Below, piece by piece: positions 1 through 64,000 of a DNA stretch of 64,000 nucleotides. This stretch comes from an uncultured Fodinibius sp. Lineage in GTDB: Bacteria; Bacteroidota; Rhodothermia; Balneolales; Balneolaceae. The notes under the pieces are model-generated. The model had not been told where the DNA came from. It did not search any database and saw only the letters and a program-made list of their open reading frames with translations. The DNA is taken from NCBI GenBank assembly GCA_913057775.1, contig CAJXOG010000004.1, positions 62,001-126,000 on the forward strand, written 5' to 3'. Numbering within the stretch: position 1 is the first letter of the stretch; each line of letters starts with the position of its first letter. The position numbers and the translations under genes are program-made.

Positions 1-212
1 ATGCCATTGTGGTAACCGCCGGAGCTCCGGTTGTTCCCGAGGATTTGGTTGAGCAGCTCAATATAAATGGACGCTTGGTTGTTCCGGTGGGAGATGAAAA
101 CAGGCAGGAAATGGTACGGCTCATCAAAATTCGGGAGGACGAGTTTGAAGAGGAGCATTTCAGTGATTTTAAGTTTGTACCGCTGATCGGTGAAAAAGGC
201 TGGCAGAAATAA
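1..212 (+). CDS. pcm: Protein-L-isoaspartate O-methyltransferase, C-terminal end (cut by window edge)
   Basis: The reading frame is open from the first bases of the window and encodes the last ~70 residues of a PCMT family enzyme, which uses SAM to methylate isoaspartyl residues in damaged proteins. The visible part has the family's typical tail: an AIVVTAGAP strand, VPEDLVEQL, a GRLVVPVG strand and the closing FVPLIGEKGW. The start lies outside the window, so the internal GTG near base 9 is not a start. Family assignment from the tail is good; nothing can be said about the SAM-binding half. Confidence 0.85.
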   Translation, partial: AIVVTAGAPVVPEDLVEQLNINGRLVVPVGDENRQEMVRLIKIREDEFEEEHFSDFKFVPLIGEKGWQK

Positions 213-216
213 TCAG

Positions 217-308
217 GAATTAAAAATGAAAAATCGATTAATGAAAAATTACGTTTTATATTCGACGTGAATTGAGAGCTGATTTTTTAATTTTACATTT
301 TTAATTAT
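217..308. repeat. AT-rich imperfect inverted repeat between pcm and the DUF368 gene
   Basis: A segment at about 218-234 (AATTAAAAATGAAAAAT) is nearly the reverse complement of bases about 291-306 (TTTTACATTTTTAATT). The arms are AT-rich and some 55 bases apart. Such sequences occur by chance at this composition, and no T-run or GC core supports a terminator. Confidence 0.3.
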
Positions 309-315
309 TACTGAT

Positions 316-1446
316 TTGTCACAGAACGACCAGCCTGAAAACCACTCCGTCAAAGATTCAACATCGTGGAGCGAATCTCCCTTTCTGCTCATCAAAGGTT
401 TCTTAATGGGGTCGGCGGATATTGTGCCGGGGGTAAGCGGTGGTACACTGGCGCTGATTGTCGGAATTTATACGCGCCTTATCAATGCAATCAAGAGTTT
501 TGATACCCGCTTTTTTAAGCAGCTCGTCACATTAAAGTTCCGGGATGCTCTTCGTGAGGTACACTGGAAATTTATGGTGGTACTGCTTTCGGGAATGTTC
601 TGTGCTATCCTGTTTTTTACGAAAGTAGTACCCCTTCAGGTGTATATGTTTACCAATCCCGAGTTGGTATATGGACTCTTTTTTGGATTAATAGTGGGAT
701 CAATTTTTGTGCTTATCAAAGCCGTTGATGGTTTTAACTGGGTACATGGGTTGATGGTTTTGATTGGGGCAGGAATTGGATTCTGGGTCGTCACCTTAGT
801 ACCCACCGATACGTCCGAAGCTCCGTGGTTTGTTTTTATCAGCGGATCTATTGCCATTTGTGCGATGATTTTACCCGGAATTTCAGGCTCATATTTTCTG
901 CTTATCCTGCGAAAATACGATTATATACTAGAACAGTTTGGTAAGCTGGGGACATCGGAAACAATAGCTGGATTATTATCACTACTCCCTTTTGCTGCAG
1001 GCGCCGTTGTTGGGCTCGCGCTTTTTTCAAGGTTATTATCATGGCTGTTAAGTCGTTACGAAGCAAAAACGTTAGCGGTGCTCATTGGCTTTTTGATTGG
1101 ATCGCTTTATGTGATTTGGCCGTATCAGGATCGAACGTTTGAGCAAATTGTTAGCAAAACAGAAGTGGTGGCTTACAATAGTTCAAAAGCGTCGGAGCTA
1201 CGCAATAATCCGCCGGATCAAAATCGTCCTGAATTTAAGCGGCTGGGTGAAACAGTGAATCGTGATGGCGCACAAAAAGAAGTAGAGATTTTGACTGTTA
1301 AGAACAAGCTTATCAAAAGCGATCCATTTATTCCGTATTTAACCGTTCAGGAGGCTGGCACCGACCATTTTTGGAGTGGAATTTGGGGAATGCTTGTCGG
1401 ATTAATTATGGTGATGGGACTTGACTATTTACGGAGGGAAACCTAA
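316..1446 (+). CDS. DUF368 family membrane protein, probable polyprenyl-phosphate translocase (PopT type)
   Basis: A 376-residue polytopic membrane protein of the DUF368 family. Members of this family (PopT) and of the DedA family recycle undecaprenyl phosphate across the cytoplasmic membrane for cell-envelope synthesis. The diagnostic N-terminal GSADIVPGVSGGT segment (residues ~32-44) is present, and the matching internal MILPGISGSYFLL motif lies near residue 190, as expected for the inverted repeat. About eight hydrophobic segments follow. A hydrophilic insert lies at roughly residues 275-350. The frame begins with TTG; the next ATG would remove residues before the first conserved motif, so TTG at 316 is the best start. 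No clear ribosome binding site. Function is from family knowledge. Confidence 0.85.
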   Translation: MSQNDQPENHSVKDSTSWSESPFLLIKGFLMGSADIVPGVSGGTLALIVGIYTRLINAIKSFDTRFFKQLVTLKFRDALREVHWKFMVVLLSGMFCAILFFTKVVPLQVYMFTNPELVYGLFFGLIVGSIFVLIKAVDGFNWVHGLMVLIGAGIGFWVVTLVPTDTSEAPWFVFISGSIAICAMILPGISGSYFLLILRKYDYILEQFGKLGTSETIAGLLSLLPFAAGAVVGLALFSRLLSWLLSRYEAKTLAVLIGFLIGSLYVIWPYQDRTFEQIVSKTEVVAYNSSKASELRNNPPDQNRPEFKRLGETVNRDGAQKEVEILTVKNKLIKSDPFIPYLTVQEAGTDHFWSGIWGMLVGLIMVMGLDYLRRET

Positions 1447-1476
1447 TGTTTATTAAAGAGAATTAAATCTTAAATA

Positions 1477-2481
1477 ATGGCTGTTATTATGAAGGATATT
1501 AAAAAAATATTAGTACCTACAGACTTTTCGGAAAATGCTCAGTTGGCTTATCGTCATGCCCAAGAAATTGCTCATCGTTTGGGAGCAAAAGTAGATTTTA
1601 TTCATGTTATTCCCATGCTTACTTATTTCCACAAAAGCTTATCAAATATGCAGGTTCCGCTGGATGTGGATAAGGAGCTGTATCCCACTGTTCAAAAGGA
1701 GGCCCTGCATCAAATGGAACAGGCGATGGATGATTATATAGCGGAAGAGTCAAAAGGAGAAGCTATTTGTAAAATTGATCGAAAACCTTCTACAGCCGTT
1801 GCCGAATATGCACAAGAGAATAACTATGATTTAATTGTGATGCCTACAAAAGGGCACCATAAGTCGAATTTAATGCGCGGATCGACAACCAACAAGATTG
1901 TTCGACATTCTTCGGTTCCGGTGTTCACGGTAGATGAAGGATTGAATGCCGAAGGACTAAAAGAAATCATGATTCCTACGGATGGATCTCCGTTGTCATT
2001 TACCGCGCTTCCGATGGCGTTGACATTAGCGACTATTTATGATGCGAATATTACTTTTTATCATGTACAGGAGCTTTATGGCAGTCCGCTGGATTCTGAA
2101 AGCCGGGATCCCAAAAAATCTGATGAGCAAAATATCTATGAGTCTCTTTTGGGTCGGCTGGATGATTATTTAGCAGCTGAGGGCATTGATAATGTGAAAA
2201 TAGCTCGCGGTGACGAAAAGTTTAGAGATCAGTTTGTGATCTCCGATAATGCCTCAAGTAGACGTATTAATATTTATACTGCAGTAGAACGAGGGGTTTC
2301 GGCCCACTTGGGAATCGAGGATTATGCGGCGGAGCATGCGGATGTGGTTGTGATGGCAACGCACGGTCATAGCGGTTTTGCACATCTGCTTTTGGGATCA
2401 ACGACAGAAAAGGTGGCACAGTCGCTGAGTACTCCGGTACTTACTGTTAAGCCGGATGAGAAGAAGTTGTCGAAGAAATAG
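1477..2481 (+). CDS. Tandem universal stress protein (two UspA domains)
   Basis: A 334-residue cytoplasmic protein made of two Usp domains, roughly residues 6-151 and 162-327. Each starts with a KKILVPTDFS- or KEIMIPTDGS-type strand and ends with a GSTT..K/EKV..SLSTPVLTV-type segment. The second domain keeps the G-x9-GS nucleotide loop (THGHSGFAHLLLGSTT). The first has a loop one residue shorter, so nucleotide binding may differ between halves. ATG at 1477 is followed by another ATG at 1489 just before KDIKK, and either could be used. The gene sits 30 bases after the DUF368 gene and ends at a strong terminator. Role in stress adaptation is family knowledge; the ligand is not known. Confidence 0.85.
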   Translation: MAVIMKDIKKILVPTDFSENAQLAYRHAQEIAHRLGAKVDFIHVIPMLTYFHKSLSNMQVPLDVDKELYPTVQKEALHQMEQAMDDYIAEESKGEAICKIDRKPSTAVAEYAQENNYDLIVMPTKGHHKSNLMRGSTTNKIVRHSSVPVFTVDEGLNAEGLKEIMIPTDGSPLSFTALPMALTLATIYDANITFYHVQELYGSPLDSESRDPKKSDEQNIYESLLGRLDDYLAAEGIDNVKIARGDEKFRDQFVISDNASSRRINIYTAVERGVSAHLGIEDYAAEHADVVVMATHGHSGFAHLLLGSTTEKVAQSLSTPVLTVKPDEKKLSKK

Positions 2482-2505
2482 CATTTTGTTTAAAATCCAT
2501 TAATA

Positions 2506-2540
2506 AGAAAAAGGCGCAATATTGTTTTGCGCCTTTTTCT
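2506..2540. terminator. Bidirectional rho-independent terminator
   Basis: A perfect 14-base inverted repeat (2506-2519 and 2527-2540) with core AAGGCGCAA/TTGCGCCTT, a 7-base loop, and A-runs on one side and T-runs on the other. It lies between the convergent Usp and UPF0173 genes and can serve both. Confidence 0.9.
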
Positions 2541-2559
2541 ATTGGAACAAGATTATGCT

Positions 2560-3267
2560 TTAAGCCAAGAAATGTTCTCCTGCTTCGGGAATCCAGACTT
2601 CGGTATCAGTTGATTTTTCAGTGTATTTCTTGAAGTCCTCAGGATCACCCGTTAATGGTGGAAATGTTCCATAGTGAATGGGTACCGCATATTCGGCTTG
2701 AAGCAGATCGCAGGCCATAGCAGCTTCGCCCGGTCCCATAGTATAATGGTCGCCCATTGGTACGGCAACGATATCAGGTTCGTAGAGTTCACCATATAGT
2801 TCAAGCTCATAAAAGATGTTGGTATCCCCAAGGTGGTAAAAGGTAATATCATCATAGAAGGAGATTACCAACCCAGCCGGTTCCCCTGCGTAATCGCCCT
2901 GGAAGGAAGAACTGTGATTGGCCGATACCATGGTGACGGAGAAATCATCAAAAGCAACTGTACCACCTTTATTGAATTCGACAGCCTGATCTTCGTTGAG
3001 ACCGTGCTTGCTAACCAGCAGCCGAGAAAGTTCAACCATCGTAACCACTTTACAACCTGTTTCTTCGGCGATATCCAAGGTATCGCCCACGTGGTCTTCG
3101 TGTCCATGGGTTAGCAGAATATAATCGATGTCATCCTGTTGTTTATACTCGTCCGGAGTGGTAGGATTTCCCGACAAAAAGGGATCAACTAAAATATTGG
3201 TACCCTGCGGACTTACGAGTTTAAAGGCAGAATGTCCTAACCATTGTGCTTGCACTGATGTATCCAT
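2560..3267 (-). CDS. UPF0173-type metal-dependent hydrolase (metallo-beta-lactamase fold)
   Basis: A 235-residue protein of the UPF0173 family, small metallo-beta-lactamase-fold hydrolases. The metal-binding THGHEDHVGD motif (HxHxDH) is at residues ~53-62, a further histidine lies in SANHSSSF, an aspartate in YHLGDTN, and a C-terminal histidine in VPIHYGTFPPLTG. Length matches the family. The physiological substrate of these proteins is not established. It is convergent with the Usp gene across a shared terminator and appears monocistronic. Confidence 0.85.
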   Translation of the reverse strand: MDTSVQAQWLGHSAFKLVSPQGTNILVDPFLSGNPTTPDEYKQQDDIDYILLTHGHEDHVGDTLDIAEETGCKVVTMVELSRLLVSKHGLNEDQAVEFNKGGTVAFDDFSVTMVSANHSSSFQGDYAGEPAGLVISFYDDITFYHLGDTNIFYELELYGELYEPDIVAVPMGDHYTMGPGEAAMACDLLQAEYAVPIHYGTFPPLTGDPEDFKKYTEKSTDTEVWIPEAGEHFLA

Positions 3268-3486
3268 AGCTGTAATAGTTTTTTTAATGATTTATGAGAA
3301 ATAGTATTGATTATCCGTGATCAATGTGTTATTAATGAAGTTCAAAAGCGCATAAAATAAGGTGAATTATGAGGTTGAATGTTATTCCATTTCGTTTACT
3401 ATCACAACATTTTATAGCGAATCATTCCGTGCGCTTTTCTGAGCTTACCTAATACCGTATAACTCCAAAACATTTGAGGTTTATTC

Positions 3487-4158
3487 ATGGTAGAACGAAT
3501 TAAACTGCATCCCGAAACGCCCCATGTAAAACGATTATTTGAAATTGCTGACAAGGTAAAAGATGGTGCTGTGGTACTTTTTCCGACCGACAGTCAATAT
3601 GCCCTTGGCTGCGATTACAAAAATAAAAAAGGGATTGAGCGGATTCGTGAGATTCGACAGTTGGGAAAGGGTGATCACTTAACCATTTTGTGTGATTCTT
3701 TATCGGGAATAGCAAAGTTCGCACATATTTCTGACTACAATTTTAAGCTCATCAAGCGGCTGATTCCCGGTCCGTACACCTTTATTTTACCTGCTACCAA
3801 AGAGGTGCCCAAGTTACTCGTCCATCCCAAGAAAAAAACGGTAGGCATTCGCGTGCCCGACTATCCTATTTGTGAGGGCTTGGTCCGTGAGGTTGGAAAT
3901 CCTATGCTTGCCATTACCGCTAAAAAGCCCGAAATGGATGAAAACGCTCTGGAAAAATTTGACAGGGAACCGTTCTTGCGAAAATTTGATAAGCAGGTAG
4001 ATGTGACTATTGATAATCAGCAGGATCTGCCTTCTAAGGAAACCACTATCTTGGATATGACTGATGATAATACCAAGATAGTTCGTCGCGGCCTTGGAAT
4101 TGAGCGGGTGGAAGAAGTGTTTGAAAGGCAACGAGAACCATTAGAAAAACAAGGTTAG
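3487..4158 (+). CDS. YciO/TsaC-like (Sua5-YrdC fold) protein
   Basis: A 223-residue protein of the Sua5/YrdC/YciO superfamily. TsaC enzymes make threonylcarbamoyl-AMP for the tRNA t6A modification. This copy has the YciO-like pattern FPTDSQYALGCD, IREIRQLGKGDHLTILCDSLS, RLIPGPYTFILPA and VGIRVPDYP. It therefore resembles the YciO branch, whose activity is less certain, rather than canonical TsaC/TsaC2. It ends 4 bases before the pfkA start and is probably cotranscribed with it. Confidence 0.8.
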   Translation: MVERIKLHPETPHVKRLFEIADKVKDGAVVLFPTDSQYALGCDYKNKKGIERIREIRQLGKGDHLTILCDSLSGIAKFAHISDYNFKLIKRLIPGPYTFILPATKEVPKLLVHPKKKTVGIRVPDYPICEGLVREVGNPMLAITAKKPEMDENALEKFDREPFLRKFDKQVDVTIDNQQDLPSKETTILDMTDDNTKIVRRGLGIERVEEVFERQREPLEKQG

Positions 4159-4162
4159 TTTT

Positions 4163-5239
4163 ATGAAGATTGCTATTAATACAGGCGGTGGCGATGCACC
4201 CGGTCTTAATGCTGCTATAAGAGCGGCAACACTGGCGGCACTGAAAAGAGGCTGGGAGGTTTATGGCATTAAAAATGGATATGGGTCAATATTTACGGAT
4301 GAACCTTTTGTAAAGCTCGATGCCAAAGCAGTGCAGGGCATTACGCTGCAGGGCGGTACTATTCTTGGTACGGCCAACCGGGGTAATCCTTTTGAGATGC
4401 CTTATAAAAAGGACGATGGCAGCTGGGGAACAAAGGATGTCTCCGACCGGCTGGTCCAGACGTTTGAAGATCACGGTATCGATGCCCTTGTGGCTATTGG
4501 AGGTGACGGCTCGATGAATATTGCCAGTAAGCTTATCCAGAAAGGTCTTGATATTGTGGGCGTTCCCAAAACTATTGACAACGATATTTATGGTTGTGAT
4601 GTGACGCTTGGTTTTGATACGGCCATTGATATTGCTACTGAGGCGATTGACCGGATTACGACTACGGCTGAGTCGCATCATCGACTAATGGTTGTGGAAG
4701 TGATGGGACGTTACGCCGGATGGATTGCGCTTTACTCCGGTATTGCAGCCTCGGCAGATGTTGTTTTGATTCCGGAAATTCCCTTTAGCTATGATTCTAT
4801 CGTGGAAAAAATCAAAGAGCGGGAATCAAAAGGGCTTCACTATACCATGATTGTAGTGGCCGAGGGAGCTAAGAAAAAAGACGGTGAAATTGTGACCAAG
4901 GGCAAAACACCGGGACAAGAGGTACAACTGGGCGGTATTGCCGACCAGTTAGCCGATGAACTCTCCGAGCGAACGGGTAAAGAATCTCGATCAGTTGTGT
5001 TAGGACACCTTCAGCGTGGAGGCTCTCCTTCTACGTATGATCGACTTATTTCACTGCGTTTCGGCGCGGCTGCCATTCGTTGTGTTGAAGAACACGACTA
5101 TAACAAACTGGTCGTGCTTCAGGATAATAAACTGACGCGGATTCCCATCACCAGTATCGAAGGAAAAATGAAATCAGTATCTCTTGAAAGTGATACCGTA
5201 CAGACGGCGCGCGATATCGGTATTTGTCTGGGTGATTAA
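4163..5239 (+). CDS. pfkA: 6-phosphofructokinase
   Basis: A 358-residue phosphofructokinase-1 family enzyme that phosphorylates fructose 6-phosphate in glycolysis. It has the N-terminal GGGDAPGLNAAIR loop (residues 8-20), GGDGS (113-117), the catalytic TIDND (137-141), MGRYAGWIAL and LGHLQRGGSPS. Donor-determining positions are mixed: glycine in GGDGS, typical of ATP enzymes, but lysine in PKTIDND (K136), typical of pyrophosphate or group III enzymes. The phosphoryl donor is therefore not certain from sequence, though ATP is favoured by the glycine. It follows the YciO-like gene by 4 bases. Confidence 0.9.
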   Translation: MKIAINTGGGDAPGLNAAIRAATLAALKRGWEVYGIKNGYGSIFTDEPFVKLDAKAVQGITLQGGTILGTANRGNPFEMPYKKDDGSWGTKDVSDRLVQTFEDHGIDALVAIGGDGSMNIASKLIQKGLDIVGVPKTIDNDIYGCDVTLGFDTAIDIATEAIDRITTTAESHHRLMVVEVMGRYAGWIALYSGIAASADVVLIPEIPFSYDSIVEKIKERESKGLHYTMIVVAEGAKKKDGEIVTKGKTPGQEVQLGGIADQLADELSERTGKESRSVVLGHLQRGGSPSTYDRLISLRFGAAAIRCVEEHDYNKLVVLQDNKLTRIPITSIEGKMKSVSLESDTVQTARDIGICLGD

Positions 5240-5300
5240 TGCCAAGATAATGAATATGTCATGTCGAATTGGATTTTAGCATCTAAAAATAAATAAGTAT

Positions 5301-5687
5301 ATGGGATTGTTTAATTCAGTAAAAAATGCGTTTTCGGGCTTAGAAACGAGCGAGATCTGGGAGATGATTTCAGATGCATCTCAGGTAGATCCTATTATTG
5401 AGGCATCGAAGGAAAAACCGCAGCTAATCTACAAACACAGCCATCGCTGCAGTGTTTGCTTTGTCGCGAAAGGAGATCTTGAGATGGCAGCTGATGATAT
5501 TGAAGAGCATGCCGATATGCATTTTGTAAATGTGGTTCACAGCCGGGATGCTTCCAATAAAATAGCATCCGAGTTAGATGTTCGTCATGAGTCGCCGCAG
5601 GCGATTTTGATCGATCAAGGTAAGGTGGTTTGGCATGGTTCACATGGCAGTATCGATGCTGATGCTATTTTGGAATATTTTGAATGA
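5301..5687 (+). CDS. ytxJ: Bacillithiol-system redox protein YtxJ (thioredoxin-like)
   Basis: A 128-residue thioredoxin-fold protein of the YtxJ/DUF2847 family, thought to act as a monothiol bacilliredoxin-type enzyme in organisms that make bacillithiol. The active site lies in KHSHRCSVCFVAK (residues ~45-57), followed by a VNVVHSRDASNKIASEL helix and the cis-proline-type ESPQAILI strand. The CxxC spacing here is notable because many homologues keep only the first cysteine. The ATG at 5301 fits the family length. It lies 60 bases after pfkA on the same strand. Confidence 0.8.
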   Translation: MGLFNSVKNAFSGLETSEIWEMISDASQVDPIIEASKEKPQLIYKHSHRCSVCFVAKGDLEMAADDIEEHADMHFVNVVHSRDASNKIASELDVRHESPQAILIDQGKVVWHGSHGSIDADAILEYFE

Positions 5688-5705
5688 TGCTCGATTTCAG
5701 GTACC

Positions 5706-6776
5706 TCAATCGTCAAAAATATTTTTGAATCCCTCCTCAAAAGGCGGCTCAATAATACCTTCCTGGGTTACAATGCCATTGATATAGGAATGAGGAGTAA
5801 TATCAAAAGCGGGATTGTAGGATTCGGCTTTTTTGGGTGCTATCTGTGCATCGCTGTAGTTAAGTACTTCTTCTTGATCGCGTTCTTCGAGAGGGATATC
5901 ATCTCCGGTTTCCATCTCCATATCAATAGTCGAAAGGGGGGCTGCTACATAAAAAGGAATCTCATTTTCTTGAGCTAAGACTGCAAGGGGATAGGTCCCA
6001 ATTTTATTGGCAACATCACCATTGGCCGCAATCCGATCAGCACCTACTATAACCAGGTCAACTTCGTCGCGTCGCATAAGTAAGCCCGCGCTGGAATCAG
6101 TAATAATCTTCATTGGTATTTCCGCATTCATCAGTTCCCAGGCGGTGAGGCGAGATCCCTGTAACAGGGGACGCGTTTCATCTACCCACACGAATGGTTT
6201 TTTGCCTTGTTCATGGGTGTTAAATATTATCGAAAGGGCGGTACCGTATTGTCCGGTGGCAAGACTGCCTGTATTGCAATGAGTCAATATTTGAGCATTT
6301 TTTGGGATGAGCTCGACGCCGTTTTCACCAATCTTTTTGCAGATGCGCTTATCCTCATCATGAATGGTCATGGCCGTTTGCAAAACGATCTCTTTAATCT
6401 CACTGATTTCCTTGTCTTTATGTGCCCGGATGGTAGATTTAATTCGATCAGTAGCCCACTTAAGATTTACCGCAGTAGGTCGGGCTCCCTCCAGGTATTC
6501 GGCAATACGATCAACTTCAACCATAAAGCTCTCGAATGCATTTTCGGGCATATCTTTGATCCCTAAATATAAACCGTAGGCTGCTGCAATGCCGATAGCG
6601 GGTGCTCCGCGAATGCGCATTTTTTTGATGGCTTCCCACATGCGTCCCACATCTCGGATATCACTATAGACTTCACGTCCGGGCAGGTAGGTTTGATCTA
6701 AAATACGAACATGATCCTCTCGCCACTCAATAGATTGTACTGCTGTATCCATATCGTTACTCATGATCGTAAGCAA
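5706..6776 (-). CDS. mtnA: S-methyl-5-thioribose-1-phosphate isomerase
   Basis: A 356-residue aldose-ketose isomerase of the methionine salvage pathway, converting 5-methylthioribose 1-phosphate to the ribulose form. Family signatures are MRIRGAPAIGIAAAYG near residue 52, HCNTGSLATGQYGTALS, DETRPLLQGSRLTAWEL and the catalytic-aspartate segment GADRIAANGDVANKIGTY. An internal ATG four codons in (MSNDMDT) is also a plausible start. It converges on ytxJ with a gap of 18 bases. Other salvage genes are not in the window. Confidence 0.93.
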   Translation of the reverse strand: MLTIMSNDMDTAVQSIEWREDHVRILDQTYLPGREVYSDIRDVGRMWEAIKKMRIRGAPAIGIAAAYGLYLGIKDMPENAFESFMVEVDRIAEYLEGARPTAVNLKWATDRIKSTIRAHKDKEISEIKEIVLQTAMTIHDEDKRICKKIGENGVELIPKNAQILTHCNTGSLATGQYGTALSIIFNTHEQGKKPFVWVDETRPLLQGSRLTAWELMNAEIPMKIITDSSAGLLMRRDEVDLVIVGADRIAANGDVANKIGTYPLAVLAQENEIPFYVAAPLSTIDMEMETGDDIPLEERDQEEVLNYSDAQIAPKKAESYNPAFDITPHSYINGIVTQEGIIEPPFEEGFKNIFDD

Positions 6777-6909
6777 TTAATTTAATTTTGAACATAGGAT
6801 ACTGATTATGATAAAAGAAGCGGGAATTTACAACCTTAAATGTCCTGATATTATTTATTGACAAGATTTGTAGCTTCCACGGTGAGCATTGCAAAAATTT
6901 AAATTAAGA

Positions 6910-6945
6910 AACCCGGTTGTAATGTATCCGTATTACAACCGGGTT
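6910..6945 (-). terminator. Strong hairpin downstream of ggt
   Basis: A perfect 14-base inverted repeat (6910-6923 AACCCGGTTGTAAT, 6932-6945) with an 8-base loop, starting 24 bases past the ggt stop. The minus-strand tract after the stem is only moderately T-rich (TCTTAATTT), so it is a probable terminator or mRNA-stabilising stem. Confidence 0.7.
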
Positions 6946-6969
6946 ATCAATACTTGAGCTTCATGAAGC

Positions 6970-8703
6970 TTAGTAACCTTCGGCAGCGCCGTCACCACGT
7001 GGATCAGGAGCCCCATACTTTAAACCGTTTTCATCTATATAGATGGTATGGGCACGGCCAACACTGCCGGTTGCATTCAGCGTGTGGCCCCACTCTTTGA
7101 GCTTTTCTTTTGTATCGGGACTCAATCCAAACTCCTCATAATACAGTTTGTCAGGCATCCACTGGTGGTGGAAGCGAGGTGCTGAGTTGGCTTTCTGGGG
7201 CTCCATCCCAAAGACCGTCATGTTAAGAAAATTGTGGAATGTTGCGGTTATGATCATAGGTCCACCGGCGGCTCCGAGCACCATTCTTGTGGAGTCGTTT
7301 TTAGTGACGATAGTGGGAGACATGCTGCTGAGCATCCGTTTTTTAGGAGCAACGGCATTTGCCTTGCCTTGTATCAGCCCAAACATATTGGGTTCTCCCG
7401 GTTGTGCGGTAAAGTCGTCCATTTCATTATTGAGTAAAAATCCAGCACCGTCGACCGCAAGTTTGTTTCCAAACGAACCGTTTAGGGTAGTGGTAATTGC
7501 AACGGCATTGCCGTCGGCATCGACAACAGAAAAATGAGTTGTTTCCTTGGGCTCCTGATATTCCAGCGGATCACCGTGCGAAATACTATCGCTCGATGTA
7601 ACCGTATCCCAACGGAAACTTTGCATGCGATCGTGGTTGTAGGTCGAATCTAATAGACCGGATTGTGGAATATTTACAAAATCGGGATCACCTAAAAAGT
7701 GTGCCCGATCGGCAAAGGCGCGGCGCATAGCTTCGGTGACAAGATGAACATACTCAGCAGAGTTATATCCGAGCTCTTTCAAATTATAATCTTCAAGCAT
7801 TGTTAGCATCTGGGCGATTGCAATACTACCGCTACTGGGCGGCGGCATAATATGAAGATCATATCCATTAAAACTTGTTTTTACAGGATCGCGCCACTTG
7901 CTCTCGTAGTTTTTTAAATCGCTGTAGCTGATAATACCATCTTGTCGTTCCATCTCCTCAACAATCCTATCAGCGGTGACGCCCGAATAAAATCCGTCTC
8001 TTCCGATTCGGGAAATGCGACTAAGAGTTTTGGCTAAATCCTTTTGAACAAAAAGATCTCCTTCTTTGAAAGGTGTTCCATCTTTTTTGGTAAAGTATTT
8101 GGTAGAGGAACGGTACTTTTTAAACTCATCTGCTTTATCATTAAGGTCCTGTGCTTGTAGCCATGTAATCCGATATCCTTCTCGTGCTAGTTTTATAGCT
8201 GGAGCAATAACCGTTTCCAGAGGAAGGTTTCCATACCGTTCAAGGGCTTTGATCATGCCATCAACCACACCGGGAACTCCTGAGGCCAGTGCCGATCTTC
8301 TGCTAAGATCCGGTTGATATTCCCCGTCTCTTATAAACATGTTTTTTGTTGCTTTTTGTGGAGCCCTTTCGCGAAAGTCCAGGGAAGTGGTAGTACCATT
8401 AGCCATATGCAGTACCATGAATCCGCCACCGCCAATATTACCGGCGCGAGGTTCCGTAACGGCCAAGGCAAATTGTACGGCTACGGCAGCATCAACAGCG
8501 TTGCCGCCTTGTCGTAGTATTTTTTTGCCCACTTGTGAAGCATGCTTTTCGGCGGAAACGACAATACCATTTTCATAGGATTTAGCCCAGCCAATTTGGG
8601 CAATACTTTCACTGGGCAGTGATACAAAAAGTGCAATGAATAAAATCCAGGTAAGCAATCGAGAGTAAATCGTTTTGTTCATTAGACTAATTTTTTTGAG
8701 CAC
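6970..8703 (-). CDS. ggt: Gamma-glutamyltransferase, exported
   Basis: A 577-residue Ntn-hydrolase that cleaves and transfers the gamma-glutamyl group of glutathione and related peptides. An N-terminal signal peptide ends near SESIAQ (residue ~36), so it is periplasmic. Family motifs are EPRAGNIGGGGFMV (~84-97), PPPSSGSIAIAQML (~287-300) and the autocleavage site ETTHFSVVD, where T388 should be the nucleophile at the start of the small subunit. GPMIITATFHNFLN is near the C terminus. An in-frame ATG seven codons later (MNKTIYSR) could be the real start. It lies downstream of the TonB receptor gene on the same strand, with a hairpin between. Confidence 0.93.
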   Translation of the reverse strand: MLKKISLMNKTIYSRLLTWILFIALFVSLPSESIAQIGWAKSYENGIVVSAEKHASQVGKKILRQGGNAVDAAVAVQFALAVTEPRAGNIGGGGFMVLHMANGTTTSLDFRERAPQKATKNMFIRDGEYQPDLSRRSALASGVPGVVDGMIKALERYGNLPLETVIAPAIKLAREGYRITWLQAQDLNDKADEFKKYRSSTKYFTKKDGTPFKEGDLFVQKDLAKTLSRISRIGRDGFYSGVTADRIVEEMERQDGIISYSDLKNYESKWRDPVKTSFNGYDLHIMPPPSSGSIAIAQMLTMLEDYNLKELGYNSAEYVHLVTEAMRRAFADRAHFLGDPDFVNIPQSGLLDSTYNHDRMQSFRWDTVTSSDSISHGDPLEYQEPKETTHFSVVDADGNAVAITTTLNGSFGNKLAVDGAGFLLNNEMDDFTAQPGEPNMFGLIQGKANAVAPKKRMLSSMSPTIVTKNDSTRMVLGAAGGPMIITATFHNFLNMTVFGMEPQKANSAPRFHHQWMPDKLYYEEFGLSPDTKEKLKEWGHTLNATGSVGRAHTIYIDENGLKYGAPDPRGDGAAEGY

Positions 8704-8833
8704 ACAGTTTTTGTTTTATCCAGAGAAAAGTTTTGCTGCAAATAGAATACATTATCAAGAATTACAGCAACGTTTTGCAAAGAGTTGAATTGTAAGAGAA
8801 TTAACAATTAATATCTAAAATAATACCCAATAC

Positions 8834-8865
8834 ACTCTCTACTCTGAAATGAAGGAGTAGAGAGT
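8834..8865. terminator. Hairpin between TonB receptor and ggt
   Basis: A perfect 11-base inverted repeat, ACTCTCTACTC (8834-8844) and GAGTAGAGAGT (8855-8865), with a 10-base loop. It lies just past the stop of the minus-strand receptor gene. No T-run follows on the minus strand, so termination may be weak. Confidence 0.5.
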
Positions 8866-8887
8866 TATCGGGCTTTGATTTATTTTG

Positions 8888-11581
8888 TTAAAAAGTGAAT
8901 GAAAGTTTAGAATAGACATAGCGCCCGTTAAATCCCATTGGTGAAGCTGTAGGATAAGGGAATATGCCAAGGAAATTGGAGTGGTCAGGCGTCAGATCCG
9001 GGTAGTTGTCCAGCAGATTTCGGGCTCCCACCGTGATGCGAGCATACCCTTCCACTATTTCGTAACTGGTTGACAAGTTAATAACCCATTCCTTGCTAAG
9101 TGTATAATCTTGGGCTGGATCTTGATCGGGTACGAGTACTTCTCCGTATCGCTTGCTCATCATGCTAAAACTGAAGGGCCCGTTATCGTAGGTTGCCTCC
9201 AGATTAAGCGTATTCTTGGGGCGTTCACGGGCAAGTTCCAATCGCGCTTCGCGACCAAAAATGCTTTCGCCAAAATCTTGACTAAGTTGTGTTGGAGTAG
9301 CGACACTACTTGCCAGACGATTTCGCGTACTGTTTAAGGCCCCTTTTAGATACAAGGTTCCATTTTCTCCTACCACGGTGCGGTAGGATGCTGTCAGGTC
9401 GATTCCCCAGGTTCGTGTATCAATGGCGTTAGAGAATACCTGAACACGCTGCGCTCCAAATTGAGAAACCAAGTTCTCAATTTCAGTACCCGCCAAGTTT
9501 CCTGATAAAATGATCCGATCTTCAATATCAATATGGAAAACATCAACGGTGAAGGTAAAAGCATTGGTAGGACTCACTGCGAGACCTCCACTCACGTTAA
9601 ACGACTTTTCCTCTTTTAGATCCGGAACACCAAGGGCATCGGCGACTTCACTTTCATTATTAAAGAGTCCAACTTCGAATGGCACATTATTAATAAAGGT
9701 TGTGGATACCTTTGAGAAATAACGTTGTGCGAGGTTAGGGGCTCTAAAACCGGTACTTACTGCGCCCCGGAAGATGAGCTCTTCTTGTGGTTGAAAGCGC
9801 ATAGCCAGCTTACCGTTGATGGTTTCTCCAAAATCGCTGTAGCTTTCGAATCGCCCGGCAACATTCATTAGAAACTTTTCGGTAATGTCAGCTTCCAAAT
9901 CCACATAGGTTGCAATATTTGATCGACTTTCATCCACTGCCTGACTTGGACGGAATCCAGGAAATACCTGTGCACCGGGAGCAGCTCGACCACCATTTTG
10001 ATTGGTTTTAACGGGCCCATCAATATAGGAGTTTTCTTCCCCTGCTGTGATTTCATACTGATCAATGCGATAGACAGCGCCCGCTGCAAAATTAAGAGGA
10101 CCTGCCAGACCTACATCAAATGTCCGATCGAGATCGAGCATGGCATGAGACTGCTGGAAACCAACCGTGCCGGCATAAAATTCTGTCTGATTCGAGCTTG
10201 GACCAAGCGTCACGTTAAGCGAGTTTGCAATATTGTACTCGAAATCATTACTGCCTGTTTGCAGGTTAAGGTCGTAATTCCATTCGCCCATCTGTCCGCG
10301 AAGTCCGAGAGAACCGGAGTAGTCATTGATTTTTATATCAAATTCCGGGAGAAATCCGATGGGATGAATTTGCGGCCAGTTCCTATCTCCCAAGGACCGG
10401 CGATAAAAACCTTGACCGAGGGCATCGCGATAACTGTATCCACCGAAGGCATATACCTCCATTGATTCATTGATCGGTACGGCGGAATTACCCCAAAGGT
10501 AATAATTATCTGATGCTCCGCTGCCCCAGTGGAAGTTGGGTTGGGAAACAGGATTATTCTTTTCAACAACCTCTTGCACACCGTCACCGTTCATGTCCAT
10601 TACAACATCACCATCGCCTGCTGTGATTTGATCGCGTGGACTTGCACCGGCGCGGTTTGTGGGATCCTGCAGTCGTAGCTCTCCAAATAGGTTGATATAT
10701 CCCTCCTCACCGATGGGTAATCCGTATGCAGCAGCTATATCTTGGGTAGTACCGTCATTGGAAAAATTATCGGTAGCATTACCGCCTACTTTATAACTGA
10801 GAGACAAGGGGACAGGTTCATCTTTAAGCTGGATATTAACAACTCCGGCAATAGCATCAGACCCGTATTGTGCGGCGGCACCATCACGCAAAACTTCCAT
10901 TTGTTGGACCGCGCTGGCCGGGATAGCATTCATATCAGTGGGACTTGATCCTTTTTGGATACCCGACCCCAGTCTGTTAACCAAGGCTGATTTGTGGCGT
11001 CTCTTTCCATTAATGAGTACCAGCGTGTGGTCGGGACTAAGTCCGCGCAATGTAAATGATCGTAACGCATCCATCCCGTCCGCTACGGTTTGTTGCGGAA
11101 AGTTAACCGAGGGTGCGACTTGTTCAAGCATTTGGCCCACTTCTGAGGTACCGGCTTTTTCCAGGTCGATGGCAGTATATACATCAACCGGTACAGCCAG
11201 TTCATCGGCAGCGGTATGACCTGCTCGAGAACCTACCGTTACGGTTACTCCCTCACCCATAACAGCCGTTTCTTGCATGGTAAAGTTGCGTGTAACGGTT
11301 TCTCCTGCAGAAAATGATATCTCTTCATCTATCTGCTGGTAACCCACAAAAGTAACTCTGACAGTATACGTTCCGGGATCAATATTTTCTATGGTGTAAC
11401 TACCATCTTCGTCTGCAGCTGTACCCTGAGAGCTTTCAACTAAGAAAATATTAGCTCCGGCAAGTCCTTCGCCGTTGCTATCCACTATAGTACCTTCTAA
11501 TGTGGCTGAGCTTTGCGCAAATAACACAAAGGGGAATAGCAATATTAGGAATAAAGAAAATAATCTAACTGTTGTTTTCAT
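8888..11581 (-). CDS. TonB-dependent receptor with N-terminal carboxypeptidase-like regulatory domain
   Basis: An 897-residue outer-membrane receptor for TonB-driven uptake of an unknown ligand. The order is a signal peptide (ending around LFAQ, residue 22), a CarboxypepD_reg-like beta domain (~25-110: TIVDSNGEGLAGANIFLV, GYQQIDEEISF), a plug with DALRSFTLRGLSPDHTLVLINGKRR and VLRDGAAAQYGSDAIAGVVNI (to about residue 260), and a 22-strand-type barrel. The barrel contains GAVSTGFRAPNLAQRYFS and ends in YVYSKLSFTF with a terminal phenylalanine. No SusD partner is adjacent, so it is not a classic Sus pair. The ligand cannot be read from sequence. A short dyad lies in its 5' leader. Confidence 0.92.
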   Translation of the reverse strand: MKTTVRLFSLFLILLFPFVLFAQSSATLEGTIVDSNGEGLAGANIFLVESSQGTAADEDGSYTIENIDPGTYTVRVTFVGYQQIDEEISFSAGETVTRNFTMQETAVMGEGVTVTVGSRAGHTAADELAVPVDVYTAIDLEKAGTSEVGQMLEQVAPSVNFPQQTVADGMDALRSFTLRGLSPDHTLVLINGKRRHKSALVNRLGSGIQKGSSPTDMNAIPASAVQQMEVLRDGAAAQYGSDAIAGVVNIQLKDEPVPLSLSYKVGGNATDNFSNDGTTQDIAAAYGLPIGEEGYINLFGELRLQDPTNRAGASPRDQITAGDGDVVMDMNGDGVQEVVEKNNPVSQPNFHWGSGASDNYYLWGNSAVPINESMEVYAFGGYSYRDALGQGFYRRSLGDRNWPQIHPIGFLPEFDIKINDYSGSLGLRGQMGEWNYDLNLQTGSNDFEYNIANSLNVTLGPSSNQTEFYAGTVGFQQSHAMLDLDRTFDVGLAGPLNFAAGAVYRIDQYEITAGEENSYIDGPVKTNQNGGRAAPGAQVFPGFRPSQAVDESRSNIATYVDLEADITEKFLMNVAGRFESYSDFGETINGKLAMRFQPQEELIFRGAVSTGFRAPNLAQRYFSKVSTTFINNVPFEVGLFNNESEVADALGVPDLKEEKSFNVSGGLAVSPTNAFTFTVDVFHIDIEDRIILSGNLAGTEIENLVSQFGAQRVQVFSNAIDTRTWGIDLTASYRTVVGENGTLYLKGALNSTRNRLASSVATPTQLSQDFGESIFGREARLELARERPKNTLNLEATYDNGPFSFSMMSKRYGEVLVPDQDPAQDYTLSKEWVINLSTSYEIVEGYARITVGARNLLDNYPDLTPDHSNFLGIFPYPTASPMGFNGRYVYSKLSFTF

Positions 11582-11926
11582 ATCTAATCTGTCCTCGTTC
11601 CTGTTTTTATTTGAGTTAGAGGAATTTTATACCTCTAAAACGATATAATAATTTTTTGCTAATATGTAAAATATTTTAATGTTAAACTGTTTATGTATCA
11701 ACATCATTCTTCTTTAAACCGTCTATATGTATTTGTTAAAGGTTTTTTATTGAATAATACTCACCCTCTAATTCATAGGTAGGATCACTTATCTTTTAAG
11801 TGAAGGAAATATTCTTCACTACGTTTTCTGATGAATGGTCTTTTTTCAGAAGAGATATAACCAATATCTGAGCTTCTTTAGAAATATCTTCGGAAGGGCT
11901 CTACTATGAATGGACTCTTGCAGATA
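11582..11926. other. 345-base non-coding gap upstream of the TonB receptor
   Basis: An AT-rich stretch between the receptor start and the kinase fragment. It contains the receptor's 5' leader with a 7-base dyad at 11616-11638. I found no convincing ORF, RNA gene or repeat family member. The part next to 11927 may be decayed kinase sequence, but the resemblance past the stop codon is too weak to claim. Confidence 0.5.
11616..11638. promoter_or_regulatory. Dyad in the leader of the TonB receptor gene
   Basis: TTAGAGG (11616-11622) and CCTCTAA (11632-11638) form a perfect 7-base dyad with a 9-base AT-rich centre, 35-57 bases upstream of the receptor start. It could be an operator or a leader hairpin. 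This is inference from symmetry alone. Confidence 0.35.
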
Positions 11927-12115
11927 CTAAAGTTCTTCCAGAAAATTCACTGCTTTGGCTTTACGAATAGAAGTTAGGAGGGTACTAACTTGCTTATAGA
12001 GTTTTCGGTCGTGCTCGCAGGCTTTTTTGATAAACTTTTCTTGTTCCTGTTGATCTGACAAAGTCAGTGCTTTATCCACAATTGATTCTATATTTTTCCA
12101 CCGTTGCTGATCCAT
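11927..12115 (-). pseudogene. N-terminal fragment of a Ser/Thr kinase paralogue (62 residues)
   Basis: A 62-residue frame that matches only the first ~60 residues of the large kinase at 18512-21076. Both begin MDQQRWK, continue with an I..IVD.AL.LS segment, and end NFLEEL or NFLEDL just where the kinase passes into its linker. The stop is clean and a purine-rich AAAGGAGA lies upstream, so it could still be translated. No kinase catalytic residues are present. It is either the stump of a deleted second kinase or a small stand-alone copy of the N-terminal module. It is divergent from the collagen-like lipoprotein gene. Confidence 0.6.
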
Positions 12116-12220
12116 AAAAAAGCAGAATATCTCCTTTCCCTTTTATTAGTACATGCGAAAGCCAAATGAAAAATGGGCCAAATAAATAGAGATAGGGCGC
12201 TATTTTTCAAATAGGATGGA

Positions 12221-12262
12221 TTTGTCACCATTTCGCTCACTGTTTCGCATGATGCTATGTAG
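12221..12262 (+). promoter_or_regulatory. Shared 42-base promoter-like element, copy 1
   Basis: The first of four 42-base blocks. It begins TTTGTCACCATTTCG and ends CTATGTAG, 33 bases before the start codon of the collagen-like lipoprotein. It is read as an ECF-type promoter with -35 TTGTCAC and -10 CGCAT 17 bases apart; the conserved CTATGTA would be at or near the transcription start. Confidence 0.7.
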
Positions 12263-12295
12263 CATTCATTAATTCCAAAAAAAGAAGCAAAAACT

Positions 12296-13165
12296 ATGCA
12301 ACGAATAACACGAATAGCGACGTTACTTTTAGTTTGTTCCATGACCATTTTTATGGCCTGTGAAGGTCCCTCTGGTTCAGAAGGTCCGCAGGGACCCGAA
12401 GGACCGCAGGGCCCCGTTGGACCGGCCGGTGAGGACGGCAGCATGATGTATTCCGGGCAGGGTGCCCCTGATGCTAGCATTGGCGAAAACGGTGATTATT
12501 ACCTGGATACAGATACCGGTGAATTGTATGGTCCCAAAGATGACAGCGGCTGGGGTAATCCTATCATAGTACTCCAAGGAGAAGATGGGGAAGACGGCAG
12601 TCAGATTCATGCTGGCAGTGGTGCCCCTGATGCTTCGTTAGGGGATCTGGGCGATTTTTACCTGGATCAAGCCAATTACGATATGTATGGCCCCAAAACA
12701 GAAAACGGTTGGGGAACTCCGATTAACCTGAAAGGGGCCGACGGTAATGCCAATGTAACGCGGTATATCTTTCCTGAGCATGATTTTAGCAGCAATTCTT
12801 CGGTAACACATAGTATTGGAGGGATAACAAATAATGAATTCCTAGAAAGTGCCTGGTTAGTTTATTTAGCTAATGACAGAGGTACAATTAATTCTACTTT
12901 TAGATACTATGCGGTTCCAACCGAAGGAGTGAATGATGGATCTTCTTATTCGGTCAGCTTTGGAAATGTTAACGACCGGCAAGCCTATTTCTACTTCACC
13001 TCGTCAGGATCACCTAAAACCACATATGAACGTATCGAGATTGTTCGTATTGAGGCTTCCAATACCGAAGATCAAACCAAGCAGAAATCAGGAGAAATTC
13101 TTCCCAGTGGACTAGATACCTCCGATTACAAAGCGGTAGCAGAATATTATGGCTTCTATCGATAA
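12296..13165 (+). CDS. Collagen-like lipoprotein with GAPD repeats
   Basis: A 289-residue lipoprotein. The signal peptide ends in a lipobox, FMAC (Cys22). A short collagen-type run of GPxG triplets follows (residues ~24-44), then two copies of a ~45-residue unit with GAPDASxGxxGDxYLD and MYGPK/LYGPK...GWGxP (about 54-98 and 102-146), then a GADGNANVTRY junction and a C-terminal beta-rich domain of about 140 residues that I do not recognise. The architecture suggests a surface-exposed fibre- or stalk-like protein. It has the shared promoter element upstream and a strong terminator downstream, so it is monocistronic. Its partner is unknown. Confidence 0.8.
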   Translation: MQRITRIATLLLVCSMTIFMACEGPSGSEGPQGPEGPQGPVGPAGEDGSMMYSGQGAPDASIGENGDYYLDTDTGELYGPKDDSGWGNPIIVLQGEDGEDGSQIHAGSGAPDASLGDLGDFYLDQANYDMYGPKTENGWGTPINLKGADGNANVTRYIFPEHDFSSNSSVTHSIGGITNNEFLESAWLVYLANDRGTINSTFRYYAVPTEGVNDGSSYSVSFGNVNDRQAYFYFTSSGSPKTTYERIEIVRIEASNTEDQTKQKSGEILPSGLDTSDYKAVAEYYGFYR

Positions 13166-13203
13166 CTAAAATCCGGAGAGAGTACTTTCATAGATAGCTT
13201 TAA

Positions 13204-13240
13204 AAAAATGGGCTCTGCTGAAAAGGCAGGGCCCATTTTT
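13204..13240. terminator. Rho-independent terminator after the collagen-like gene
   Basis: A near-perfect 16-base stem (13204-13219 and 13225-13240) with GGGCTCTGCT/GGCAGGGCCC core, a GAAAA loop, and flanking A- and T-runs. It separates the collagen-like gene from the next promoter element. Confidence 0.9.
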
Positions 13241-13284
13241 AGTTTCTTCATCTTTTCAAGGATTGACAAATTGTACAAAATTAA

Positions 13285-13326
13285 TTTGTCCTCATCCCGC
13301 CCGCCGTTACGCATGTTACTATGTAG
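13285..13326 (+). promoter_or_regulatory. Shared 42-base promoter-like element, copy 2
   Basis: Same length and layout as the other copies, beginning TTTGTCCTCATCCCG, with GTTACGCATG in the middle and CTATGTAG at the end, 31 bases before the ATG at 13358. It is the most divergent copy in the spacer but keeps the TTTGTC, GTTACGCAT and CTATGTA blocks. Confidence 0.7.
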
Positions 13327-13357
13327 AAGAAAAAGAATAGCAATAAACTATAGAATT

Positions 13358-14668
13358 ATGAGGCGCTTACTACAAATATCGACCCTGTTTATTGCACTGG
13401 GACTTCTAATATCGTGCGGAAGTGATAGTAGTACTACCGGTCCTGATTCGGAACCAGAGCCCACCACTGGATCCGTTGAAATTACGACCTCTACCAACGG
13501 TGATGACCAGGATGATGGTTATGAGGTTTTGGTTGACAGTACAACGCAGGGTATCGGGGCCAATGAAACTATAACAGTATCCAATCTGGATGAAGGGGAG
13601 TATGAAGTAGAGCTCTCTAATATTGCAGAAAACTGTGAGGTAGACCAGGAGAATCCACAAAATGTAACTGTTAAAGCTGGCAATACGGTGTCTACACAGT
13701 TTGAGATCGGGTGTCAGGCAAAAACAACTCCTCAGATTATTTTTGAAGGAGTGGGAGAAGAAGCTGAGAACATAGAAATTTATGCAACGGATTCTAATGG
13801 TTCGAATATTTTGAATTTGACCGAACATTCTGCAATGGATAAAAATCCCGTTTGGTCGCCTGATGGCAGCAAAATTGCTTTTGAATCTGACCGCTCAGGA
13901 CAGGTGACAGATATATATGTTATGGACGCAGACGGATCGAATCAGACACGGTTGACAAGCAGCGGTGCTGATGATTTTAGTCCGGCATGGTCACCGAATG
14001 GAGATAAGATCGCCTTTGTTTCGGAGCGGGATGGTACTGAAATTTATGTAATGAATGCAGATGGTACCAATCAGAACCGGTTAACAAATAATAATAGGCG
14101 AGATGATGAACCACTATGGTCGCCGGATGGCAGTCAAATCGCTTTTCGCACAAACCGCGATGGAAATGAAGAGATCTACGTGATGGATTCGAATGGTACC
14201 AATGAAGAGCGATTAACAAACTATGGTTTAGATGATTGCTGTGCGGATTGGTCGCCCAATGGAAATAAAATTGTTTACACTTCTTTTCGTGATGGCAGTC
14301 CCGGAGATTATGAAATCTATCGGATGGATACGGATGGATCTGATAAAATGAATCTCAGTGATCATACTGATCATGACCGTTCTCCAGTGTATTCTCCGGA
14401 TGGGACAAGAATTGCTTTTATTCCGGATAGAGATGGTCCCACGGAACTTTATGTAATGAACGAAGATGGGTCTAACCAGACGCGGTTGACAATGGACAGA
14501 ACAGTGTTGGGAGTTCCTGCGTGGTCGTCCAATGGCAATAAACTTATCTATGTGGGCCGCTATGAAAGTGACCGGTCCATTTTTGTTATAAATGAGGACG
14601 GCACAAATGAAACGGTGTTAACTGCTGAACTTGATTTGGCTGAGAAACCCGCTTGGCGTCCCAACTAA
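13358..14668 (+). CDS. Lipoprotein with PEGA-like domain and TolB-type beta-propeller (paralogue 1)
   Basis: A 436-residue lipoprotein. The frame is open further upstream, but that part runs through the terminator and promoter element, so the ATG at 13358 (MRRLLQ) is the start. It has a signal peptide with lipobox LISC (Cys22), an acidic/threonine linker, and a PEGA-like domain (~38-125: DDQDDGYEVLVD, GIGANETITVSNL, NPQNVTV). A TolB/PD40 propeller follows with about seven IY.MDADGSN..RLT / WSPDGSKIAF.SDRDG units. Such propellers usually bind proteins or peptidoglycan-associated partners. It is one of three paralogues in a row, each with its own promoter element. Confidence 0.85.
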   Translation: MRRLLQISTLFIALGLLISCGSDSSTTGPDSEPEPTTGSVEITTSTNGDDQDDGYEVLVDSTTQGIGANETITVSNLDEGEYEVELSNIAENCEVDQENPQNVTVKAGNTVSTQFEIGCQAKTTPQIIFEGVGEEAENIEIYATDSNGSNILNLTEHSAMDKNPVWSPDGSKIAFESDRSGQVTDIYVMDADGSNQTRLTSSGADDFSPAWSPNGDKIAFVSERDGTEIYVMNADGTNQNRLTNNNRRDDEPLWSPDGSQIAFRTNRDGNEEIYVMDSNGTNEERLTNYGLDDCCADWSPNGNKIVYTSFRDGSPGDYEIYRMDTDGSDKMNLSDHTDHDRSPVYSPDGTRIAFIPDRDGPTELYVMNEDGSNQTRLTMDRTVLGVPAWSSNGNKLIYVGRYESDRSIFVINEDGTNETVLTAELDLAEKPAWRPN

Positions 14669-14783
14669 TTTTCTTTTAGAGACAAGCTGGAATTTTTTAA
14701 AATGAGTGATATTAAAGTCTAGAAGAGTCTCATAATTTTTGCTCACAGCTGCATTATTCTGCTGTGGACTTGTGTAAATTGAA

Positions 14784-14825
14784 TTTGTCACCATTTCGTT
14801 AACTGTTACGCATGTTACTATGTAC
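14784..14825 (+). promoter_or_regulatory. Shared 42-base promoter-like element, copy 3
   Basis: Begins TTTGTCACCATTTCG, contains CTGTTACGCATGTTA and ends CTATGTAC, 31 bases before the ATG at 14857. From GTTACGCATG to CTATGTA it is identical to copy 2. Confidence 0.7.
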
Positions 14826-14856
14826 AAACCGGAATGAATAGTAAAAGCATAAAAAC

Positions 14857-16029
14857 ATGAGGCGCTTACTACAAATAACGACGCTGTTCATTGTAATAGG
14901 ACTACTAATATCTTGTGGAAGCGATAGTAATACCACCGGTCCTGATTCGGAACCAGAGCCCACCACCGGATCCGTTGAAATTACCACTTCTACCAGCGGC
15001 GATGATCAGGATGACGGTTATGAGATTTCGGTTGATGGTACAACGCAGGGTATCGGGGCCAATGAAACCGTAACAGTATCAGACCTGCAGGAAGGTAGCT
15101 ATGACGCTGAATTGACTGATATTTCCGAGAATTGTGTGGTGGATGGGGATAATCCGCGCAGTGTCGATATTACGGTGGGTGAGACGACCTCAACGTCCTT
15201 TAATATTACTTGCGAATCCGCAGCAAATGGGAAGATTGCCTTCATAAGCGATCGGGGTGAGAGCGAAGATATTTTTCTGATGGACGCCGATGGCTCATCG
15301 CCCACCAACCTAACCACGAACACGGATTATGATGGACTCGCAGCTATTTCCCACGACGGGAACCGAATTGCTTTTGTCAGTGATCGGAGTGGTTCTCATG
15401 GCTTATATGTGATGGATATTGACGGATCAAACGTGCAGCTAATTAAGTCCGGATTATCGAATGCTTACTTTGCGCCCAGCTGGTCGCCGGATGATTCCAA
15501 GCTGGCTTTTGTTGATGAATCAGGTGGGGATACAGAAATTTATACTATCGGCATCGACGGCAACAATGAACAACAGCTAACCAATAATAGTGCTGACGAT
15601 TATTACACGGATTGGTCTCCGGACGGTTCAAAAATTCTATACAACAGTGATACCGACGGTGATCAAGAGCTCTATACCGTAAATCCTGATGGATCTGACC
15701 GTCAGCGAGTAACAGAGAATTCCGATGCTGATTACGATGGGCGATGGTCGCCGGAGGGCTCGAAGATTGCCTTTGTCAGTGATCGGTCCGGGAACGATGA
15801 AATATATACCATAAATTCCGATGGGTCGGACGTCCAACAGGTAACAGACAATAGTGCTAGTGATATCGCCCCGACGTGGTCACCTGACGGAACCGAAATT
15901 GCCTTTAGAAGCAGGCGCGATGGTAATGGGGAAATATATAAGATGGCCGCTGATGGCAGCGGGTCGCCGGTCAACCTGACAGAGAACATCGCTTCCGATT
16001 CAAATCCTCACTGGAGAAAGGTAGAATAG
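14857..16029 (+). CDS. Lipoprotein with PEGA-like domain and TolB-type beta-propeller (paralogue 2)
   Basis: A 390-residue paralogue of the preceding gene. The first ~240 bases are very similar in DNA as well as protein: same MRRLLQI start, LISCGSDS lipobox, PDSEPEPTTGSVEITTST linker and PEGA-like domain. The propeller part is more divergent and has six units (for example EIYTINSDGSDVQQVT and WSPEGSKIAFVSDRSG). The protein ends directly after the last unit (NPHWRKVE). Expected location is the periplasm or the outer membrane. It has its own promoter element, so the three paralogues need not form one operon. Confidence 0.85.
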   Translation: MRRLLQITTLFIVIGLLISCGSDSNTTGPDSEPEPTTGSVEITTSTSGDDQDDGYEISVDGTTQGIGANETVTVSDLQEGSYDAELTDISENCVVDGDNPRSVDITVGETTSTSFNITCESAANGKIAFISDRGESEDIFLMDADGSSPTNLTTNTDYDGLAAISHDGNRIAFVSDRSGSHGLYVMDIDGSNVQLIKSGLSNAYFAPSWSPDDSKLAFVDESGGDTEIYTIGIDGNNEQQLTNNSADDYYTDWSPDGSKILYNSDTDGDQELYTVNPDGSDRQRVTENSDADYDGRWSPEGSKIAFVSDRSGNDEIYTINSDGSDVQQVTDNSASDIAPTWSPDGTEIAFRSRRDGNGEIYKMAADGSGSPVNLTENIASDSNPHWRKVE

Positions 16030-16056
16030 TATGTGCAATTAAGTAGTGGGTTTTTA

Positions 16057-16098
16057 TTTGTCACCATTTCGCTCGCCGTTACGCATCATACTATGTAG
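16057..16098 (+). promoter_or_regulatory. Shared 42-base promoter-like element, copy 4
   Basis: Begins TTTGTCACCATTTCG, contains GCCGTTACGCATCATA and ends CTATGTAG, 30 bases before the ATG at 16129. It begins only 27 bases after the preceding gene's stop. Confidence 0.7.
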
Positions 16099-16128
16099 AG
16101 ATTTTAAGACCAATCAAATCTTTAGATT

Positions 16129-18279
16129 ATGCGACGATTTTTAATCACACTTTGTATTCCGATTATTGCGCTATCATTAATTTCCTGCGATGATGAATCT
16201 ACCGGTGAAGAGGAACCGCAGCCCTTAGAGTTTACAACGGAACCCTCTGATGGATTAAGTACCATGATTCAAGAAACACCCAGCGACTTTACCTGGGATT
16301 ACTATAACGATAATGTTATGGTGAATATGATCCCTGGTGCTCGATGGAGTGGTGAAATTGCTCTTTCAGGTTTTCAGGTAGAAAATGGGGAAGTGGTTAA
16401 CCGCACTACCACAGAGCCGGTTGAAACCACTGCTGATGAGCTTTCGGCCGGTCTCTCTACCGAAGAGATGTTTCCGGGTTCAAAATGGGTGCCGGGGAAT
16501 TCGTGGGTGCCGGGAAATTCATGGGTGCCGGGGAATTCGTGGGTTCCAGGAAATTCATGGACCCCTTCCGAAATTGAGAATGCTGCATTGTCAGAGTTTG
16601 ATCTCAGCCAGAACGAAACATTGGTAGTCGTTTATGCTCAACTTGCCGGGGAATCGCCCGGACGTGAACAGACTACCCAGCCGTTTGGGATTCTGATGAA
16701 AGAGGAATCAGAGTCGTTGGCATTTACGACAGAGCCCTCCGACGGGTTGAGCAACATGATCCAGGAAACGCCCAGCGACTTTACCTGGGATTATTATAAC
16801 GACAATGTTATGGTAAACATGGTACCTGGATCTCAATGGAGTGGTGACATTGCTCTTTCAGCCTTTCAGGTAGAAAATGGGGAAGTGGTTAACCGCACTA
16901 CTACAGATCCAGTTGAAACCACTGCTGATGAGCTTTCGGCTGGCCTTTCCACAGAAGAGATGTTTCCGGGATCCGAATGGTTTCCAGGCTCTGAATGGAT
17001 TCCGGGTTCCGACTGGTTCCCGGGTTCTGAATGGATTCCCGGTACTGACTGGACCCCCTCAGAAATTGAAAATGTTGCCCTGTCGGAGGTTGATCTGGGC
17101 CAGAATGAGTCGCTCGTGGTCGTTTATGCCCAACTTGCCGGGGAATCGCCCGAACGTGAGCAGACCACCCAACCGTTTGGCGTGCTGATGATGAAAGAGG
17201 AAACAACTGGAACGCTGGAAGTGACTACAACTACAAGTGGCGATAATCAAGATGACGGTTATGAAGTGTTAGTTGACGGAACAACTAACAGTATTGGAGC
17301 TAATGAAACGATAAATATCTCTGATCTGTCAGAGGGAGATTATGAGGTAGAACTAACCGATGTAGCTGATAACTGTGGAGTAGGCGGTGATAACCCACGA
17401 AATGTTACCATTACTGCTGACCAGACAACATCAACAACTTTTGAAGTTACTTGCCAGCAGCCCATGAAGAACGCACTGGCCTTTACCAGTTACCGCGAAG
17501 GCAATGGGGATATTTTTACGATTGGAGATGATGGCTCCGGCGTTAACCAGCTTACCACTAACGGTGAATTTGATGGCCAAGCTGCCGTTTCGCCAAATGG
17601 TACGAAAATTGCTTTCACCAGTGAGCGTGATGGCGACAAGGAGATCTTTGTGATGAACACCGATGGAAGCAACGTCAATCAGTTGACCAACAACAATGAA
17701 CTGGATGAGCATCCCGCTTGGTCTCCTGATGGCAGTGAAATTGTCTTTAGCAGTACCAGAGACGGTGTGGAGGAAATCTACACCATGAACGCTGATGGCA
17801 CGAGCATAAGCCGGGTTACGAATAATTCCCAGGCCGATCTCAATCCGAACTGGTCGCCCGGCGGCAACGAGATTGTCTTTGAAAGCCTGCGTGACAACAA
17901 CCGGGAGATTGTCGTCATAAACACCGATGGTTCCGGAGAAACGCGCCTGACCAACAATGCCATCGAGGATGCTAATCCGGTTTGGTCGCCTGACGGTTCA
18001 GAAATCGCTTTTCATGGGAAACGACAGGGAGAAGGTGATCAGGATATTTATACCATGGATGCTGACGGCAACAACGTTACCCAAGTTACAAGTAACAGCA
18101 ATTTCTATGATATATCACCAACCTGGTCGGCTGATGGCAGTCAGATAGCCTTCGAAAGCAACAGAGAGGGCTCTGGCGGAAGTGATATTTATAAGATTAA
18201 TGCAGACGGTACTTCGCCGGTCCGTATTACTACAAGCAGTGCCTTCGAAGAGCATCCATCATGGAGTCCGTTAGAATAA
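16129..18279 (+). CDS. Large lipoprotein: duplicated Trp-rich repeat module, PEGA-like domain and TolB-type propeller (paralogue 3)
   Basis: A 716-residue lipoprotein with lipobox LISC (Cys20). Two consecutive ~164-residue modules (about 33-196 and 197-358) each carry TTEPSDGLS.MIQETPSDFTW at the front, a stretch of six-residue W-[VFI]-P-G-[NS]-x repeats in the middle, and VVYAQLAGESP.REQTTQPFG at the end. Next come a PEGA-like domain (~361-445) and a six-unit TolB/PD40 propeller to the C terminus (EEHPSWSPLE). The PEGA and propeller parts match the two preceding genes; the duplicated module is unique to this one, and I know no family for it. It is followed by a terminator. Confidence 0.85.
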   Translation: MRRFLITLCIPIIALSLISCDDESTGEEEPQPLEFTTEPSDGLSTMIQETPSDFTWDYYNDNVMVNMIPGARWSGEIALSGFQVENGEVVNRTTTEPVETTADELSAGLSTEEMFPGSKWVPGNSWVPGNSWVPGNSWVPGNSWTPSEIENAALSEFDLSQNETLVVVYAQLAGESPGREQTTQPFGILMKEESESLAFTTEPSDGLSNMIQETPSDFTWDYYNDNVMVNMVPGSQWSGDIALSAFQVENGEVVNRTTTDPVETTADELSAGLSTEEMFPGSEWFPGSEWIPGSDWFPGSEWIPGTDWTPSEIENVALSEVDLGQNESLVVVYAQLAGESPEREQTTQPFGVLMMKEETTGTLEVTTTTSGDNQDDGYEVLVDGTTNSIGANETINISDLSEGDYEVELTDVADNCGVGGDNPRNVTITADQTTSTTFEVTCQQPMKNALAFTSYREGNGDIFTIGDDGSGVNQLTTNGEFDGQAAVSPNGTKIAFTSERDGDKEIFVMNTDGSNVNQLTNNNELDEHPAWSPDGSEIVFSSTRDGVEEIYTMNADGTSISRVTNNSQADLNPNWSPGGNEIVFESLRDNNREIVVINTDGSGETRLTNNAIEDANPVWSPDGSEIAFHGKRQGEGDQDIYTMDADGNNVTQVTSNSNFYDISPTWSADGSQIAFESNREGSGGSDIYKINADGTSPVRITTSSAFEEHPSWSPLE
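16486..16557 (+). repeat. Four 18-base repeats coding WVPGNS
   Basis: Four adjacent 18-base units (TGGGTGCCGGGGAATTCG-type) encode WVPGNS four times, with only third-position changes between units. Such an array can expand or shrink by slippage. Confidence 0.9.
16978..17049 (+). repeat. Four 18-base repeats coding W[FI]PG[ST][ED]
   Basis: The counterpart array in the second module: WFPGSE, WIPGSD, WFPGSE, WIPGTD. The period is the same as in the first array but the consensus is acidic and alternates F and I, so each array seems to have homogenised independently. Confidence 0.9.
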
Positions 18280-18306
18280 TGTTGGATAGCATTTTTTGTT
18301 TCCTAT

Positions 18307-18339
18307 CCGCAATGGGATGGTATCCTGTTGCGGGTTTTT
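18307..18339 (+). terminator. Terminator after the third propeller lipoprotein gene
   Basis: CCGCAA (18307-18312) pairs with TTGCGG (18328-18333), with an inner GGAT/ATCC stem, followed by GTTTTTA. It lies about 28 bases past the stop. Confidence 0.7.
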
Positions 18340-18411
18340 ATTTATCTGCTTGTTCTAATGTAATTTCGTATTATCATTTATGACAAAGATCTCCGTGATA
18401 CCTCAAAAGCG

Positions 18412-18510
18412 GTCAATTGAGGTTCCGTAAGCAAGAGAGAAGTATCAAGTGGAAGTGATGTCTATAGGATTAATGCGGATAGTAACGCCCCGAATGGTAA
18501 AAATAAACCC
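18412..18510 (+). pseudogene. Decayed fragment of a TolB-propeller lipoprotein gene
   Basis: Reading from 18430 gives SKREVSSGSDVYRINADSNA, which closely follows SNREGSGGSDIYKINADGTS near the end of the gene at 16129-18279. The DNA match continues upstream over about 20 more bases (GTCAATTGAGGTTCCG against GTCAGATAGCCTTCG) but with a frame break and a stop. It is the stump of a lost paralogue or of a longer tandem array, stranded between the terminator and the kinase gene. Confidence 0.65.
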
Positions 18511-18511
18511 A

Positions 18512-21076
18512 CTATTTTAAAAGCCTCTTATAATCTGCCACTATTTTTTTATCGACTCCCGCCTGCTGGTAAATTCGTATGATACGATTGATATCTGCGG
18601 AAGTGCTTTTACTGAGATTTGAGCTATGCTTTTCATAAAATTGGTAGTGGTGCTTTTTAAGCGAATCGGTTTCTTTGATTGGTGTATTATCTTGCAGCAT
18701 AAGGCTGGCGGTAAGTAGGCCTTCGGCGTACGCTGTTCGAAGATCATCAGTCCCCCGAATATTTCTATTTATTTGAACGCTTTCTCTAATATATGGTTCA
18801 GCTTTTTCAAATTTCTGTTGTAGCATCAAAAAAACGCTCATAATATTTATCGTCGATACAGTTTGGGTGTGATTCGTACCAAATCGCTGACGCGCTGCAT
18901 TAATATTCTCTTCAAGAAGTTTTGTTGCCTCCTCATAGTTTTTCTGAAAATATAGATTGGTTGCCAGGTTTCTGCGCGCCATTATTGTTTCAGGATGCCC
19001 ACTTCCATTGATTGCTTTTATCAATCGGATTGATGTTCTATAGCTTTCGGTTGCTTTTTTATGGTTTTCCTGCACTCTATACAGATACCCTAAGTTCTGA
19101 TAGTATCCGGCTAACATATTCAAGCGGTTTGTACTGTCCTGTTTAGCTCTCGATATAGCCTTTACATAAAGTGATTCAGCCTTGGCATATTCTTCTTTTT
19201 TTCGAAGGACGTAACCCAATTCTACCATTGTATTTAAAACACTGGGATGAGTTTTAGACAACAGATTTTGCTGAATACTGAGTGCTTTACGCGCGTATAT
19301 TTCAGCTGAATCAATTTTGCCAACATCGCGCATTGCTGAGGCCATATTAGCAAGCACCATTGCAGTATTTTGATCTTCCATGCCGTGAATGGAAAGATTA
19401 ATCTGATAGGCCTTTCGAAAGAAGGGTAAAGCCTTTTTAAAATTATATTGTTTGACGTACCAATGTCCTAGCCGGTTAAGAGCGGTTGCATGTTCAGAAC
19501 TCTGTATTCCGTGTAGAGTTTTACTCGTCTGCACGGCCTTTTGCAACAATGGAAGGGCACTGTCATAATCACCGATATTCGTATGAGCTTGTCCGATAAC
19601 TGATAGCATATTCGCATAACCGGGTTCTCCTTTGAGTCTTTTGGCCTCTTTAGCACCCTGTCGTAATACATCACGGACTTGTAAAGTGTCTTTGGCTGCT
19701 TCCAAATCAAATAATCCAAGGATAAATTGGGATACCTGCTGGGCTTTCTCCGCTTGAATTTGCGCCTGATTACGTTCTTTGGAGATCTGCAAGGTATAGA
19801 AAGTGGCAAAACCAATAATCAGGAGAAAAAATCCGGCGGCAACACTAATCCCATATTTATGTCTTTTGACAAATTTGCCTATTGTATAACGAACAGTATC
19901 CTTCCGCGCCACCAGGGGCAGATTCTTCTTTAGTCGTTCTAAGTCTACCAGTAGTTTTTCGGCTGATGGGTATCGTGCTTCAGGTTCTTTGCGCAAAGCT
20001 TTCATCACGATGGCGTCCAGATCGCCCTGCAGTTTTTGAGCCAGGTCTTCAGGAGATAAATTTCGTGAGTTGGCTATTTTTTCTTTTCGATTAACAAGCA
20101 AGCTTTGAAAGCGATCTGAGGGTTTATCCGGAGATTTTTGTCGGATAAGTTGTTCAATGTCGGTAAAACTTTTTTCATCCATATCAAAGGGATGAACGCC
20201 GGCCAACAATTCGTATAAAAGAATACCCAGTGTATAAATATCTGTGTGGGTTGTAATAGATTCTTTTTTGATTTGCTCGGGAGCCGCGTAGCCGAGCGTT
20301 AGAATACGTGCACCGGTTTGCGTTTCAAAGAGTTGGGTATTAGGATCTTCGGGCTCCAAAAGTTTTGCAATGCCGAAATCAAGAATTTTTACTTGTCCAT
20401 TTGGGGTCACCAGAATATTGGAGGGTTTCAAATCGCGATGGATAATCGCATTGTTATGGGCGTGATGTACCGCTTCACAAATAGATTTAAAGAGCTCCAG
20501 ACGCTTATCTATAGATAACCTATTATCATCACAATAATTGTAAAGCGGCGTGCCCTCCACATATTCCATCACTAGGTATGGCAGTCCCTCGTCCGTCATG
20601 CCGCCGTCTAGCAGTCGGGCAATATTTGGATGATTGAGCTTGGCCAGAATGTTCCGCTCACGCTTAAATCGGGCGATATTTGACGGCGTATCCATGCCGC
20701 GCCGCATGAGCTTTAAGGCTACTTTCTGCTCGTAAGCCTGATCCGCGCGTTCGGCCAGAAAAACCGATCCCATGCCACCGTGACCAATAAGCTCGATAAG
20801 TTTATAATTGTCGATGGTAGTTCCGATGAGGGAAGAAGTGTTCTCTCCAATTTCGTTTCGTGATATCTCATGAGCAAGCTGGGTATAATCTCCGAGATCC
20901 TCTAAAAAATTTTCTGTATCGGATTGCTCGATTGAGGCAACTAGTTCGGTGACCTCTCGCTTGAGTTGTTTATTGTCCTTACATTTCTCTTGAATATAGC
21001 TTTCTCGTTCTTTTTCGCTAAGATCAAGGGCTGTATCTACGATGTTATTTATTTTCTTCCACCGTTGCTGATCCAT
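18512..21076 (-). CDS. Transmembrane Ser/Thr protein kinase with C-terminal TPR domain
   Basis: An 854-residue kinase. Residues 1-60 form the small helical MDQQRWK..NFLEDL module common before the kinase domain in ECF-linked kinases. The kinase domain spans ~90-385 with the GHGGMGSV glycine loop, K122 in VALKL, HRDLKPSN (213-220), DFG (233-235) and APEQ (265-268), so it should be active. A single membrane segment lies at about 409-430. The rest consists of about eight TPR units (for example AEIYARKALSIQQNLL). With the kinase inside, the TPR tail should lie in the periplasm. It is 17 bases downstream of the ECF sigma gene and surely cotranscribed with it. Kinase control of the sigma factor is known for some ECF-kinase pairs and is inferred here. 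Confidence 0.9.
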   Translation of the reverse strand: MDQQRWKKINNIVDTALDLSEKERESYIQEKCKDNKQLKREVTELVASIEQSDTENFLEDLGDYTQLAHEISRNEIGENTSSLIGTTIDNYKLIELIGHGGMGSVFLAERADQAYEQKVALKLMRRGMDTPSNIARFKRERNILAKLNHPNIARLLDGGMTDEGLPYLVMEYVEGTPLYNYCDDNRLSIDKRLELFKSICEAVHHAHNNAIIHRDLKPSNILVTPNGQVKILDFGIAKLLEPEDPNTQLFETQTGARILTLGYAAPEQIKKESITTHTDIYTLGILLYELLAGVHPFDMDEKSFTDIEQLIRQKSPDKPSDRFQSLLVNRKEKIANSRNLSPEDLAQKLQGDLDAIVMKALRKEPEARYPSAEKLLVDLERLKKNLPLVARKDTVRYTIGKFVKRHKYGISVAAGFFLLIIGFATFYTLQISKERNQAQIQAEKAQQVSQFILGLFDLEAAKDTLQVRDVLRQGAKEAKRLKGEPGYANMLSVIGQAHTNIGDYDSALPLLQKAVQTSKTLHGIQSSEHATALNRLGHWYVKQYNFKKALPFFRKAYQINLSIHGMEDQNTAMVLANMASAMRDVGKIDSAEIYARKALSIQQNLLSKTHPSVLNTMVELGYVLRKKEEYAKAESLYVKAISRAKQDSTNRLNMLAGYYQNLGYLYRVQENHKKATESYRTSIRLIKAINGSGHPETIMARRNLATNLYFQKNYEEATKLLEENINAARQRFGTNHTQTVSTINIMSVFLMLQQKFEKAEPYIRESVQINRNIRGTDDLRTAYAEGLLTASLMLQDNTPIKETDSLKKHHYQFYEKHSSNLSKSTSADINRIIRIYQQAGVDKKIVADYKRLLK

Positions 21077-21093
21077 ACGAAAAAACTTCCGAT

Positions 21094-21657
21094 TTATTCC
21101 TTTTTTAATTCCTTATAGAGCCATCCCCGGGCTTTGGCCCAGTCGCGCTTGACGGTACGTTCCGATACATCCAGCGCCTTGGCAGTCTGATAAATCGTCA
21201 TTTGTCCGAAATAACGAAGTGTTACCACTTCGGCCATGCGTTCATCCAGTTCGGCAAGTTCATCTAATTTTTCATCCAGATTGATAATTTCTTCAGACTC
21301 TTGACGTGCTTTTAATAATTTATCGATATAAGTAACCTCTTTTTGGTCGCCGCCACGTTTCTCGGCTTTCTTTTTTCGAGCGTGATCCACCAGAATTTGA
21401 CGCATGCAACGAGCCGCTATTGCTAAAAAGTGATTTTTATCATTGGCCTCAATACAGGTTTGGTCAACCATTTTTAGGTAAACTTCATGTACTAGCTCGG
21501 TTTCCGAAACCGTAATATCGTTGCGTTCTCCTTTGAGCTTGGAACATGCAAGGCCTTTCAACTCTTTATAAACAAGGGGGAAAAATTCTTCGTAAGCTTC
21601 TTCGGATCCCTTTTTTACCTCCATTAAGAGCCGGGTAACCTCTGATTTATTTCTCAT
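21094..21657 (-). CDS. ECF-type RNA polymerase sigma factor (kinase-linked type)
   Basis: A 187-residue sigma-70 family protein with only regions 2 and 4. Region 2 includes SETELVHEVYLKMVDQ and FLAIAARCMRQILVDHARKK; region 4 includes LDERMAEVVTLRYFGQMTIYQTAKALDVSERTVKRDW, with the helix-turn-helix in the last part. The VDHARKK signature places it with ECF factors often found beside Ser/Thr kinases (TIGR02999-like). No anti-sigma factor gene is next to it, which fits control by the kinase. Likely targets are the four lipoprotein genes carrying the shared element; no copy of that element was seen upstream of this gene itself. Confidence 0.9.
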   Translation of the reverse strand: MRNKSEVTRLLMEVKKGSEEAYEEFFPLVYKELKGLACSKLKGERNDITVSETELVHEVYLKMVDQTCIEANDKNHFLAIAARCMRQILVDHARKKKAEKRGGDQKEVTYIDKLLKARQESEEIINLDEKLDELAELDERMAEVVTLRYFGQMTIYQTAKALDVSERTVKRDWAKARGWLYKELKKE

Positions 21658-21838
21658 CTTTAAAATCAGTACTTCTTTAAAAATTTGTACCCTGAAAATT
21701 TCTTTTAAAGAACGTATGCCTTTGTGGATGGATATTCAAGAATAGGTCAGGCTTTTCTTAATGAAACTTATTGATTAGACATGAAAAAAATAGTTAAGGT
21801 ACGAAGCTATTAATAATAAAAGTGAAGATGCTATCGTC

Positions 21839-22753
21839 CTATGCCCGGGGATGAAATTCTTTATGGACCTGATGAAGCAGTGAGCGATCCACATGAGTAT
21901 AAATTTCGGTAGTGTTGATAGAAGCATGGCCCAGCATTTCCTGCACGGCGCGCAGATCAGCACCGCCTTCTAGCAGGTGAGTAGCAAAAGAGTGACGAAA
22001 AATATGAGGATACACATTTTTTTCAATCCCTGCTCGTTCGGCAGCATCATTAACAATATTCCAGATACTCATACGCGACAGAGGGTTGCCCCGTTGACTC
22101 AGAAAAACTTTGTTTTCGGCTTTTTGGGGATTTTTGTCACTTTGAAACTTGGGACGCACTACTTCAATATAATGCTCCAATGCTGATTGAGCCATTTCTC
22201 CGACAGGCACCAAGCGTTCCTTGTTGCCCTTACCAAGTACACGGATAAATCCAATTTCAAAGATCATATTATCAAGTTCCAGACTGGTAAGCTCACTAAC
22301 CCGCATACCGGTAGCGTAAAGCGTTTCCAATATGGCCGCATTGCGGATGCCGGCATCGGTTTCGCGGTTGGGGATATCAATGATAGCAGAAACTTCATCA
22401 GGATTTAACACATCCGGTAGATTCTTTGCTTTCTTGGGCAAATCAACTAATTCTGCAGGATTGGCTTCTGCCATGCCTTCTACAACAGCAAATTCGTGAA
22501 AGCCCCGGATACTGGATATATTTCTCGCAATAGAGCTTACGGATAGATCCATGGCCGTCAGTTCTTCAAGATAGTTTTCGATATGGCGTAGTTCAATACC
22601 TCCCAAGTCGGATATCTGCAAGTCATTAGCTACAAATCGAAGATATCGTTTTAAGTCATTTTTGTATGATACAACAGAATTCTCGGAGAGACTCTTTTCC
22701 AGTTTGACAAACTGGAGATATCGCTGTAGCTCTTGTTGAAAATGCATGCTCAT
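21839..22753 (-). CDS. xerD: Tyrosine recombinase of the XerC/XerD type
   Basis: A 304-residue site-specific recombinase that should resolve chromosome dimers at dif. The N-terminal SAM-like core-binding domain covers ~5-90. The catalytic domain shows R in YATGMRVSELTSLEL, K in GKGNKERLVP, HIFRHSFATHLLEGGADLRAVQEMLGH, and the nucleophile tyrosine in TEIYTHVD. The C-terminal LLHQVHKEFHPRA tail is XerD-like, though XerC cannot be excluded. Its start overlaps the stop of the upstream HD-domain gene by one base (TAATG), so translation is probably coupled. No att site or mobile element is nearby, which favours a housekeeping role. Confidence 0.88.
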   Translation of the reverse strand: MSMHFQQELQRYLQFVKLEKSLSENSVVSYKNDLKRYLRFVANDLQISDLGGIELRHIENYLEELTAMDLSVSSIARNISSIRGFHEFAVVEGMAEANPAELVDLPKKAKNLPDVLNPDEVSAIIDIPNRETDAGIRNAAILETLYATGMRVSELTSLELDNMIFEIGFIRVLGKGNKERLVPVGEMAQSALEHYIEVVRPKFQSDKNPQKAENKVFLSQRGNPLSRMSIWNIVNDAAERAGIEKNVYPHIFRHSFATHLLEGGADLRAVQEMLGHASINTTEIYTHVDRSLLHQVHKEFHPRA

Positions 22754-25203
22754 TACGAATTATAATATTCGTCTACCCGCGGGGGCTTTTTGGGAGAGTC
22801 GGGATGATCAGGCATTTCATCGGTAGCCGGTGTTTCTTCAAGATCGATATCTTCAGATTTTTCTGCGGCTTTTTCTTCCTTCTCTTTATCAGAGTCGGGA
22901 TACTCAACACGGCTGTGATATATACCTACTAAAATATTGAGAAACGTTTCCTTGATCGTTCGGATATCTTGAAAAGTAAGCGGTGTTTTACTTAGTTGCC
23001 CTTCATTGACGCGCTCGTCAATCATCCTGTCGATAAGGTTTTCGAGTTTCTGATAGTTGGGATCTTTCATCGCCCGAGAAGAAGCCTCAATGCAATCGGC
23101 CAGCAGTAAAATTCCGGTTTCTTTTGTCTGTGGAATGGGACCATCATATCTGAAGTCTTCTTCGCGGATTTCTTTTTTACTGGTATCGGCCTGCTCTTTG
23201 GCTTTTTCCCAGAAATATTTAATGAGGGAATCACCGTGATGGGTTCGGATGAAATCGATGATAACCTCGGGAAGACCGTGATCTTCAGCTATCTTAACAC
23301 CATTAGAAACGTGTGCTTTAATTACGAGAGCACTCATGCGCGGCTTTAGTTTGTCATGTTCATTACTCTCAGTCTGGTTTTCGGTGAAATAGCCGGGATT
23401 TTCCATTTTTCCAATATCGTGATAGAGCCCTCCAACCCGGCAAAGTAATCCGTTGGCGTGGATGGCTCCTGCAGCAGCTTCGGCAAGGTTCGATACTTGC
23501 AGGCTGTGGTGGAAAGTTCCGGGAGCTTTAGTCATTAATGTTTTAAGCAGCGGTAGGTTTGTGTCACTCAGCTCTAAAAGTGAAAAATCGGTGGTTACAT
23601 TGAATGATTTTTCAAAGAGCAGGATAAGTGGATAAGTGAATAGGATAAAGATAGCATTAATAGCTATAAATAGTAGTTCGCTTCCCAGTACACTCCAGCT
23701 GTCAAAGGTGGTCATGCTAAAGCCCAGCACTACCACAAGGTACGATCCAAATACGATGCCGGGAGTGGTGAAGAAAAATTGCGAACGCTTTTTAATATCA
23801 CGCACTGAGAATAACCCAAGACTGCAGGCAACGGTGGTAGCGGTGACGAATTCAAAATTATTACCATTAATAAGACCGGTAAGAAGTGCCAGCGTAATCG
23901 TTGATAACAGGCCTACCCGGGAATCAAAAATGATAGTTAGAATTATGGGAGCAATGGCAATAGGTACGATAAATGGGGAAATGTCATCAAGATGATAAAC
24001 AATAGAACTACCGATAATTACAAGAGACAGCGCAATGAGTACAAGTGTTAACATCGAATTGTTAACAAAGATATACCTGCGGTACAGATAGAGATAGAAA
24101 AAGAAAATGGTAAGAATAGAAATTACTGCTATTATATCTCCGCCATAGCGTAGCCAGCGTTCGAGAGTACTTGCATTCTGGGCACGGGCATCAGCCAAAC
24201 TCTGCAGCATATTATATTTTTCAGGGGTAACAATATCACCCCGACGAATAATAACCTGTCCCTGGGCAACGGCTCCTTTTGAGGTGGATATTTCGTCAAG
24301 AGCATCCTGTATGCGCGCTTGGGTTTCCTCTTTATTGAAGATGTAGTTTGGCTGGATAATTTGGGCAAAAATTTCGTTGCCCGCTTTCGCTAATTCGTCA
24401 TAAAAATTACGTGAAAGACGATATTGCACATATTCTTTTGCTTCAGGCAGATCACGGACATTTACTAAATTGAGCGTTTGTTCGGTACGATCCTGTAAGT
24501 CGCGAATCGTAATTTCATCGTTAGACAATTCTGATTTTGGAACATTTAAAACCCCGTTTTCAAGTACTTCATTAGCAAGCGTTTCAAGCTGATCTTTGAG
24601 ATTTGCTTCAGAAAACTGATTGTTTGTACCGTTGTTAGAATTGTTGTTCTGTGAGGTGACAGACTCATAGTTTTCCAAAAGTGTTTGCCAGGCCGAATCG
24701 GATAAATTGATGGGCGCTCTGTTTTTTAGCTCTTCGAATCGCAGGCTGTCTTGTTGGGCATCTGATTGTTCATCTTGCTTTGATTGCTGCCAGATTTCGT
24801 AGCCCTTTTTTAGTGGTCTTAAATTTTGAAAGAGGGAATCCAACTTGCTTTGCACCTCAATTTGAACATCCGGTTCCTTATGGAAAATAGGCGGGGTTGT
24901 TTCACGTATTGTTTGACGTTCTTTTTCGAGTTCCTGGTCACCTTTTTGGATGGCAAAAGTGAAAGGAGCTGTTAAATCATCTGCCCGCCAGGGTTCCCCA
25001 ACATTGTAGTTAATAGGTTCTTTATAAGAGCTTTCTGGTATGGCAAGGACAATAATTCCCAGAAATAGAACAAGGATAAATGCTCTGAGATAAGGATTGT
25101 ACTTAAATGAAGAGGCTTCTTCTTGTTTTTTCTTCTTTTCCCCGATTACAGGAGCGCCCTGCCTCTTTTTGGGTGCTAATCCCAATTTTTCAAGAATACC
25201 CAT
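22753..25203 (-). CDS. 7TM-HD membrane phosphodiesterase (PgpH-like, probable c-di-AMP hydrolase)
   Basis: An 816-residue protein with an N-terminal cytoplasmic stub, one membrane segment (~35-55), a large extracytoplasmic 7TMR-HDED domain (~60-335), about seven membrane segments (~340-530) and a C-terminal HD domain. The HD domain contains HHSLQVSNLAEAAA and LYHDIGK (HDIG) plus the FIRTHHGDSLI segment. PgpH-type members hydrolyse cyclic di-AMP. The acidic tail (EKEEKAAEKSEDIDLEETPATDE) is unusual but probably unstructured. It is translationally coupled to the xerD-like gene downstream. Confidence 0.9.
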   Translation of the reverse strand: MGILEKLGLAPKKRQGAPVIGEKKKKQEEASSFKYNPYLRAFILVLFLGIIVLAIPESSYKEPINYNVGEPWRADDLTAPFTFAIQKGDQELEKERQTIRETTPPIFHKEPDVQIEVQSKLDSLFQNLRPLKKGYEIWQQSKQDEQSDAQQDSLRFEELKNRAPINLSDSAWQTLLENYESVTSQNNNSNNGTNNQFSEANLKDQLETLANEVLENGVLNVPKSELSNDEITIRDLQDRTEQTLNLVNVRDLPEAKEYVQYRLSRNFYDELAKAGNEIFAQIIQPNYIFNKEETQARIQDALDEISTSKGAVAQGQVIIRRGDIVTPEKYNMLQSLADARAQNASTLERWLRYGGDIIAVISILTIFFFYLYLYRRYIFVNNSMLTLVLIALSLVIIGSSIVYHLDDISPFIVPIAIAPIILTIIFDSRVGLLSTITLALLTGLINGNNFEFVTATTVACSLGLFSVRDIKKRSQFFFTTPGIVFGSYLVVVLGFSMTTFDSWSVLGSELLFIAINAIFILFTYPLILLFEKSFNVTTDFSLLELSDTNLPLLKTLMTKAPGTFHHSLQVSNLAEAAAGAIHANGLLCRVGGLYHDIGKMENPGYFTENQTESNEHDKLKPRMSALVIKAHVSNGVKIAEDHGLPEVIIDFIRTHHGDSLIKYFWEKAKEQADTSKKEIREEDFRYDGPIPQTKETGILLLADCIEASSRAMKDPNYQKLENLIDRMIDERVNEGQLSKTPLTFQDIRTIKETFLNILVGIYHSRVEYPDSDKEKEEKAAEKSEDIDLEETPATDEMPDHPDSPKKPPRVDEYYNS

Positions 25204-25332
25204 AAATGTAAATTCAGTCCGTTTCTGTGAAATCTAACCTGACAGAAACATTAAAATGTTTGGATAAGATACGTTGATTACAAAATTATACCAACCCATA
25301 ACCATATTACCAAACCAGTAGTAGTTTATAGT

Positions 25333-28511
<3,179 letters not shown>

Positions 28512-28662
28512 AAATAATTTTCTGAATTATTAGTAGTGGCAAACCGTTTATTCGGCGTATAATCTAAACAAATATAGTGGTTGCCAAAAATTTTTTGCTG
28601 AAAAGAAGATTCTCTGTAAGGATTTGTGCCAACAATAGATCTTACCTATAAAATAGCTGCTG

Positions 28663-29373
28663 ATGAGTAAGTTTCTACATATCGCAAACGGTTTTAAAAG
28701 GGTGGTATTTCCCAATGTTTGTGTTTGTTGTGGTCGCGAACATACAGAGGAACAGCGTCAGATTTGTTCGTTTTGTTTGCGAGATCGTTTTGAGGACGGT
28801 AATCCTGAGAATAAAAAAGTCTCTTCTGATTCGCTTTTGCCGGAAGGGATTGTGGTTCAGCATGCGCTTTGGCAATTTGATAAGGGTGGAGATCTGCAAA
28901 ATTTACTGCATCAGCTGAAGTATGAGCGGCTTACAACAGTGGGATGCGATTTGGGCAGAGCATTGGGGCGACGCGTGCAAAGTCATCCTGGCATTATGGA
29001 TTTATTTAATAATCATGAATCAGTGATAGTGCCGGTACCACTGCACTATTTAAAATATCGATATCGTGGATTTAATCAGGCGTTTAAGTTAGCGCAGGGA
29101 TTTCAGGAGATTTGGGAAGAAGTTCCTATTTGTAAAATTGATGATATTATTCGGATTAAAAACACTCGTTCTCAAACGGGCTTTAGCCTCGAAAAACGTC
29201 TTAAAAACATGTCAAAAGCGTTTAGGGTCAAAAATAAAGGATTGATTAATAATCGATTGTCTGTAATTATTGACGACGTGTTTACAACCGGTGCTACCAC
29301 CTTTGAATTGGCGGACTCATTAAAAAAGGCAGGAGCAGGTCCTGTTATTATCTTAACAGTGGCGCAGGCATAA
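28663..29373 (+). CDS. comF: ComF family amidophosphoribosyltransferase-like protein
   Basis: A 236-residue ComF protein, associated with DNA uptake and recombination in competent bacteria, although its biochemical role is poorly defined. It has an N-terminal zinc-ribbon-like CVCCGR...CSFC (~20-39), a conserved LHQLKYERL segment, PVPLHYLKYRYRGFNQ, KNTRSQTGFSLEKRLKNM and the PRPP-binding loop VIIDDVFTTGATTFE (~202-216). Length is typical. Other late competence genes are not in the window. Confidence 0.88.
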   Translation: MSKFLHIANGFKRVVFPNVCVCCGREHTEEQRQICSFCLRDRFEDGNPENKKVSSDSLLPEGIVVQHALWQFDKGGDLQNLLHQLKYERLTTVGCDLGRALGRRVQSHPGIMDLFNNHESVIVPVPLHYLKYRYRGFNQAFKLAQGFQEIWEEVPICKIDDIIRIKNTRSQTGFSLEKRLKNMSKAFRVKNKGLINNRLSVIIDDVFTTGATTFELADSLKKAGAGPVIILTVAQA

Positions 29374-29425
29374 TTAATCATATTGAAAATTCGTTTTTTG
29401 CAAAAAGAAGGATATTTTTCGGCTT

Positions 29426-30061
29426 ATGAAAAAGCAAAACCCCGGCGCGAAAAATCTATTTCTCGAAACCCAACTTGGCATCGTTACCCGAACCGGAGAT
29501 TGGTTTCATATCACCACTGATCAGATTAAGCAGTTTGTACCGGGCCTGTTGGAAAAACGTCCACTGGATAAGTTAGTTGAAGAAGCTATTGCCTGGGTGC
29601 GAAGTGCCGACAGTCTCTCGCTCACCCTATTGTTGGTATTATTGTTGGTGATTCATCCCATATTTGCCGTAACCATAGCCATTGCATTTCATTTTTTATG
29701 GTACCGGTCTAAAAGTGCATTTGTAACAGTTTATCTCGGCAAGGTGCTCAAATTATTGAATACCGATGGTTATTTACTGATTACATCACTTGTTATAATC
29801 AGTGCATTAGGTATGACCGGACAGTATTTAGCTGCTGGTATTGGGCTCGTATTTTTCTTTTTGATGAAATTGGGTCTTTTAAAACGGTTGTGGGATAAGA
29901 TTGATCAGGGTGTTGATAAAAGGCTGACACTCAATGATCGTGTATTTAAAATGATATTGGTTAAATACGGTATGCATTACAACCTGCAGCCATCCGAAGT
30001 ACAGCAGATGGAAGATAAATTTGTAGAGTTGGCAACAAGTAGAAAAAAGGGGAAGAGCTAA
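29426..30061 (+). CDS. Unrecognised integral membrane protein
   Basis: A 211-residue protein I do not recognise. Residues ~1-55 are soluble (KKQNPGAKNLFLETQLGIVTRTGDWFHIT). About three to four membrane segments follow between residues ~65 and 150 (SLTLLLVLLLVIHPIFAVTIAIAFHFL, YLLITSLVIISAL, YLAAGIGLVFFFLMKLGLL), then a soluble tail of ~60 residues ending in a lysine-rich stretch. It ends one base before the next gene's start, so the two are almost certainly cotranscribed and perhaps translationally coupled. No enzyme motifs are visible. Confidence 0.75.
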   Translation: MKKQNPGAKNLFLETQLGIVTRTGDWFHITTDQIKQFVPGLLEKRPLDKLVEEAIAWVRSADSLSLTLLLVLLLVIHPIFAVTIAIAFHFLWYRSKSAFVTVYLGKVLKLLNTDGYLLITSLVIISALGMTGQYLAAGIGLVFFFLMKLGLLKRLWDKIDQGVDKRLTLNDRVFKMILVKYGMHYNLQPSEVQQMEDKFVELATSRKKGKS

Positions 30062-30062
30062 C

Positions 30063-30710
30063 ATGGGTAGAGCAACAAATATTTATTTGGCCCGTCACGG
30101 AGAAACGGAATACAATCGCTGCAACCAAATTCAGGGGCGCGGTATTGATGCGTCATTGAATGATACAGGTATTCAGCAAGCACAAGCTATAGCTCGTCAT
30201 CTGCAAGATATATCAATTCAACAAGTCTTTAGCAGCAGTTTAAAGCGATCCCGACAAACAGCAGAGACTATAGCTAAACAACAACGGTTGGATATTTTAG
30301 CTTACCGAGATTTGGATGAGATGGATTTTGGTATTTTGGAAGGGAAGCCAATTTCAGAAATTAAATCAGAGTTAAAACATCTTCATGAACGGTGGAAGTC
30401 TGGAGATGTGCATTTTGCTTTTGATCAGGGTGAGAGTCCCAATGCTGTCTTCAAGCGAGCTAATAACAGAGCAAGAATGATACTGGAAGAACATCAGCAA
30501 AAAAATTTAATGTTTGTGCTGCATGGTCGCCTGTTACGCATCTTATTGTCAGAATGGCTTGGTTATGGACTTAGCAAGATGCACGAAATTCCACATAGCA
30601 ATGGGGCTTTATACCATCTGCAGTGGAATGGTTCCGGGTTTAGATCATTATATATTAACAAGACTGATCACTTGACCGAAGCACGTTCTAAAGAAGATGT
30701 TGTATCCTAA
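30063..30710 (+). CDS. Histidine phosphatase family protein (phosphoglycerate-mutase-like)
   Basis: A 215-residue member of the histidine phosphatase superfamily. The phospho-acceptor motif LARHGETEYNR is at residues ~10-20, with the second arginine in SSSLKRSRQTAE (~58-69), the acidic EMDFGILEGKP segment and the second catalytic histidine in VLHGRLLRILL. Members dephosphorylate small molecules such as alpha-ribazole phosphate or sugar phosphates. With a PduO-type gene elsewhere in the window, a cobamide role is possible but unproven. It follows the membrane protein gene immediately. Confidence 0.85.
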   Translation: MGRATNIYLARHGETEYNRCNQIQGRGIDASLNDTGIQQAQAIARHLQDISIQQVFSSSLKRSRQTAETIAKQQRLDILAYRDLDEMDFGILEGKPISEIKSELKHLHERWKSGDVHFAFDQGESPNAVFKRANNRARMILEEHQQKNLMFVLHGRLLRILLSEWLGYGLSKMHEIPHSNGALYHLQWNGSGFRSLYINKTDHLTEARSKEDVVS

Positions 30711-30746
30711 CTACTGGTAGAAATAGATTAATTTGCACAAAGTTTT

Positions 30747-31436
30747 ATGAGTGAGAAAGTTCGAAAAATGTTTGCGGATATCGCCGATGATTATGATCGG
30801 GTGAATACTATCCTGTCATTTGGCATCCATCATATATGGAGAGATCATACAGTGTCTTTAAGCGGAGCTAAGGCTGGCGATCGTGTGCTGGACTGTGCTA
30901 CGGGAACTGGTGATCTGGCATTAGAGTTTAAGGAAGCTGTTGGTGATGAGGGTTATGTGTTGGGCACCGATTTTTGCGCCGAGATGATAGAACATGCTCC
31001 TGCTAAGGCGAAAGAAAATAACTTGGTCGTTGATTTTGAAGTGGCCGATGCGATGGACTTGCCTTATGAGGATAATATTTTTGATATTTCAAGTATCGCT
31101 TTTGGAATTCGTAATGTTGACGATCCTGTACAAGCTCTTAAGGAAATGGCCCGTGTGGTAGTACCAGGCGGAAAAGTTCTGGTCTTAGAATTTGGACAAC
31201 CTAAAGGATTGCTTAAATATCCGTATGAGTTATATAGCCAATATATTATGCCTACATTGGGAGGGTGGATAAGTGGCAATAGAGAAGCCTATACTTATCT
31301 GCCAAGAACAAGTGCGGAATTTCCCGCCGGGAATGACTTTATAGCATTGATGGAAGAAACAGGGTCATTTTCTTCACAATTTTTTGAAAAACTAACTGGC
31401 GGTATCGCTTACGTTTATGTGGGTACCGTAGGTTAA
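30747..31436 (+). CDS. ubiE: Demethylmenaquinone methyltransferase (UbiE/MenG)
   Basis: A 229-residue class I SAM methyltransferase. It has the family-specific MFADIADDYDRVNTILSFGIHHIWR start, SAM motif VLDCATGTGDLALEF (~47-61), AFGIRNVDDP and VLEFGQPKG, and YTYLPRTSAEFPAGNDF. The enzyme performs the last methylation of menaquinone synthesis; no ubiquinone genes are seen and the SDH type is menaquinone-compatible. It follows the histidine phosphatase gene by 36 bases. Confidence 0.92.
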   Translation: MSEKVRKMFADIADDYDRVNTILSFGIHHIWRDHTVSLSGAKAGDRVLDCATGTGDLALEFKEAVGDEGYVLGTDFCAEMIEHAPAKAKENNLVVDFEVADAMDLPYEDNIFDISSIAFGIRNVDDPVQALKEMARVVVPGGKVLVLEFGQPKGLLKYPYELYSQYIMPTLGGWISGNREAYTYLPRTSAEFPAGNDFIALMEETGSFSSQFFEKLTGGIAYVYVGTVG

Positions 31437-31477
31437 ATCATTTATATTATTATACATTTTAAAAATATTACGAGACT

Positions 31478-31921
31478 ATGGATCAGCTAACAATTGATGA
31501 AATTAAAAAGCTAATTCCACACCGGTATCCATTTTTGTTGGTTGACCGTGTGTTAGAGGTTGAAGAGGGACGCATTCTATCAATAAAAAATGTTACAGCC
31601 AACGAGGACTTTTTTAACGGTCATTTCCCCAATCGTCCCATTATGCCCGGTGTACTTCAAGTTGAAGCGATTGCCCAAAGTGGCTGTTTGATGTTGATGC
31701 ATTCTCATATCGATAACCCGGAAGATTATATTCCTGTATTTACGGGAATCAACAGAGCGAAATTTCGTAAATCGGTAGTGCCCGGTGATCAGCTTAAGAT
31801 GGAAGTAAAGCTGGTTCAGGAAAAGCGTAACTTTTATAACATGACAGCGGAAGCCCGTGTTGGTGATAAAATTGTCTGTGAATTGGATGCCACTGCGGCT
31901 ATAGTTCCAAGCGAGGAATAA
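31478..31921 (+). CDS. fabZ: 3-hydroxyacyl-ACP dehydratase FabZ
   Basis: A 147-residue hot-dog-fold dehydratase of type II fatty acid synthesis. The N-terminal IPHRYPFLLVDRVLEVE segment and the catalytic GHFPNRPIMPGVLQVEAIAQ motif (catalytic histidine in GHF, ~49) are intact. Length is typical of stand-alone FabZ, not the LpxC-FabZ fusion found in many Bacteroidetes. Its stop codon is directly followed by the panB start codon, so the two genes are an operon. Confidence 0.94.
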   Translation: MDQLTIDEIKKLIPHRYPFLLVDRVLEVEEGRILSIKNVTANEDFFNGHFPNRPIMPGVLQVEAIAQSGCLMLMHSHIDNPEDYIPVFTGINRAKFRKSVVPGDQLKMEVKLVQEKRNFYNMTAEARVGDKIVCELDATAAIVPSEE

Positions 31922-32749
31922 ATGAGTACGCAACAATCTTCAGATCGTCCCAAAAAAGTTACTACTCAGACTGTCGTAGAGATGAAGCAGCAATCTGAGA
32001 AGATTAGCATGTTAACCGCCTACGATTATACGATGGCTCGTATTGTTGATCAGGCGGGAATTGAAGTAATATTGGTTGGCGATTCGGCCAGCAATGTGAT
32101 GGCCGGCCATGATACCACCGTGCCTATGACGATGGAGCATATGATTTATCATGCTTCCTGCGTCGTTCGTGGTGTGGAAACGGCACTGGTGATTGCAGAT
32201 TTGCCGTTTATGAGTTATCAGGTAACAGCTGAAGAGGCTTTGGAAAATGCCGGACGCATGATGAAAGAGGCGGGAGTGCACGGAGTAAAGTTGGAAGGAG
32301 GAAAACCCGTTGTAAAAACAATTGCTAAAATTGTGGAAGCAGGAATCCCCGTCATGGGACATTTGGGGCTAACTCCACAAAGTATTTACAAGTTTGGCAC
32401 ATACAAAGTGAGGGCCACCGAAAAGACTGAAGCTGAACAACTGATTGAAGATGCCAAAAAATTAGAAGAAGCAGGGTGTTTCTCCATTGTTTTAGAAAAA
32501 ATTCCGGCTGAACTTGCAGAAAAGGTGACAGAAACAATATCTATCCCGACCATTGGTATTGGCGCCGGACCCAAATGTGATGGACAGGTTTTGGTTACCC
32601 ATGATATGCTTGGGCTTAATAAGGAATTTAAACCGCGGTTTCTTCGCCGATATGATGACATGCATTCATCGATGACGAATGCGGTTCAACAGTATATTAC
32701 GGATATAAAATCCGGAGACTTTCCCAACGAAAATGAACAATACGATTAA
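31922..32749 (+). CDS. panB: 3-methyl-2-oxobutanoate hydroxymethyltransferase
   Basis: A 275-residue PanB, the first committed enzyme of pantothenate synthesis (ketopantoate from alpha-ketoisovalerate and methylene-tetrahydrofolate). Signatures are [41 protein letters not shown] (metal-binding D and substrate loop), [16 protein letters not shown] and [15 protein letters not shown]. It begins on the base after the fabZ stop. panC and panD are not in the window. Confidence 0.95.
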
Positions 32750-32755
32750 CTGATT

Positions 32756-33529
32756 ATGCCTATGAGTACATCTGACAATAATCCGGTAATTTTAGTTTGT
32801 AATGATGATGGTATTTTTTCTCCGGGTATACGAGCGCTTGCCCAGGTTGCCGATGAATTTGGCGATGTGGAGATTATTGCTCCGGATCGTCAGCAAAGCG
32901 CAGTGGGGCACGCCGTTACGGTAAACACACCGCTTCGGTCACGATCTTTTCAAATCGATGGACGTTTTAATGGGCAAGCGGTAACGGGTACTCCCGCGGA
33001 TTCTGTGAAATTAGCTCATGATCAGCTGATGAAACGCAAGCCGGATCTGGTTGTCAGTGGGATCAATCACGGAAGCAATGCAGGGATTAATATTTTGTAT
33101 TCGGGAACAGTAAGTGCCGCTACAGAAGGAACCATTTTGGGATACCCTTCAATTGCTGTGAGCTGTACCGACTATGATGAAGATGCTGATTTAACCGGTG
33201 CTAAAGATGCAGCGCGTAAGGTTATTGGATATGTACTCAGCGAGGGACTTCCCAAGGGAATTACAATGAATCTAAATGTACCTGCGGGACCGCTTAAAGG
33301 TATAAAGTGGTCCCGTCAGGCAAACAGTCGTTATGTGGAAGAGTTTGAAGGCCGCGTTGATCCCAACAACAGGTCGTATTACTGGATGACCGGTAAGCTT
33401 AAGTTGCTTGATGAAGGGGATGATCTGGATGTCAATGTTTTGGAAAAAGGCTATGCCTCATTAACACCTATCCAATATGACATGACGGCTTATACACTGC
33501 TCAAACAAAAAGAGGATATTGAACTGTAA
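32756..33529 (+). CDS. surE: 5'/3'-nucleotidase SurE
   Basis: A 257-residue SurE metal-dependent phosphatase acting on nucleoside monophosphates, induced in stationary phase in other bacteria. The metal-binding VCNDDGIFSPGIRAL (~16-30), APDRQQSAVGHAVT, VSGINHGSNAGINILYSGTVSAATEG and MNLNVP segments are all present. The start could also be the second ATG six bases in. It is six bases after panB, so it completes the fabZ-panB-surE unit, and it converges on the lipase gene two bases away. Confidence 0.94.
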   Translation: MPMSTSDNNPVILVCNDDGIFSPGIRALAQVADEFGDVEIIAPDRQQSAVGHAVTVNTPLRSRSFQIDGRFNGQAVTGTPADSVKLAHDQLMKRKPDLVVSGINHGSNAGINILYSGTVSAATEGTILGYPSIAVSCTDYDEDADLTGAKDAARKVIGYVLSEGLPKGITMNLNVPAGPLKGIKWSRQANSRYVEEFEGRVDPNNRSYYWMTGKLKLLDEGDDLDVNVLEKGYASLTPIQYDMTAYTLLKQKEDIEL

Positions 33530-33531
33530 GG

Positions 33532-34392
33532 TTAATGTCCTTTAGTTTCGAGCATTTTAACCACATCTAACCAAAAAGAGTTGTACAGAGCTTCGCGATC
33601 ATCTTTAACGCGCAAGTTCATTTGCTCAAGGTGAGATAGGCTGGAAGTTTTAATATGTTCGCCCCATTTCGCACTTTCTACTGATACCATTCCATCATTA
33701 GGGCCTTCAAGGTCATAGATATGCTTGTTTTGATATCGTGCAATTACACGAATGGGCTCACTGGTGCCTTTACCTACGGCCGAGGTATAGGAGTAATATG
33801 GAATGCCATCAACATTTGGTGTAGCGGGATTAAAAACCTCTGTAATATATTTACGCGTCAATTGTGCAGCAGATGCGACTGAATCACTTTTCGTATGCGG
33901 ATAAATCCGGTCACCCATCCAATCGAGAAAATCAGCCAGTTTATCACGGATCGCGTCAGGGGTTTTAAGGGTAAGCTCAGCCAGACTTGTTCCACGATGT
34001 GGAGTGCTCACCGTAGTAAACGAAGCCACATGTTGAGCTATATCCATGTTGGAAAGTGCGTAGCGCATATCGAGCCCGCCCATGCTGTGAGCTACGATAT
34101 TAACTTTACCGCTGGGAATATTATTTGCGAGCTCATTAATGAGCTTAACCCACCCCTTGGCTCGTGTTTCAATTTTTGCATACGGTACGATGTTTGGTGC
34201 AAATGCGAGCACATTATGTGATCGAAGCAACAAGGCTACATCATAAAGGGGCGAAGGTTTTACAAGTGATGCAATTGCCCCATAACCGTGGCAGAGTAGA
34301 ACCGGATGTTTGAGGTGCACAATTTCCGGTTCGGGAAACTGGTTGAGCTCAAAGCGTTTGAGCCATCTATCAGTATTAAGACGGTCAATCAT
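33532..34392 (-). CDS. Alpha/beta hydrolase, lipase-like
   Basis: A 286-residue alpha/beta-hydrolase resembling bacterial triacylglycerol lipases/esterases. The oxyanion-hole region is LLCHGYGAIA (~31-40), and the nucleophile elbow is VAHSMGGLDMRYAL (serine near residue 102), followed by TVSTPHRGTSLAEL, typical of family I lipases. The acid is probably in the EGPNDGMVSVESAKWG segment, with the histidine soon after in SLSHLEQMNL. No signal peptide is visible, so it may be intracellular. It starts one base after the stop of the upstream deacetylase-like gene (TAA C ATG). Confidence 0.82.
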   Translation of the reverse strand: MIDRLNTDRWLKRFELNQFPEPEIVHLKHPVLLCHGYGAIASLVKPSPLYDVALLLRSHNVLAFAPNIVPYAKIETRAKGWVKLINELANNIPSGKVNIVAHSMGGLDMRYALSNMDIAQHVASFTTVSTPHRGTSLAELTLKTPDAIRDKLADFLDWMGDRIYPHTKSDSVASAAQLTRKYITEVFNPATPNVDGIPYYSYTSAVGKGTSEPIRVIARYQNKHIYDLEGPNDGMVSVESAKWGEHIKTSSLSHLEQMNLRVKDDREALYNSFWLDVVKMLETKGH

Positions 34393-34393
34393 G

Positions 34394-35350
34394 TTATAAA
34401 TTTATTCTTGGTGGCGGGATGATTCGAGCACCTGCTTTTTTAAGGTCAGGCAATTTTTCTATCAGCCATTCAACAGTAGTTTCCGTTCCGGTAATTAACG
34501 CTAAAAAAGTCCGTGTATTGGATTGTAATAATGTAAGATCTTCGAGGAAAACTTTTTTGCCTAACTGTTCATGCAGTATCTGAGCGTTTGAAGCATCGAC
34601 AAACGTAAGCCTGTTAAATTTCTCAATTAACGGGGAAGCTTTGTTCTGAGTAATTAAAACCTTGGAATTCGGAGAGATATCCTGTAATCGGTCAAGTCTG
34701 GCACGTGCTGCTTTTGGATTTGTTTTGATCAGATCATTTCCATTCTTGTTTTGAAACCAAAATATTAGAGACGGATATTGTCCATTGAGTTCTTTCTTAA
34801 GGGCTTGTACCTGCATCGGCTGTTCAATTTTTAGCACAAGGGGAATGGGTTCGGCAAGAGCGTTCAGTTGTGATATAAGTTGTGATTTTGGTATCTCATC
34901 AAAACTTAACAGAAGGCTGATATCATTTTGTTGCAGCGAAAGTTCGGGATCGGTCTGTAGTGAAATCGTTCGAATTACGGTCTCGCGGTATAATAGTTGA
35001 ATATCAACATTTTTCTGGGGAAAGGTGACCTGTGCCGGAGTTTGCATCCCAAATGGATAGAGTGCATCATTGATTTCGGCATGGAACTGGGTTTTGGAGA
35101 AACGGTAGGGAAGCCCCACAAAATATGTTTTGCGCGAAAAATTTGAATCTACACGGGTAGTGGAAACAGATATCTGATCTTCTGAGATATTAAAGCTTGA
35201 AAATTGTTGCTGAATGAGTGAATCAGCTTCAGTCAGTGATGAAAGTCGTTTTGTGTTTTTATCAGAGGTGGAAAAGAGTATGAATCCGCTTATAAAACAC
35301 GATACTAACAACAGAATAGCTATTAGCTGTTTTTTCTTTTGTTCCTTCAA
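34394..35350 (-). CDS. Divergent polysaccharide deacetylase-like protein, probably inactive
   Basis: A 318-residue protein with one N-terminal membrane anchor (~10-27). The last ~120 residues follow the pattern of the divergent polysaccharide deacetylase family (YibQ type): FVDASNAQILHEQLGKKVFLED matches the family's FLDS...RDVFLDN, and GTETTVEWLIEKLPDLKKAGARIIPP matches the final G-H-P...T...LP.L...G. segment. The expected histidine and aspartate positions are replaced (GHP reads GTE), so catalytic activity is doubtful. The N-terminal half is unrecognised. It forms a unit with the lipase gene. Confidence 0.5.
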   Translation of the reverse strand: MKEQKKKQLIAILLLVSCFISGFILFSTSDKNTKRLSSLTEADSLIQQQFSSFNISEDQISVSTTRVDSNFSRKTYFVGLPYRFSKTQFHAEINDALYPFGMQTPAQVTFPQKNVDIQLLYRETVIRTISLQTDPELSLQQNDISLLLSFDEIPKSQLISQLNALAEPIPLVLKIEQPMQVQALKKELNGQYPSLIFWFQNKNGNDLIKTNPKAARARLDRLQDISPNSKVLITQNKASPLIEKFNRLTFVDASNAQILHEQLGKKVFLEDLTLLQSNTRTFLALITGTETTVEWLIEKLPDLKKAGARIIPPPRINL

Positions 35351-35481
35351 GCCAGTTGTCGATATTAAGTTGGCATTTTGCCGTCTAATAATAGGTGTTA
35401 TTCCGTTGGAAATCTATGAATAATTTCCTGATTTAGACGAATCGTAAGATTAGATTTTTAAACGTAGCGACCTTCCTGAAA

Positions 35482-36624
35482 ATGGCTTATAGCTTTGAAT
35501 TGGTAAGTACATCCCAGCAAATTGATGCATTCCATCAGTTACCATTTCGAATTTATAAAAATTATCCCCATTGGGCGCCCCCGTTCCGTTCTGAAATAGA
35601 GAGTATTTTCGATCATAATGAAAATGTATTTTTTGAGAAAGGGGAGTGTGAGCGATTTCTTGTAAAAGAGGGCAAGGAAGTTGTAGGACGTTTTGCAGTG
35701 ATGAATACGCCGGAGCGTGATAGAGTGCTCGATCCTACAATGGGAGGGATGGGATTTATAGAAATGCAGGACGATCCGAAAATTGCAGAGGAAATAATAA
35801 ATTTTGCTGTCGATTGGCACCAGGAGCGCGGATATAATGCCATGCGTGGCCCCATAAATTTTGGCGAAAATGACATCTATTGGGGATTGCTGGTGGAAAA
35901 TTATGAAGAGCCTCCTATTTATGGGATGTTTTATCATCCACCGTATTACAAAAAATTTCTGGAACAGACCGGTGCGGAAAAACTCGATGATCACTGGAGC
36001 TATAAGCGTAGCTTTGATCAGCCCATACCGGATCGTATGAAACGAATAACAAACCGTATTGAAGCCAGATCAGATGTAACCTTGCGATCTTTAGATAAGA
36101 AAAACATCTATCGCGATGCGGAATATATCCGTCAAATTTATAATGAAGCCTGGAGCCAGCAGGATATTACAGAGCGCGAAACGGAATTTACCGAGCTCAC
36201 CCAGGATACAATTGAGGCAATGATTAAGAAATTGAAGCCGGTCTTAATTCCTGAGAGTGTGCTTATTGCTTTTGTGAATGGTGAGCCGGCCTCGTTTGTA
36301 GTTTGTGTGCCAGACCTTAACGAATTATCAAAAGAAACAGGCGGTAAATTGCGCTGGTGGCACTATCCTAAACTGTTGTGGTTTAAACGACGGGCACGAC
36401 ATTTGAGAACACTTGTTTACGGCACACGCCCACAATATCGCAAGATAGGGTTAGAGGCACTCACATTTACCCGGGGTATTCAGTTTACTAAAAAAGCAGC
36501 ACCCACCCTCCAATATTTGGAAGGAGCTTGGGTAAGCGAGAGCAATTGGTTGATGCAGCGTAGCTTGGAGGCATTGGGATGTTTTCATCATAAAACACAT
36601 CGAACCTATAAGTGGGAGTTTTAA
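35482..36624 (+). CDS. GNAT-like protein of the YghO type
   Basis: A 380-residue protein resembling the YghO group of putative acyl-CoA N-acyltransferases. The start FELVSTSQQIDAFHQLPFRIYKNYPHWAPPFRSE and the middle segment MRGPINFGENDIYWGLLVENYEEPPIYGMFYHPPYY are typical of this group, and a GNAT-like C-terminal half contains LVYGTRPQYRKIGLEALTFTRGI and EGAWVSESN. The acceptor is not known for the family. It appears to be transcribed alone, divergent from the deacetylase-like gene. Confidence 0.7.
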   Translation: MAYSFELVSTSQQIDAFHQLPFRIYKNYPHWAPPFRSEIESIFDHNENVFFEKGECERFLVKEGKEVVGRFAVMNTPERDRVLDPTMGGMGFIEMQDDPKIAEEIINFAVDWHQERGYNAMRGPINFGENDIYWGLLVENYEEPPIYGMFYHPPYYKKFLEQTGAEKLDDHWSYKRSFDQPIPDRMKRITNRIEARSDVTLRSLDKKNIYRDAEYIRQIYNEAWSQQDITERETEFTELTQDTIEAMIKKLKPVLIPESVLIAFVNGEPASFVVCVPDLNELSKETGGKLRWWHYPKLLWFKRRARHLRTLVYGTRPQYRKIGLEALTFTRGIQFTKKAAPTLQYLEGAWVSESNWLMQRSLEALGCFHHKTHRTYKWEF

Positions 36625-36703
36625 TTTAAATTCACAAAACTTGAATTAGATAGATTGATCAGTTACTCTTAGCATAAAATAAAAGGACAAGTAAATATCA
36701 TCT

Positions 36704-38857
36704 ATGGATCGGTCACTTTTTGATCTAAACCCCAACCCTGTCCTTATCTATGATAAGGATTCGCTTGATATACTGGAAGCAAATGGTGCCTTTTTTGAAA
36801 AATATGGGTTTCAAAAAGATGAGCTCAAATCTTTGAATCTTCATGATTTGCGTCCAAAGGAAGCCAGTGAGGAGCTGCATCAGGCAATTGAGAATCGTGA
36901 AGATAATGAATCAAACCATATCGAAGTTGCTCGCCACCAAACCAAAGAAGGCCCCCTTATTTATGTGATGGTATCTTCACATCCCTATAAAAATGGATAC
37001 AAAAATGCTCGTATGGCGTTTGTCCATGATGTGACAGAACGTGTGGAAGCTGAAAAGAAAGCAAAACGGGCATTTGATGAGTTAAATCATCACGTAAACC
37101 ACAGCCCGCTGGCTATGATAAAATGGGATGCGGACTTTAATATTATTGAATGGTCACAAAGAGCAAAAGAGATAACCGGTTATCCCAAAAGTTTGGTTTT
37201 GGGGCATTCTCCGGAGGTATTTAATTTTCACGAAGATGATCTCCATGTGGTCAAAAGAAATATGAATTACCTCATCAGTGGCAAGGGTGACAAAACCCAC
37301 TTTGAGGTTAAAATGTACCATCAGGACGGTCATTTAATTGATCTTAGTATTCATACTTCTGTGATGCGAGATGACAGTGGTGATCTTATTTCTGTTCTTA
37401 CATTCATTGAAGATGTGACTGATGAGAAACAGGCGGAGATTCGGTATGAACGACTGTTTGAGAATGCCAATGACGGCATTTTTATTATGGATGGAGATGA
37501 GTTTGTTGAATGCAATACCCAAGTACTTAACATATTTGGGTTAAGTACAAAAAAACAGATTTTAGGAAAGTCGCCTATTGACTTTTCGCCTGAAGTTCAG
37601 CCCGATGGGCAAAAATCGGCTGGTAAGGCACATAAGAAAATTCAGAAAGCCCTTGAGGGAACACCACAAGTTTTTGAATGGCAGCATCAGACCTGGGATG
37701 GTAAAGCAGTTGATGTTGAGGTAAGCTTGAATCAATTGCAATTGGTCGACGATGTTTATGTACAGGCTATTGTACGGGATCTGACAGAGCAGAAAAAAGC
37801 GCAGGAGAAACTTAGAAAAAGTGAAGAGTTATTTAGAAAGCTGTTCCTTAAAGCACCCGGAGCTATGGTAATGATCGATACCAAAAACAGGGTGCAGAAA
37901 GTTAATAAAAGTTTCGAGGAACTTTTTGGTTATGATGAAAAGGAGTTGCTGAATGAGGATATTGATGAAATAATTGTTGGTGAAGAGGATGATCAAATTG
38001 TACCTCGAATGCCTGACGAAGGGTTTGAGAAGGATAAGTTTTATACCGATATCGTCAGGTATACCAAGAAGGGCGAAAAACTTAACCTTTTATTAGGTGC
38101 TATCCCTGTTTATTTAGATGATGACCCGATTGCCGGTTTTGGTATTTACGTCGATATTACCGAGCAGAAGAAATATCAGGAGCAGTTAAAGCAGTCGGTC
38201 AAAGAAAAACAAGTGTTGTTGGAGGAGATTCATCACAGGGTGAAAAATAATCTGGCAATTATTTCCGGGATGCTGCAGCTACAAGCATTTGAGGCTGATA
38301 ATGAGGAAATAAGAAATGCGCTAAATGATGGTCAGCTACGGATACAGTCAATCGGCATTGTGCATGAGCTGTTGTATCAATCAGAGAACTTTGTTGATAT
38401 CTCCTTTGAAGAATATATATCAAAATTGATCGATACGATTAAAAATACGCTGCCATTTAATCATCAGCATATTGATGTGAAGGTGGATACCGGGGATGTT
38501 CTGATGGATATTAATCAGGCCATACCAACTGCAATCCTCATCAACGAGCTGGTGACAAATGCCTATAAGCATGCATTTGATGACGATCAGCCGGGGACAA
38601 TAGAGATTCTACTTAGGGAATATGATCAGGAAATTTCTATCATGGTACGTGATGATGGCAAAGGATTACCGGAAGATTTTTTGGTGGAGGACCATGCTTC
38701 AATTGGTATGAACTTGATAGAAACCTTGACTAATCAGCTTGAAGGGGAACTTTCTTACACCTCCGATAAGGGAACAGAATTTAAGGTTGTTTTTGAAAGT
38801 AAGAAACAAACCGGCAGCGGAAGCATACTGCTTTCCAATGGCAATGGTACAAGTTAA
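36704..38857 (+). CDS. Multi-PAS sensor histidine kinase (HisKA_2 type)
   Basis: A 717-residue soluble sensor kinase with four PAS domains in series (~1-115, 125-245, 248-370, 378-498), several with the DVTE/DLTEQKKA-type ends. The HisKA_2 dimerisation domain has the phospho-acceptor EEIHHRVKNNLAIISGMLQLQ (near residue 510), and a HATPase_c domain (~600-705) has INELVTNAYKHAF (N box) and VRDDGKGLP (G1). There is no membrane segment, so the signal is intracellular. No response regulator is adjacent. Its stop overlaps that of convergent coaBC by a few bases. Confidence 0.9.
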   Translation: MDRSLFDLNPNPVLIYDKDSLDILEANGAFFEKYGFQKDELKSLNLHDLRPKEASEELHQAIENREDNESNHIEVARHQTKEGPLIYVMVSSHPYKNGYKNARMAFVHDVTERVEAEKKAKRAFDELNHHVNHSPLAMIKWDADFNIIEWSQRAKEITGYPKSLVLGHSPEVFNFHEDDLHVVKRNMNYLISGKGDKTHFEVKMYHQDGHLIDLSIHTSVMRDDSGDLISVLTFIEDVTDEKQAEIRYERLFENANDGIFIMDGDEFVECNTQVLNIFGLSTKKQILGKSPIDFSPEVQPDGQKSAGKAHKKIQKALEGTPQVFEWQHQTWDGKAVDVEVSLNQLQLVDDVYVQAIVRDLTEQKKAQEKLRKSEELFRKLFLKAPGAMVMIDTKNRVQKVNKSFEELFGYDEKELLNEDIDEIIVGEEDDQIVPRMPDEGFEKDKFYTDIVRYTKKGEKLNLLLGAIPVYLDDDPIAGFGIYVDITEQKKYQEQLKQSVKEKQVLLEEIHHRVKNNLAIISGMLQLQAFEADNEEIRNALNDGQLRIQSIGIVHELLYQSENFVDISFEEYISKLIDTIKNTLPFNHQHIDVKVDTGDVLMDINQAIPTAILINELVTNAYKHAFDDDQPGTIEILLREYDQEISIMVRDDGKGLPEDFLVEDHASIGMNLIETLTNQLEGELSYTSDKGTEFKVVFESKKQTGSGSILLSNGNGTS

Positions 38858-40056
38858 CTATTCTTAAAGATATGAGATAACGTTTGTCGGGCAACGTCAG
38901 ATTTTAATCCTTCTATCTGTATTGTGTCTTTTTTTCCAATCAGATGCACCTTATTTTTGTCGGATTCAAAACCTGACTCATCTTCATTGAGGGAATTTGC
39001 TATAATCCAGTCGGCCTTCTTTTTTTCAAGTTTAGCCTGGGCGTTTTCAAGTAGATTTTCGGTCTCCATTGCAAAGCCAATGAGCACCTGTTCACGTTTT
39101 TTATGGTCTCCGAGCCAAGCAAGAATATCAGGGGTTTGCTTAAGCTTAATGGATGAGTCAGCCTTATCTTTTTTTACTTTTTGGGCATGAACTTCTTCAG
39201 GAGAAAAATCAGAAACGGCTGCAGCCATAATCACTACATCGGCATCGGCATGCTTTTGTACCTGCTCGAAAAGTTCTTGGGTCGATTCAATTTCTATGGT
39301 AGCTATTCCGGTAGGTTTGGATAAGGAAATGGGGCCGTGAATAAGGATGACTTCTGCCCCCATTTGCGCTGCTGCCTCGGCCATAGCAAAGCCCATTTTA
39401 CCGGAACTGGGATTGGAGATAAACCGAACGGGATCAATATGTTCCCGGGTTGGCCCTGCAGTAACGACCACTTTTTTACCGGATAGGGGACCTTCTGATT
39501 TATTCTTTTTTAGAACAGCACTACATTTTTCGAGAATAAGATCTGTTTCGGGCAGGCGTCCCTTTCCTTCCAATCCACTGGCCAAATAGCCTTCTTCCGG
39601 TTCCAGAACGTGATAGCCAAATTCCTGAACGGTGTCCAGGTTTTTTTGTACGGCAGGGGACGCAAACATTTCTCCATCCATAGTTGGGCAGATAAGTAGC
39701 GGACAACGTGCAGCTAATACCGTTGAAGTAAGCATGTTATCAGCTGCACCGGTCGCAATCTTAGCAAGAGTATTAGCTGTGCAGGGAGCAATCACAAAAA
39801 TATCAGCCCATTCGCCCCAGGAAATATGCTGTGTCCATGATTCAGTTGCCGATTCATTTTCAGGAAAAACATCAACAGCAACTTCGTGCTTAGAAAGAGA
39901 AGAAAAGGTTTCGGTGCCTACAAACCGAGTAGCAGCGGGCGTCATCGTAACGCGCACTTCGGCACCAGCTTTTTGTAAGGCACGCAAAAGAAAAGCAGCC
40001 TTATAGGCTGCAATTCCTCCGGTAACACCCAGTATTATCCGTTTGCCGGATAACAT
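38854..40056 (-). CDS. coaBC: Phosphopantothenoylcysteine decarboxylase / phosphopantothenate-cysteine ligase
   Basis: A 400-residue bifunctional enzyme of coenzyme A synthesis. The N-terminal flavin-dependent CoaC part (~1-180) starts [20 protein letters not shown] and has the histidine in [31 protein letters not shown], and PTMDGEMF in place of the usual PxMNxxM motif. The C-terminal CoaB part (~188-395) begins [36 protein letters not shown] and keeps AAAVSDF. It follows rpoZ by 3 bases in the yicC-gmk-rpoZ-coaBC unit. Confidence 0.94.
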
Positions 40057-40059
40057 AAA

Positions 40060-40353
40060 TTAATCTTCTTCTTGTGGATAACGGAAATAAACTTCTCCTT
40101 TGCGCATCTCTTCAATAGCGCGCTGTGTGGAGTGGTTCCGCTTCTCAAACTCTTTTGAGATGTTTTCCTGTTCCTCGTTAAAGGTGAACTCGTCGTCATC
40201 CTCAAAACCTTCGAAGTACTTCAGTTTTTCGTCAAGTTCAAGCTTTTCCTGAGCCGCTATTTGACGTGCTCGTTTAGACATGATTGTAATCAGCTCGTAC
40301 TGATTACCGGTGTCCTTATTCAGCTTTTCAATATCTAATGTTTTAATACCCAT
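40060..40353 (-). CDS. rpoZ: RNA polymerase omega subunit
   Basis: A 97-residue RpoZ/Rpb6-fold protein that helps assemble RNA polymerase. The conserved core NQYELITIMSKRARQIA is near residues 17-33, and RAIEEMRKGEVYFRYP is near the end. The insert between them is acidic and longer than in E. coli, as in other Bacteroidota. The position between gmk and coaBC supports the call strongly. Confidence 0.9.
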   Translation of the reverse strand: MGIKTLDIEKLNKDTGNQYELITIMSKRARQIAAQEKLELDEKLKYFEGFEDDDEFTFNEEQENISKEFEKRNHSTQRAIEEMRKGEVYFRYPQEED

Positions 40354-40368
40354 GTTGGAATCCAGCTT

Positions 40369-40947
40369 TTAGTCAGTGATAAAGGGTTCTATAATATTCT
40401 TGACTTCTGTATATGCTTTTTCAAGATCGTCATTAACAACAGAATAATCGAAGCGGTCGGCATATTTTATTTCCATTTCTGCACGTTTTAGCCGCTGTTG
40501 CAGTGAGCTTTCTGTTTCACTGCCTCGCTTAGAGAGCCTGTTTTTGAGCTCCTTCAACGAGGGCGGTTCAATAAAAATGGAAATGGCGCCCGAGTTGTAG
40601 AGCCGCTGAACATTAAGGGCTCCCTTCACTTCGATATCAAGCAAGGGAAAATACCCAGATTCCACCAGTTTATCAACTTCAGATCGCAGGGTGCCGTAGC
40701 GGTTACCGCTGTAGTGCTCCCACTCCAGGAATTCTTCGTTTTCTATTTTTTGATCAAATTCGTTATCGCTTAAGAAGTAGTAATCTTCGCCATCTTTTTC
40801 ACCTTTCCGGGGTTTCCGTGTGGTGGCGGATACGGAAAACTGTATCTTTGGATACTCCGTAAGCAGACGCTGTGCGATAGTGGTTTTTCCGGCACCGCTG
40901 GGTGCTACGATTACAATAACTTTACCGGGTGTTGGACTTTTACTCAA
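40369..40947 (-). CDS. gmk: Guanylate kinase
   Basis: A 192-residue enzyme that phosphorylates GMP to GDP with ATP. It has the P-loop IVAPSGAGKTTIAQRL (~12-27), the GMP-binding VSATTRKPRKGEKDGEDYYFLS segment, EWEHYSGNRYGT and the lid SKRGSETESSLQQRL. Its start lies inside the end of the yicC gene (8-base overlap), so translation is probably coupled. Confidence 0.95.
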   Translation of the reverse strand: MSKSPTPGKVIVIVAPSGAGKTTIAQRLLTEYPKIQFSVSATTRKPRKGEKDGEDYYFLSDNEFDQKIENEEFLEWEHYSGNRYGTLRSEVDKLVESGYFPLLDIEVKGALNVQRLYNSGAISIFIEPPSLKELKNRLSKRGSETESSLQQRLKRAEMEIKYADRFDYSVVNDDLEKAYTEVKNIIEPFITD

Positions 40948-41821
40948 CGTTCTGAACCTGTTCTCGAATTTGTTCTAAACTTTCTTTGGCTTTGACAATA
41001 TACTGCGAGATTTCCGAGTCATTTGCTTTGGAGCCAATAGTATTAATTTCACGATTTATTTCCTGACTCAGGAAATTGAGTCGACGTCCTACAGCATTTT
41101 CATTGTTGACGGCTTCTCTGAAAAACTTGATGTGGGATTGCGTACGTACGATTTCCTCAGTGATATCCATCTTATCTACTAACACAGCCACTTCCATTTC
41201 CAAGCGGTCAGGATCAATTTTATCACTGTCGATTAGTTCGTTGATGCGTTCAATAAGATCTTCTTTAATCTCTTCGGAGCGTCCGTCCACTTTATCCATC
41301 ACGATATTCAACATTTTTTCAATGTGATCAATGCGCTGGTTGAGATCATTTTCAAGCTGACTTCCTTCTTGTAGGCGCATCTTCTTTAACTTATTGGCAG
41401 CATCTTTAACGGCTTGTTGAGAAAGAGCCCAAATTTGTTCTTTGGTCTCTTCATCATCTTCGCGGGACTCAAAAATGTCGTTGAATTCCAGAAATGTTTT
41501 CAGCGTGATAGGCTCTTCAATGCCGGCTGCTTCGCGAAGATCATTGAGCATCTCCTTATATCCTTGAACCAGATTTTCATTAAATGTGATTTCCGGTTCG
41601 CCGGTATCCGATTTATCAACACGAATTGACACATTCACCTTTCCCCGTTCCACATGCTGCTGCAGGATTTCTTTAATATCCAGCTCTTTATCCTGTAATG
41701 ATTGTGGCAGGCGCAATGAGATATCCAGGTAGCGGCTGTTTACCGATTTAAGTTCAACTGTTACAGCAATACCGTTTTCTGAAGCTTCGCCGCGACCGAA
41801 GCCCGTCATCGATGTAATCAT
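40940..41821 (-). CDS. yicC: YicC family endoribonuclease
   Basis: A 293-residue YicC/YloC protein; members are endoribonucleases that affect mRNA and small-RNA turnover. It starts with the invariant MITSMTGFGRGEA, followed by ELKSVNSRYLDISLRLP, and ends with GRRLNFLSQEINREINTIGSKANDSEISQYIVKAKESLEQIREQVQNVE. Length is typical. It is the first gene of the unit with gmk, rpoZ and coaBC, an order also found in other phyla. Confidence 0.94.
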   Translation of the reverse strand: MITSMTGFGRGEASENGIAVTVELKSVNSRYLDISLRLPQSLQDKELDIKEILQQHVERGKVNVSIRVDKSDTGEPEITFNENLVQGYKEMLNDLREAAGIEEPITLKTFLEFNDIFESREDDEETKEQIWALSQQAVKDAANKLKKMRLQEGSQLENDLNQRIDHIEKMLNIVMDKVDGRSEEIKEDLIERINELIDSDKIDPDRLEMEVAVLVDKMDITEEIVRTQSHIKFFREAVNNENAVGRRLNFLSQEINREINTIGSKANDSEISQYIVKAKESLEQIREQVQNVE

Positions 41822-41893
41822 AAAAAAGGATTCTGTATAAGGATTAGAAAGTCAGAAAAAGCATAAGATACGAAAGTAAGTTCCGGTTAAAAA

Positions 41894-43237
41894 TTACTGA
41901 ATCGAAGCTACAACTTCTTCAGCAAGTTCTTCTGCTTTTTCGGGCGATATGCCTTCGGAATATACGCGAATAATAGGTTCGGTATTGGATTTTCTGAGGT
42001 GCACCCATCCATCCTCAAAATCTATTTTTACGCCATCGGTTGTATCGGGATTATATTTTGCATACTCCGACTTTGCCTTTTCGAGCAGGGCATCACCGTC
42101 AACATCGGCCAACTGCATCTTACTTTTGCGCATATAATAATCGGGCAGGCTTTTGCGGTATTCATCTGCTGTGACATTACGTTCAGCCAGTAGTTGCAAA
42201 ATCATCGCTGTGCCTACCAGTGCATCGCGACCGTAGTGCAGATCGGGATTTATTACTCCGCCATTTCCCTCACCACCGATTACGGCATCAACCTCCTGCA
42301 TCTTTTTCACCACATTTATTTCTCCAACCGAAGAACGATGACATTTTTGTCCATATTTATTAGCTACATCTTCAGCTACTCGTGAAGAAGACAAGTTGGT
42401 GGCACAGGAACCCGCTTTTTTATCCAAGAGAAAATCGAAGGCGGCGGCCTGGGTGTACTCTTCTCCAAAGAGGTTGCCTTTATTAGTTACCAGTGCCAGC
42501 CGGTCTGCATCAGGATCAGTTACAATGCCAAGATCACAGTCTTTTTCTTTTACAAGCTCACAGATATCACCCAGATGCTCGGGTAATGGTTCAGCCACGT
42601 GTGCGAAGATACCAGAGGGTTCATCATTGATAGCATGAATAGTATCCACGCCGAGAGCCTCAAATAATTGGGGTAAACTCACGGCTCCGGTACCGTTTAC
42701 GGGATCAATAGCTACGGAGAAGTTTTTCGAAGCAATGAGATCGCGGTCAATATAGGGAAGGTTCAATATCTTTTGGATGTGATAATCCAACAGTTCATCG
42801 TCTTCGGTAATAGTCCCTATCTGGTCATATTTCTTGTAGGAATAGGATTGTTCTTCACTGATCTCGATAACCTTTTTGCCCTGACTATCATCCAGAAACT
42901 CGCTCTTGCTGTTTAACAGTTTTAGCGCATTCCATTCTTCGGGATTGTGACTGGCTGAGATAATAATAGCTCCATCAGCCTGATGTTTAAGTACCCCCAT
43001 TGCTACCGTAGGAGTTGGGGCAACCCCAACTTTGACCACATCACAGCCAACCGACTGGAGAACAGCGCAAACAATGTCTTCGCAAATTTGTCCGGTTACG
43101 CGGGTATCACGACCCACTACAATTTTTTCGCAGCCGGACCAGTGCCCGAAAGCAGCCGTAAAGCGTGTTAAATTTTCCGGTGTAAGATCGGTACCAAATA
43201 TGCCCCGGATGCCCGAGACCGAAATCATTAATGACAT
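41894..43237 (-). CDS. glmM: Phosphoglucosamine mutase / phosphohexomutase
   Basis: A 447-residue alpha-D-phosphohexomutase. It has the N-terminal VSGIRGIFG, the phosphoserine loop IIISASHNPEEWNALK (serine ~95), the metal-binding DPDADRLAL (~240), the sugar-binding GGEGNGGVINPDLHYGRDAL and the phosphate-binding RKSNTEPIIRVYSEG. It most likely makes glucosamine 1-phosphate for peptidoglycan and LPS, but phosphomannomutase activity cannot be excluded. It is followed upstream by a REP-like element. Confidence 0.85.
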   Translation of the reverse strand: MSLMISVSGIRGIFGTDLTPENLTRFTAAFGHWSGCEKIVVGRDTRVTGQICEDIVCAVLQSVGCDVVKVGVAPTPTVAMGVLKHQADGAIIISASHNPEEWNALKLLNSKSEFLDDSQGKKVIEISEEQSYSYKKYDQIGTITEDDELLDYHIQKILNLPYIDRDLIASKNFSVAIDPVNGTGAVSLPQLFEALGVDTIHAINDEPSGIFAHVAEPLPEHLGDICELVKEKDCDLGIVTDPDADRLALVTNKGNLFGEEYTQAAAFDFLLDKKAGSCATNLSSSRVAEDVANKYGQKCHRSSVGEINVVKKMQEVDAVIGGEGNGGVINPDLHYGRDALVGTAMILQLLAERNVTADEYRKSLPDYYMRKSKMQLADVDGDALLEKAKSEYAKYNPDTTDGVKIDFEDGWVHLRKSNTEPIIRVYSEGISPEKAEELAEEVVASIQ

Positions 43238-43253
43238 GGTTAGAATATTTTTG

Positions 43254-43315
43254 TGTCATGCTGAATTATTTCAGCATCAGTAAATGTAAGATCCTGAAAC
43301 AAGTACAGGATGACA
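43254..43315. repeat. REP-like palindromic element, copy A
   Basis: A 62-base element bounded by TGTCAT and its complement ATGACA. It contains two hairpins: ATGCTGAA/TTCAGCAT (43258-43265, 43270-43277) and ATCCTG/CAGGAT (43291-43296, 43306-43311). Its minus strand begins TGTCATCCTG and resembles copy B near 47.5 kb. Confidence 0.6.
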
Positions 43316-43347
43316 TGAGGTTTGAAATTTAGGTATTGGAAAAAGAT

Positions 43348-43896
43348 TTATTTCCTGTCAGGCTTCCAGGTTTCTTCGCGCACACCAGCATGTTTATTTT
43401 CGTAGCGGGCCATCACAAAAAGGAAATCTGACAACCGGTTGAGAAATTTAATACAATTTTCAGAGATATTATCTGATTTTGAACAAGCAACTGTTGCCCG
43501 TTCGGCGCGGCGGCAAATAGTTCGGGCCACGTGCAGCGTTGCCCCCGACTGGGAGCCTCCAGGCAAAATAAAATTCTTTAGGCTTTCGAGATCCTCTTCA
43601 AGCTCATCAATAGCATCTTCTAAAAAGGAAACATCATCTTCAGAAATACGGTCGATTCGAGTTTTTGATGATGGGGGAGTGGCTAGATCAGCACCGAGCG
43701 TAAAAAGCATCTCCTGAACCTTACGCAAGTATTTCGTGCCGACATCCGAAAGCTCATAGCTGGCAGCTAATCCTACAAAGGAGTTAAGTTCGTCTACTGT
43801 TCCATAGGCTTCAATGCGCTCGTTTGATTTCGGCACCCGCGTTCCGCCAAAGAGTGAGGTTTCTCCTGAATCACCTTTTTTAGTATAGATTTTCAT
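43348..43896 (-). CDS. Cob(I)yrinic acid a,c-diamide adenosyltransferase (PduO type)
   Basis: A 182-residue PduO-type ATP:corrinoid adenosyltransferase that attaches the adenosyl group to cob(I)alamin. It has the N-terminal ATP-binding KIYTKKGDSGETSLFGGTRVPKSNERIEAYGTVDELNSFVG, then FILPGGSQSGATLHVARTICRRAERATV and the C-terminal FLNRLSDFLFVMARYEN. No other cobamide synthesis genes are in the window, so it may serve salvage. It stands alone on the minus strand. Confidence 0.93.
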   Translation of the reverse strand: MKIYTKKGDSGETSLFGGTRVPKSNERIEAYGTVDELNSFVGLAASYELSDVGTKYLRKVQEMLFTLGADLATPPSSKTRIDRISEDDVSFLEDAIDELEEDLESLKNFILPGGSQSGATLHVARTICRRAERATVACSKSDNISENCIKFLNRLSDFLFVMARYENKHAGVREETWKPDRK

Positions 43897-43972
43897 GATG
43901 TGTTGTTAGTCTCTGAAATTTGATGACTAAAAGTACGGAGCAAGAAGCAGATTTTCAGGTTTATTATCAGCC

Positions 43973-44596
43973 TTAATTGTTACTCATTGTTACATAGCCG
44001 CTTCCTAAGCGTTCCGAAGTAACGCCGGTATGTTCCAGCTTTTCAAGTGCATCCCAAAAAGGCTCGGCTTGATCCGATCGACAAGCCATTTTTATAGTTA
44101 CTTTTTCTAAATATTGTGCATCGATTTCTTTGAGATCAAAACGGCTTTTTAGCTGATCTATCTCTTTTTGCTGATCATAGGGATAGGTAATCTCTACGTT
44201 TTCTGTGGGTATTATAGTACTGCGTTCAGCTTTTTCGAGGCACAGTTCGGCCGATCGACCGTATGCCTGAATCAAGCCTGATGTTCCTAAATTTGTGCCT
44301 CCGTAATACCGTACAACGATACATCCACAATTAACCATTTCGTAGGATTTTAACTTATTTAAAATTGGTTTGCCGGCCGTGCCGCCGGGCTCTCCGTCAT
44401 CCTGCGAAAATTCTTCTATGTTGGTGGGATTACTGCGCCAAGCATAGCAATGGTGGGTGGCGTCGGGATATTTTGACTTAATTTCATCCAGTTTATACTC
44501 AAAATCTTCTTTGGATGAAATAGGGAATAGGTGGCCAATGAATTTTGAGCCTTTTTCACGAAAAGAATTTTGTGTTATCTGTGTAATCGTATACAA
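43973..44596 (-). CDS. YigZ/IMPACT family protein
   Basis: A 207-residue member of the UPF0029/IMPACT family. The N-terminal domain contains FREKGSKFIGHLFPI, ATHHCYAWR, EFSQDDGEPGGTAGKPIL and VVRYYGGTNLGTSGLIQAYGRSA; a smaller C-terminal ferredoxin-like domain follows. The eukaryotic relative IMPACT regulates the GCN2 kinase; the bacterial function is unsettled. It is divergent from sdhC and transcribed alone. Confidence 0.88.
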   Translation of the reverse strand: MYTITQITQNSFREKGSKFIGHLFPISSKEDFEYKLDEIKSKYPDATHHCYAWRSNPTNIEEFSQDDGEPGGTAGKPILNKLKSYEMVNCGCIVVRYYGGTNLGTSGLIQAYGRSAELCLEKAERSTIIPTENVEITYPYDQQKEIDQLKSRFDLKEIDAQYLEKVTIKMACRSDQAEPFWDALEKLEHTGVTSERLGSGYVTMSNN

Positions 44597-44823
44597 TACA
44601 GAAATTATTTACTTGCGATAAATGTTAATGAGTAACAGTTAAATAGGTTCAAATATAGACATTCAATTTAGAACATTTCTGAATAAGATTTTACCCGTAA
44701 AACAACGTCCCTGAACCTTGCCTTTTTACCCATTAAAACACATCTTCAACTCCTTGGATTAGGAGTCCGAACGTTGGCGCTTTTGCAGCGGTTCTAACAA
44801 TAGATTAAATATTATCAGTTACA

Positions 44824-45531
44824 ATGCCATCATTTTTAGACGCGCTAAAATCTCAGGTTGGTCGCAAGATATTAACGGGCGTAACCGGAGTGGGATTAAT
44901 TATCTTTATAATCTTCCACTTGGCTACGAACCTTCAGGTTTTTGGGGATGTTCATGCCTTTAATGAGGCTGCCCATGCGCTTGAAAGTATGGGATGGTTG
45001 TTATATGTCCTTGAAGCTGGTTTGGCAATAGCTTTTCTTTTGCACGCCTATGTGGGAATTTCAATATGGTGGAATCGTCGTAAGGCCCGCCCCGAAGGTT
45101 ATGAGAAGTATCAGAGTAAAGGTGGCTCGAGCCATATGTCGTGGGCTTCCAGGTCTATGATTTTTACCGGTATCGTTTTGCTGGTATTTTTAGTCATTCA
45201 TATTGATACTTTTAAATTTGGAGCTACTGAAATGGTTACGTTGCCAGGTGGTGAAGAAGCGCGTGACCTTAAAGGGCTCATGCTTTCTACCTTTCAACAG
45301 CCGCTCTATGCTTTTGGATATACCGCAGTTATGATACTGCTAGGGTTTCACTTGGGACATGGTTTTTGGAGCGCCTTTACTTCGCTTACGATGAAGCACA
45401 ATAAATATTCTGCATTAATTTACACTGTTGGTGTTATTTTTGCCGTGCTGATGGCGGTTGGATTTCTCTTTATTCCACTTTATATCTATTTCGGCGAAGG
45501 CTGTGAAGCAGCTCTCATTCTGTGCCAATAA
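44824..45531 (+). CDS. sdhC: Succinate dehydrogenase cytochrome b558 subunit
   Basis: A 235-residue membrane anchor of the type B (b558) family, with five membrane helices and histidines expected to ligate two hemes (FHLATNL, HAYVGISIWWNRRKA, VIHIDTFKFG, FHLGHGFWSAF). It passes electrons to menaquinone. There is no separate sdhD, as usual for this type. It is the first gene of sdhCAB, 27 bases ahead of sdhA. Confidence 0.92.
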   Translation: MPSFLDALKSQVGRKILTGVTGVGLIIFIIFHLATNLQVFGDVHAFNEAAHALESMGWLLYVLEAGLAIAFLLHAYVGISIWWNRRKARPEGYEKYQSKGGSSHMSWASRSMIFTGIVLLVFLVIHIDTFKFGATEMVTLPGGEEARDLKGLMLSTFQQPLYAFGYTAVMILLGFHLGHGFWSAFTSLTMKHNKYSALIYTVGVIFAVLMAVGFLFIPLYIYFGEGCEAALILCQ

Positions 45532-45558
45532 TCATTTTGCAAATTCACTTTTAGACTT

Positions 45559-47478
45559 ATGAATTTAGACTCAAAAGTTCCTTCCGGACCGCTCAAAAAT
45601 AAATGGTCCAAGCATTTGAATGATATAAAACTTGTTGCCCCCAACAATAAGCGTAAACACGATGTTATTGTTGTTGGTACGGGTTTGGCTGGTGGATCTG
45701 CTGCTGCAAGTCTGGCAGAGCTGGGATATAACGTAAAGAGTTTCTGTATCCAGGATTCTGCTCGCCGTGCTCACAGTATTGCTGCCCAGGGGGGAATTAA
45801 TGCTGCCAAGAATTATCCCAATGATGGCGATACCATTTGGCGCTTGTTTTATGATACAATTAAAGGAGGAGACTACCGCTCTCGTGAATCTAATACCTAT
45901 CGATTGGCCGAGATTTCAAATGAAATTATCGACCAAGCCGTAGCGCAGGGCGTACCATTTGCGCGTGAATACGGCGGGTTGCTTGCCAATCGTTCATTTG
46001 GTGGTGCGCAGGTTTCCAGAACGTTTTACGCTCGGGGGCAAACGGGTCAGCAGTTGTTGCTGGGAGCTTATCAAGCAATGATGCGGCAGGTTCATGAAGG
46101 CAAAATTGAGATGCATACCCGCCACGAAATGCTTGACCTCGTGATTATCGACGGAAAGGCACGTGGTATTGTTACCCGTGATCTTGTTTCAGGTGAAATT
46201 CAACGTTGGATGGCTGATGCAGTTGTATTGGCCAGTGGGGGATATGGCAATGCTTTCTATCTTTCCACTAATGCAAAGAATTCGAACGTAACGGCGGCGT
46301 GGCGCTGCCATAAACGCGGAGCGGCATTTGCTAATCCTTGTTATGTACAGATTCACCCGACTTGTATTCCGGTTTCCGGGGATTATCAGTCCAAACTTAC
46401 GCTGATGAGTGAGAGTCTTCGTAATGACGGACGAGTATGGGTACCTAAGGACAAAGAAGATGACCGTCATCCCAATGATATTCCTGAAGATGAGCGTTAC
46501 TACTATTTAGAAGAAAAATATCCGGCATTCGGGAATCTGGTGCCTCGTGATGTGGCTTCCAGAAATGCCAAGATTGTCTGTGATGAAGGCATGGGCGTTG
46601 GTCAAACGGGACGAGCTGTTTATCTCGATTTCCGCGATGCTATTAAACGCGAAGGCCAAAAGGCGATATCTGACAAGTACGGCAACCTTTTTGAGATGTA
46701 CGAAAATATTACCGATGACAACCCTTATGAAGAACCAATGCGGATTTTTCCCGCCGTACATTATACCATGGGTGGTCTCTGGGTTGATTATAATCTGCAA
46801 AGTAACATACCCGGATTATTTGTAGCCGGTGAAGCGAATTTCTCCGATCACGGAGCCAATCGACTGGGAGCAAGTGCACTCATGCAGGGGCTTTCCGATG
46901 GATATTTCATTATCCCTTACACTATTGGAAATTATATCGCTGATACTGATCTCGATGAAGTTAGTAAGGATCATGAAGCTTTTGATGAAGCAGCAAACAA
47001 CGCTCAGTCCCAAATTGACAAGTTGTTCGATGTGGATGGTGATAAAAGTGTGGTTGAATTCCATCGCGAGCTGGGACAGATTATGTGGGATAAGGTCGGA
47101 ATTTCGCGAAGTGAAGAAGGACTCAAGGAAGCGATTAGCGAAATTCAAGATCTCAGAGAAGAGTTCTGGAATAATGTTCGTGTTCCGGGCGAATCATCCA
47201 ATTACAACAAGTACTTGGAGTTTGCCGGTCGCGTAGCTGACTTTCTCGAGTTAGGTGAACTAATGGCGAAAGATGCCTTGCATCGTGATGAATCATGTGG
47301 TTGTCATCTACGGGCGGAACATCAAACCGAAGAAGGGGAAGCGCTCCGTAACGACGAAGATTATTCTTACGTAGCGGCTTGGGAGTTCCAAGGCGTAAAT
47401 GGTGAACTTCAGGAAGAGCTGCACAAAGAAGATCTGGAATTTGATTTTGTAGAACTGAAGCAACGTAGTTATAAATGA
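45559..47478 (+). CDS. sdhA: Succinate dehydrogenase flavoprotein subunit
   Basis: A 639-residue SdhA/FrdA. It has the FAD-binding [20 protein letters not shown] (~36-55), the flavin-attachment region [43 protein letters not shown] and [30 protein letters not shown]. It oxidises succinate to fumarate in the TCA cycle or can act in reverse. The gap to sdhB (76 bases) contains a REP-like element, unusual within an operon. Confidence 0.96.
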
Positions 47479-47482
47479 CGAA

Positions 47483-47520
47483 GTCATCCTGAGTGAAATG
47501 AAGGATCTCCTTGGTATGAC
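47483..47520. repeat. REP-like palindromic element, copy B, within the sdhA-sdhB gap
   Basis: Bounded by GTCAT (47483-47487) and ATGAC (47516-47520), with an ATCCT/AGGAT hairpin (47486-47490, 47502-47506). GTCATCCTGA matches the start of the minus strand of copy A. Confidence 0.5.
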
Positions 47521-47554
47521 AATTAACATCTTATTTTGATTATAGCATAGAATT

Positions 47555-48322
47555 ATGGCTGATACATTTACCGTACATCTCAAGATTTGGCGACAAGACG
47601 GGCCCGAACAACCGGGTAAGCTGGTTGATTACACCCTCGATAAGGTTAACGAGCACATGTCTTTTTTGGAAATGCTCGACGTCCTAAACGAGGAAATTGT
47701 TGCAGAAGGTAAAGAAGAACCTATCGAATTTGATTACGATTGTCGCGAGGGTATTTGCGGCTCTTGTAATCTTGTGATTAATGGTCGGGCGCATGGTCCC
47801 AAAGACATGACCTGTACCTGTCAGCTGCATATGCGTAATTTCAGCGATGGTGATACGATTGTGATTGAGCCATTTCGGGCTAAGGCCTTTCCTGTTATTA
47901 AAGATCTTGTTGTAGATCGATCTGCTTTTGATCGAATTATTGAGGCGGGTGGTTATGTTTCGGTCAAAACCGGATCAGCTCCGGATGCGAACTCTATTCC
48001 CATCGATAAAACAGTTGCCGATACGGCTTTTGATTATGCTACTTGTATTGGATGTGGTGCCTGTGTGGCTGCTTGCCCAAATTCTTCGGCTTCGCTGTTT
48101 ACCGGTGCTAAGCTGGCACACTTGAATCGACTGCCACAGGGTGAACCCGAGCGCAAAAAACGTACGGTTGCCATGGTTGAACAGATGGAAGAGGAAGGCT
48201 TTGGCGATTGCTCAAATTATGCTGAATGTGAAGCTGTTTGCCCGAAAGGAATTTCCATTTCAGCTATTGCCGAAATGCGTCGTAATTATGTAAAAGCAAC
48301 GCTTGCCGGTACGGAAGCGTAG
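47555..48322 (+). CDS. sdhB: Succinate dehydrogenase iron-sulfur subunit
   Basis: A 255-residue SdhB with an N-terminal [2Fe-2S] ferredoxin domain (CREGICGSC...CTC, ~63-90) and a C-terminal domain with two clusters: [12 protein letters not shown] (~162-173) and the [16 protein letters not shown] segment. It carries electrons from SdhA to the SdhC hemes. It ends the operon at a strong terminator. Confidence 0.95.
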
Positions 48323-48345
48323 TTTTTAATAGGGATCAGTTCTTA

Positions 48346-48375
48346 GGGTGCAGGTTTCATGATCTGCACCTTTTT
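48346..48375 (+). terminator. Terminator of the sdhCAB operon
   Basis: GGTGCAG (48346-48352) pairs with CTGCACC (48363-48369), followed by a six-base T-run. It lies 24 bases after the sdhB stop. Confidence 0.85.
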
Positions 48376-48431
48376 TATTTGTCGTAATATGCTGAAGTTA
48401 TCGCAACAGAAATTTTGTTAAAGAAGGAATC

Positions 48432-50360
48432 ATGAAATCCAACCTGTTTAAAAATGCGCAGGAATCTCTGGAAAAATATTGGGGATTTCCATCTTTTCGT
48501 CCGGGACAGGATAAGGTTATTCAGGCAGTATTGGATGGAAAGAATACAATGGTGCTTTTTCCCACGGGCGGTGGTAAATCACTCTGTTACCAGGTTCCAG
48601 CCACGGTGTTGGATGGACTAACAATTGTGATTTCTCCCTTGGTGGCGTTGATGCAAGATCAGGTTGAGCAGCTTAATAATCGAGGTGTTTCGGCTACATT
48701 TGTGAATAGCACAATTTCATCCTGGGAGATCGAGCAGCGCTTTGCCAATGCTCGAAACGGAATGTATGATCTGCTTTACTGTTCTCCCGAGCGGCTTAAG
48801 ACGACTCTTTGGGAGGCTGAAATGCCGAAACTGGATATTGATCTCATTGCGATTGATGAGGCCCATTGTATCTCGGAGTGGGGACACGACTTTAGGCCGA
48901 GCTACCGTGAAATTCGTCCTTCTTTGGAAGATATTGCTGACGAAGTAACCTGGATTGCTTTGACGGCAACAGCAACCCCGGAAGTGCGGGATGACATCCA
49001 AAAAAGCTTGGAGCTGGAAGATCCTGTTATTGTTTCCAAAGGTTTTGACCGACCCAATCTAAAATGGTGGGTTGTTGAAACAGCAAAAAAAGACCAGAAA
49101 CTTTTTAAGGCTGTTAAAAAGGCTGGCCCGAAAGGATCAGGACTTATCTACGGAGGTACCCGACGAAATTGTGAGGAGTTATCCCAAAAGATTGAACAGA
49201 AGCTGGGTTTAAAAACAAGAGCTTACCACGCGGGGGTTGATTCAGCTGACCGACAACAAATTCAACAGGAGTGGATTGATGGCACAACGCCGCTGGTGGT
49301 AGCAACAAATGCTTTTGGAATGGGTATTGATAAAAGTGACTGTCGCTATGTAATTCATTATGAGATGCCGTATTCTCTGGAGTCGTACTACCAGGAGGCG
49401 GGTAGAGCCGGCCGCGACGGAGAGGAAAGTTTCCCCATATTGCTATTCAAGGAAGCGGATGCCATCATTGCTGAGAAAAGAATTAAGGATTCCTATCCCG
49501 GAAAAGATGAGCTGCAGAAGGTGTATGATGTACTTTGCGATCACTTGAATTTGGCGCTGGGATCGGAAATGGAGGAGCGGGAAGAGGTATCGGTACAGGC
49601 ACTTGAAAAACGTTCCGGATTATCCCGGCGAAAAGTGCGAACTGCTCTGGACGTGCTTAGTCAATTGGGAGTTATTGAACTTATTGAATACATCACTCCG
49701 CAGGTTGGGATACATTTTATTGTGAGCCAGGATTATGTGCATGATCAGATTAATGGTTTGGAAAATAAGCAGAAAGCGGAGTTTCTGGATATCCTTTTTC
49801 GCCAATTCGGAGGGGAGGCTTTCGGAAAGATGAAGTACTTGGAGTTTGATTATATCCAAAAAAAATTGGGGGTATCGCCAAATTCCGTAAAAAAGGGATT
49901 GCAGGTTCTACAAGATCGCGATCATATGCTAAAGTATGAATCGATCGGAGAGTTACCACTGATCAGGTTGATCGAAGAACGACATTCCAATCTATTACTG
50001 AGCACGAAAAAACTGGAAAAGCATCGCAATAACCTATTGCAAAAGTTGGAATATATGAAGGGCTATATTTCAACGGAAAACTGTCGGGAAGTTTATATTC
50101 GTCATTATTTTGGCGAAGAAAATGTAGAGGCTTGCGGACATTGTGACAACTGTTTGGATACCAATGAAGCTGCAGTTCCGATTAAAAATAAAGAGATACA
50201 TCAGATTAAAAATATACTTAAAGAAGATTCGCTTTCATTTGCCGAGATAGCAAACCGGGTTGGCTGGAATAAAGCCCGAACAAAACGCTTGCTAAGTTAT
50301 CTCCTCCGAGAGCAGATGCTGATTACTAAAGGAGATGAGTACGCTTGGAAAGATTCGTAG
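48432..50360 (+). CDS. RecQ family ATP-dependent DNA helicase
   Basis: A 642-residue superfamily 2 helicase. It has motif 0 [18 protein letters not shown], Walker [13 protein letters not shown] (~42-53), [17 protein letters not shown] (~138-154), [33 protein letters not shown] and [10 protein letters not shown] (motif VI). The C-terminal zinc-binding segment [24 protein letters not shown] marks the RecQ-specific region, and a short helical tail follows. A canonical HRDC domain is not obvious. It acts in recombination and replication fork repair. It converges on the DUF4296 gene. Confidence 0.93.
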
Positions 50361-50361
50361 A

Positions 50362-50715
50362 TCAGTTGGTTGTAGTGTCCTGATTGGTGGTATCTGACAC
50401 CTGATCCATTTTTAAGCGTTCAATCGCCTTTTCAATGCGTGTTTGCTGCTTTTCGGGAAATTGTTGGTAGTAGTTGTGGGTCTGAACAAACACGGAATCA
50501 GTTGTTTCATACTTTTGAAAAACCTCATCAGTGAGTGAATCAACTGTTAGGCTATCCAGCGAATTGACTTCTCCATAAGATCGAACAAGCTGCAGCTCCA
50601 CCATTAAGTCGATATATTTGTTTTCTTTAATGAGCTGTTCGGGTTTTTCGGGATGATCCGAACAGCTAAAAACTGTAACCAGCAACAGAAAAATAAGAGG
50701 AGAAAGCCACTTCAT
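50362..50715 (-). CDS. DUF4296 lipoprotein
   Basis: A 117-residue lipoprotein with signal peptide and lipobox FSC (Cys18). The domain (ENKYIDLMVELQLVRSYGEV ... VFQKYETTDSVFVQTHNYYQQFPEK) fits DUF4296, a small family mainly known from Bacteroidetes with no known function. Its start lies right at the end of the SDR gene, so the two form an operon. Confidence 0.75.
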   Translation of the reverse strand: MKWLSPLIFLLLVTVFSCSDHPEKPEQLIKENKYIDLMVELQLVRSYGEVNSLDSLTVDSLTDEVFQKYETTDSVFVQTHNYYQQFPEKQQTRIEKAIERLKMDQVSDTTNQDTTTN

Positions 50716-51435
50716 CTATTGATCTTCCGGTGCTTTGGGATTTAACGGACGCATCGTAATATCGTTAATCAGGAAGTTGTCAGGCGTTTCAAGTACATTT
50801 ATTAGTACTTGGGCTACTTCTTCAGGTTGCATCATATTATCGTGGGTATCCGTGTCTTTATCACCAAAAAAGCTGGTTGCAATAGAGCCCGGGTAAAAGC
50901 AGGTAACTTTAATACCATCGTACCGAACTTCCTTAAAGAGTGCCTCACTGAATCCCCGAACCCCGAATTTAGAGGCATTGTACCCGGTCATTTTTGGATT
51001 GCCAACCTTGCCGGCAATAGAGGCAATATTAATGATATGACAGACCGATTCCTTCTCTTTCATCATGGGAATAAGCTGTCGGGTCATGTAAAATGTACCG
51101 GATAAGTTTGTCTGTATCATAGCTTCCCATTCATCCAATGGAAGTTTCTCAACATCGGCAAACCGACCCAAGCCAGCGTTGTTAATAAGGATATCGGGTT
51201 GGTGATCTTTCGAAAAAGTTTTATTGATCCACTTCTCAATCGCATCATGATCAGTGATGTCCATGGTAACAGGTTTGAACTGCTTGCCGAGCTCTTGGCG
51301 CACTCTCTTAAGTTTATCCGTGCTGCGGGCCAGGCCATAAACGGTAGCTCCTTTATTGATAAGAGCTTGACTAAAATCGATTCCAATTCCACTGCTGGCT
51401 CCGGTAACAATGGCGGTTTTAGCATTAATATCCAT
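50716..51435 (-). CDS. Short-chain dehydrogenase/reductase
   Basis: A 239-residue classical SDR with the NADP-type Rossmann motif VTGASSGIGIDFSQAL (~9-24), NNAG (LINNAGLGRF, ~85-94), the catalytic serine in INIASIAGKVG and the YNASKFG pair (Y~153, K~157). The substrate cannot be told from sequence. It lies in a minus-strand group udk-SDR-DUF4296. Confidence 0.88.
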   Translation of the reverse strand: MDINAKTAIVTGASSGIGIDFSQALINKGATVYGLARSTDKLKRVRQELGKQFKPVTMDITDHDAIEKWINKTFSKDHQPDILINNAGLGRFADVEKLPLDEWEAMIQTNLSGTFYMTRQLIPMMKEKESVCHIINIASIAGKVGNPKMTGYNASKFGVRGFSEALFKEVRYDGIKVTCFYPGSIATSFFGDKDTDTHDNMMQPEEVAQVLINVLETPDNFLINDITMRPLNPKAPEDQ

Positions 51436-51494
51436 AATAATGTCCGATTAATATTCTTAGTACAATTTTTTGCAATTGATTCCGTATAACAAAA

Positions 51495-52151
51495 TTATTC
51501 GGCAACTGATTCGTTTTCTTCTTCCGCTACTTCGGAATTATTAAGACGATCTTGAATAAGAGCATTTACCATGTCGAGAGCGACTTTATTTTCGCCGCCA
51601 TGTGGAATAATGATATCGGCATAGCGTTTTGTGGGCTCTACAAATTCAAGATGCATGGGGCGAACATATTTTTGGTACTGTGAGAGTACATGCTCAAGCT
51701 CTCGATCTCGTTCTACAATGTCTCGCTGTATACGTCGGAGTAGTCGGATGTCATCATCAGTATCGACGTAGAGTTTAATGTTCATAAGGTCGCGCAATTC
51801 CTTTTCGGTGAAGACGAGAATACCATCAACCAAGATCACCTCTTTGGGCTCGGCCAGCCTGGTTTCTTCTTTGCGGATATGTTTGGTGAAATCGTAAATA
51901 GGAATTTCAACCTGGTATCCTTCTTTGAGAGCTTCAATATGACGAATCATTAATTCGGTTTCGAGCGAAGAAGGGTGATCAAAATTCTGCTGAGTACGCT
52001 CTTCAAATGATAAGTGTTTAAGATCTCGGTAATAGGAATCGTGTTGGATCAGTAGAATATCCTCTTCACCAATAGCATTGATAATATGTTGTACTACGGT
52101 TGTTTTTCCCGATCCGCTGCCACCTGCAACGCCAATTATCAGAGGTTTCAA
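51495..52151 (-). CDS. udk: Uridine kinase
   Basis: A 218-residue enzyme that phosphorylates uridine and cytidine for salvage. It has the P-loop IGVAGGSGSGKTTVVQHII (~6-24), the IQHDSYYRDL substrate segment, FDHPSSLETELM, PIYDFTKHIRKEET, VILVDGILVF and RLLRRIQRDIVERDRE. Length and motifs are typical. It is 18 bases after the amidase gene. Confidence 0.95.
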   Translation of the reverse strand: MKPLIIGVAGGSGSGKTTVVQHIINAIGEEDILLIQHDSYYRDLKHLSFEERTQQNFDHPSSLETELMIRHIEALKEGYQVEIPIYDFTKHIRKEETRLAEPKEVILVDGILVFTEKELRDLMNIKLYVDTDDDIRLLRRIQRDIVERDRELEHVLSQYQKYVRPMHLEFVEPTKRYADIIIPHGGENKVALDMVNALIQDRLNNSEVAEEENESVAE

Positions 52152-52169
52152 TATAAAATGATTTTAAAA

Positions 52170-53459
52170 TTATGGATTACCATTGTTTTCCTTGTAATTC
52201 CTAATAGCCCGAAAAATGGCGGAGGCAATATAAGTCTGTCCCCGTTCGGAAGTTAAATAACGTGCCTCACTGGGATTGCTGATAAAACCAGTTTCAACGA
52301 GTACAGCAGGCATAGAAGCGTGATAAAGAACTACAAAACGTCCCTGTTTTACACCACGCGAGTGACGTTGGGCTCGTTCGTCAAACTGATATTCCATCAT
52401 GCCTGCAATTTGTTCGCTGGCGGCGATATAACTACTATTTGCCAACTCGTAGACTAAGAGTTCTTCCTGGCTCAATTCGCGTTGTTCAGTATCATTATTG
52501 GGTCGCACAACCCTGTTTTCGCGTTTCATAACTTCCAGGGCAGATTCACTACGCTCTAATCCTAAAAAAAACAGTTCAGTTCCGTACGGTTGGTGTGACG
52601 AATGGGAGTTACAATGTATGGATATAAACAGATCGCCCTCAGCTTCATTTGCAATACTGCCACGTTCTTCGAGCTCGATAAATTTATCGGTTTCTCGGGT
52701 ATATACCACTTTAACATTGGGCATATATTCGTTGATATAGCCTCCTACCTTTTTTGCAATGTCGAGTACGATATGTTTCTCTTTGACATTTCTGTGTCCG
52801 ATGGAACCCGGATCATGACCGCCGTGACCGGGATCAATGACGACTACGTCGAACTTCATTTTGTCTCTTGTTTGATCGTAGTCAGTGTTTTCGGTATTAC
52901 CTTCACCGTCGCCGTTTCCTTCCAGAATATTTTTTTCGGTGATCGTGAAACTTGACCATATAATCGGTTCCGTATCCTTGGTAAGGTACTCTAACTCAGT
53001 TTTATCTACTTTTGTAAGTCCCAACAAAAGGTCATCGCTATTCCCGTCGTGATAAGCCTTGCCATCGTAGAATTTGCCTTCAGTAATATAGATGTCAATG
53101 CCAATACCGGCCGGAACGTCGTAAAAGCTAATTTCATCAAAAGCAGAAGAAATATTTGGCAGCTCAATATCAGTGGTATCGATATTATCCTCATAAAGCG
53201 TCATTTGTATCAGGTCTACATCAGGTTGATACACTTCAAAAGAGTCAACAGGTTGTTTTAGATGGAATCGAATAACTTGACCTTTTCCATCGCTGCGCTC
53301 GGCAGTAGAAACCATTTGCAACGAATTGTCTTGTGCCTGTAGGGGATGAGGCAAGACAAAAGATAAAAAGAGACAGATTGCCAACAGTGACCCAAAATGC
53401 CCCCATTTTGAAGGGGAGTTCAAATATTTTAAAATGGGATCGATCACCTTACATTTCAT
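52170..53459 (-). CDS. N-acetylmuramoyl-L-alanine amidase (amidase_3)
   Basis: A 429-residue exported peptidoglycan hydrolase. A signal peptide ends near LQAQ (residue ~43), an N-terminal AMIN-like beta domain follows (~50-165: FHLKQPVDSFEVYQ), then an acidic linker (~178-198), then the amidase_3 catalytic domain (~205-425) with zinc ligands in VVIDPGHGGHDPG, the glutamate of KEKHIV, SIHCNSH and the catalytic glutamate in VETGFISN. It cleaves the bond between MurNAc and the peptide, typically at cell separation. It heads the minus-strand group with udk. Confidence 0.9.
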   Translation of the reverse strand: MKCKVIDPILKYLNSPSKWGHFGSLLAICLFLSFVLPHPLQAQDNSLQMVSTAERSDGKGQVIRFHLKQPVDSFEVYQPDVDLIQMTLYEDNIDTTDIELPNISSAFDEISFYDVPAGIGIDIYITEGKFYDGKAYHDGNSDDLLLGLTKVDKTELEYLTKDTEPIIWSSFTITEKNILEGNGDGEGNTENTDYDQTRDKMKFDVVVIDPGHGGHDPGSIGHRNVKEKHIVLDIAKKVGGYINEYMPNVKVVYTRETDKFIELEERGSIANEAEGDLFISIHCNSHSSHQPYGTELFFLGLERSESALEVMKRENRVVRPNNDTEQRELSQEELLVYELANSSYIAASEQIAGMMEYQFDERAQRHSRGVKQGRFVVLYHASMPAVLVETGFISNPSEARYLTSERGQTYIASAIFRAIRNYKENNGNP

Positions 53460-53618
53460 TGTAATGCTGAAGAATATTTTGATCGAAATTAACTAATATT
53501 TGTTCAAGAAGAAAAGCGATTATTGCCATGGTTCGCAATAGGTAACGGTGAGTATTAATTTGTATTTCAACATATTTTAGTCAAATTGCGGTAAATAAAA
53601 ATAACGAAGGTATTTCTA

Positions 53619-56561
53619 TTGGATCGTCAAGAATTTAGGGATAAGCTACAGAAGGAAATTGATGAGAATTTACAGACCCACCTTACCCAGCATATTGAAG
53701 CACGTTTTAATGATTTTGATCAGCTGTTGAGATATTTTTCGGCCGTTGAACGCAAATATGCTGCAGAAGATGTTATAAACCAAGGATTTCCGGGAATCTT
53801 AAAAAATATTGAGGATACCCTATCCGATAAAGAAAGGGAGAATATTTTAGAAGAATACTTATCAACTGTTGATAAGATCAGTAAAAAGTTTCCAGCTGAT
53901 GAAGTATGGAAACAGAAAGAAGAACGGTTTGCAGTACAGCAAGAAGATTCTGTTTGGATGGCAATCGGCAAAAGAGGGAAAAGTACTGCCCGCGGTATCG
54001 CAAAGTTTGGATATGGAGCTATTCAATCTCTAAAGGGTATTTGGGGAGGTAACAGGAAAGCATATCCCAAATGGGAGCAAAAGATCCCTTTAGATAAAGC
54101 GGTATGCTTTCATTTGTTGGATGATGAGTCCGTTCTGGAATGGGGACATATCCTTCAACGCGTACAGTTGGATCTAATCAAAGATATTGAGGATCTACTG
54201 GTCAGAGATGGAGATGAACAGAAAGAATTGGATTTAGCTGCTTTTGTATCGGATCAAAAGAATAAGCTGGAGGAGAAAAAGACTAATCTACTGGATAATG
54301 TAGAACAAGTACTCGGCGGTAAGCAGACTCAAATAATTAAGGACATTGAAAAAGTGGGGACCCTGGAATGGCAGGGAGAATTTTTTAATGAAAAAAGACT
54401 ACAGACGAAGAAAGAAAAAATAAGTAACCGGTTCCAGTCCCAAAAGAAACAATGGCAACTTGTGCAACGACTCTTTTTTGAGAGGATGAAGGATGTTGTT
54501 CAATTTTTGAAATTGCGTTCGGAAATTCGAGCGGAGATTTCGAAATTTAGAGAAGCGTTTGAGGACATTTTTCAGAAATCACTAAAAAATCCACTCCGGG
54601 AATTTTCAGCAGATCTTGAGGAGGCTATTAAAAAGATCGGTCAGGGAGCCACGCTGGATGAGTTGCGAACATTGCATGAAACGTTTACTGTTTTTGTGAA
54701 TGAGCGACTGGTTCAGCCCATACAGAAACTGCTGGATAAACAGATTTTAGCTGAGAAAACGGATCATTTGTTTGAGGATCTCCTGCTAAAGGTGGGTCAA
54801 TTTCCACAAGAAGCTCAATTGGTTTTTGATGCCGAGCTTGATAAAAATCCACCGTCGGTGAATCAGGAGGAAGTAGAGTGGCGGCAATTGGTTATTCGGG
54901 GCCTTAGAGAATTATTCATGAAACCCTTGCAGCCTGCCAATCAGCAGTACGAGGAGTTTCTATCTCAAAACTTAGAAGAGATTATTGAGGTCAAAAATAT
55001 AATATCAGTCAATTTTGATTCGGCCTTAGAAGCTCGGGAACAAGAAGTAGGTAAGAAAGAAGATCCTACGAAAGTGGTGGGAGAAGCGTTGCAACGTATT
55101 CTCTCGAAGGTTCAGGAACTAGAAACCCAAGCGGATGAAAAGTGGCAACAGATAGATGGTTCTATTGATGGAGGAAGTGAAGAGTTCTTCTCTTCTTTAT
55201 TGGCTCTTTTGCACGAGGGGGATTCGAAGCAGCTCCAATTGCTGAATGCCAAATATACGATGAAGGAGAAAACAAAGGATTGGCAAACGATTTTAGACTC
55301 GAGGTGGGCAAGAGTTGAGGATCGCCTGATGTTGTGGAGCCGATTTGTTTGGAAAAAGCTGAAAACGTATGGTGTCGATATTAAAGCGTTTCTGGGATTC
55401 AAGGAGCAAAAAATTCAGAAGTCTAAACGGACAGATATTGCGACTTATCTTTCAGAGACAGATCAGAAAATGAACGAGTTGCCCTATATCTATCGGCGCT
55501 TGTTCGACTTTCATTCTTTGGCTGACAAACGATTTTTTGAGCCTGCACAGGAATCGATCATGACTTTTAAAAAAGCGTATGAGCAGTGGAAGAATGAGTT
55601 CCCCACAAATTTTGCTGTGGTTGGGGAAAAGGGCAGTGGAAAATCATCATTTCTTAGCCTGTTGCAGGGGTCAGAGCTTGGAGACGAGCAGGTAGAAACT
55701 GTTGAGTTTACAAAAACTATTTGGGAAGAAGAACAGCTCGTCAATAAAATAGGGGCGGTATTCGAGGATGAGTCTGCAAAGACTATTGAAGAGCTTGTGG
55801 CAGCTATAAATGACTCTAATCAACGCAGAGTAGTTATCCTGGAGTCAGTGCAAAATTGTTTTGTTCGTAATATTAATGGCTTTAAAGCTATTGAGAAGTT
55901 ATGGTATCTTATTTCAGAGACGCGCAATAATATTTTTTGGATGGTCAGTTGCTCTCGTTACGCCTGGTCGTTTTTGGATAAGGTATTACAGATCGGTGAA
56001 TACTTTTCTCATATCAGTAAAAGTGATTCGCTAAATGCTGAACAGGTTAAACGTATAATTTTAAGCAGGCATCAGGCCAGTGGGTATTCTCTTTATTTTG
56101 AACCGGATGATCAAATACGGCAATCCCGTGCCTATCGAAAGCTAAAAGATCAGGAAAAGGAGACTCAGGAACACCTGAAGAATGAATATTTTGAGAAACT
56201 CACAAAGCTGGCCGAAGGAAATGCCTCTATTGCTATGATATTCTGGATCCGATCCATCCGAGATTATGACGAAACGTATTTTTATATACAGCCGCTTGAG
56301 GTAACGTCTGTAGAGATGATTGAGGATTTAAATCCACAGGTACTATTTGCGCTGGCTGCTTTTGTACTACACGATACCTTATTAGATAAAGAGTTGGCGA
56401 TGGTGATGAATATAACATTGGAGGAAAGTAGACTGTTGCTAAATCGATTGCGATCGCGCGGCATGTTAATCGAAAAAAATGAGTCGTTCACTATTAACCA
56501 TTTAATGTATCGACAGATTGTTCGGGTGCTCAAAGAACGAAACATAATTCACTTAGGGTAA
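53619..56561 (+). CDS. Large coiled-coil P-loop ATPase, unknown family (STAND-like)
   Basis: A 980-residue soluble protein I do not recognise. The first ~600 residues are almost wholly helical, with coiled-coil stretches (QKNKLEEKKTNLLDNVEQVL, EIRAEISKFREAFEDIF) and a basic, glycine-rich patch at ~115-150 that could touch a membrane. A nucleotide-binding domain begins near 655, with Walker A GEKGSGKS (669-676), a hydrophobic strand RRVVILES as probable Walker B (~735) and a sensor-like MVSCSRYAW. The last ~80 residues look like a winged helix (LDKELAMVMNITLEESRLLLNRLRSRGMLIE). The start is TTG after AACGAAGG; no in-frame ATG precedes the conserved body. It ends 7 bases before the MscS gene. 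Confidence 0.75.
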   Translation: MDRQEFRDKLQKEIDENLQTHLTQHIEARFNDFDQLLRYFSAVERKYAAEDVINQGFPGILKNIEDTLSDKERENILEEYLSTVDKISKKFPADEVWKQKEERFAVQQEDSVWMAIGKRGKSTARGIAKFGYGAIQSLKGIWGGNRKAYPKWEQKIPLDKAVCFHLLDDESVLEWGHILQRVQLDLIKDIEDLLVRDGDEQKELDLAAFVSDQKNKLEEKKTNLLDNVEQVLGGKQTQIIKDIEKVGTLEWQGEFFNEKRLQTKKEKISNRFQSQKKQWQLVQRLFFERMKDVVQFLKLRSEIRAEISKFREAFEDIFQKSLKNPLREFSADLEEAIKKIGQGATLDELRTLHETFTVFVNERLVQPIQKLLDKQILAEKTDHLFEDLLLKVGQFPQEAQLVFDAELDKNPPSVNQEEVEWRQLVIRGLRELFMKPLQPANQQYEEFLSQNLEEIIEVKNIISVNFDSALEAREQEVGKKEDPTKVVGEALQRILSKVQELETQADEKWQQIDGSIDGGSEEFFSSLLALLHEGDSKQLQLLNAKYTMKEKTKDWQTILDSRWARVEDRLMLWSRFVWKKLKTYGVDIKAFLGFKEQKIQKSKRTDIATYLSETDQKMNELPYIYRRLFDFHSLADKRFFEPAQESIMTFKKAYEQWKNEFPTNFAVVGEKGSGKSSFLSLLQGSELGDEQVETVEFTKTIWEEEQLVNKIGAVFEDESAKTIEELVAAINDSNQRRVVILESVQNCFVRNINGFKAIEKLWYLISETRNNIFWMVSCSRYAWSFLDKVLQIGEYFSHISKSDSLNAEQVKRIILSRHQASGYSLYFEPDDQIRQSRAYRKLKDQEKETQEHLKNEYFEKLTKLAEGNASIAMIFWIRSIRDYDETYFYIQPLEVTSVEMIEDLNPQVLFALAAFVLHDTLLDKELAMVMNITLEESRLLLNRLRSRGMLIEKNESFTINHLMYRQIVRVLKERNIIHLG

Positions 56562-56568
56562 TAACAGC

Positions 56569-57591
56569 ATGTATAAATATGTCAGGATACTTATTCTCAC
56601 GGCTACTATCTTTTTGGGATTTTATGACGTTGGACTGTCTGCCGTGCAAGATACCGTAGCACAACAGCCCGATACTACGGTAATAATTGGCCCCGTGCAG
56701 GTTGATTCGATGCAGATGGATACTATAAAACTTGATACTGCCCGTGCTGATACGAGTTCTAATTTAGATCAAGTTGGTCAAGATACCGGCAAAGCCCTAT
56801 CGGAGATTGAAAATCTTATTTCAGTAGGTGTAATACTGGCTATTATTATTGCTTTAATTATCACCTATTTCCTAAACCGATTTGTGGTTGTAGTATTAGA
56901 AAACCTGTCAGAACAGTTTACCAGTTATCGACTCGGGATTAAACGCATGGTGCCGGTTGTACGATTGGTTATATGGACGTTTGCCATATATATCATTATT
57001 GCCGGTATTATCAATCCTCCCTTGAGTACTATTATCACAGTCTTAGCTTCGGTGGGTATAGCCGTGGGATTTGCCGCACAAGACATTCTGAAAAATATTT
57101 TCGGAGGTTTTATCATTATTATGGATCGGCCATTCCAGGTGGGGGATAAAATTCAGGTAGCTGAGCATTACGGCGAAGTACTTTCGATTGGGTTGCGATC
57201 CAGCCGAATCGTTACGCCCGATGATTCTGTAGTGACGATTCCCAACAGTGAATTAATGAACAAGGCGGTATCAAATGCGAATTCCAGCGCCTTGGACTGC
57301 CAGGTGGTTGCAGAAATATTCCTGCCGATGAATGTGGATGTAGATACGGTCAAACGAATTGCCTATCGTGCCGCAGTCTCATCGCGTTATGTATATCTAC
57401 AAAAGCCTATTGCAATTATTGCATTGAATGAAGTACATGAAGAAAATTTCGTGCTTAAACTTCGAGTAAAAGCTTATGTTCTTGATATCAGGTACGAATT
57501 TCCTTTTAAAAGTGATATGACTGAATTGATATTGAGTGAACTAAAACAACGCGATATGCTACCCAAACAGGAGTATATTGATAAATCCTAA
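56569..57591 (+). CDS. MscS-type mechanosensitive channel
   Basis: A 340-residue small-conductance mechanosensitive channel. A signal peptide or first helix (~1-24) precedes an aspartate/threonine-rich periplasmic stretch (PDTTVI, QMDTIKLDTARADTSS; ~30-80). Three membrane segments follow (~85-110, ~125-150, ~150-175). The pore-lining helix and beta domain carry the hallmark ASVGIAVGFAAQDILKNIFGGFIIIMDRPFQVGDKI and TIPNSELMNKAVSN. It relieves pressure or passes ions and solutes under membrane tension. The start is 7 bases after the ATPase stop, so both are in one operon. Confidence 0.92.
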   Translation: MYKYVRILILTATIFLGFYDVGLSAVQDTVAQQPDTTVIIGPVQVDSMQMDTIKLDTARADTSSNLDQVGQDTGKALSEIENLISVGVILAIIIALIITYFLNRFVVVVLENLSEQFTSYRLGIKRMVPVVRLVIWTFAIYIIIAGIINPPLSTIITVLASVGIAVGFAAQDILKNIFGGFIIIMDRPFQVGDKIQVAEHYGEVLSIGLRSSRIVTPDDSVVTIPNSELMNKAVSNANSSALDCQVVAEIFLPMNVDVDTVKRIAYRAAVSSRYVYLQKPIAIIALNEVHEENFVLKLRVKAYVLDIRYEFPFKSDMTELILSELKQRDMLPKQEYIDKS

Positions 57592-57618
57592 ATCCTGTAA
57601 CATAAAATATTGATTAAT

Positions 57619-59256
57619 ATGAAAATTACCTTAACTAAAGCGTTAGTAATGCTTGTAATTGCCGTTTTTATGGCAGGCTGTCAGGGGATGGAAAGTGACA
57701 ACGAAATGTCGATTGATGATCGCCTGAACCAGTATACCGAATTTACGCTAACGGCGGATGTTTCATCTCTCAGCGATAATCAGAAAGAGATTATAAAGCT
57801 GCTTATTGATGCGGGCAAGGAGATGGATGAAGTGTTCTGGGAGCAAGCCTACGGCAATAAGGAAACCCTTTTAAATAATACTACTGAGAAAGAGCAAGAG
57901 TTTGCTCAAATAAATTACGGTCCCTGGGATCGACTGAATGGCAATGAACCTTTTATTGATGATGTGGGTCCCAAACCCGAAAGCGCCAATTTTTATCCAT
58001 CAGATATGACCAAAGAGGAATTCGAAAGTTGGGATTCCGAAGCCAAAGATGATCTTTATACGCTGGTACGTCGAACTCAGAACGGTGGGTTAACAACCAT
58101 TCCTTACCACGAGGCTTTTGCCGAGCAGCATAAACTGGCAGCCGATAAACTAAAGGAAGCAGCTGAGCTGGCCGAGGATGATGGACTGAAGAAGTATCTG
58201 AATCTCCGTGCTGAAGCGCTCCTTACTGATGAGTATAAGGAGAGCGATATGGCGTGGCTGGATATGAAAAACAATACGATCGAAGTGGTGATTGGTCCCA
58301 TTGAAACTTATGAAGATCAACTATTTGGATACAAGGCGGCTCACGAGACTTTCGTACTGATTAAAGATAAGGAGTGGAGCAACCGCTTGTCGAAATATGC
58401 TGAAGTGCTACCCGAACTTCAGGAAGGGTTGCCTGTTGCGGAAGAGTACAAGCAGGAGCAGCCGGGACGTGATTCTGATCTCAATGCTTATGATGCGGTA
58501 TACTATGCCGGGGATGCCAATGCGGGATCCAAAACCATAGCTATAAATTTGCCTAATGATGAAGAAGTCCAGCTGGAGAAGGGAACCCGTCGACTGCAGC
58601 TAAAAAATGCAATGCGGGCTAAATATGATAAGATTCTGGAACCCATTTCCGAAGTACTAATTGCTGAGGACCAGCGTCAATATCTGACCTTTGATGCTTT
58701 CTTTGGCAATACTATGTTCCACGAAGTGGCTCACGGACTTGGTATTAAAAACACGATCAATGACAAAGGAACAGTTCGCGAGGCGCTCAAAGAACATGCT
58801 TCGGCCCTGGAGGAAGGCAAGGCCGATGTGTTGGGACTGTATATGGTTTCGGAGCTGCGCGAAGATGGGATGGTCGAAGAGGGAACGATTGAAAATAACT
58901 ACGTAACCTTTATGGCCAGTATTTTTCGGTCTATACGATTTGGATCATCCAGCGCTCATGGTAAGGCCAATCTTATTCGGTTCAACTACTTTAAGGAGAA
59001 AGGAGCTTTCAGTTATGATGAAGAGGCGGAGACCTATCGCGTGAACTTTGATAAAATTGCCGAAGCAACCGATTCTCTTTCCAACAAGATACTGACCCTT
59101 CAGGGGGACGGTGATTATGAAGGCGTTGCAACATTTGTGGAGAAATATGCCACCATCGGCGATCAGTTGCAGCAGTCTTTGGATCGATTATCCGAGCAGT
59201 CAATCCCGGTCGATGTAACCTTCAGTCAAGGCGTGGATGTACTTGGGTTAGAGTAA
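57619..59256 (+). CDS. M49-like zinc metallopeptidase lipoprotein
   Basis: A 545-residue lipoprotein; the ATG at 57619 is preferred to an in-frame TTG three codons earlier. The signal peptide ends in lipobox VFMAGC (Cys21). The body resembles dipeptidyl peptidase III (M49) relatives of Bacteroidota, including the GPIETYEDQLFGYKA segment, and has the zinc motif HEVAH (368-372) and EEGKAD (398-403). Canonical M49 enzymes have HExxGH, so the shorter HExxH is a variant. It is probably an outer-membrane-attached peptidase. It follows the MscS gene by 27 bases and is followed by a terminator. Confidence 0.8.
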   Translation: MKITLTKALVMLVIAVFMAGCQGMESDNEMSIDDRLNQYTEFTLTADVSSLSDNQKEIIKLLIDAGKEMDEVFWEQAYGNKETLLNNTTEKEQEFAQINYGPWDRLNGNEPFIDDVGPKPESANFYPSDMTKEEFESWDSEAKDDLYTLVRRTQNGGLTTIPYHEAFAEQHKLAADKLKEAAELAEDDGLKKYLNLRAEALLTDEYKESDMAWLDMKNNTIEVVIGPIETYEDQLFGYKAAHETFVLIKDKEWSNRLSKYAEVLPELQEGLPVAEEYKQEQPGRDSDLNAYDAVYYAGDANAGSKTIAINLPNDEEVQLEKGTRRLQLKNAMRAKYDKILEPISEVLIAEDQRQYLTFDAFFGNTMFHEVAHGLGIKNTINDKGTVREALKEHASALEEGKADVLGLYMVSELREDGMVEEGTIENNYVTFMASIFRSIRFGSSSAHGKANLIRFNYFKEKGAFSYDEEAETYRVNFDKIAEATDSLSNKILTLQGDGDYEGVATFVEKYATIGDQLQQSLDRLSEQSIPVDVTFSQGVDVLGLE

Positions 59257-59279
59257 ATTTTTAATTGATTGTAAAGAGC

Positions 59280-59310
59280 AAAAGGGGATGCAGAAGTGTA
59301 TCCCCTTTTT
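59280..59310 (+). terminator. Terminator after the M49-like gene
   Basis: AAAAGGGGAT (59280-59289) pairs with ATCCCCTTTT (59300-59309) and is followed by further T-runs. It closes the ATPase-MscS-peptidase transcription unit. Confidence 0.88.
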
Positions 59311-59409
59311 GTTTTTGAAAACATTTTTTCTAAGGGTTGACTATGGTCTTCCAAACATTTACAATGGTTTTAGAGACCCACCTTTAATCCTAAATAAGGA
59401 GGTTTAAAT

Positions 59410-59787
59410 ATGGAAGAAAACGCCTTTCTTGAAGCAGCAGAGACTGGAGATTTGGAGAACGTTAAAAAGCATTTAGAGAATGGTGCTGATGTAAATACCA
59501 GTGATGAGCATGATCGGACAGCATTAATGAAAGCGGCCAAACACGGCCATCTGGATGTTGTTCAATATCTGCTTGATCGCGGTGCAGAAGTGAATACCCG
59601 TGATAATCGCGGAACGAGTGCATTGTACTGGGCATCCAGTAACGGCTTTGATGCAATAGTACAACTGTTAATACAACACCACAGTGATGTTAGTGTAATG
59701 GATGATCGCGGCTGGACAGCTAAAGATCAGGCCAGCTCTCATGATTATGAGGGCATCGTTAACATGTTGGAAGAAGCGGGAGCGTAA
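59410..59787 (+). CDS. Small ankyrin-repeat protein
   Basis: A 125-residue protein made wholly of about four ankyrin repeats (ENGADVNTSDEHDRTALMKAAKHGHLDVVQYLLDRG-type units). It has no signal peptide, so it is cytoplasmic and probably a protein-binding module. It has one of the best ribosome binding sites in the window, AAGGAGG at 59396-59402, 7 bases before the ATG. It lies between two terminators, so it is its own unit. Confidence 0.88.
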   Translation: MEENAFLEAAETGDLENVKKHLENGADVNTSDEHDRTALMKAAKHGHLDVVQYLLDRGAEVNTRDNRGTSALYWASSNGFDAIVQLLIQHHSDVSVMDDRGWTAKDQASSHDYEGIVNMLEEAGA

Positions 59788-59811
59788 TACGTTAATTAAC
59801 ATTTAGTTTTT

Positions 59812-59843
59812 AAGCCTGTTCTATAATAGAGCAGGCTTTTTTT
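59812..59843. terminator. Terminator between the ankyrin gene and the methyltransferase gene
   Basis: AAGCCTGTTCT (59812-59822) pairs with AGAGCAGGCTT (59828-59838) with one mismatch, followed by a T-run to 59843. It serves the plus-strand ankyrin gene. Confidence 0.88.
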
Positions 59844-59852
59844 ATTTAAGAG

Positions 59853-60581
59853 CTACGAAGCACACAGGAGAAAAATCGTTGGTTCTTTGTGAATAGAATC
59901 GATTGAACTTTTTCGCCAGTCCGATATTTTTTGGGAGACAATTTGTTCATCGGGCAATGTCAAATTGGTAGCGGTACAAAAACGAGTAGTTGGTTCACAA
60001 TACCGGATGACATCCTTCACCACTTGGTCATTACGATGAGGGGCTTCCATAAAAATTTGCGTACCCCCCGATGACTTGGATTGTTTCTCTAACTGTTGGA
60101 TGGTCGCCTGACGTTTATTTTTGTCAATAGGTAGATAGCCGTGAAAGGTAAATTGCTGGCCGTTAAAGCCCGATCCCATTAGCGCCAATAAAATGGAAGA
60201 GGGGCCCACCAACGGCTGTACTTTAATCTGCTGGTCATGCGCCATTTTTATGAGTTCCGATCCGGGGTCCGCCACAGCAGGACAACCGGCCTCTGAAAGT
60301 AATCCTGCATCCTTGCCTTTTTTTAGAGGATCAAGAAAAGAAGTGATTTCATGAATGGGAGTCTTTTTATTAAGTAGCAGAAATTCTATTTCATACTCGG
60401 GAACCGTATTCCCAACCCACTGAAGATACCGTGCCGCCGTTTGTACATTTTCAACAATAAGCACTTCCATCTGCCGAATAATATTAAGCACATAATCGGG
60501 GATGGTATTGTTTTCGGGTGTCTTGCCTAGCGTATTGGGGATAAGATAAAGAGTGCCTTTGGTAGAATCTGACGTAGCCAT
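59853..60581 (-). CDS. RsmI-like SAM-dependent methyltransferase
   Basis: A 242-residue tetrapyrrole-methylase-fold protein related to RsmI (16S rRNA C1402 2'-O-methyltransferase). It has the family's LYLIPNTLG start, LLSEAGCPAVADPGSELIKMA (~95-115), PLVGPSSILLALMGSGFNGQQFTFHGYLP and FMEAPHRN. It is shorter than RsmI and lacks its C-terminal domain; this subgroup is annotated only as methyltransferase, so the target is uncertain. It is the last of three minus-strand genes. Confidence 0.82.
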   Translation of the reverse strand: MATSDSTKGTLYLIPNTLGKTPENNTIPDYVLNIIRQMEVLIVENVQTAARYLQWVGNTVPEYEIEFLLLNKKTPIHEITSFLDPLKKGKDAGLLSEAGCPAVADPGSELIKMAHDQQIKVQPLVGPSSILLALMGSGFNGQQFTFHGYLPIDKNKRQATIQQLEKQSKSSGGTQIFMEAPHRNDQVVKDVIRYCEPTTRFCTATNLTLPDEQIVSQKISDWRKSSIDSIHKEPTIFLLCAS

Positions 60582-60587
60582 GATAAA

Positions 60588-61070
60588 TTAATCTACTCGT
60601 TCAATGACGAATTCCTCTTCCGGTTCATTCATCTTTTTATTAGCAAAACGATGTGCTGCCAGTCCAATAAAGAATGTCATCAACAAAGCAACTCCAGCCA
60701 TAAGGGCATTTGTCCAGATAAGATTTTTATGAGTTTCAAAAGTAGGCATGAGCACAATTTCCTGCATGGCCCCGGGCTGGTAGCGAATGGGAACTACACG
60801 GATATCTTGCAAACCGCCTGCCATCTCGACGGGTAGCGAAAGTTTCCGCTCAATTTCTTGGTTATCGCCTGTCGTAAATCGCAAAACGATATAACCATTC
60901 GTTTGAGCAGCAATCTGTTTGAGTTCGAACTCCACAACTTCAGCGGTATAGCTGCTGCCATTTTCGTAGGTATCGGTAACGCCATAGTAAACGAAGCCTT
61001 GGTGTAGGGTGAGAAACAGAAAAGCGGCGGGTAGAAGCCAAAAAAGGTATAGGTATTTGTACTTATTCAT
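60588..61070 (-). CDS. DUF3592-like membrane protein
   Basis: A 160-residue protein with two membrane helices (~7-25 and ~118-140) and an intervening ~85-residue extracytoplasmic beta domain (YTAEVVEFELKQIAAQTNGYIVLRFTTGDNQEIERKL). The helix-beta domain-helix layout and the VVPIRYQPGAMQEIVL strand resemble DUF3592 proteins. Function is unknown. It lies between the small membrane protein and the methyltransferase, 6 bases from the latter. Confidence 0.65.
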   Translation of the reverse strand: MNKYKYLYLFWLLPAAFLFLTLHQGFVYYGVTDTYENGSSYTAEVVEFELKQIAAQTNGYIVLRFTTGDNQEIERKLSLPVEMAGGLQDIRVVPIRYQPGAMQEIVLMPTFETHKNLIWTNALMAGVALLMTFFIGLAAHRFANKKMNEPEEEFVIERVD

Positions 61071-61091
61071 TGTGTTTAAAGTGCAAAACGT

Positions 61092-61256
61092 TTAATAGAA
61101 GAATGCGTAGTAAATCACATAAAACCAGCTAAAAAGCCCGTGAATGATAGCCCATAGAATTGATTTATTGACCGACCATGAGATGGTTACTGCGAGGGCT
61201 GTACCTAACGTGATACCGCCGCGAACAGTTTCGTTAACTTTGTCTGAATTAGCCAT
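61092..61256 (-). CDS. Small membrane protein (54 residues)
   Basis: Read on the minus strand, bases 61256 to 61092 encode MANSDKVNETVRGGITLGTA..., 54 residues with a stop. Two membrane stretches are likely (GITLGTALAVTISW and ILWAIIHGLFSWFYVIYYAFF). Codon use is normal, the ATG is preceded by GAGAAACTATC, and the gene lies 21 bases before the DUF3592-like gene on the same strand, all pointing to a real gene too short for many annotators. I do not know its function. Confidence 0.7.
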   Translation of the reverse strand: MANSDKVNETVRGGITLGTALAVTISWSVNKSILWAIIHGLFSWFYVIYYAFFY

Positions 61257-61301
61257 GATAGTTTCTCTTTAGATTTAAGGTTGACTGCCGGAAATGTAAG
61301 A

Positions 61302-62501
61302 CTATTTACTGATTTCCTGAAGCGTGGCTTGTCGTAAAGCAGGATCCCACATCATACGTTGTTGGTAATCCTGATGCATCAGATTGCTGCTCATATGAAA
61401 CCAAAAAGCGACTTGCAGTGAGTCGAAAAATACTGCTTGTCCGAACGGTTCTTCGGAATAAACAGAGGCGCCGTAGTCGATGCCGTTTAGCAGACCCAGC
61501 CTGTTGTCATAAAGAGCGCCATAGTATTTAAAGTCATTGTTTAATCCCTGCTCTTGATAAGGCCAATCCATGATTCCCTTTACTCTTTCCGAAACAGAGA
61601 CAGAAATAAGCTCATTCTGCTCAAGCAGAATCATGAGTTCTGTTAATTCTTGTCCGGTAGATTTTGGAAATAGGCTCAGAATATTTCTTCGTTCTTTGAA
61701 GCCGATACCCAGTCCTTGCTCTTGTTCAAAGAGTTCAGTGACCTGATCGTGAAATTCGTCATTTGTTCTAAAACGTTGGGCACTATTCAAAACTTTTTCC
61801 CGAAATTCGTCTTTGGATAAAGCTGAAAGATTCTCAAAGTGAGCATCAAACTTATTATCATTTAAATCGGGATGGAGGGTTATATACAATCCCGAAAAGG
61901 GCAGAGGCAGATCAGTAGAGTCAAGCTCAAGCAGATCGAATGTTTCTTCAATTGCTTGTTGACCTAATTTATAATACAGAAAGTCTGATATTGCCAAGTC
62001 GTTATAAATGATAGCGATTTCCACAAGTTTGTTGAGCGGAACTTTCCCTTCGTTAGTGATAGCGTCTCTGTTTTGGAGAGCAGTTTTAGCATCATCGTGA
62101 TGGGACTCATCAATATAAGGGAGCAGAAAACGGTCTGTTTTGTCGAGCGAGATCAATTCATCGGAATCGATTTTTCCATCTTCTACCAGTCGGGCATAGG
62201 TGGTGATAAGAAAGAAGTTTGAGAGCGTCCCCATAGTGCGTGGTTTATCTGCACGGTAGGCGATAGTCGTATCAGGATTAGTTACAGATCGTGAGACAAT
62301 GGTCGTGTGCTGTGGATTTGATCCTATATATTGAGTGAGCCCTTTGAGCGAAGTAGCCTTGGAAACCCATTCCTGCCCCTCTTGCAGATCGCCACTGTTA
62401 TTATAAAGTGTTTTTAAGGCGTCCAGGTTAAATCCAAATACAATGAAGAAGGTGAGGATGAGGGTGCCTAAAAAGACGCCAATAAATTTCAGAATGCGCA
62501 T
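61302..62501 (-). CDS. Serine-hydrolase-like protein (class A beta-lactamase fold), probable pseudoenzyme
   Basis: A 399-residue protein with one N-terminal anchor (~5-23) and a domain that follows the layout of class A beta-lactamase-like serine hydrolases: a helix TYARLVEDGKIDSDELISLD after the nucleophile site, and IIYNDLAISDFL where SDN is expected. The SxxK site reads GTLSN (T92, N95), the SDN site reads YND (166-168), and no KTG triad is seen near the C terminus. It probably keeps the fold but not the classical chemistry. It is exported and membrane-anchored. It stands alone between the DUF819 gene and the small gene cluster. Confidence 0.6.
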   Translation of the reverse strand: MRILKFIGVFLGTLILTFFIVFGFNLDALKTLYNNSGDLQEGQEWVSKATSLKGLTQYIGSNPQHTTIVSRSVTNPDTTIAYRADKPRTMGTLSNFFLITTYARLVEDGKIDSDELISLDKTDRFLLPYIDESHHDDAKTALQNRDAITNEGKVPLNKLVEIAIIYNDLAISDFLYYKLGQQAIEETFDLLELDSTDLPLPFSGLYITLHPDLNDNKFDAHFENLSALSKDEFREKVLNSAQRFRTNDEFHDQVTELFEQEQGLGIGFKERRNILSLFPKSTGQELTELMILLEQNELISVSVSERVKGIMDWPYQEQGLNNDFKYYGALYDNRLGLLNGIDYGASVYSEEPFGQAVFFDSLQVAFWFHMSSNLMHQDYQQRMMWDPALRQATLQEISK

Positions 62502-62577
62502 GAATAAATATAGGGAAGTTCTATTTTCTAAGGGTGCTAAATATACGAATAGATCGTCCCTAAATCAGTAGCAAAAT

Positions 62578-62634
62578 AAAAAAGCAAGAAGTGAGAAAGT
62601 AGACGAATAAATATTTCAACGTTTCACTTCTTGC
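62578..62634 (-). terminator. Terminator after the DUF819 gene
   Basis: GCAAGAAGTGA (62584-62594) and TCACTTCTTGC (62624-62634) form a perfect 11-base stem with a 29-base loop. On the minus strand it is followed by a six-base T-run (62583-62578), 13 bases past the DUF819 stop. Confidence 0.75.
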
Positions 62635-62646
62635 CTCGCATTTCTA

Positions 62647-63900
62647 TTAGCTTACAAACTGCATCATAATGGCACAGATGTAGGCTGCGTATGTTCCAAC
62701 GGCATATCCCAAGACCGCTAAGAGTACACCAACGGGAGCAAGGGCCGGATGGAATGCTGAAGCCACAATGGGCGCTGAGGCTGCACCTCCCACATTAGCT
62801 TGGCTACCCACAGCAATAAAGAAGAACGGCGCGTTAATGATCTTGGCCACGATAAATAAAATAATCACGTGAATGATAATCCAGAGTAGTCCGATAAGGA
62901 AGAAACCGGGACTTTCAAAGATAGCCATCACGTTCATTTTCATTCCAATAGTAGCTACCAGGATATAAAGGAAGAGGCTACCTACTTTTGATGCACCAGC
63001 CCCTTCGAGCTTACGAGCACGAGTAAAGGAAAGAGCTAAACCGCCGGTAGTGGCAATGACAATAATCCAGAAAAATTCAGAATCCAGACTTAAATTACTG
63101 AGTTGGGGAAAGTTTTCGCCAATCCAGGGGGCAATACCGTCAGCACCAAGATGACCAATAGCTGTGATCACAAAGCCAACAGCTACAATAGTTGTAATAT
63201 CAGCGAGGGTGGGTATTTTCGCTACATTGGCGCGATAATCTTCGATCTTTTTTCTGAGTTCCGTAATGGGTGAAGCATCCGCTTTAAACCAGGCGTCAAT
63301 TTTTTCAGAAATCCCTGCTCCATACAACAGAAAGGCCAGCCAGATATTGGCAACGATAATATCTACGGTTACCATGGCCGAAAACAGGTCGGCACTGGGA
63401 TCGAAAACTTCGAACATGGCTGTCTGGTTTGCTCCACCACCAATCCAGCTGCCGGCTATGGTTGAAAGTCCACGCCATAGGGCTTCGGGACCTGCTCCGG
63501 CAGTCATTTCGGGTGCAAAATAACTTACCGTGATAAGAGCCAGTGGACCACCAATCATAATACCTACGGTACCTGCTAAAAACATGATAATCGCTTTGGG
63601 ACCCAGGCCGATAATTCCTTTGAAGTCGATGCTAAGAGTAAGGAGCACCAAACTGGCGGGAAGCAGGTATCGGGAAGCTACAAAATAGAGGTTTGATTCT
63701 TCTCCGGATATTAAACCGAGTGAGTTAAGAATAGATGGAATAAAATAGCAAAGTAGCAGTGAGGGTACGAAGGTATAAAATTTTTGCCATTTGGGGTTAT
63801 CACTGTTTGAGGTGACAAATATGACTGCCAGAATCAGTAACAGAATTCCTAATACGACGGCGTCGTTGGTAAAAACGGGAGCTGCAAATAAGGTATACAT
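62647..63900 (-). CDS. DUF819 family membrane protein
   Basis: A 417-residue polytopic membrane protein of the DUF819 (YjcL) family, with about eleven hydrophobic segments. Conserved glycine-rich stretches are GSWIGGGANQTAMFEVF (~150-166) and the C-terminal VGSQANVGGAASAPIVASAFHPALAPVGVLLAVLGYAVGTY. The family resembles small-molecule transporters, but no substrate is established. It is transcribed alone. Confidence 0.85.
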   Translation of the reverse strand: MYTLFAAPVFTNDAVVLGILLLILAVIFVTSNSDNPKWQKFYTFVPSLLLCYFIPSILNSLGLISGEESNLYFVASRYLLPASLVLLTLSIDFKGIIGLGPKAIIMFLAGTVGIMIGGPLALITVSYFAPEMTAGAGPEALWRGLSTIAGSWIGGGANQTAMFEVFDPSADLFSAMVTVDIIVANIWLAFLLYGAGISEKIDAWFKADASPITELRKKIEDYRANVAKIPTLADITTIVAVGFVITAIGHLGADGIAPWIGENFPQLSNLSLDSEFFWIIVIATTGGLALSFTRARKLEGAGASKVGSLFLYILVATIGMKMNVMAIFESPGFFLIGLLWIIIHVIILFIVAKIINAPFFFIAVGSQANVGGAASAPIVASAFHPALAPVGVLLAVLGYAVGTYAAYICAIMMQFVS

Positions 63901-64000
63901 ATTTGTTATTTTTTGAATTGTTAAGCCTGAATCTACATTATATTTGGGTAATTGCGCAAATGGATGAAAATAGATGCTGAAAAGGTTATACTTATCACTC

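Follow-up and report, generated by a model that had tools for sequence, protein, structure and literature searches.

The window analysed here, a stretch of 64,000 nucleotides from an uncultured Fodinibius species, carries a tandem array of four lipoprotein genes, each preceded by a copy of the same 42-bp block. A block repeated in this manner could be a promoter, a binding site for a regulator, or a by-product of gene duplication. We ask which of these readings the evidence favors, which protein would read the block, and which genes would respond.

Repeated blocks in the window

The four blocks are located on the forward strand at positions 12221–12262 (putative −35 element TTTGTCA, putative −10 element CGCAT), 13285–13326, 14784–14825 and 16057–16098. 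The first precedes a collagen-like lipoprotein gene (12296–13165) and the remaining three precede genes for PD40 beta-propeller lipoproteins, namely a PD40/TolB-like protein (13358–14668), a second propeller (14857–16029) and a large propeller with two N-terminal repeats (16129–18279), all on the forward strand. As described in the first-pass annotation, the blocks are of equal length, 28 of their 42 columns are invariant, and they end 33, 31, 31 and 30 nt before the respective ATG codons (12296, 13358, 14857 and 16129). We take ATG 13358 as the start of the second gene because a longer open reading frame from 13208 would take in the block and because 13358 agrees with the paralogue. Column 7 is A and not C in three of the four blocks. 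At 16460–17060 the fourth lipoprotein also contains a module that occurs twice in tandem and includes short repeats (VPGNSW..., FPGSEW...), possibly a fast-changing surface segment.

Genome-wide counts of these sites were obtained by pattern searches. The 29-letter block pattern has four matches in the window and none in 100 shuffles, and the full block pattern, with up to three mismatches, has four matches in the 3.11-Mb genome (none for the reversed-pattern control). The half-pattern GTTnCGCAT-CTATGTA, allowed three mismatches over the whole genome, has real matches only in the array and fewer matches in total than its control, and a relaxed degenerate pattern has no more matches across the genome than its control. 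A generic sigma-70 promoter scan gave output at chance level and did not pick up the blocks, and neither the window nor three sigma loci gave an Rfam match.

The genes form a tandem array and blocks 2 and 3 lie upstream of near-identical 5' gene ends, as would be expected if the block had no function and were either a small mobile repeat or a leftover from the duplication of genes in tandem. However, the block edges are sharp: each flanking bin of 10–20 columns, on both sides, contains 0–2 invariant columns compared to 28 of 42 inside, and pairwise identity among the four blocks drops to mostly near background in the flanks. Moreover, the core of the block is retained across species and before unrelated genes (a protease, a 62-aa protein and an unlinked lipoprotein), and we regard a functionless leftover as extremely improbable. 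The first-pass annotation had argued that the collagen-like gene shares almost nothing else with its neighbors; this is correct for the DNA flanks, yet collagen-like and propeller lipoproteins do co-occur in such arrays across species.

Core motif in related genomes

The full block is found in four of 92 genomes of the family, including the host genome; the three relatives among them carry it no more than about 7 kb from a homologous sigma factor gene. One copy, in genome G012, is upstream of an unrelated trypsin-like protease lipoprotein gene. The wider comparison drew on 23 sigma homologues from 12 species of the genus (Aliifodinibius group of the Balneolaceae), each taken as a 20-kb locus. 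A first matrix built from the initial eight blocks detected many weaker sites in these loci, and the iterated matrix yielded about 60 sites in the 23 loci and the window, with the consensus TTTGnCC-nnnTT-n13-CGCAT or, when the −10 variant is included, TTTGnCC-N18-CGCAT / CGTAT. Positions G4, C26 and G27 are nearly invariant among the 60 sites and much of the remaining 42 columns is weak. The 42-bp extent is particular to the window array and to a small number of close relatives.

The distance between the two boxes is strongly constrained: TTTGnCC and CGCA occur at a spacing of 18 in 30 matches, compared to about one match for each alternative spacing between 8 and 35. A start codon of a lipoprotein or mini-protein follows in 50 of the 60 sites, at a median of 32 nt past the block. 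As in ECF-type promoters, there are two conserved boxes at a fixed spacing, in a set orientation, just upstream of start codons. The ECF promoter that had been proposed from the window alone is retained in refined form, the core being TTTGnCC-N18-CGCAT and not TTGTCAC-N17-CGCAT.

At a score of at least 18 there are 56 sites in 460 kb of sigma loci compared to none in 400 kb of random loci (twenty 20-kb loci of the same genus), although the motif was partly sought near sigma genes and the training matrix is not independent of these counts. Independent tests are provided by held-out loci and by a matrix made from other species. Twenty held-out sigma loci from other genera contain eight sites compared to 0.1 for column-permuted matrices; the genus matrix detects no site in the majority of these loci, and where it does, an obvious lipoprotein start is mostly absent. 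The other-species matrix leaves out all sites identical to the window blocks in at least 30 of 42 positions. Matrix matches unrelated to gene starts at a background rate had been named beforehand as an outcome that would speak against a promoter; with this matrix, five window sites score 30.7–37.4 and the next best in 64 kb scores 12.0, so the ECF reading stands.

Four of these five sites are the blocks, and the fifth is a putative divergent promoter of the same kind (TTTGGCCCATTTTTCATTTGGCTTTCGCAT...) on the reverse strand at 12141–12182, which matches the core pattern exactly and scores 36.5 with the position-specific matrix and 37.4 with the other-species matrix. When one mismatch is allowed, the core pattern has 17 matches in the whole genome compared to three in the control. 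By matrix score and position six of the 17 are real, i.e., the four blocks, the divergent site and a site on another contig (C5:161724); the others lie inside long open reading frames and have low scores (17.8 at most). The initial count of four copies was therefore sound but missed two sites, the more diverged one at 12141–12182 and the one at C5:161724. The latter is upstream of an unlinked lipoprotein gene, whose apparent orthologue in genome G014 keeps the site. Sites on C5 of the host genome, on C22 of G011 and on C5 of G017 are far from any sigma gene of the TIGR02999 type, so linkage alone cannot account for them.

Alternatively, the block might be the operator of a repressor or activator protein that binds DNA, and the promoter might be located elsewhere. 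Conservation over 42 bp is long for an ECF promoter and columns 31–42 are kept in the window array, which would suit an operator. Against it, beyond the window array strong conservation is limited to the −35 and −10 columns, the two boxes have a rigid 18-nt spacing and a set orientation and distance to start codons, the block is not palindromic, and the divergent gene owns a copy on the opposite strand with none shared. We consider an operator very unlikely.

Some loci present variations on this arrangement. One sigma/kinase locus (L081:10737–19768) has five tandem lipoproteins with a nearly identical signal peptide (MRRLTALLT...) and a site detected before the first gene only. In three others (L070:14171–14500, L071:9740–10070 and L069:10381–10710) an ECF-promoter-like site beside a TIGR02999 sigma gene has no open reading frame after it; it is followed by a conserved, strongly structured stretch that ends in an intrinsic terminator, lies upstream of an agmatine deiminase-like gene and has no Rfam match, and we note it as a candidate sigma-dependent small RNA. 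Two further sites (L032:7425, reverse strand, and L063:6691, forward strand) have no gene after them; instead a hairpin with a T-run, which is clear in L032, follows at a distance of up to about 60 nt, and the sites could be remnants or promoters of very short transcripts.

Sigma factor and kinase

The proposed reader of the blocks is an ECF sigma factor encoded on the reverse strand at 21094–21657, adjoined by the gene of a Ser/Thr kinase with TPR repeats on the same strand (18512–21076). Both genes are convergent with the lipoprotein array and the sigma gene lies 5–9 kb from the blocks; a Hanks-type Ser/Thr kinase gene beside the sigma gene is present in the window as well as in the displayed homologous loci of the genus. 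The sigma factor scores 199.5 bits against TIGR02999 (cut-off 126) and 159.9 bits against PF07638, and it is the one protein of the genome over the TIGR02999 cut-off. A PDB search by sequence produced no meaningful match. The acidic motif DAED of region 2.2 is replaced by SETE-LVHE, where the Thr is invariant across 48 aligned homologues and two Glu are kept. Since SETE retains Glu, the sigma factor may not depend fully on phosphorylation. It could be a member of another STPK-linked group (ECF59, 61, 62 or 217) instead of ECF43 proper. No clear motif site is found upstream of the sigma operon, which seems not to be autoregulated via the motif. In Aliifodinibius salipaludis (L032:4679–7258) two open reading frames of 465 and 363 aa take the place of a single gene for the kinase beside the sigma gene, owing to real fission or to a sequencing error.

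A connection between this sigma family and the motif is suggested by their covariation. The sigma homologues comprise types with different recognition helices in region 4 (SERTVKRDW or SESTVKRDW); the sites closest to the first type are mostly TTTGTCC...CGCAT and those closest to the second mostly WWTGAGC...CGTAT. Site letters track the sigma clade with Fisher P values of 6e-5 (column 6) and 2e-6 (column 28), which overstate independence because sites within one array are related.

Could the block be a promoter of a different sigma factor? Primary-sigma promoters of Bacteroidota consist of the elements TTTG and TAnnTTTG. The TTTG of the blocks agrees with the −33 element of these promoters and is found at a similar distance, but the blocks have CGCAT, with a near-invariant CG, where TAnnTTTG would be located, and a promoter of this kind would be expected genome-wide, yet the random loci contain no site of the motif. 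The other candidate is ECF41, whose experimentally mapped promoters read TGTCACA-n16-CGTC (PMC3426412). Three window blocks contain TGTCAC and, as TGTCACC-n16-CGCA, have the same two-box geometry and equal spacing, but the −35 element in relatives is TTTGnCC or WWTGAGC, the sigma family is a different one, and the genome has no TIGR02957 (ECF41-type) sigma factor over the cut-off. We rejected an ECF41 regulon given the 187-aa sigma factor, which lacks a SnoaL-like C-terminal extension, and the consensus found across species. Taken together, a promoter of the primary sigma factor or of ECF41 is very unlikely indeed.

Standalone copies of the kinase N-terminal domain

The divergent site precedes a 62-aa open reading frame (11927–12115, reverse strand), which begins 25 nt after the site and is a standalone copy of the kinase N-terminal domain, to which it aligns from end to end. 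Such mini-proteins of 59–63 aa occur in 11 species, ten of them within the genus, and form one clade (support 0.84, midpoint root). Among ten pairs whose synonymous distance is usable, nine have a dN/dS ratio of 0.11–0.27 and one has a ratio of 0.74, so that the mini-protein appears to be mostly under purifying selection. The motif is found upstream of the genus mini-protein genes with a score of at least 24 in nine of ten cases and weakly (11.1) in the tenth; the copy in genome G067 has a site scoring 15.9, and in G011 and G017 the mini-protein genes with a motif are unlinked. The predicted model has three helices (mean pLDDT 82.9) and no clear fold match in the PDB, and searches of Pfam and NCBIfam gave no hit above cut-off. 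It is possible that the mini-protein acts as a kinase brake or as a sigma-binding partner, and a positive role is possible as well. That the sigma factor turns on the surface lipoproteins along with a free copy of the kinase N-terminal domain, acting as a decoy or a sigma-binding brake, is a tentative proposal to which we give slightly less than even odds. No such feedback by an N-terminal domain was found described in the available portions of the literature on kinase-controlled sigma factors.

Proposed mechanism and related systems

We conclude, with a probability of roughly 0.84, that the linked kinase-controlled ECF sigma factor (TIGR02999 type, ECF43-like) uses the blocks as its promoters, with a regulon that includes a probable feedback mini-protein. 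This reading starts from the observed motif, its spacing and placement, the linkage, the covariation with the sigma clade and the conservation of the mini-protein, and extends by inference to sigma–promoter binding, phosphorylation, the start site, membrane topology and feedback. The putative membrane kinase with its TPR domain, which is probably outside the membrane, would sense a cue and phosphorylate the invariant Thr of the S-x-T-x-LVHE motif, which replaces the usual acidic DAED in sigma region 2.2. The phosphorylated sigma factor would then be able to bind RNA polymerase, and the holoenzyme would read a −35 box TTTGnCC and a −10 box CGCAT, TTTGnCC and CGCA being separated by 18 nt. Based on the positions of the boxes, transcription would start near block columns 36–39 (TATG), giving a leader of about 35–40 nt. 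The regulon in the host genome would include the four tandem surface lipoproteins, one unlinked lipoprotein and the 62-aa protein, which would probably compete with the kinase for a partner (the sigma factor or the kinase dimer) and thus damp the response.

According to the accessible portions of the sources, the acidic DAED motif is missing from region 2.2 of ECF43 factors, and phosphorylation of a Thr at this place activates them (PMC8999054, PMC13147305); the region 2.2 motif is STTA in EcfP of the EcfP/PknT system of Vibrio parahaemolyticus (PMC8999054) and QATE, with additional sites in the linker, in EcfK of the EcfK/PknS system of Xanthomonas citri (PMC13147305). As far as these portions allow comparison, the window resembles both systems in having an ECF sigma gene beside a Hanks-type kinase and a region 2.2 in which the acidic motif is replaced and a Thr is conserved, and it resembles EcfK in retaining Glu beside the Thr. 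It differs from them in its regulon, which is a tandem lipoprotein array and not polymyxin resistance or T6SS genes, in the TPR repeats of the kinase, and in the inclusion of a standalone kinase-N-domain protein in the regulon. No promoter consensus for EcfP/PknT or EcfK/PknS was found in the accessible portions of the literature.

Reviews describe kinase-coupled sigma factors as only starting to be characterized. Our analysis proposes a promoter code for this sigma family and connects kinase/sigma switches in Balneolaceae with arrays of surface lipoproteins of the collagen-like and beta-propeller kinds, and the recurrent mini-protein offers a direct handle on the role of the uncharacterized kinase N-terminal domain.

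Follow-up and report, generated by a model that had tools for sequence, protein, structure and literature searches.

A gene encoding two copies of an array-bearing module

The window, a stretch of 64,000 nucleotides from contig 4 of the 3.1-Mb genome of a salt-loving Fodinibius bacterium, contains a gene for a predicted lipoprotein in which a lipobox is followed by two copies of a 164-residue module, a linker domain of about 80 residues and a TolB-like propeller (Table 1). The module copies are exactly adjacent and in frame, span 492 bp each, and share 132 of 164 residues and 78% nucleotide identity. Both the 492-bp duplication (score 1272) and the 18/36-bp array inside each copy were detected by Tandem Repeats Finder. 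The duplicated module and its W-x-P-G-x-x arrays had been proposed in an initial annotation, and translation confirmed WVPGNS repeats in array 1 and alternating WFPGSE and WIPGSD/T units in array 2. Of the extent assigned there, 16225-17202, the start holds but the second copy extends to about 17208; the W units were described correctly, but the leading M-F-P-G unit of each array had been missed. Counting this unit, each array has five P-G hexads. WTPSEIE directly follows both arrays, and shuffling the protein 20,000 times never gave two adjacent W-x-P-G-x-x units.

Table 1. Features of the module gene and its surroundings (positions in the window).
Feature	Position	Strand	Basis
Two PD40 lipoprotein genes with the same linker domain, without module	13208..16029 (13208-14668, 14857-16029)	+	
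Predicted lipoprotein gene, 716 aa	16129..18279	+	ORF list; PD40 E 6.4e-47; AlphaFold2; TolB match
Signal peptide with lipobox LISC, Cys20, then DDES	16129..16188	+	Translation, by eye
Module copy 1, 164 aa	16225..16716	+	Tandem Repeats Finder and copy-versus-copy comparison
Hexad array 1: MFPGSK and 4 x WVPGNS; 18-bp units, 36-bp superperiod (weakly supported)	16468..16557	+	
Module copy 2, 164 aa	16717..17208	+	Tandem Repeats Finder and copy-versus-copy comparison
Hexad array 2: MFPGSE WFPGSE WIPGSD WFPGSE WIPGTD	16960..17049	+	
Linker domain (VTTTTSGDNQDDGYEVLVDG...TFEVTC), no family assigned	17206..17458	+	Translations of three lipoproteins
Six-bladed TolB-like (PD40) propeller	17476..18276	+	PD40 match, AlphaFold2, Foldseek
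Convergent Ser/Thr kinase-TPR gene and TIGR02999 ECF sigma factor	18512..21657	-	

The C-terminal part of the protein is a PD40/TolB-like propeller. It carries PD40 (PF07676) repeats, AlphaFold2 placed a propeller at residues ~450-716 of the full protein (10-residue block means mostly 80-96, with three blocks at 73-75), and the propeller model matched TolB structures in Foldseek with an E value of 2.9e-23. Assignment to the TolB equivalog TIGR02800 was rejected (208.9 bits against a cut-off of 343.15). Comparison of three translations showed that the linker domain is common to the two lipoproteins encoded upstream.

As the initial annotation had supposed, the module matched no named family: Pfam and NCBIfam gave nothing above the curated cut-offs (best PF22308, E 0.3, 11.1 versus 27 bits), and no PDB sequence family covers it. 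Its predicted structure, from a four-row alignment, has a mean pLDDT of 59 with the arrays mostly as coil; the elements, predicted with low confidence, are a beta-hairpin, a helix, the array, a helix and two strands, and the same ones flank the array in each copy. No usable match came out of fold searches with this low-confidence model, the top values being E 0.1 in Foldseek and Z 4.0 in VIA-align.

The ECF sigma factor and kinase genes adjoin the module gene in the window, in Fodinibius halophilus, and in the genomes G004 and G067, but not in G011; families were searched for the window genes, and neighbours in the other genomes were judged from sequence starts. Also near the module gene, at 12296-13165 (+), is a predicted lipoprotein gene containing a brief G-x-y run reminiscent of collagen; genes like it are found close to the module gene in F. 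halophilus (L048, three copies) and in G004 (L081).

Divergence of the repeat units

Mean identity between units is 0.87 and 0.77 within the two copies and 0.55 between them, as the initial annotation had noted in kind, and none of the 70 ways of splitting the units 4+4 does better than the observed grouping (2/70 with its mirror). This supports homogenisation and suggests that units spread inside a copy after the module had been duplicated. Slippage had been invoked together with homogenisation; slippage alone does not account for the arrays, since the differences between units are mostly synonymous. Indeed, unit divergence is mainly synonymous in all 11 arrays measured, with a pN/pS of 0.00 in copy 1, 0.21 in copy 2, 0.36 in a paralogue encoded in the same genome, and 0.04-0.22 in eight other arrays. 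With values of 0-0.36 throughout, neutral slippage was rejected. This bias indicates that the peptide repeat is kept by selection and not by slippage alone, and the hexad arrays thus seem to be preserved by selection. Purifying selection acts on the module core (copy versus copy, dN 0.050, dS 0.872, dN/dS ~0.06). That the arrays are functionless, low-complexity products of slippage would agree with short repeats whose number differs between proteins; it is highly improbable, and was already disfavoured, given a pN/pS well below 1 in 11/11 arrays, the low dN/dS of the core, and a homologue in G067 in which the spacing of W survives the loss of most P-G: its seven W residues are all exactly six apart, an arrangement found in 0/200,000 shuffles. 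Units that diverge silently but not in peptide sequence make it possible to tell slippage and selection apart cleanly in a tandemly repeated protein.

The arrays had also been likened to those of phase- or length-variable surface proteins. Phase variation was not borne out: the units are multiples of three nucleotides, so that their gain or loss keeps the reading frame and provides no on/off switch. Length variation, in which slippage would alter the number of units and hence an exposed epitope or the binding reach of the protein, appears unlikely. It would be in line with homogenisation within copies and with a unit number and sequence that vary between species and paralogues; against it, the 18-bp units keep frame, all three arrays of this genome (two module copies and the paralogue) have five P-G hexads, and pS between their units is 0.54-0.80, a synonymous divergence too large for fresh copies.

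A 36-bp superperiod is weakly supported, with a combined permutation p of 0.003 for 11 arrays and 0.041 for the nine bacterial ones; by itself, only an array from Natrinema reached significance (p 0.007). Such a 12-residue superperiod, weak as it is, would suit a purely structural spacer, in which the hexads pack internally and stiffen the module without binding, for example as a short solenoid or meander in which each turn takes two hexads. So would the hydrophobic character of positions 1 and 2, the polar positions 5-6, and the interchange of W with F and L. We nevertheless find a spacer rather doubtful, as the array was modelled as coil, with low confidence, and its units are few for a solenoid.

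Relatives in Rhodothermia and haloarchaea

A profile of the W module (A2) matched 5 of the 244 genomes of the class: the window genome, F. halophilus 2W32 (G002), G004, an uncultured Aliifodinibius bin (G011) and G067, of which G002 and G011 belong to the genus of the window. In addition to the two module copies, the window genome encodes a 191-residue single-module paralogue 125 kb away (G000:C4:204686-205171). The module occurs in single-module proteins in G002, G004 and G011, and as one copy on the same linker-propeller architecture in G067, a member of another genus. In the G004 and G011 homologues the W periodicity is largely gone, suggesting that some relatives can do without the array. 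Among viral contigs, the A2 profile had no match and the W pattern returned 94 stretches, with no convincing relative among the 80 inspected; an array query matched 5 of 50,697 phage records, with a best E value of 0.1.

Similar arrays occur in a second group, the FPGD-array secreted proteins of Rhodothermia, whose profile (A1) matched 19 of the 244 genomes, the window genome among them by its arrays. The members are mostly ORFs of 205-260 residues with, by eye, a signal-peptide-like start, and their units include FFPGDH, IPGDAF, FPDETFFPSDTF and FFPDAN. Both A1 and a further profile, A4, matched the two window arrays and the paralogue, and the h-h-P-G-polar-x pattern of this FPGD family (A4) is present in the window arrays. 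A4 matched 6 of 394 sampled genomes of the phylum, all six within the class. A gene named mraZ by its sequence start lies beside the FPGD gene in five of the neighbourhoods inspected (G041, G042, G044, G067 and G068); the G067 gene near mraZ (L023/L061/L078, G067:C9:714213-714690) is interrupted by a stop codon or a break in the frame. Class-wide, a pattern search matched 18 of 244 genomes, and we judged from translations that eight matches represent real arrays (G000, G041, G042, G044, G051, G067, G176 and G206); ten were set aside as other frames or compositions, by translation (L025, L026, L027, L031, L034) or by DNA alone (L024, L028, L032, L033, L035). Outside the class, represented by 208 of 277 sampled genomes, the pattern matched a single genome, G410, whose matched DNA is not FPGD-like. 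The 10 stretches that the FPGD pattern gave in viral contigs were all unrelated FGPGDG-rich frames.

With the arrays masked, the cores of W and FPGD proteins mostly scored within shuffles (1/7 W rows and 1/20 F rows exceeded all 100 shuffles), and hhalign of the cores without arrays gave 16.5 against up to 20.0 for shuffles. The two groups are therefore linked through the array and a similar order of predicted elements.

Three further ORFs with arrays were noted. One in G072 (L093:7134-8993) follows an ECF sigma gene and has an anti-sigma-like start, dozens of ELANNPAF-type repeats and an inserted FPSDTF array; one in G183 (L092:6991-8802), with a YadA head and Peptidase_S74, passes through a hydrophobic segment before entering an FPGDT-array domain. 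The third, of 343 residues in G051 (L022:778-1806), combines scattered single PG-S-x-W motifs with one FPGD array, a layout like that of the haloarchaeal proteins below.

When module 2 was searched by tblastn against 72,556 plasmids, two records matched, both haloarchaeal and both in the array only. P0001, a Natronosalvus lipoprotein (DUF6517/PF20127), has nine WIPGS[ST] hexads, and P0002, a Natrinema lipoprotein, has nine [FLW]FPGD[ATS] hexads, L replacing W in half of them. P0001 and P0002 themselves matched 30 and 7 records in total, among them stretches in plasmids from Enterococcus, Staphylococcus, Streptomyces and a few others. A match in Haliscomenobacter was antisense to an annotated gene. 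Across 96 hexads from 20 arrays, listed by hand, P is found in 91, G in 82, W/F/L/Y at position 1 in 87 and F/I/V at position 2 in 91, giving the consensus hydrophobic-hydrophobic-P-G-polar-x.

A possible role in the envelope

On the likeliest reading, the module would form a small domain outside the cytoplasm that presents a loop of repeated h-h-P-G-polar-x hexads. Each hexad would supply one Pro-Gly turn and position an aromatic W or F at a constant spacing of six, so that a lipid-anchored protein with a propeller would display a regular aromatic ladder, short and rich in turns. Units would multiply by duplication of 18 or 36 bp within one gene, and purifying selection would afterwards retain W/F, P and G. 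The ladder may bind a partner, either within the envelope or outside it, which could be a polymer, a different envelope protein or a second ladder. The presence of L instead of W in half of the hexads from Natrinema argues against sugar stacking. We give an even chance to the array acting in binding or assembly, as an aromatic ladder rich in turns, in an envelope lipoprotein. The synonymous bias, hexad conservation, the W spacing in G067, the low core dN, the same predicted flanking elements, the superperiod and the recurrence of arrays in unrelated bacterial and archaeal lipoproteins count for a ladder; the poor module model, the loss of periodicity in G004 and G011, and a superperiod significant alone only in Natrinema count against it. 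A surface location is plausible from the lipobox followed by CDDE. By eye, C-DDES resembles the surface export signals of Bacteroidota lipoproteins, K-(D/E)2, SDDDD and SDDFE, although the accessible part of that source defines no such signal for this class (PMC5080379).

More broadly, we tentatively suggest that the [WF]-h-P-G-polar-x hexad could be an undescribed structural repeat of envelope lipoproteins that occurs in unrelated scaffolds of Rhodothermia and haloarchaea. Arrays of it would have been amplified time and again from lone P-G-x-x-W/F turn motifs and maintained by selection, perhaps with each structural rung made of two hexads. No description of the hexad repeat was found in the available portions of the literature. 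If this is correct, a short, selected, aromatic Pro-Gly repeat would join the catalogue of protein repeats; it occurs in bacterial and archaeal salt-lovers, including in small secreted proteins open to study.

The module protein resembles TolB and other PD40 proteins (PF07676, TIGR02800) in its C-terminal propeller and differs from TolB in being a predicted lipoprotein that carries modules and misses the TIGR02800 cut-off. The FPGD-array proteins share the hexad pattern and an array that precedes a predicted helix and two strands, but their aromatic is mostly F, not W, and their cores outside the array scored mostly within shuffles. The haloarchaeal proteins have hexads like the window arrays, plus scattered single P-G-x-x-W/F motifs, and tblastn found no similarity to the module outside the array. 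Repeats built on Pro-Gly turns are known from elastin (VPGVG) and glutenin. The hexad is like these in being a short unit with one P-G turn; unlike them, it has a strictly spaced aromatic and occurs in only 3-11 units, inside a domain.
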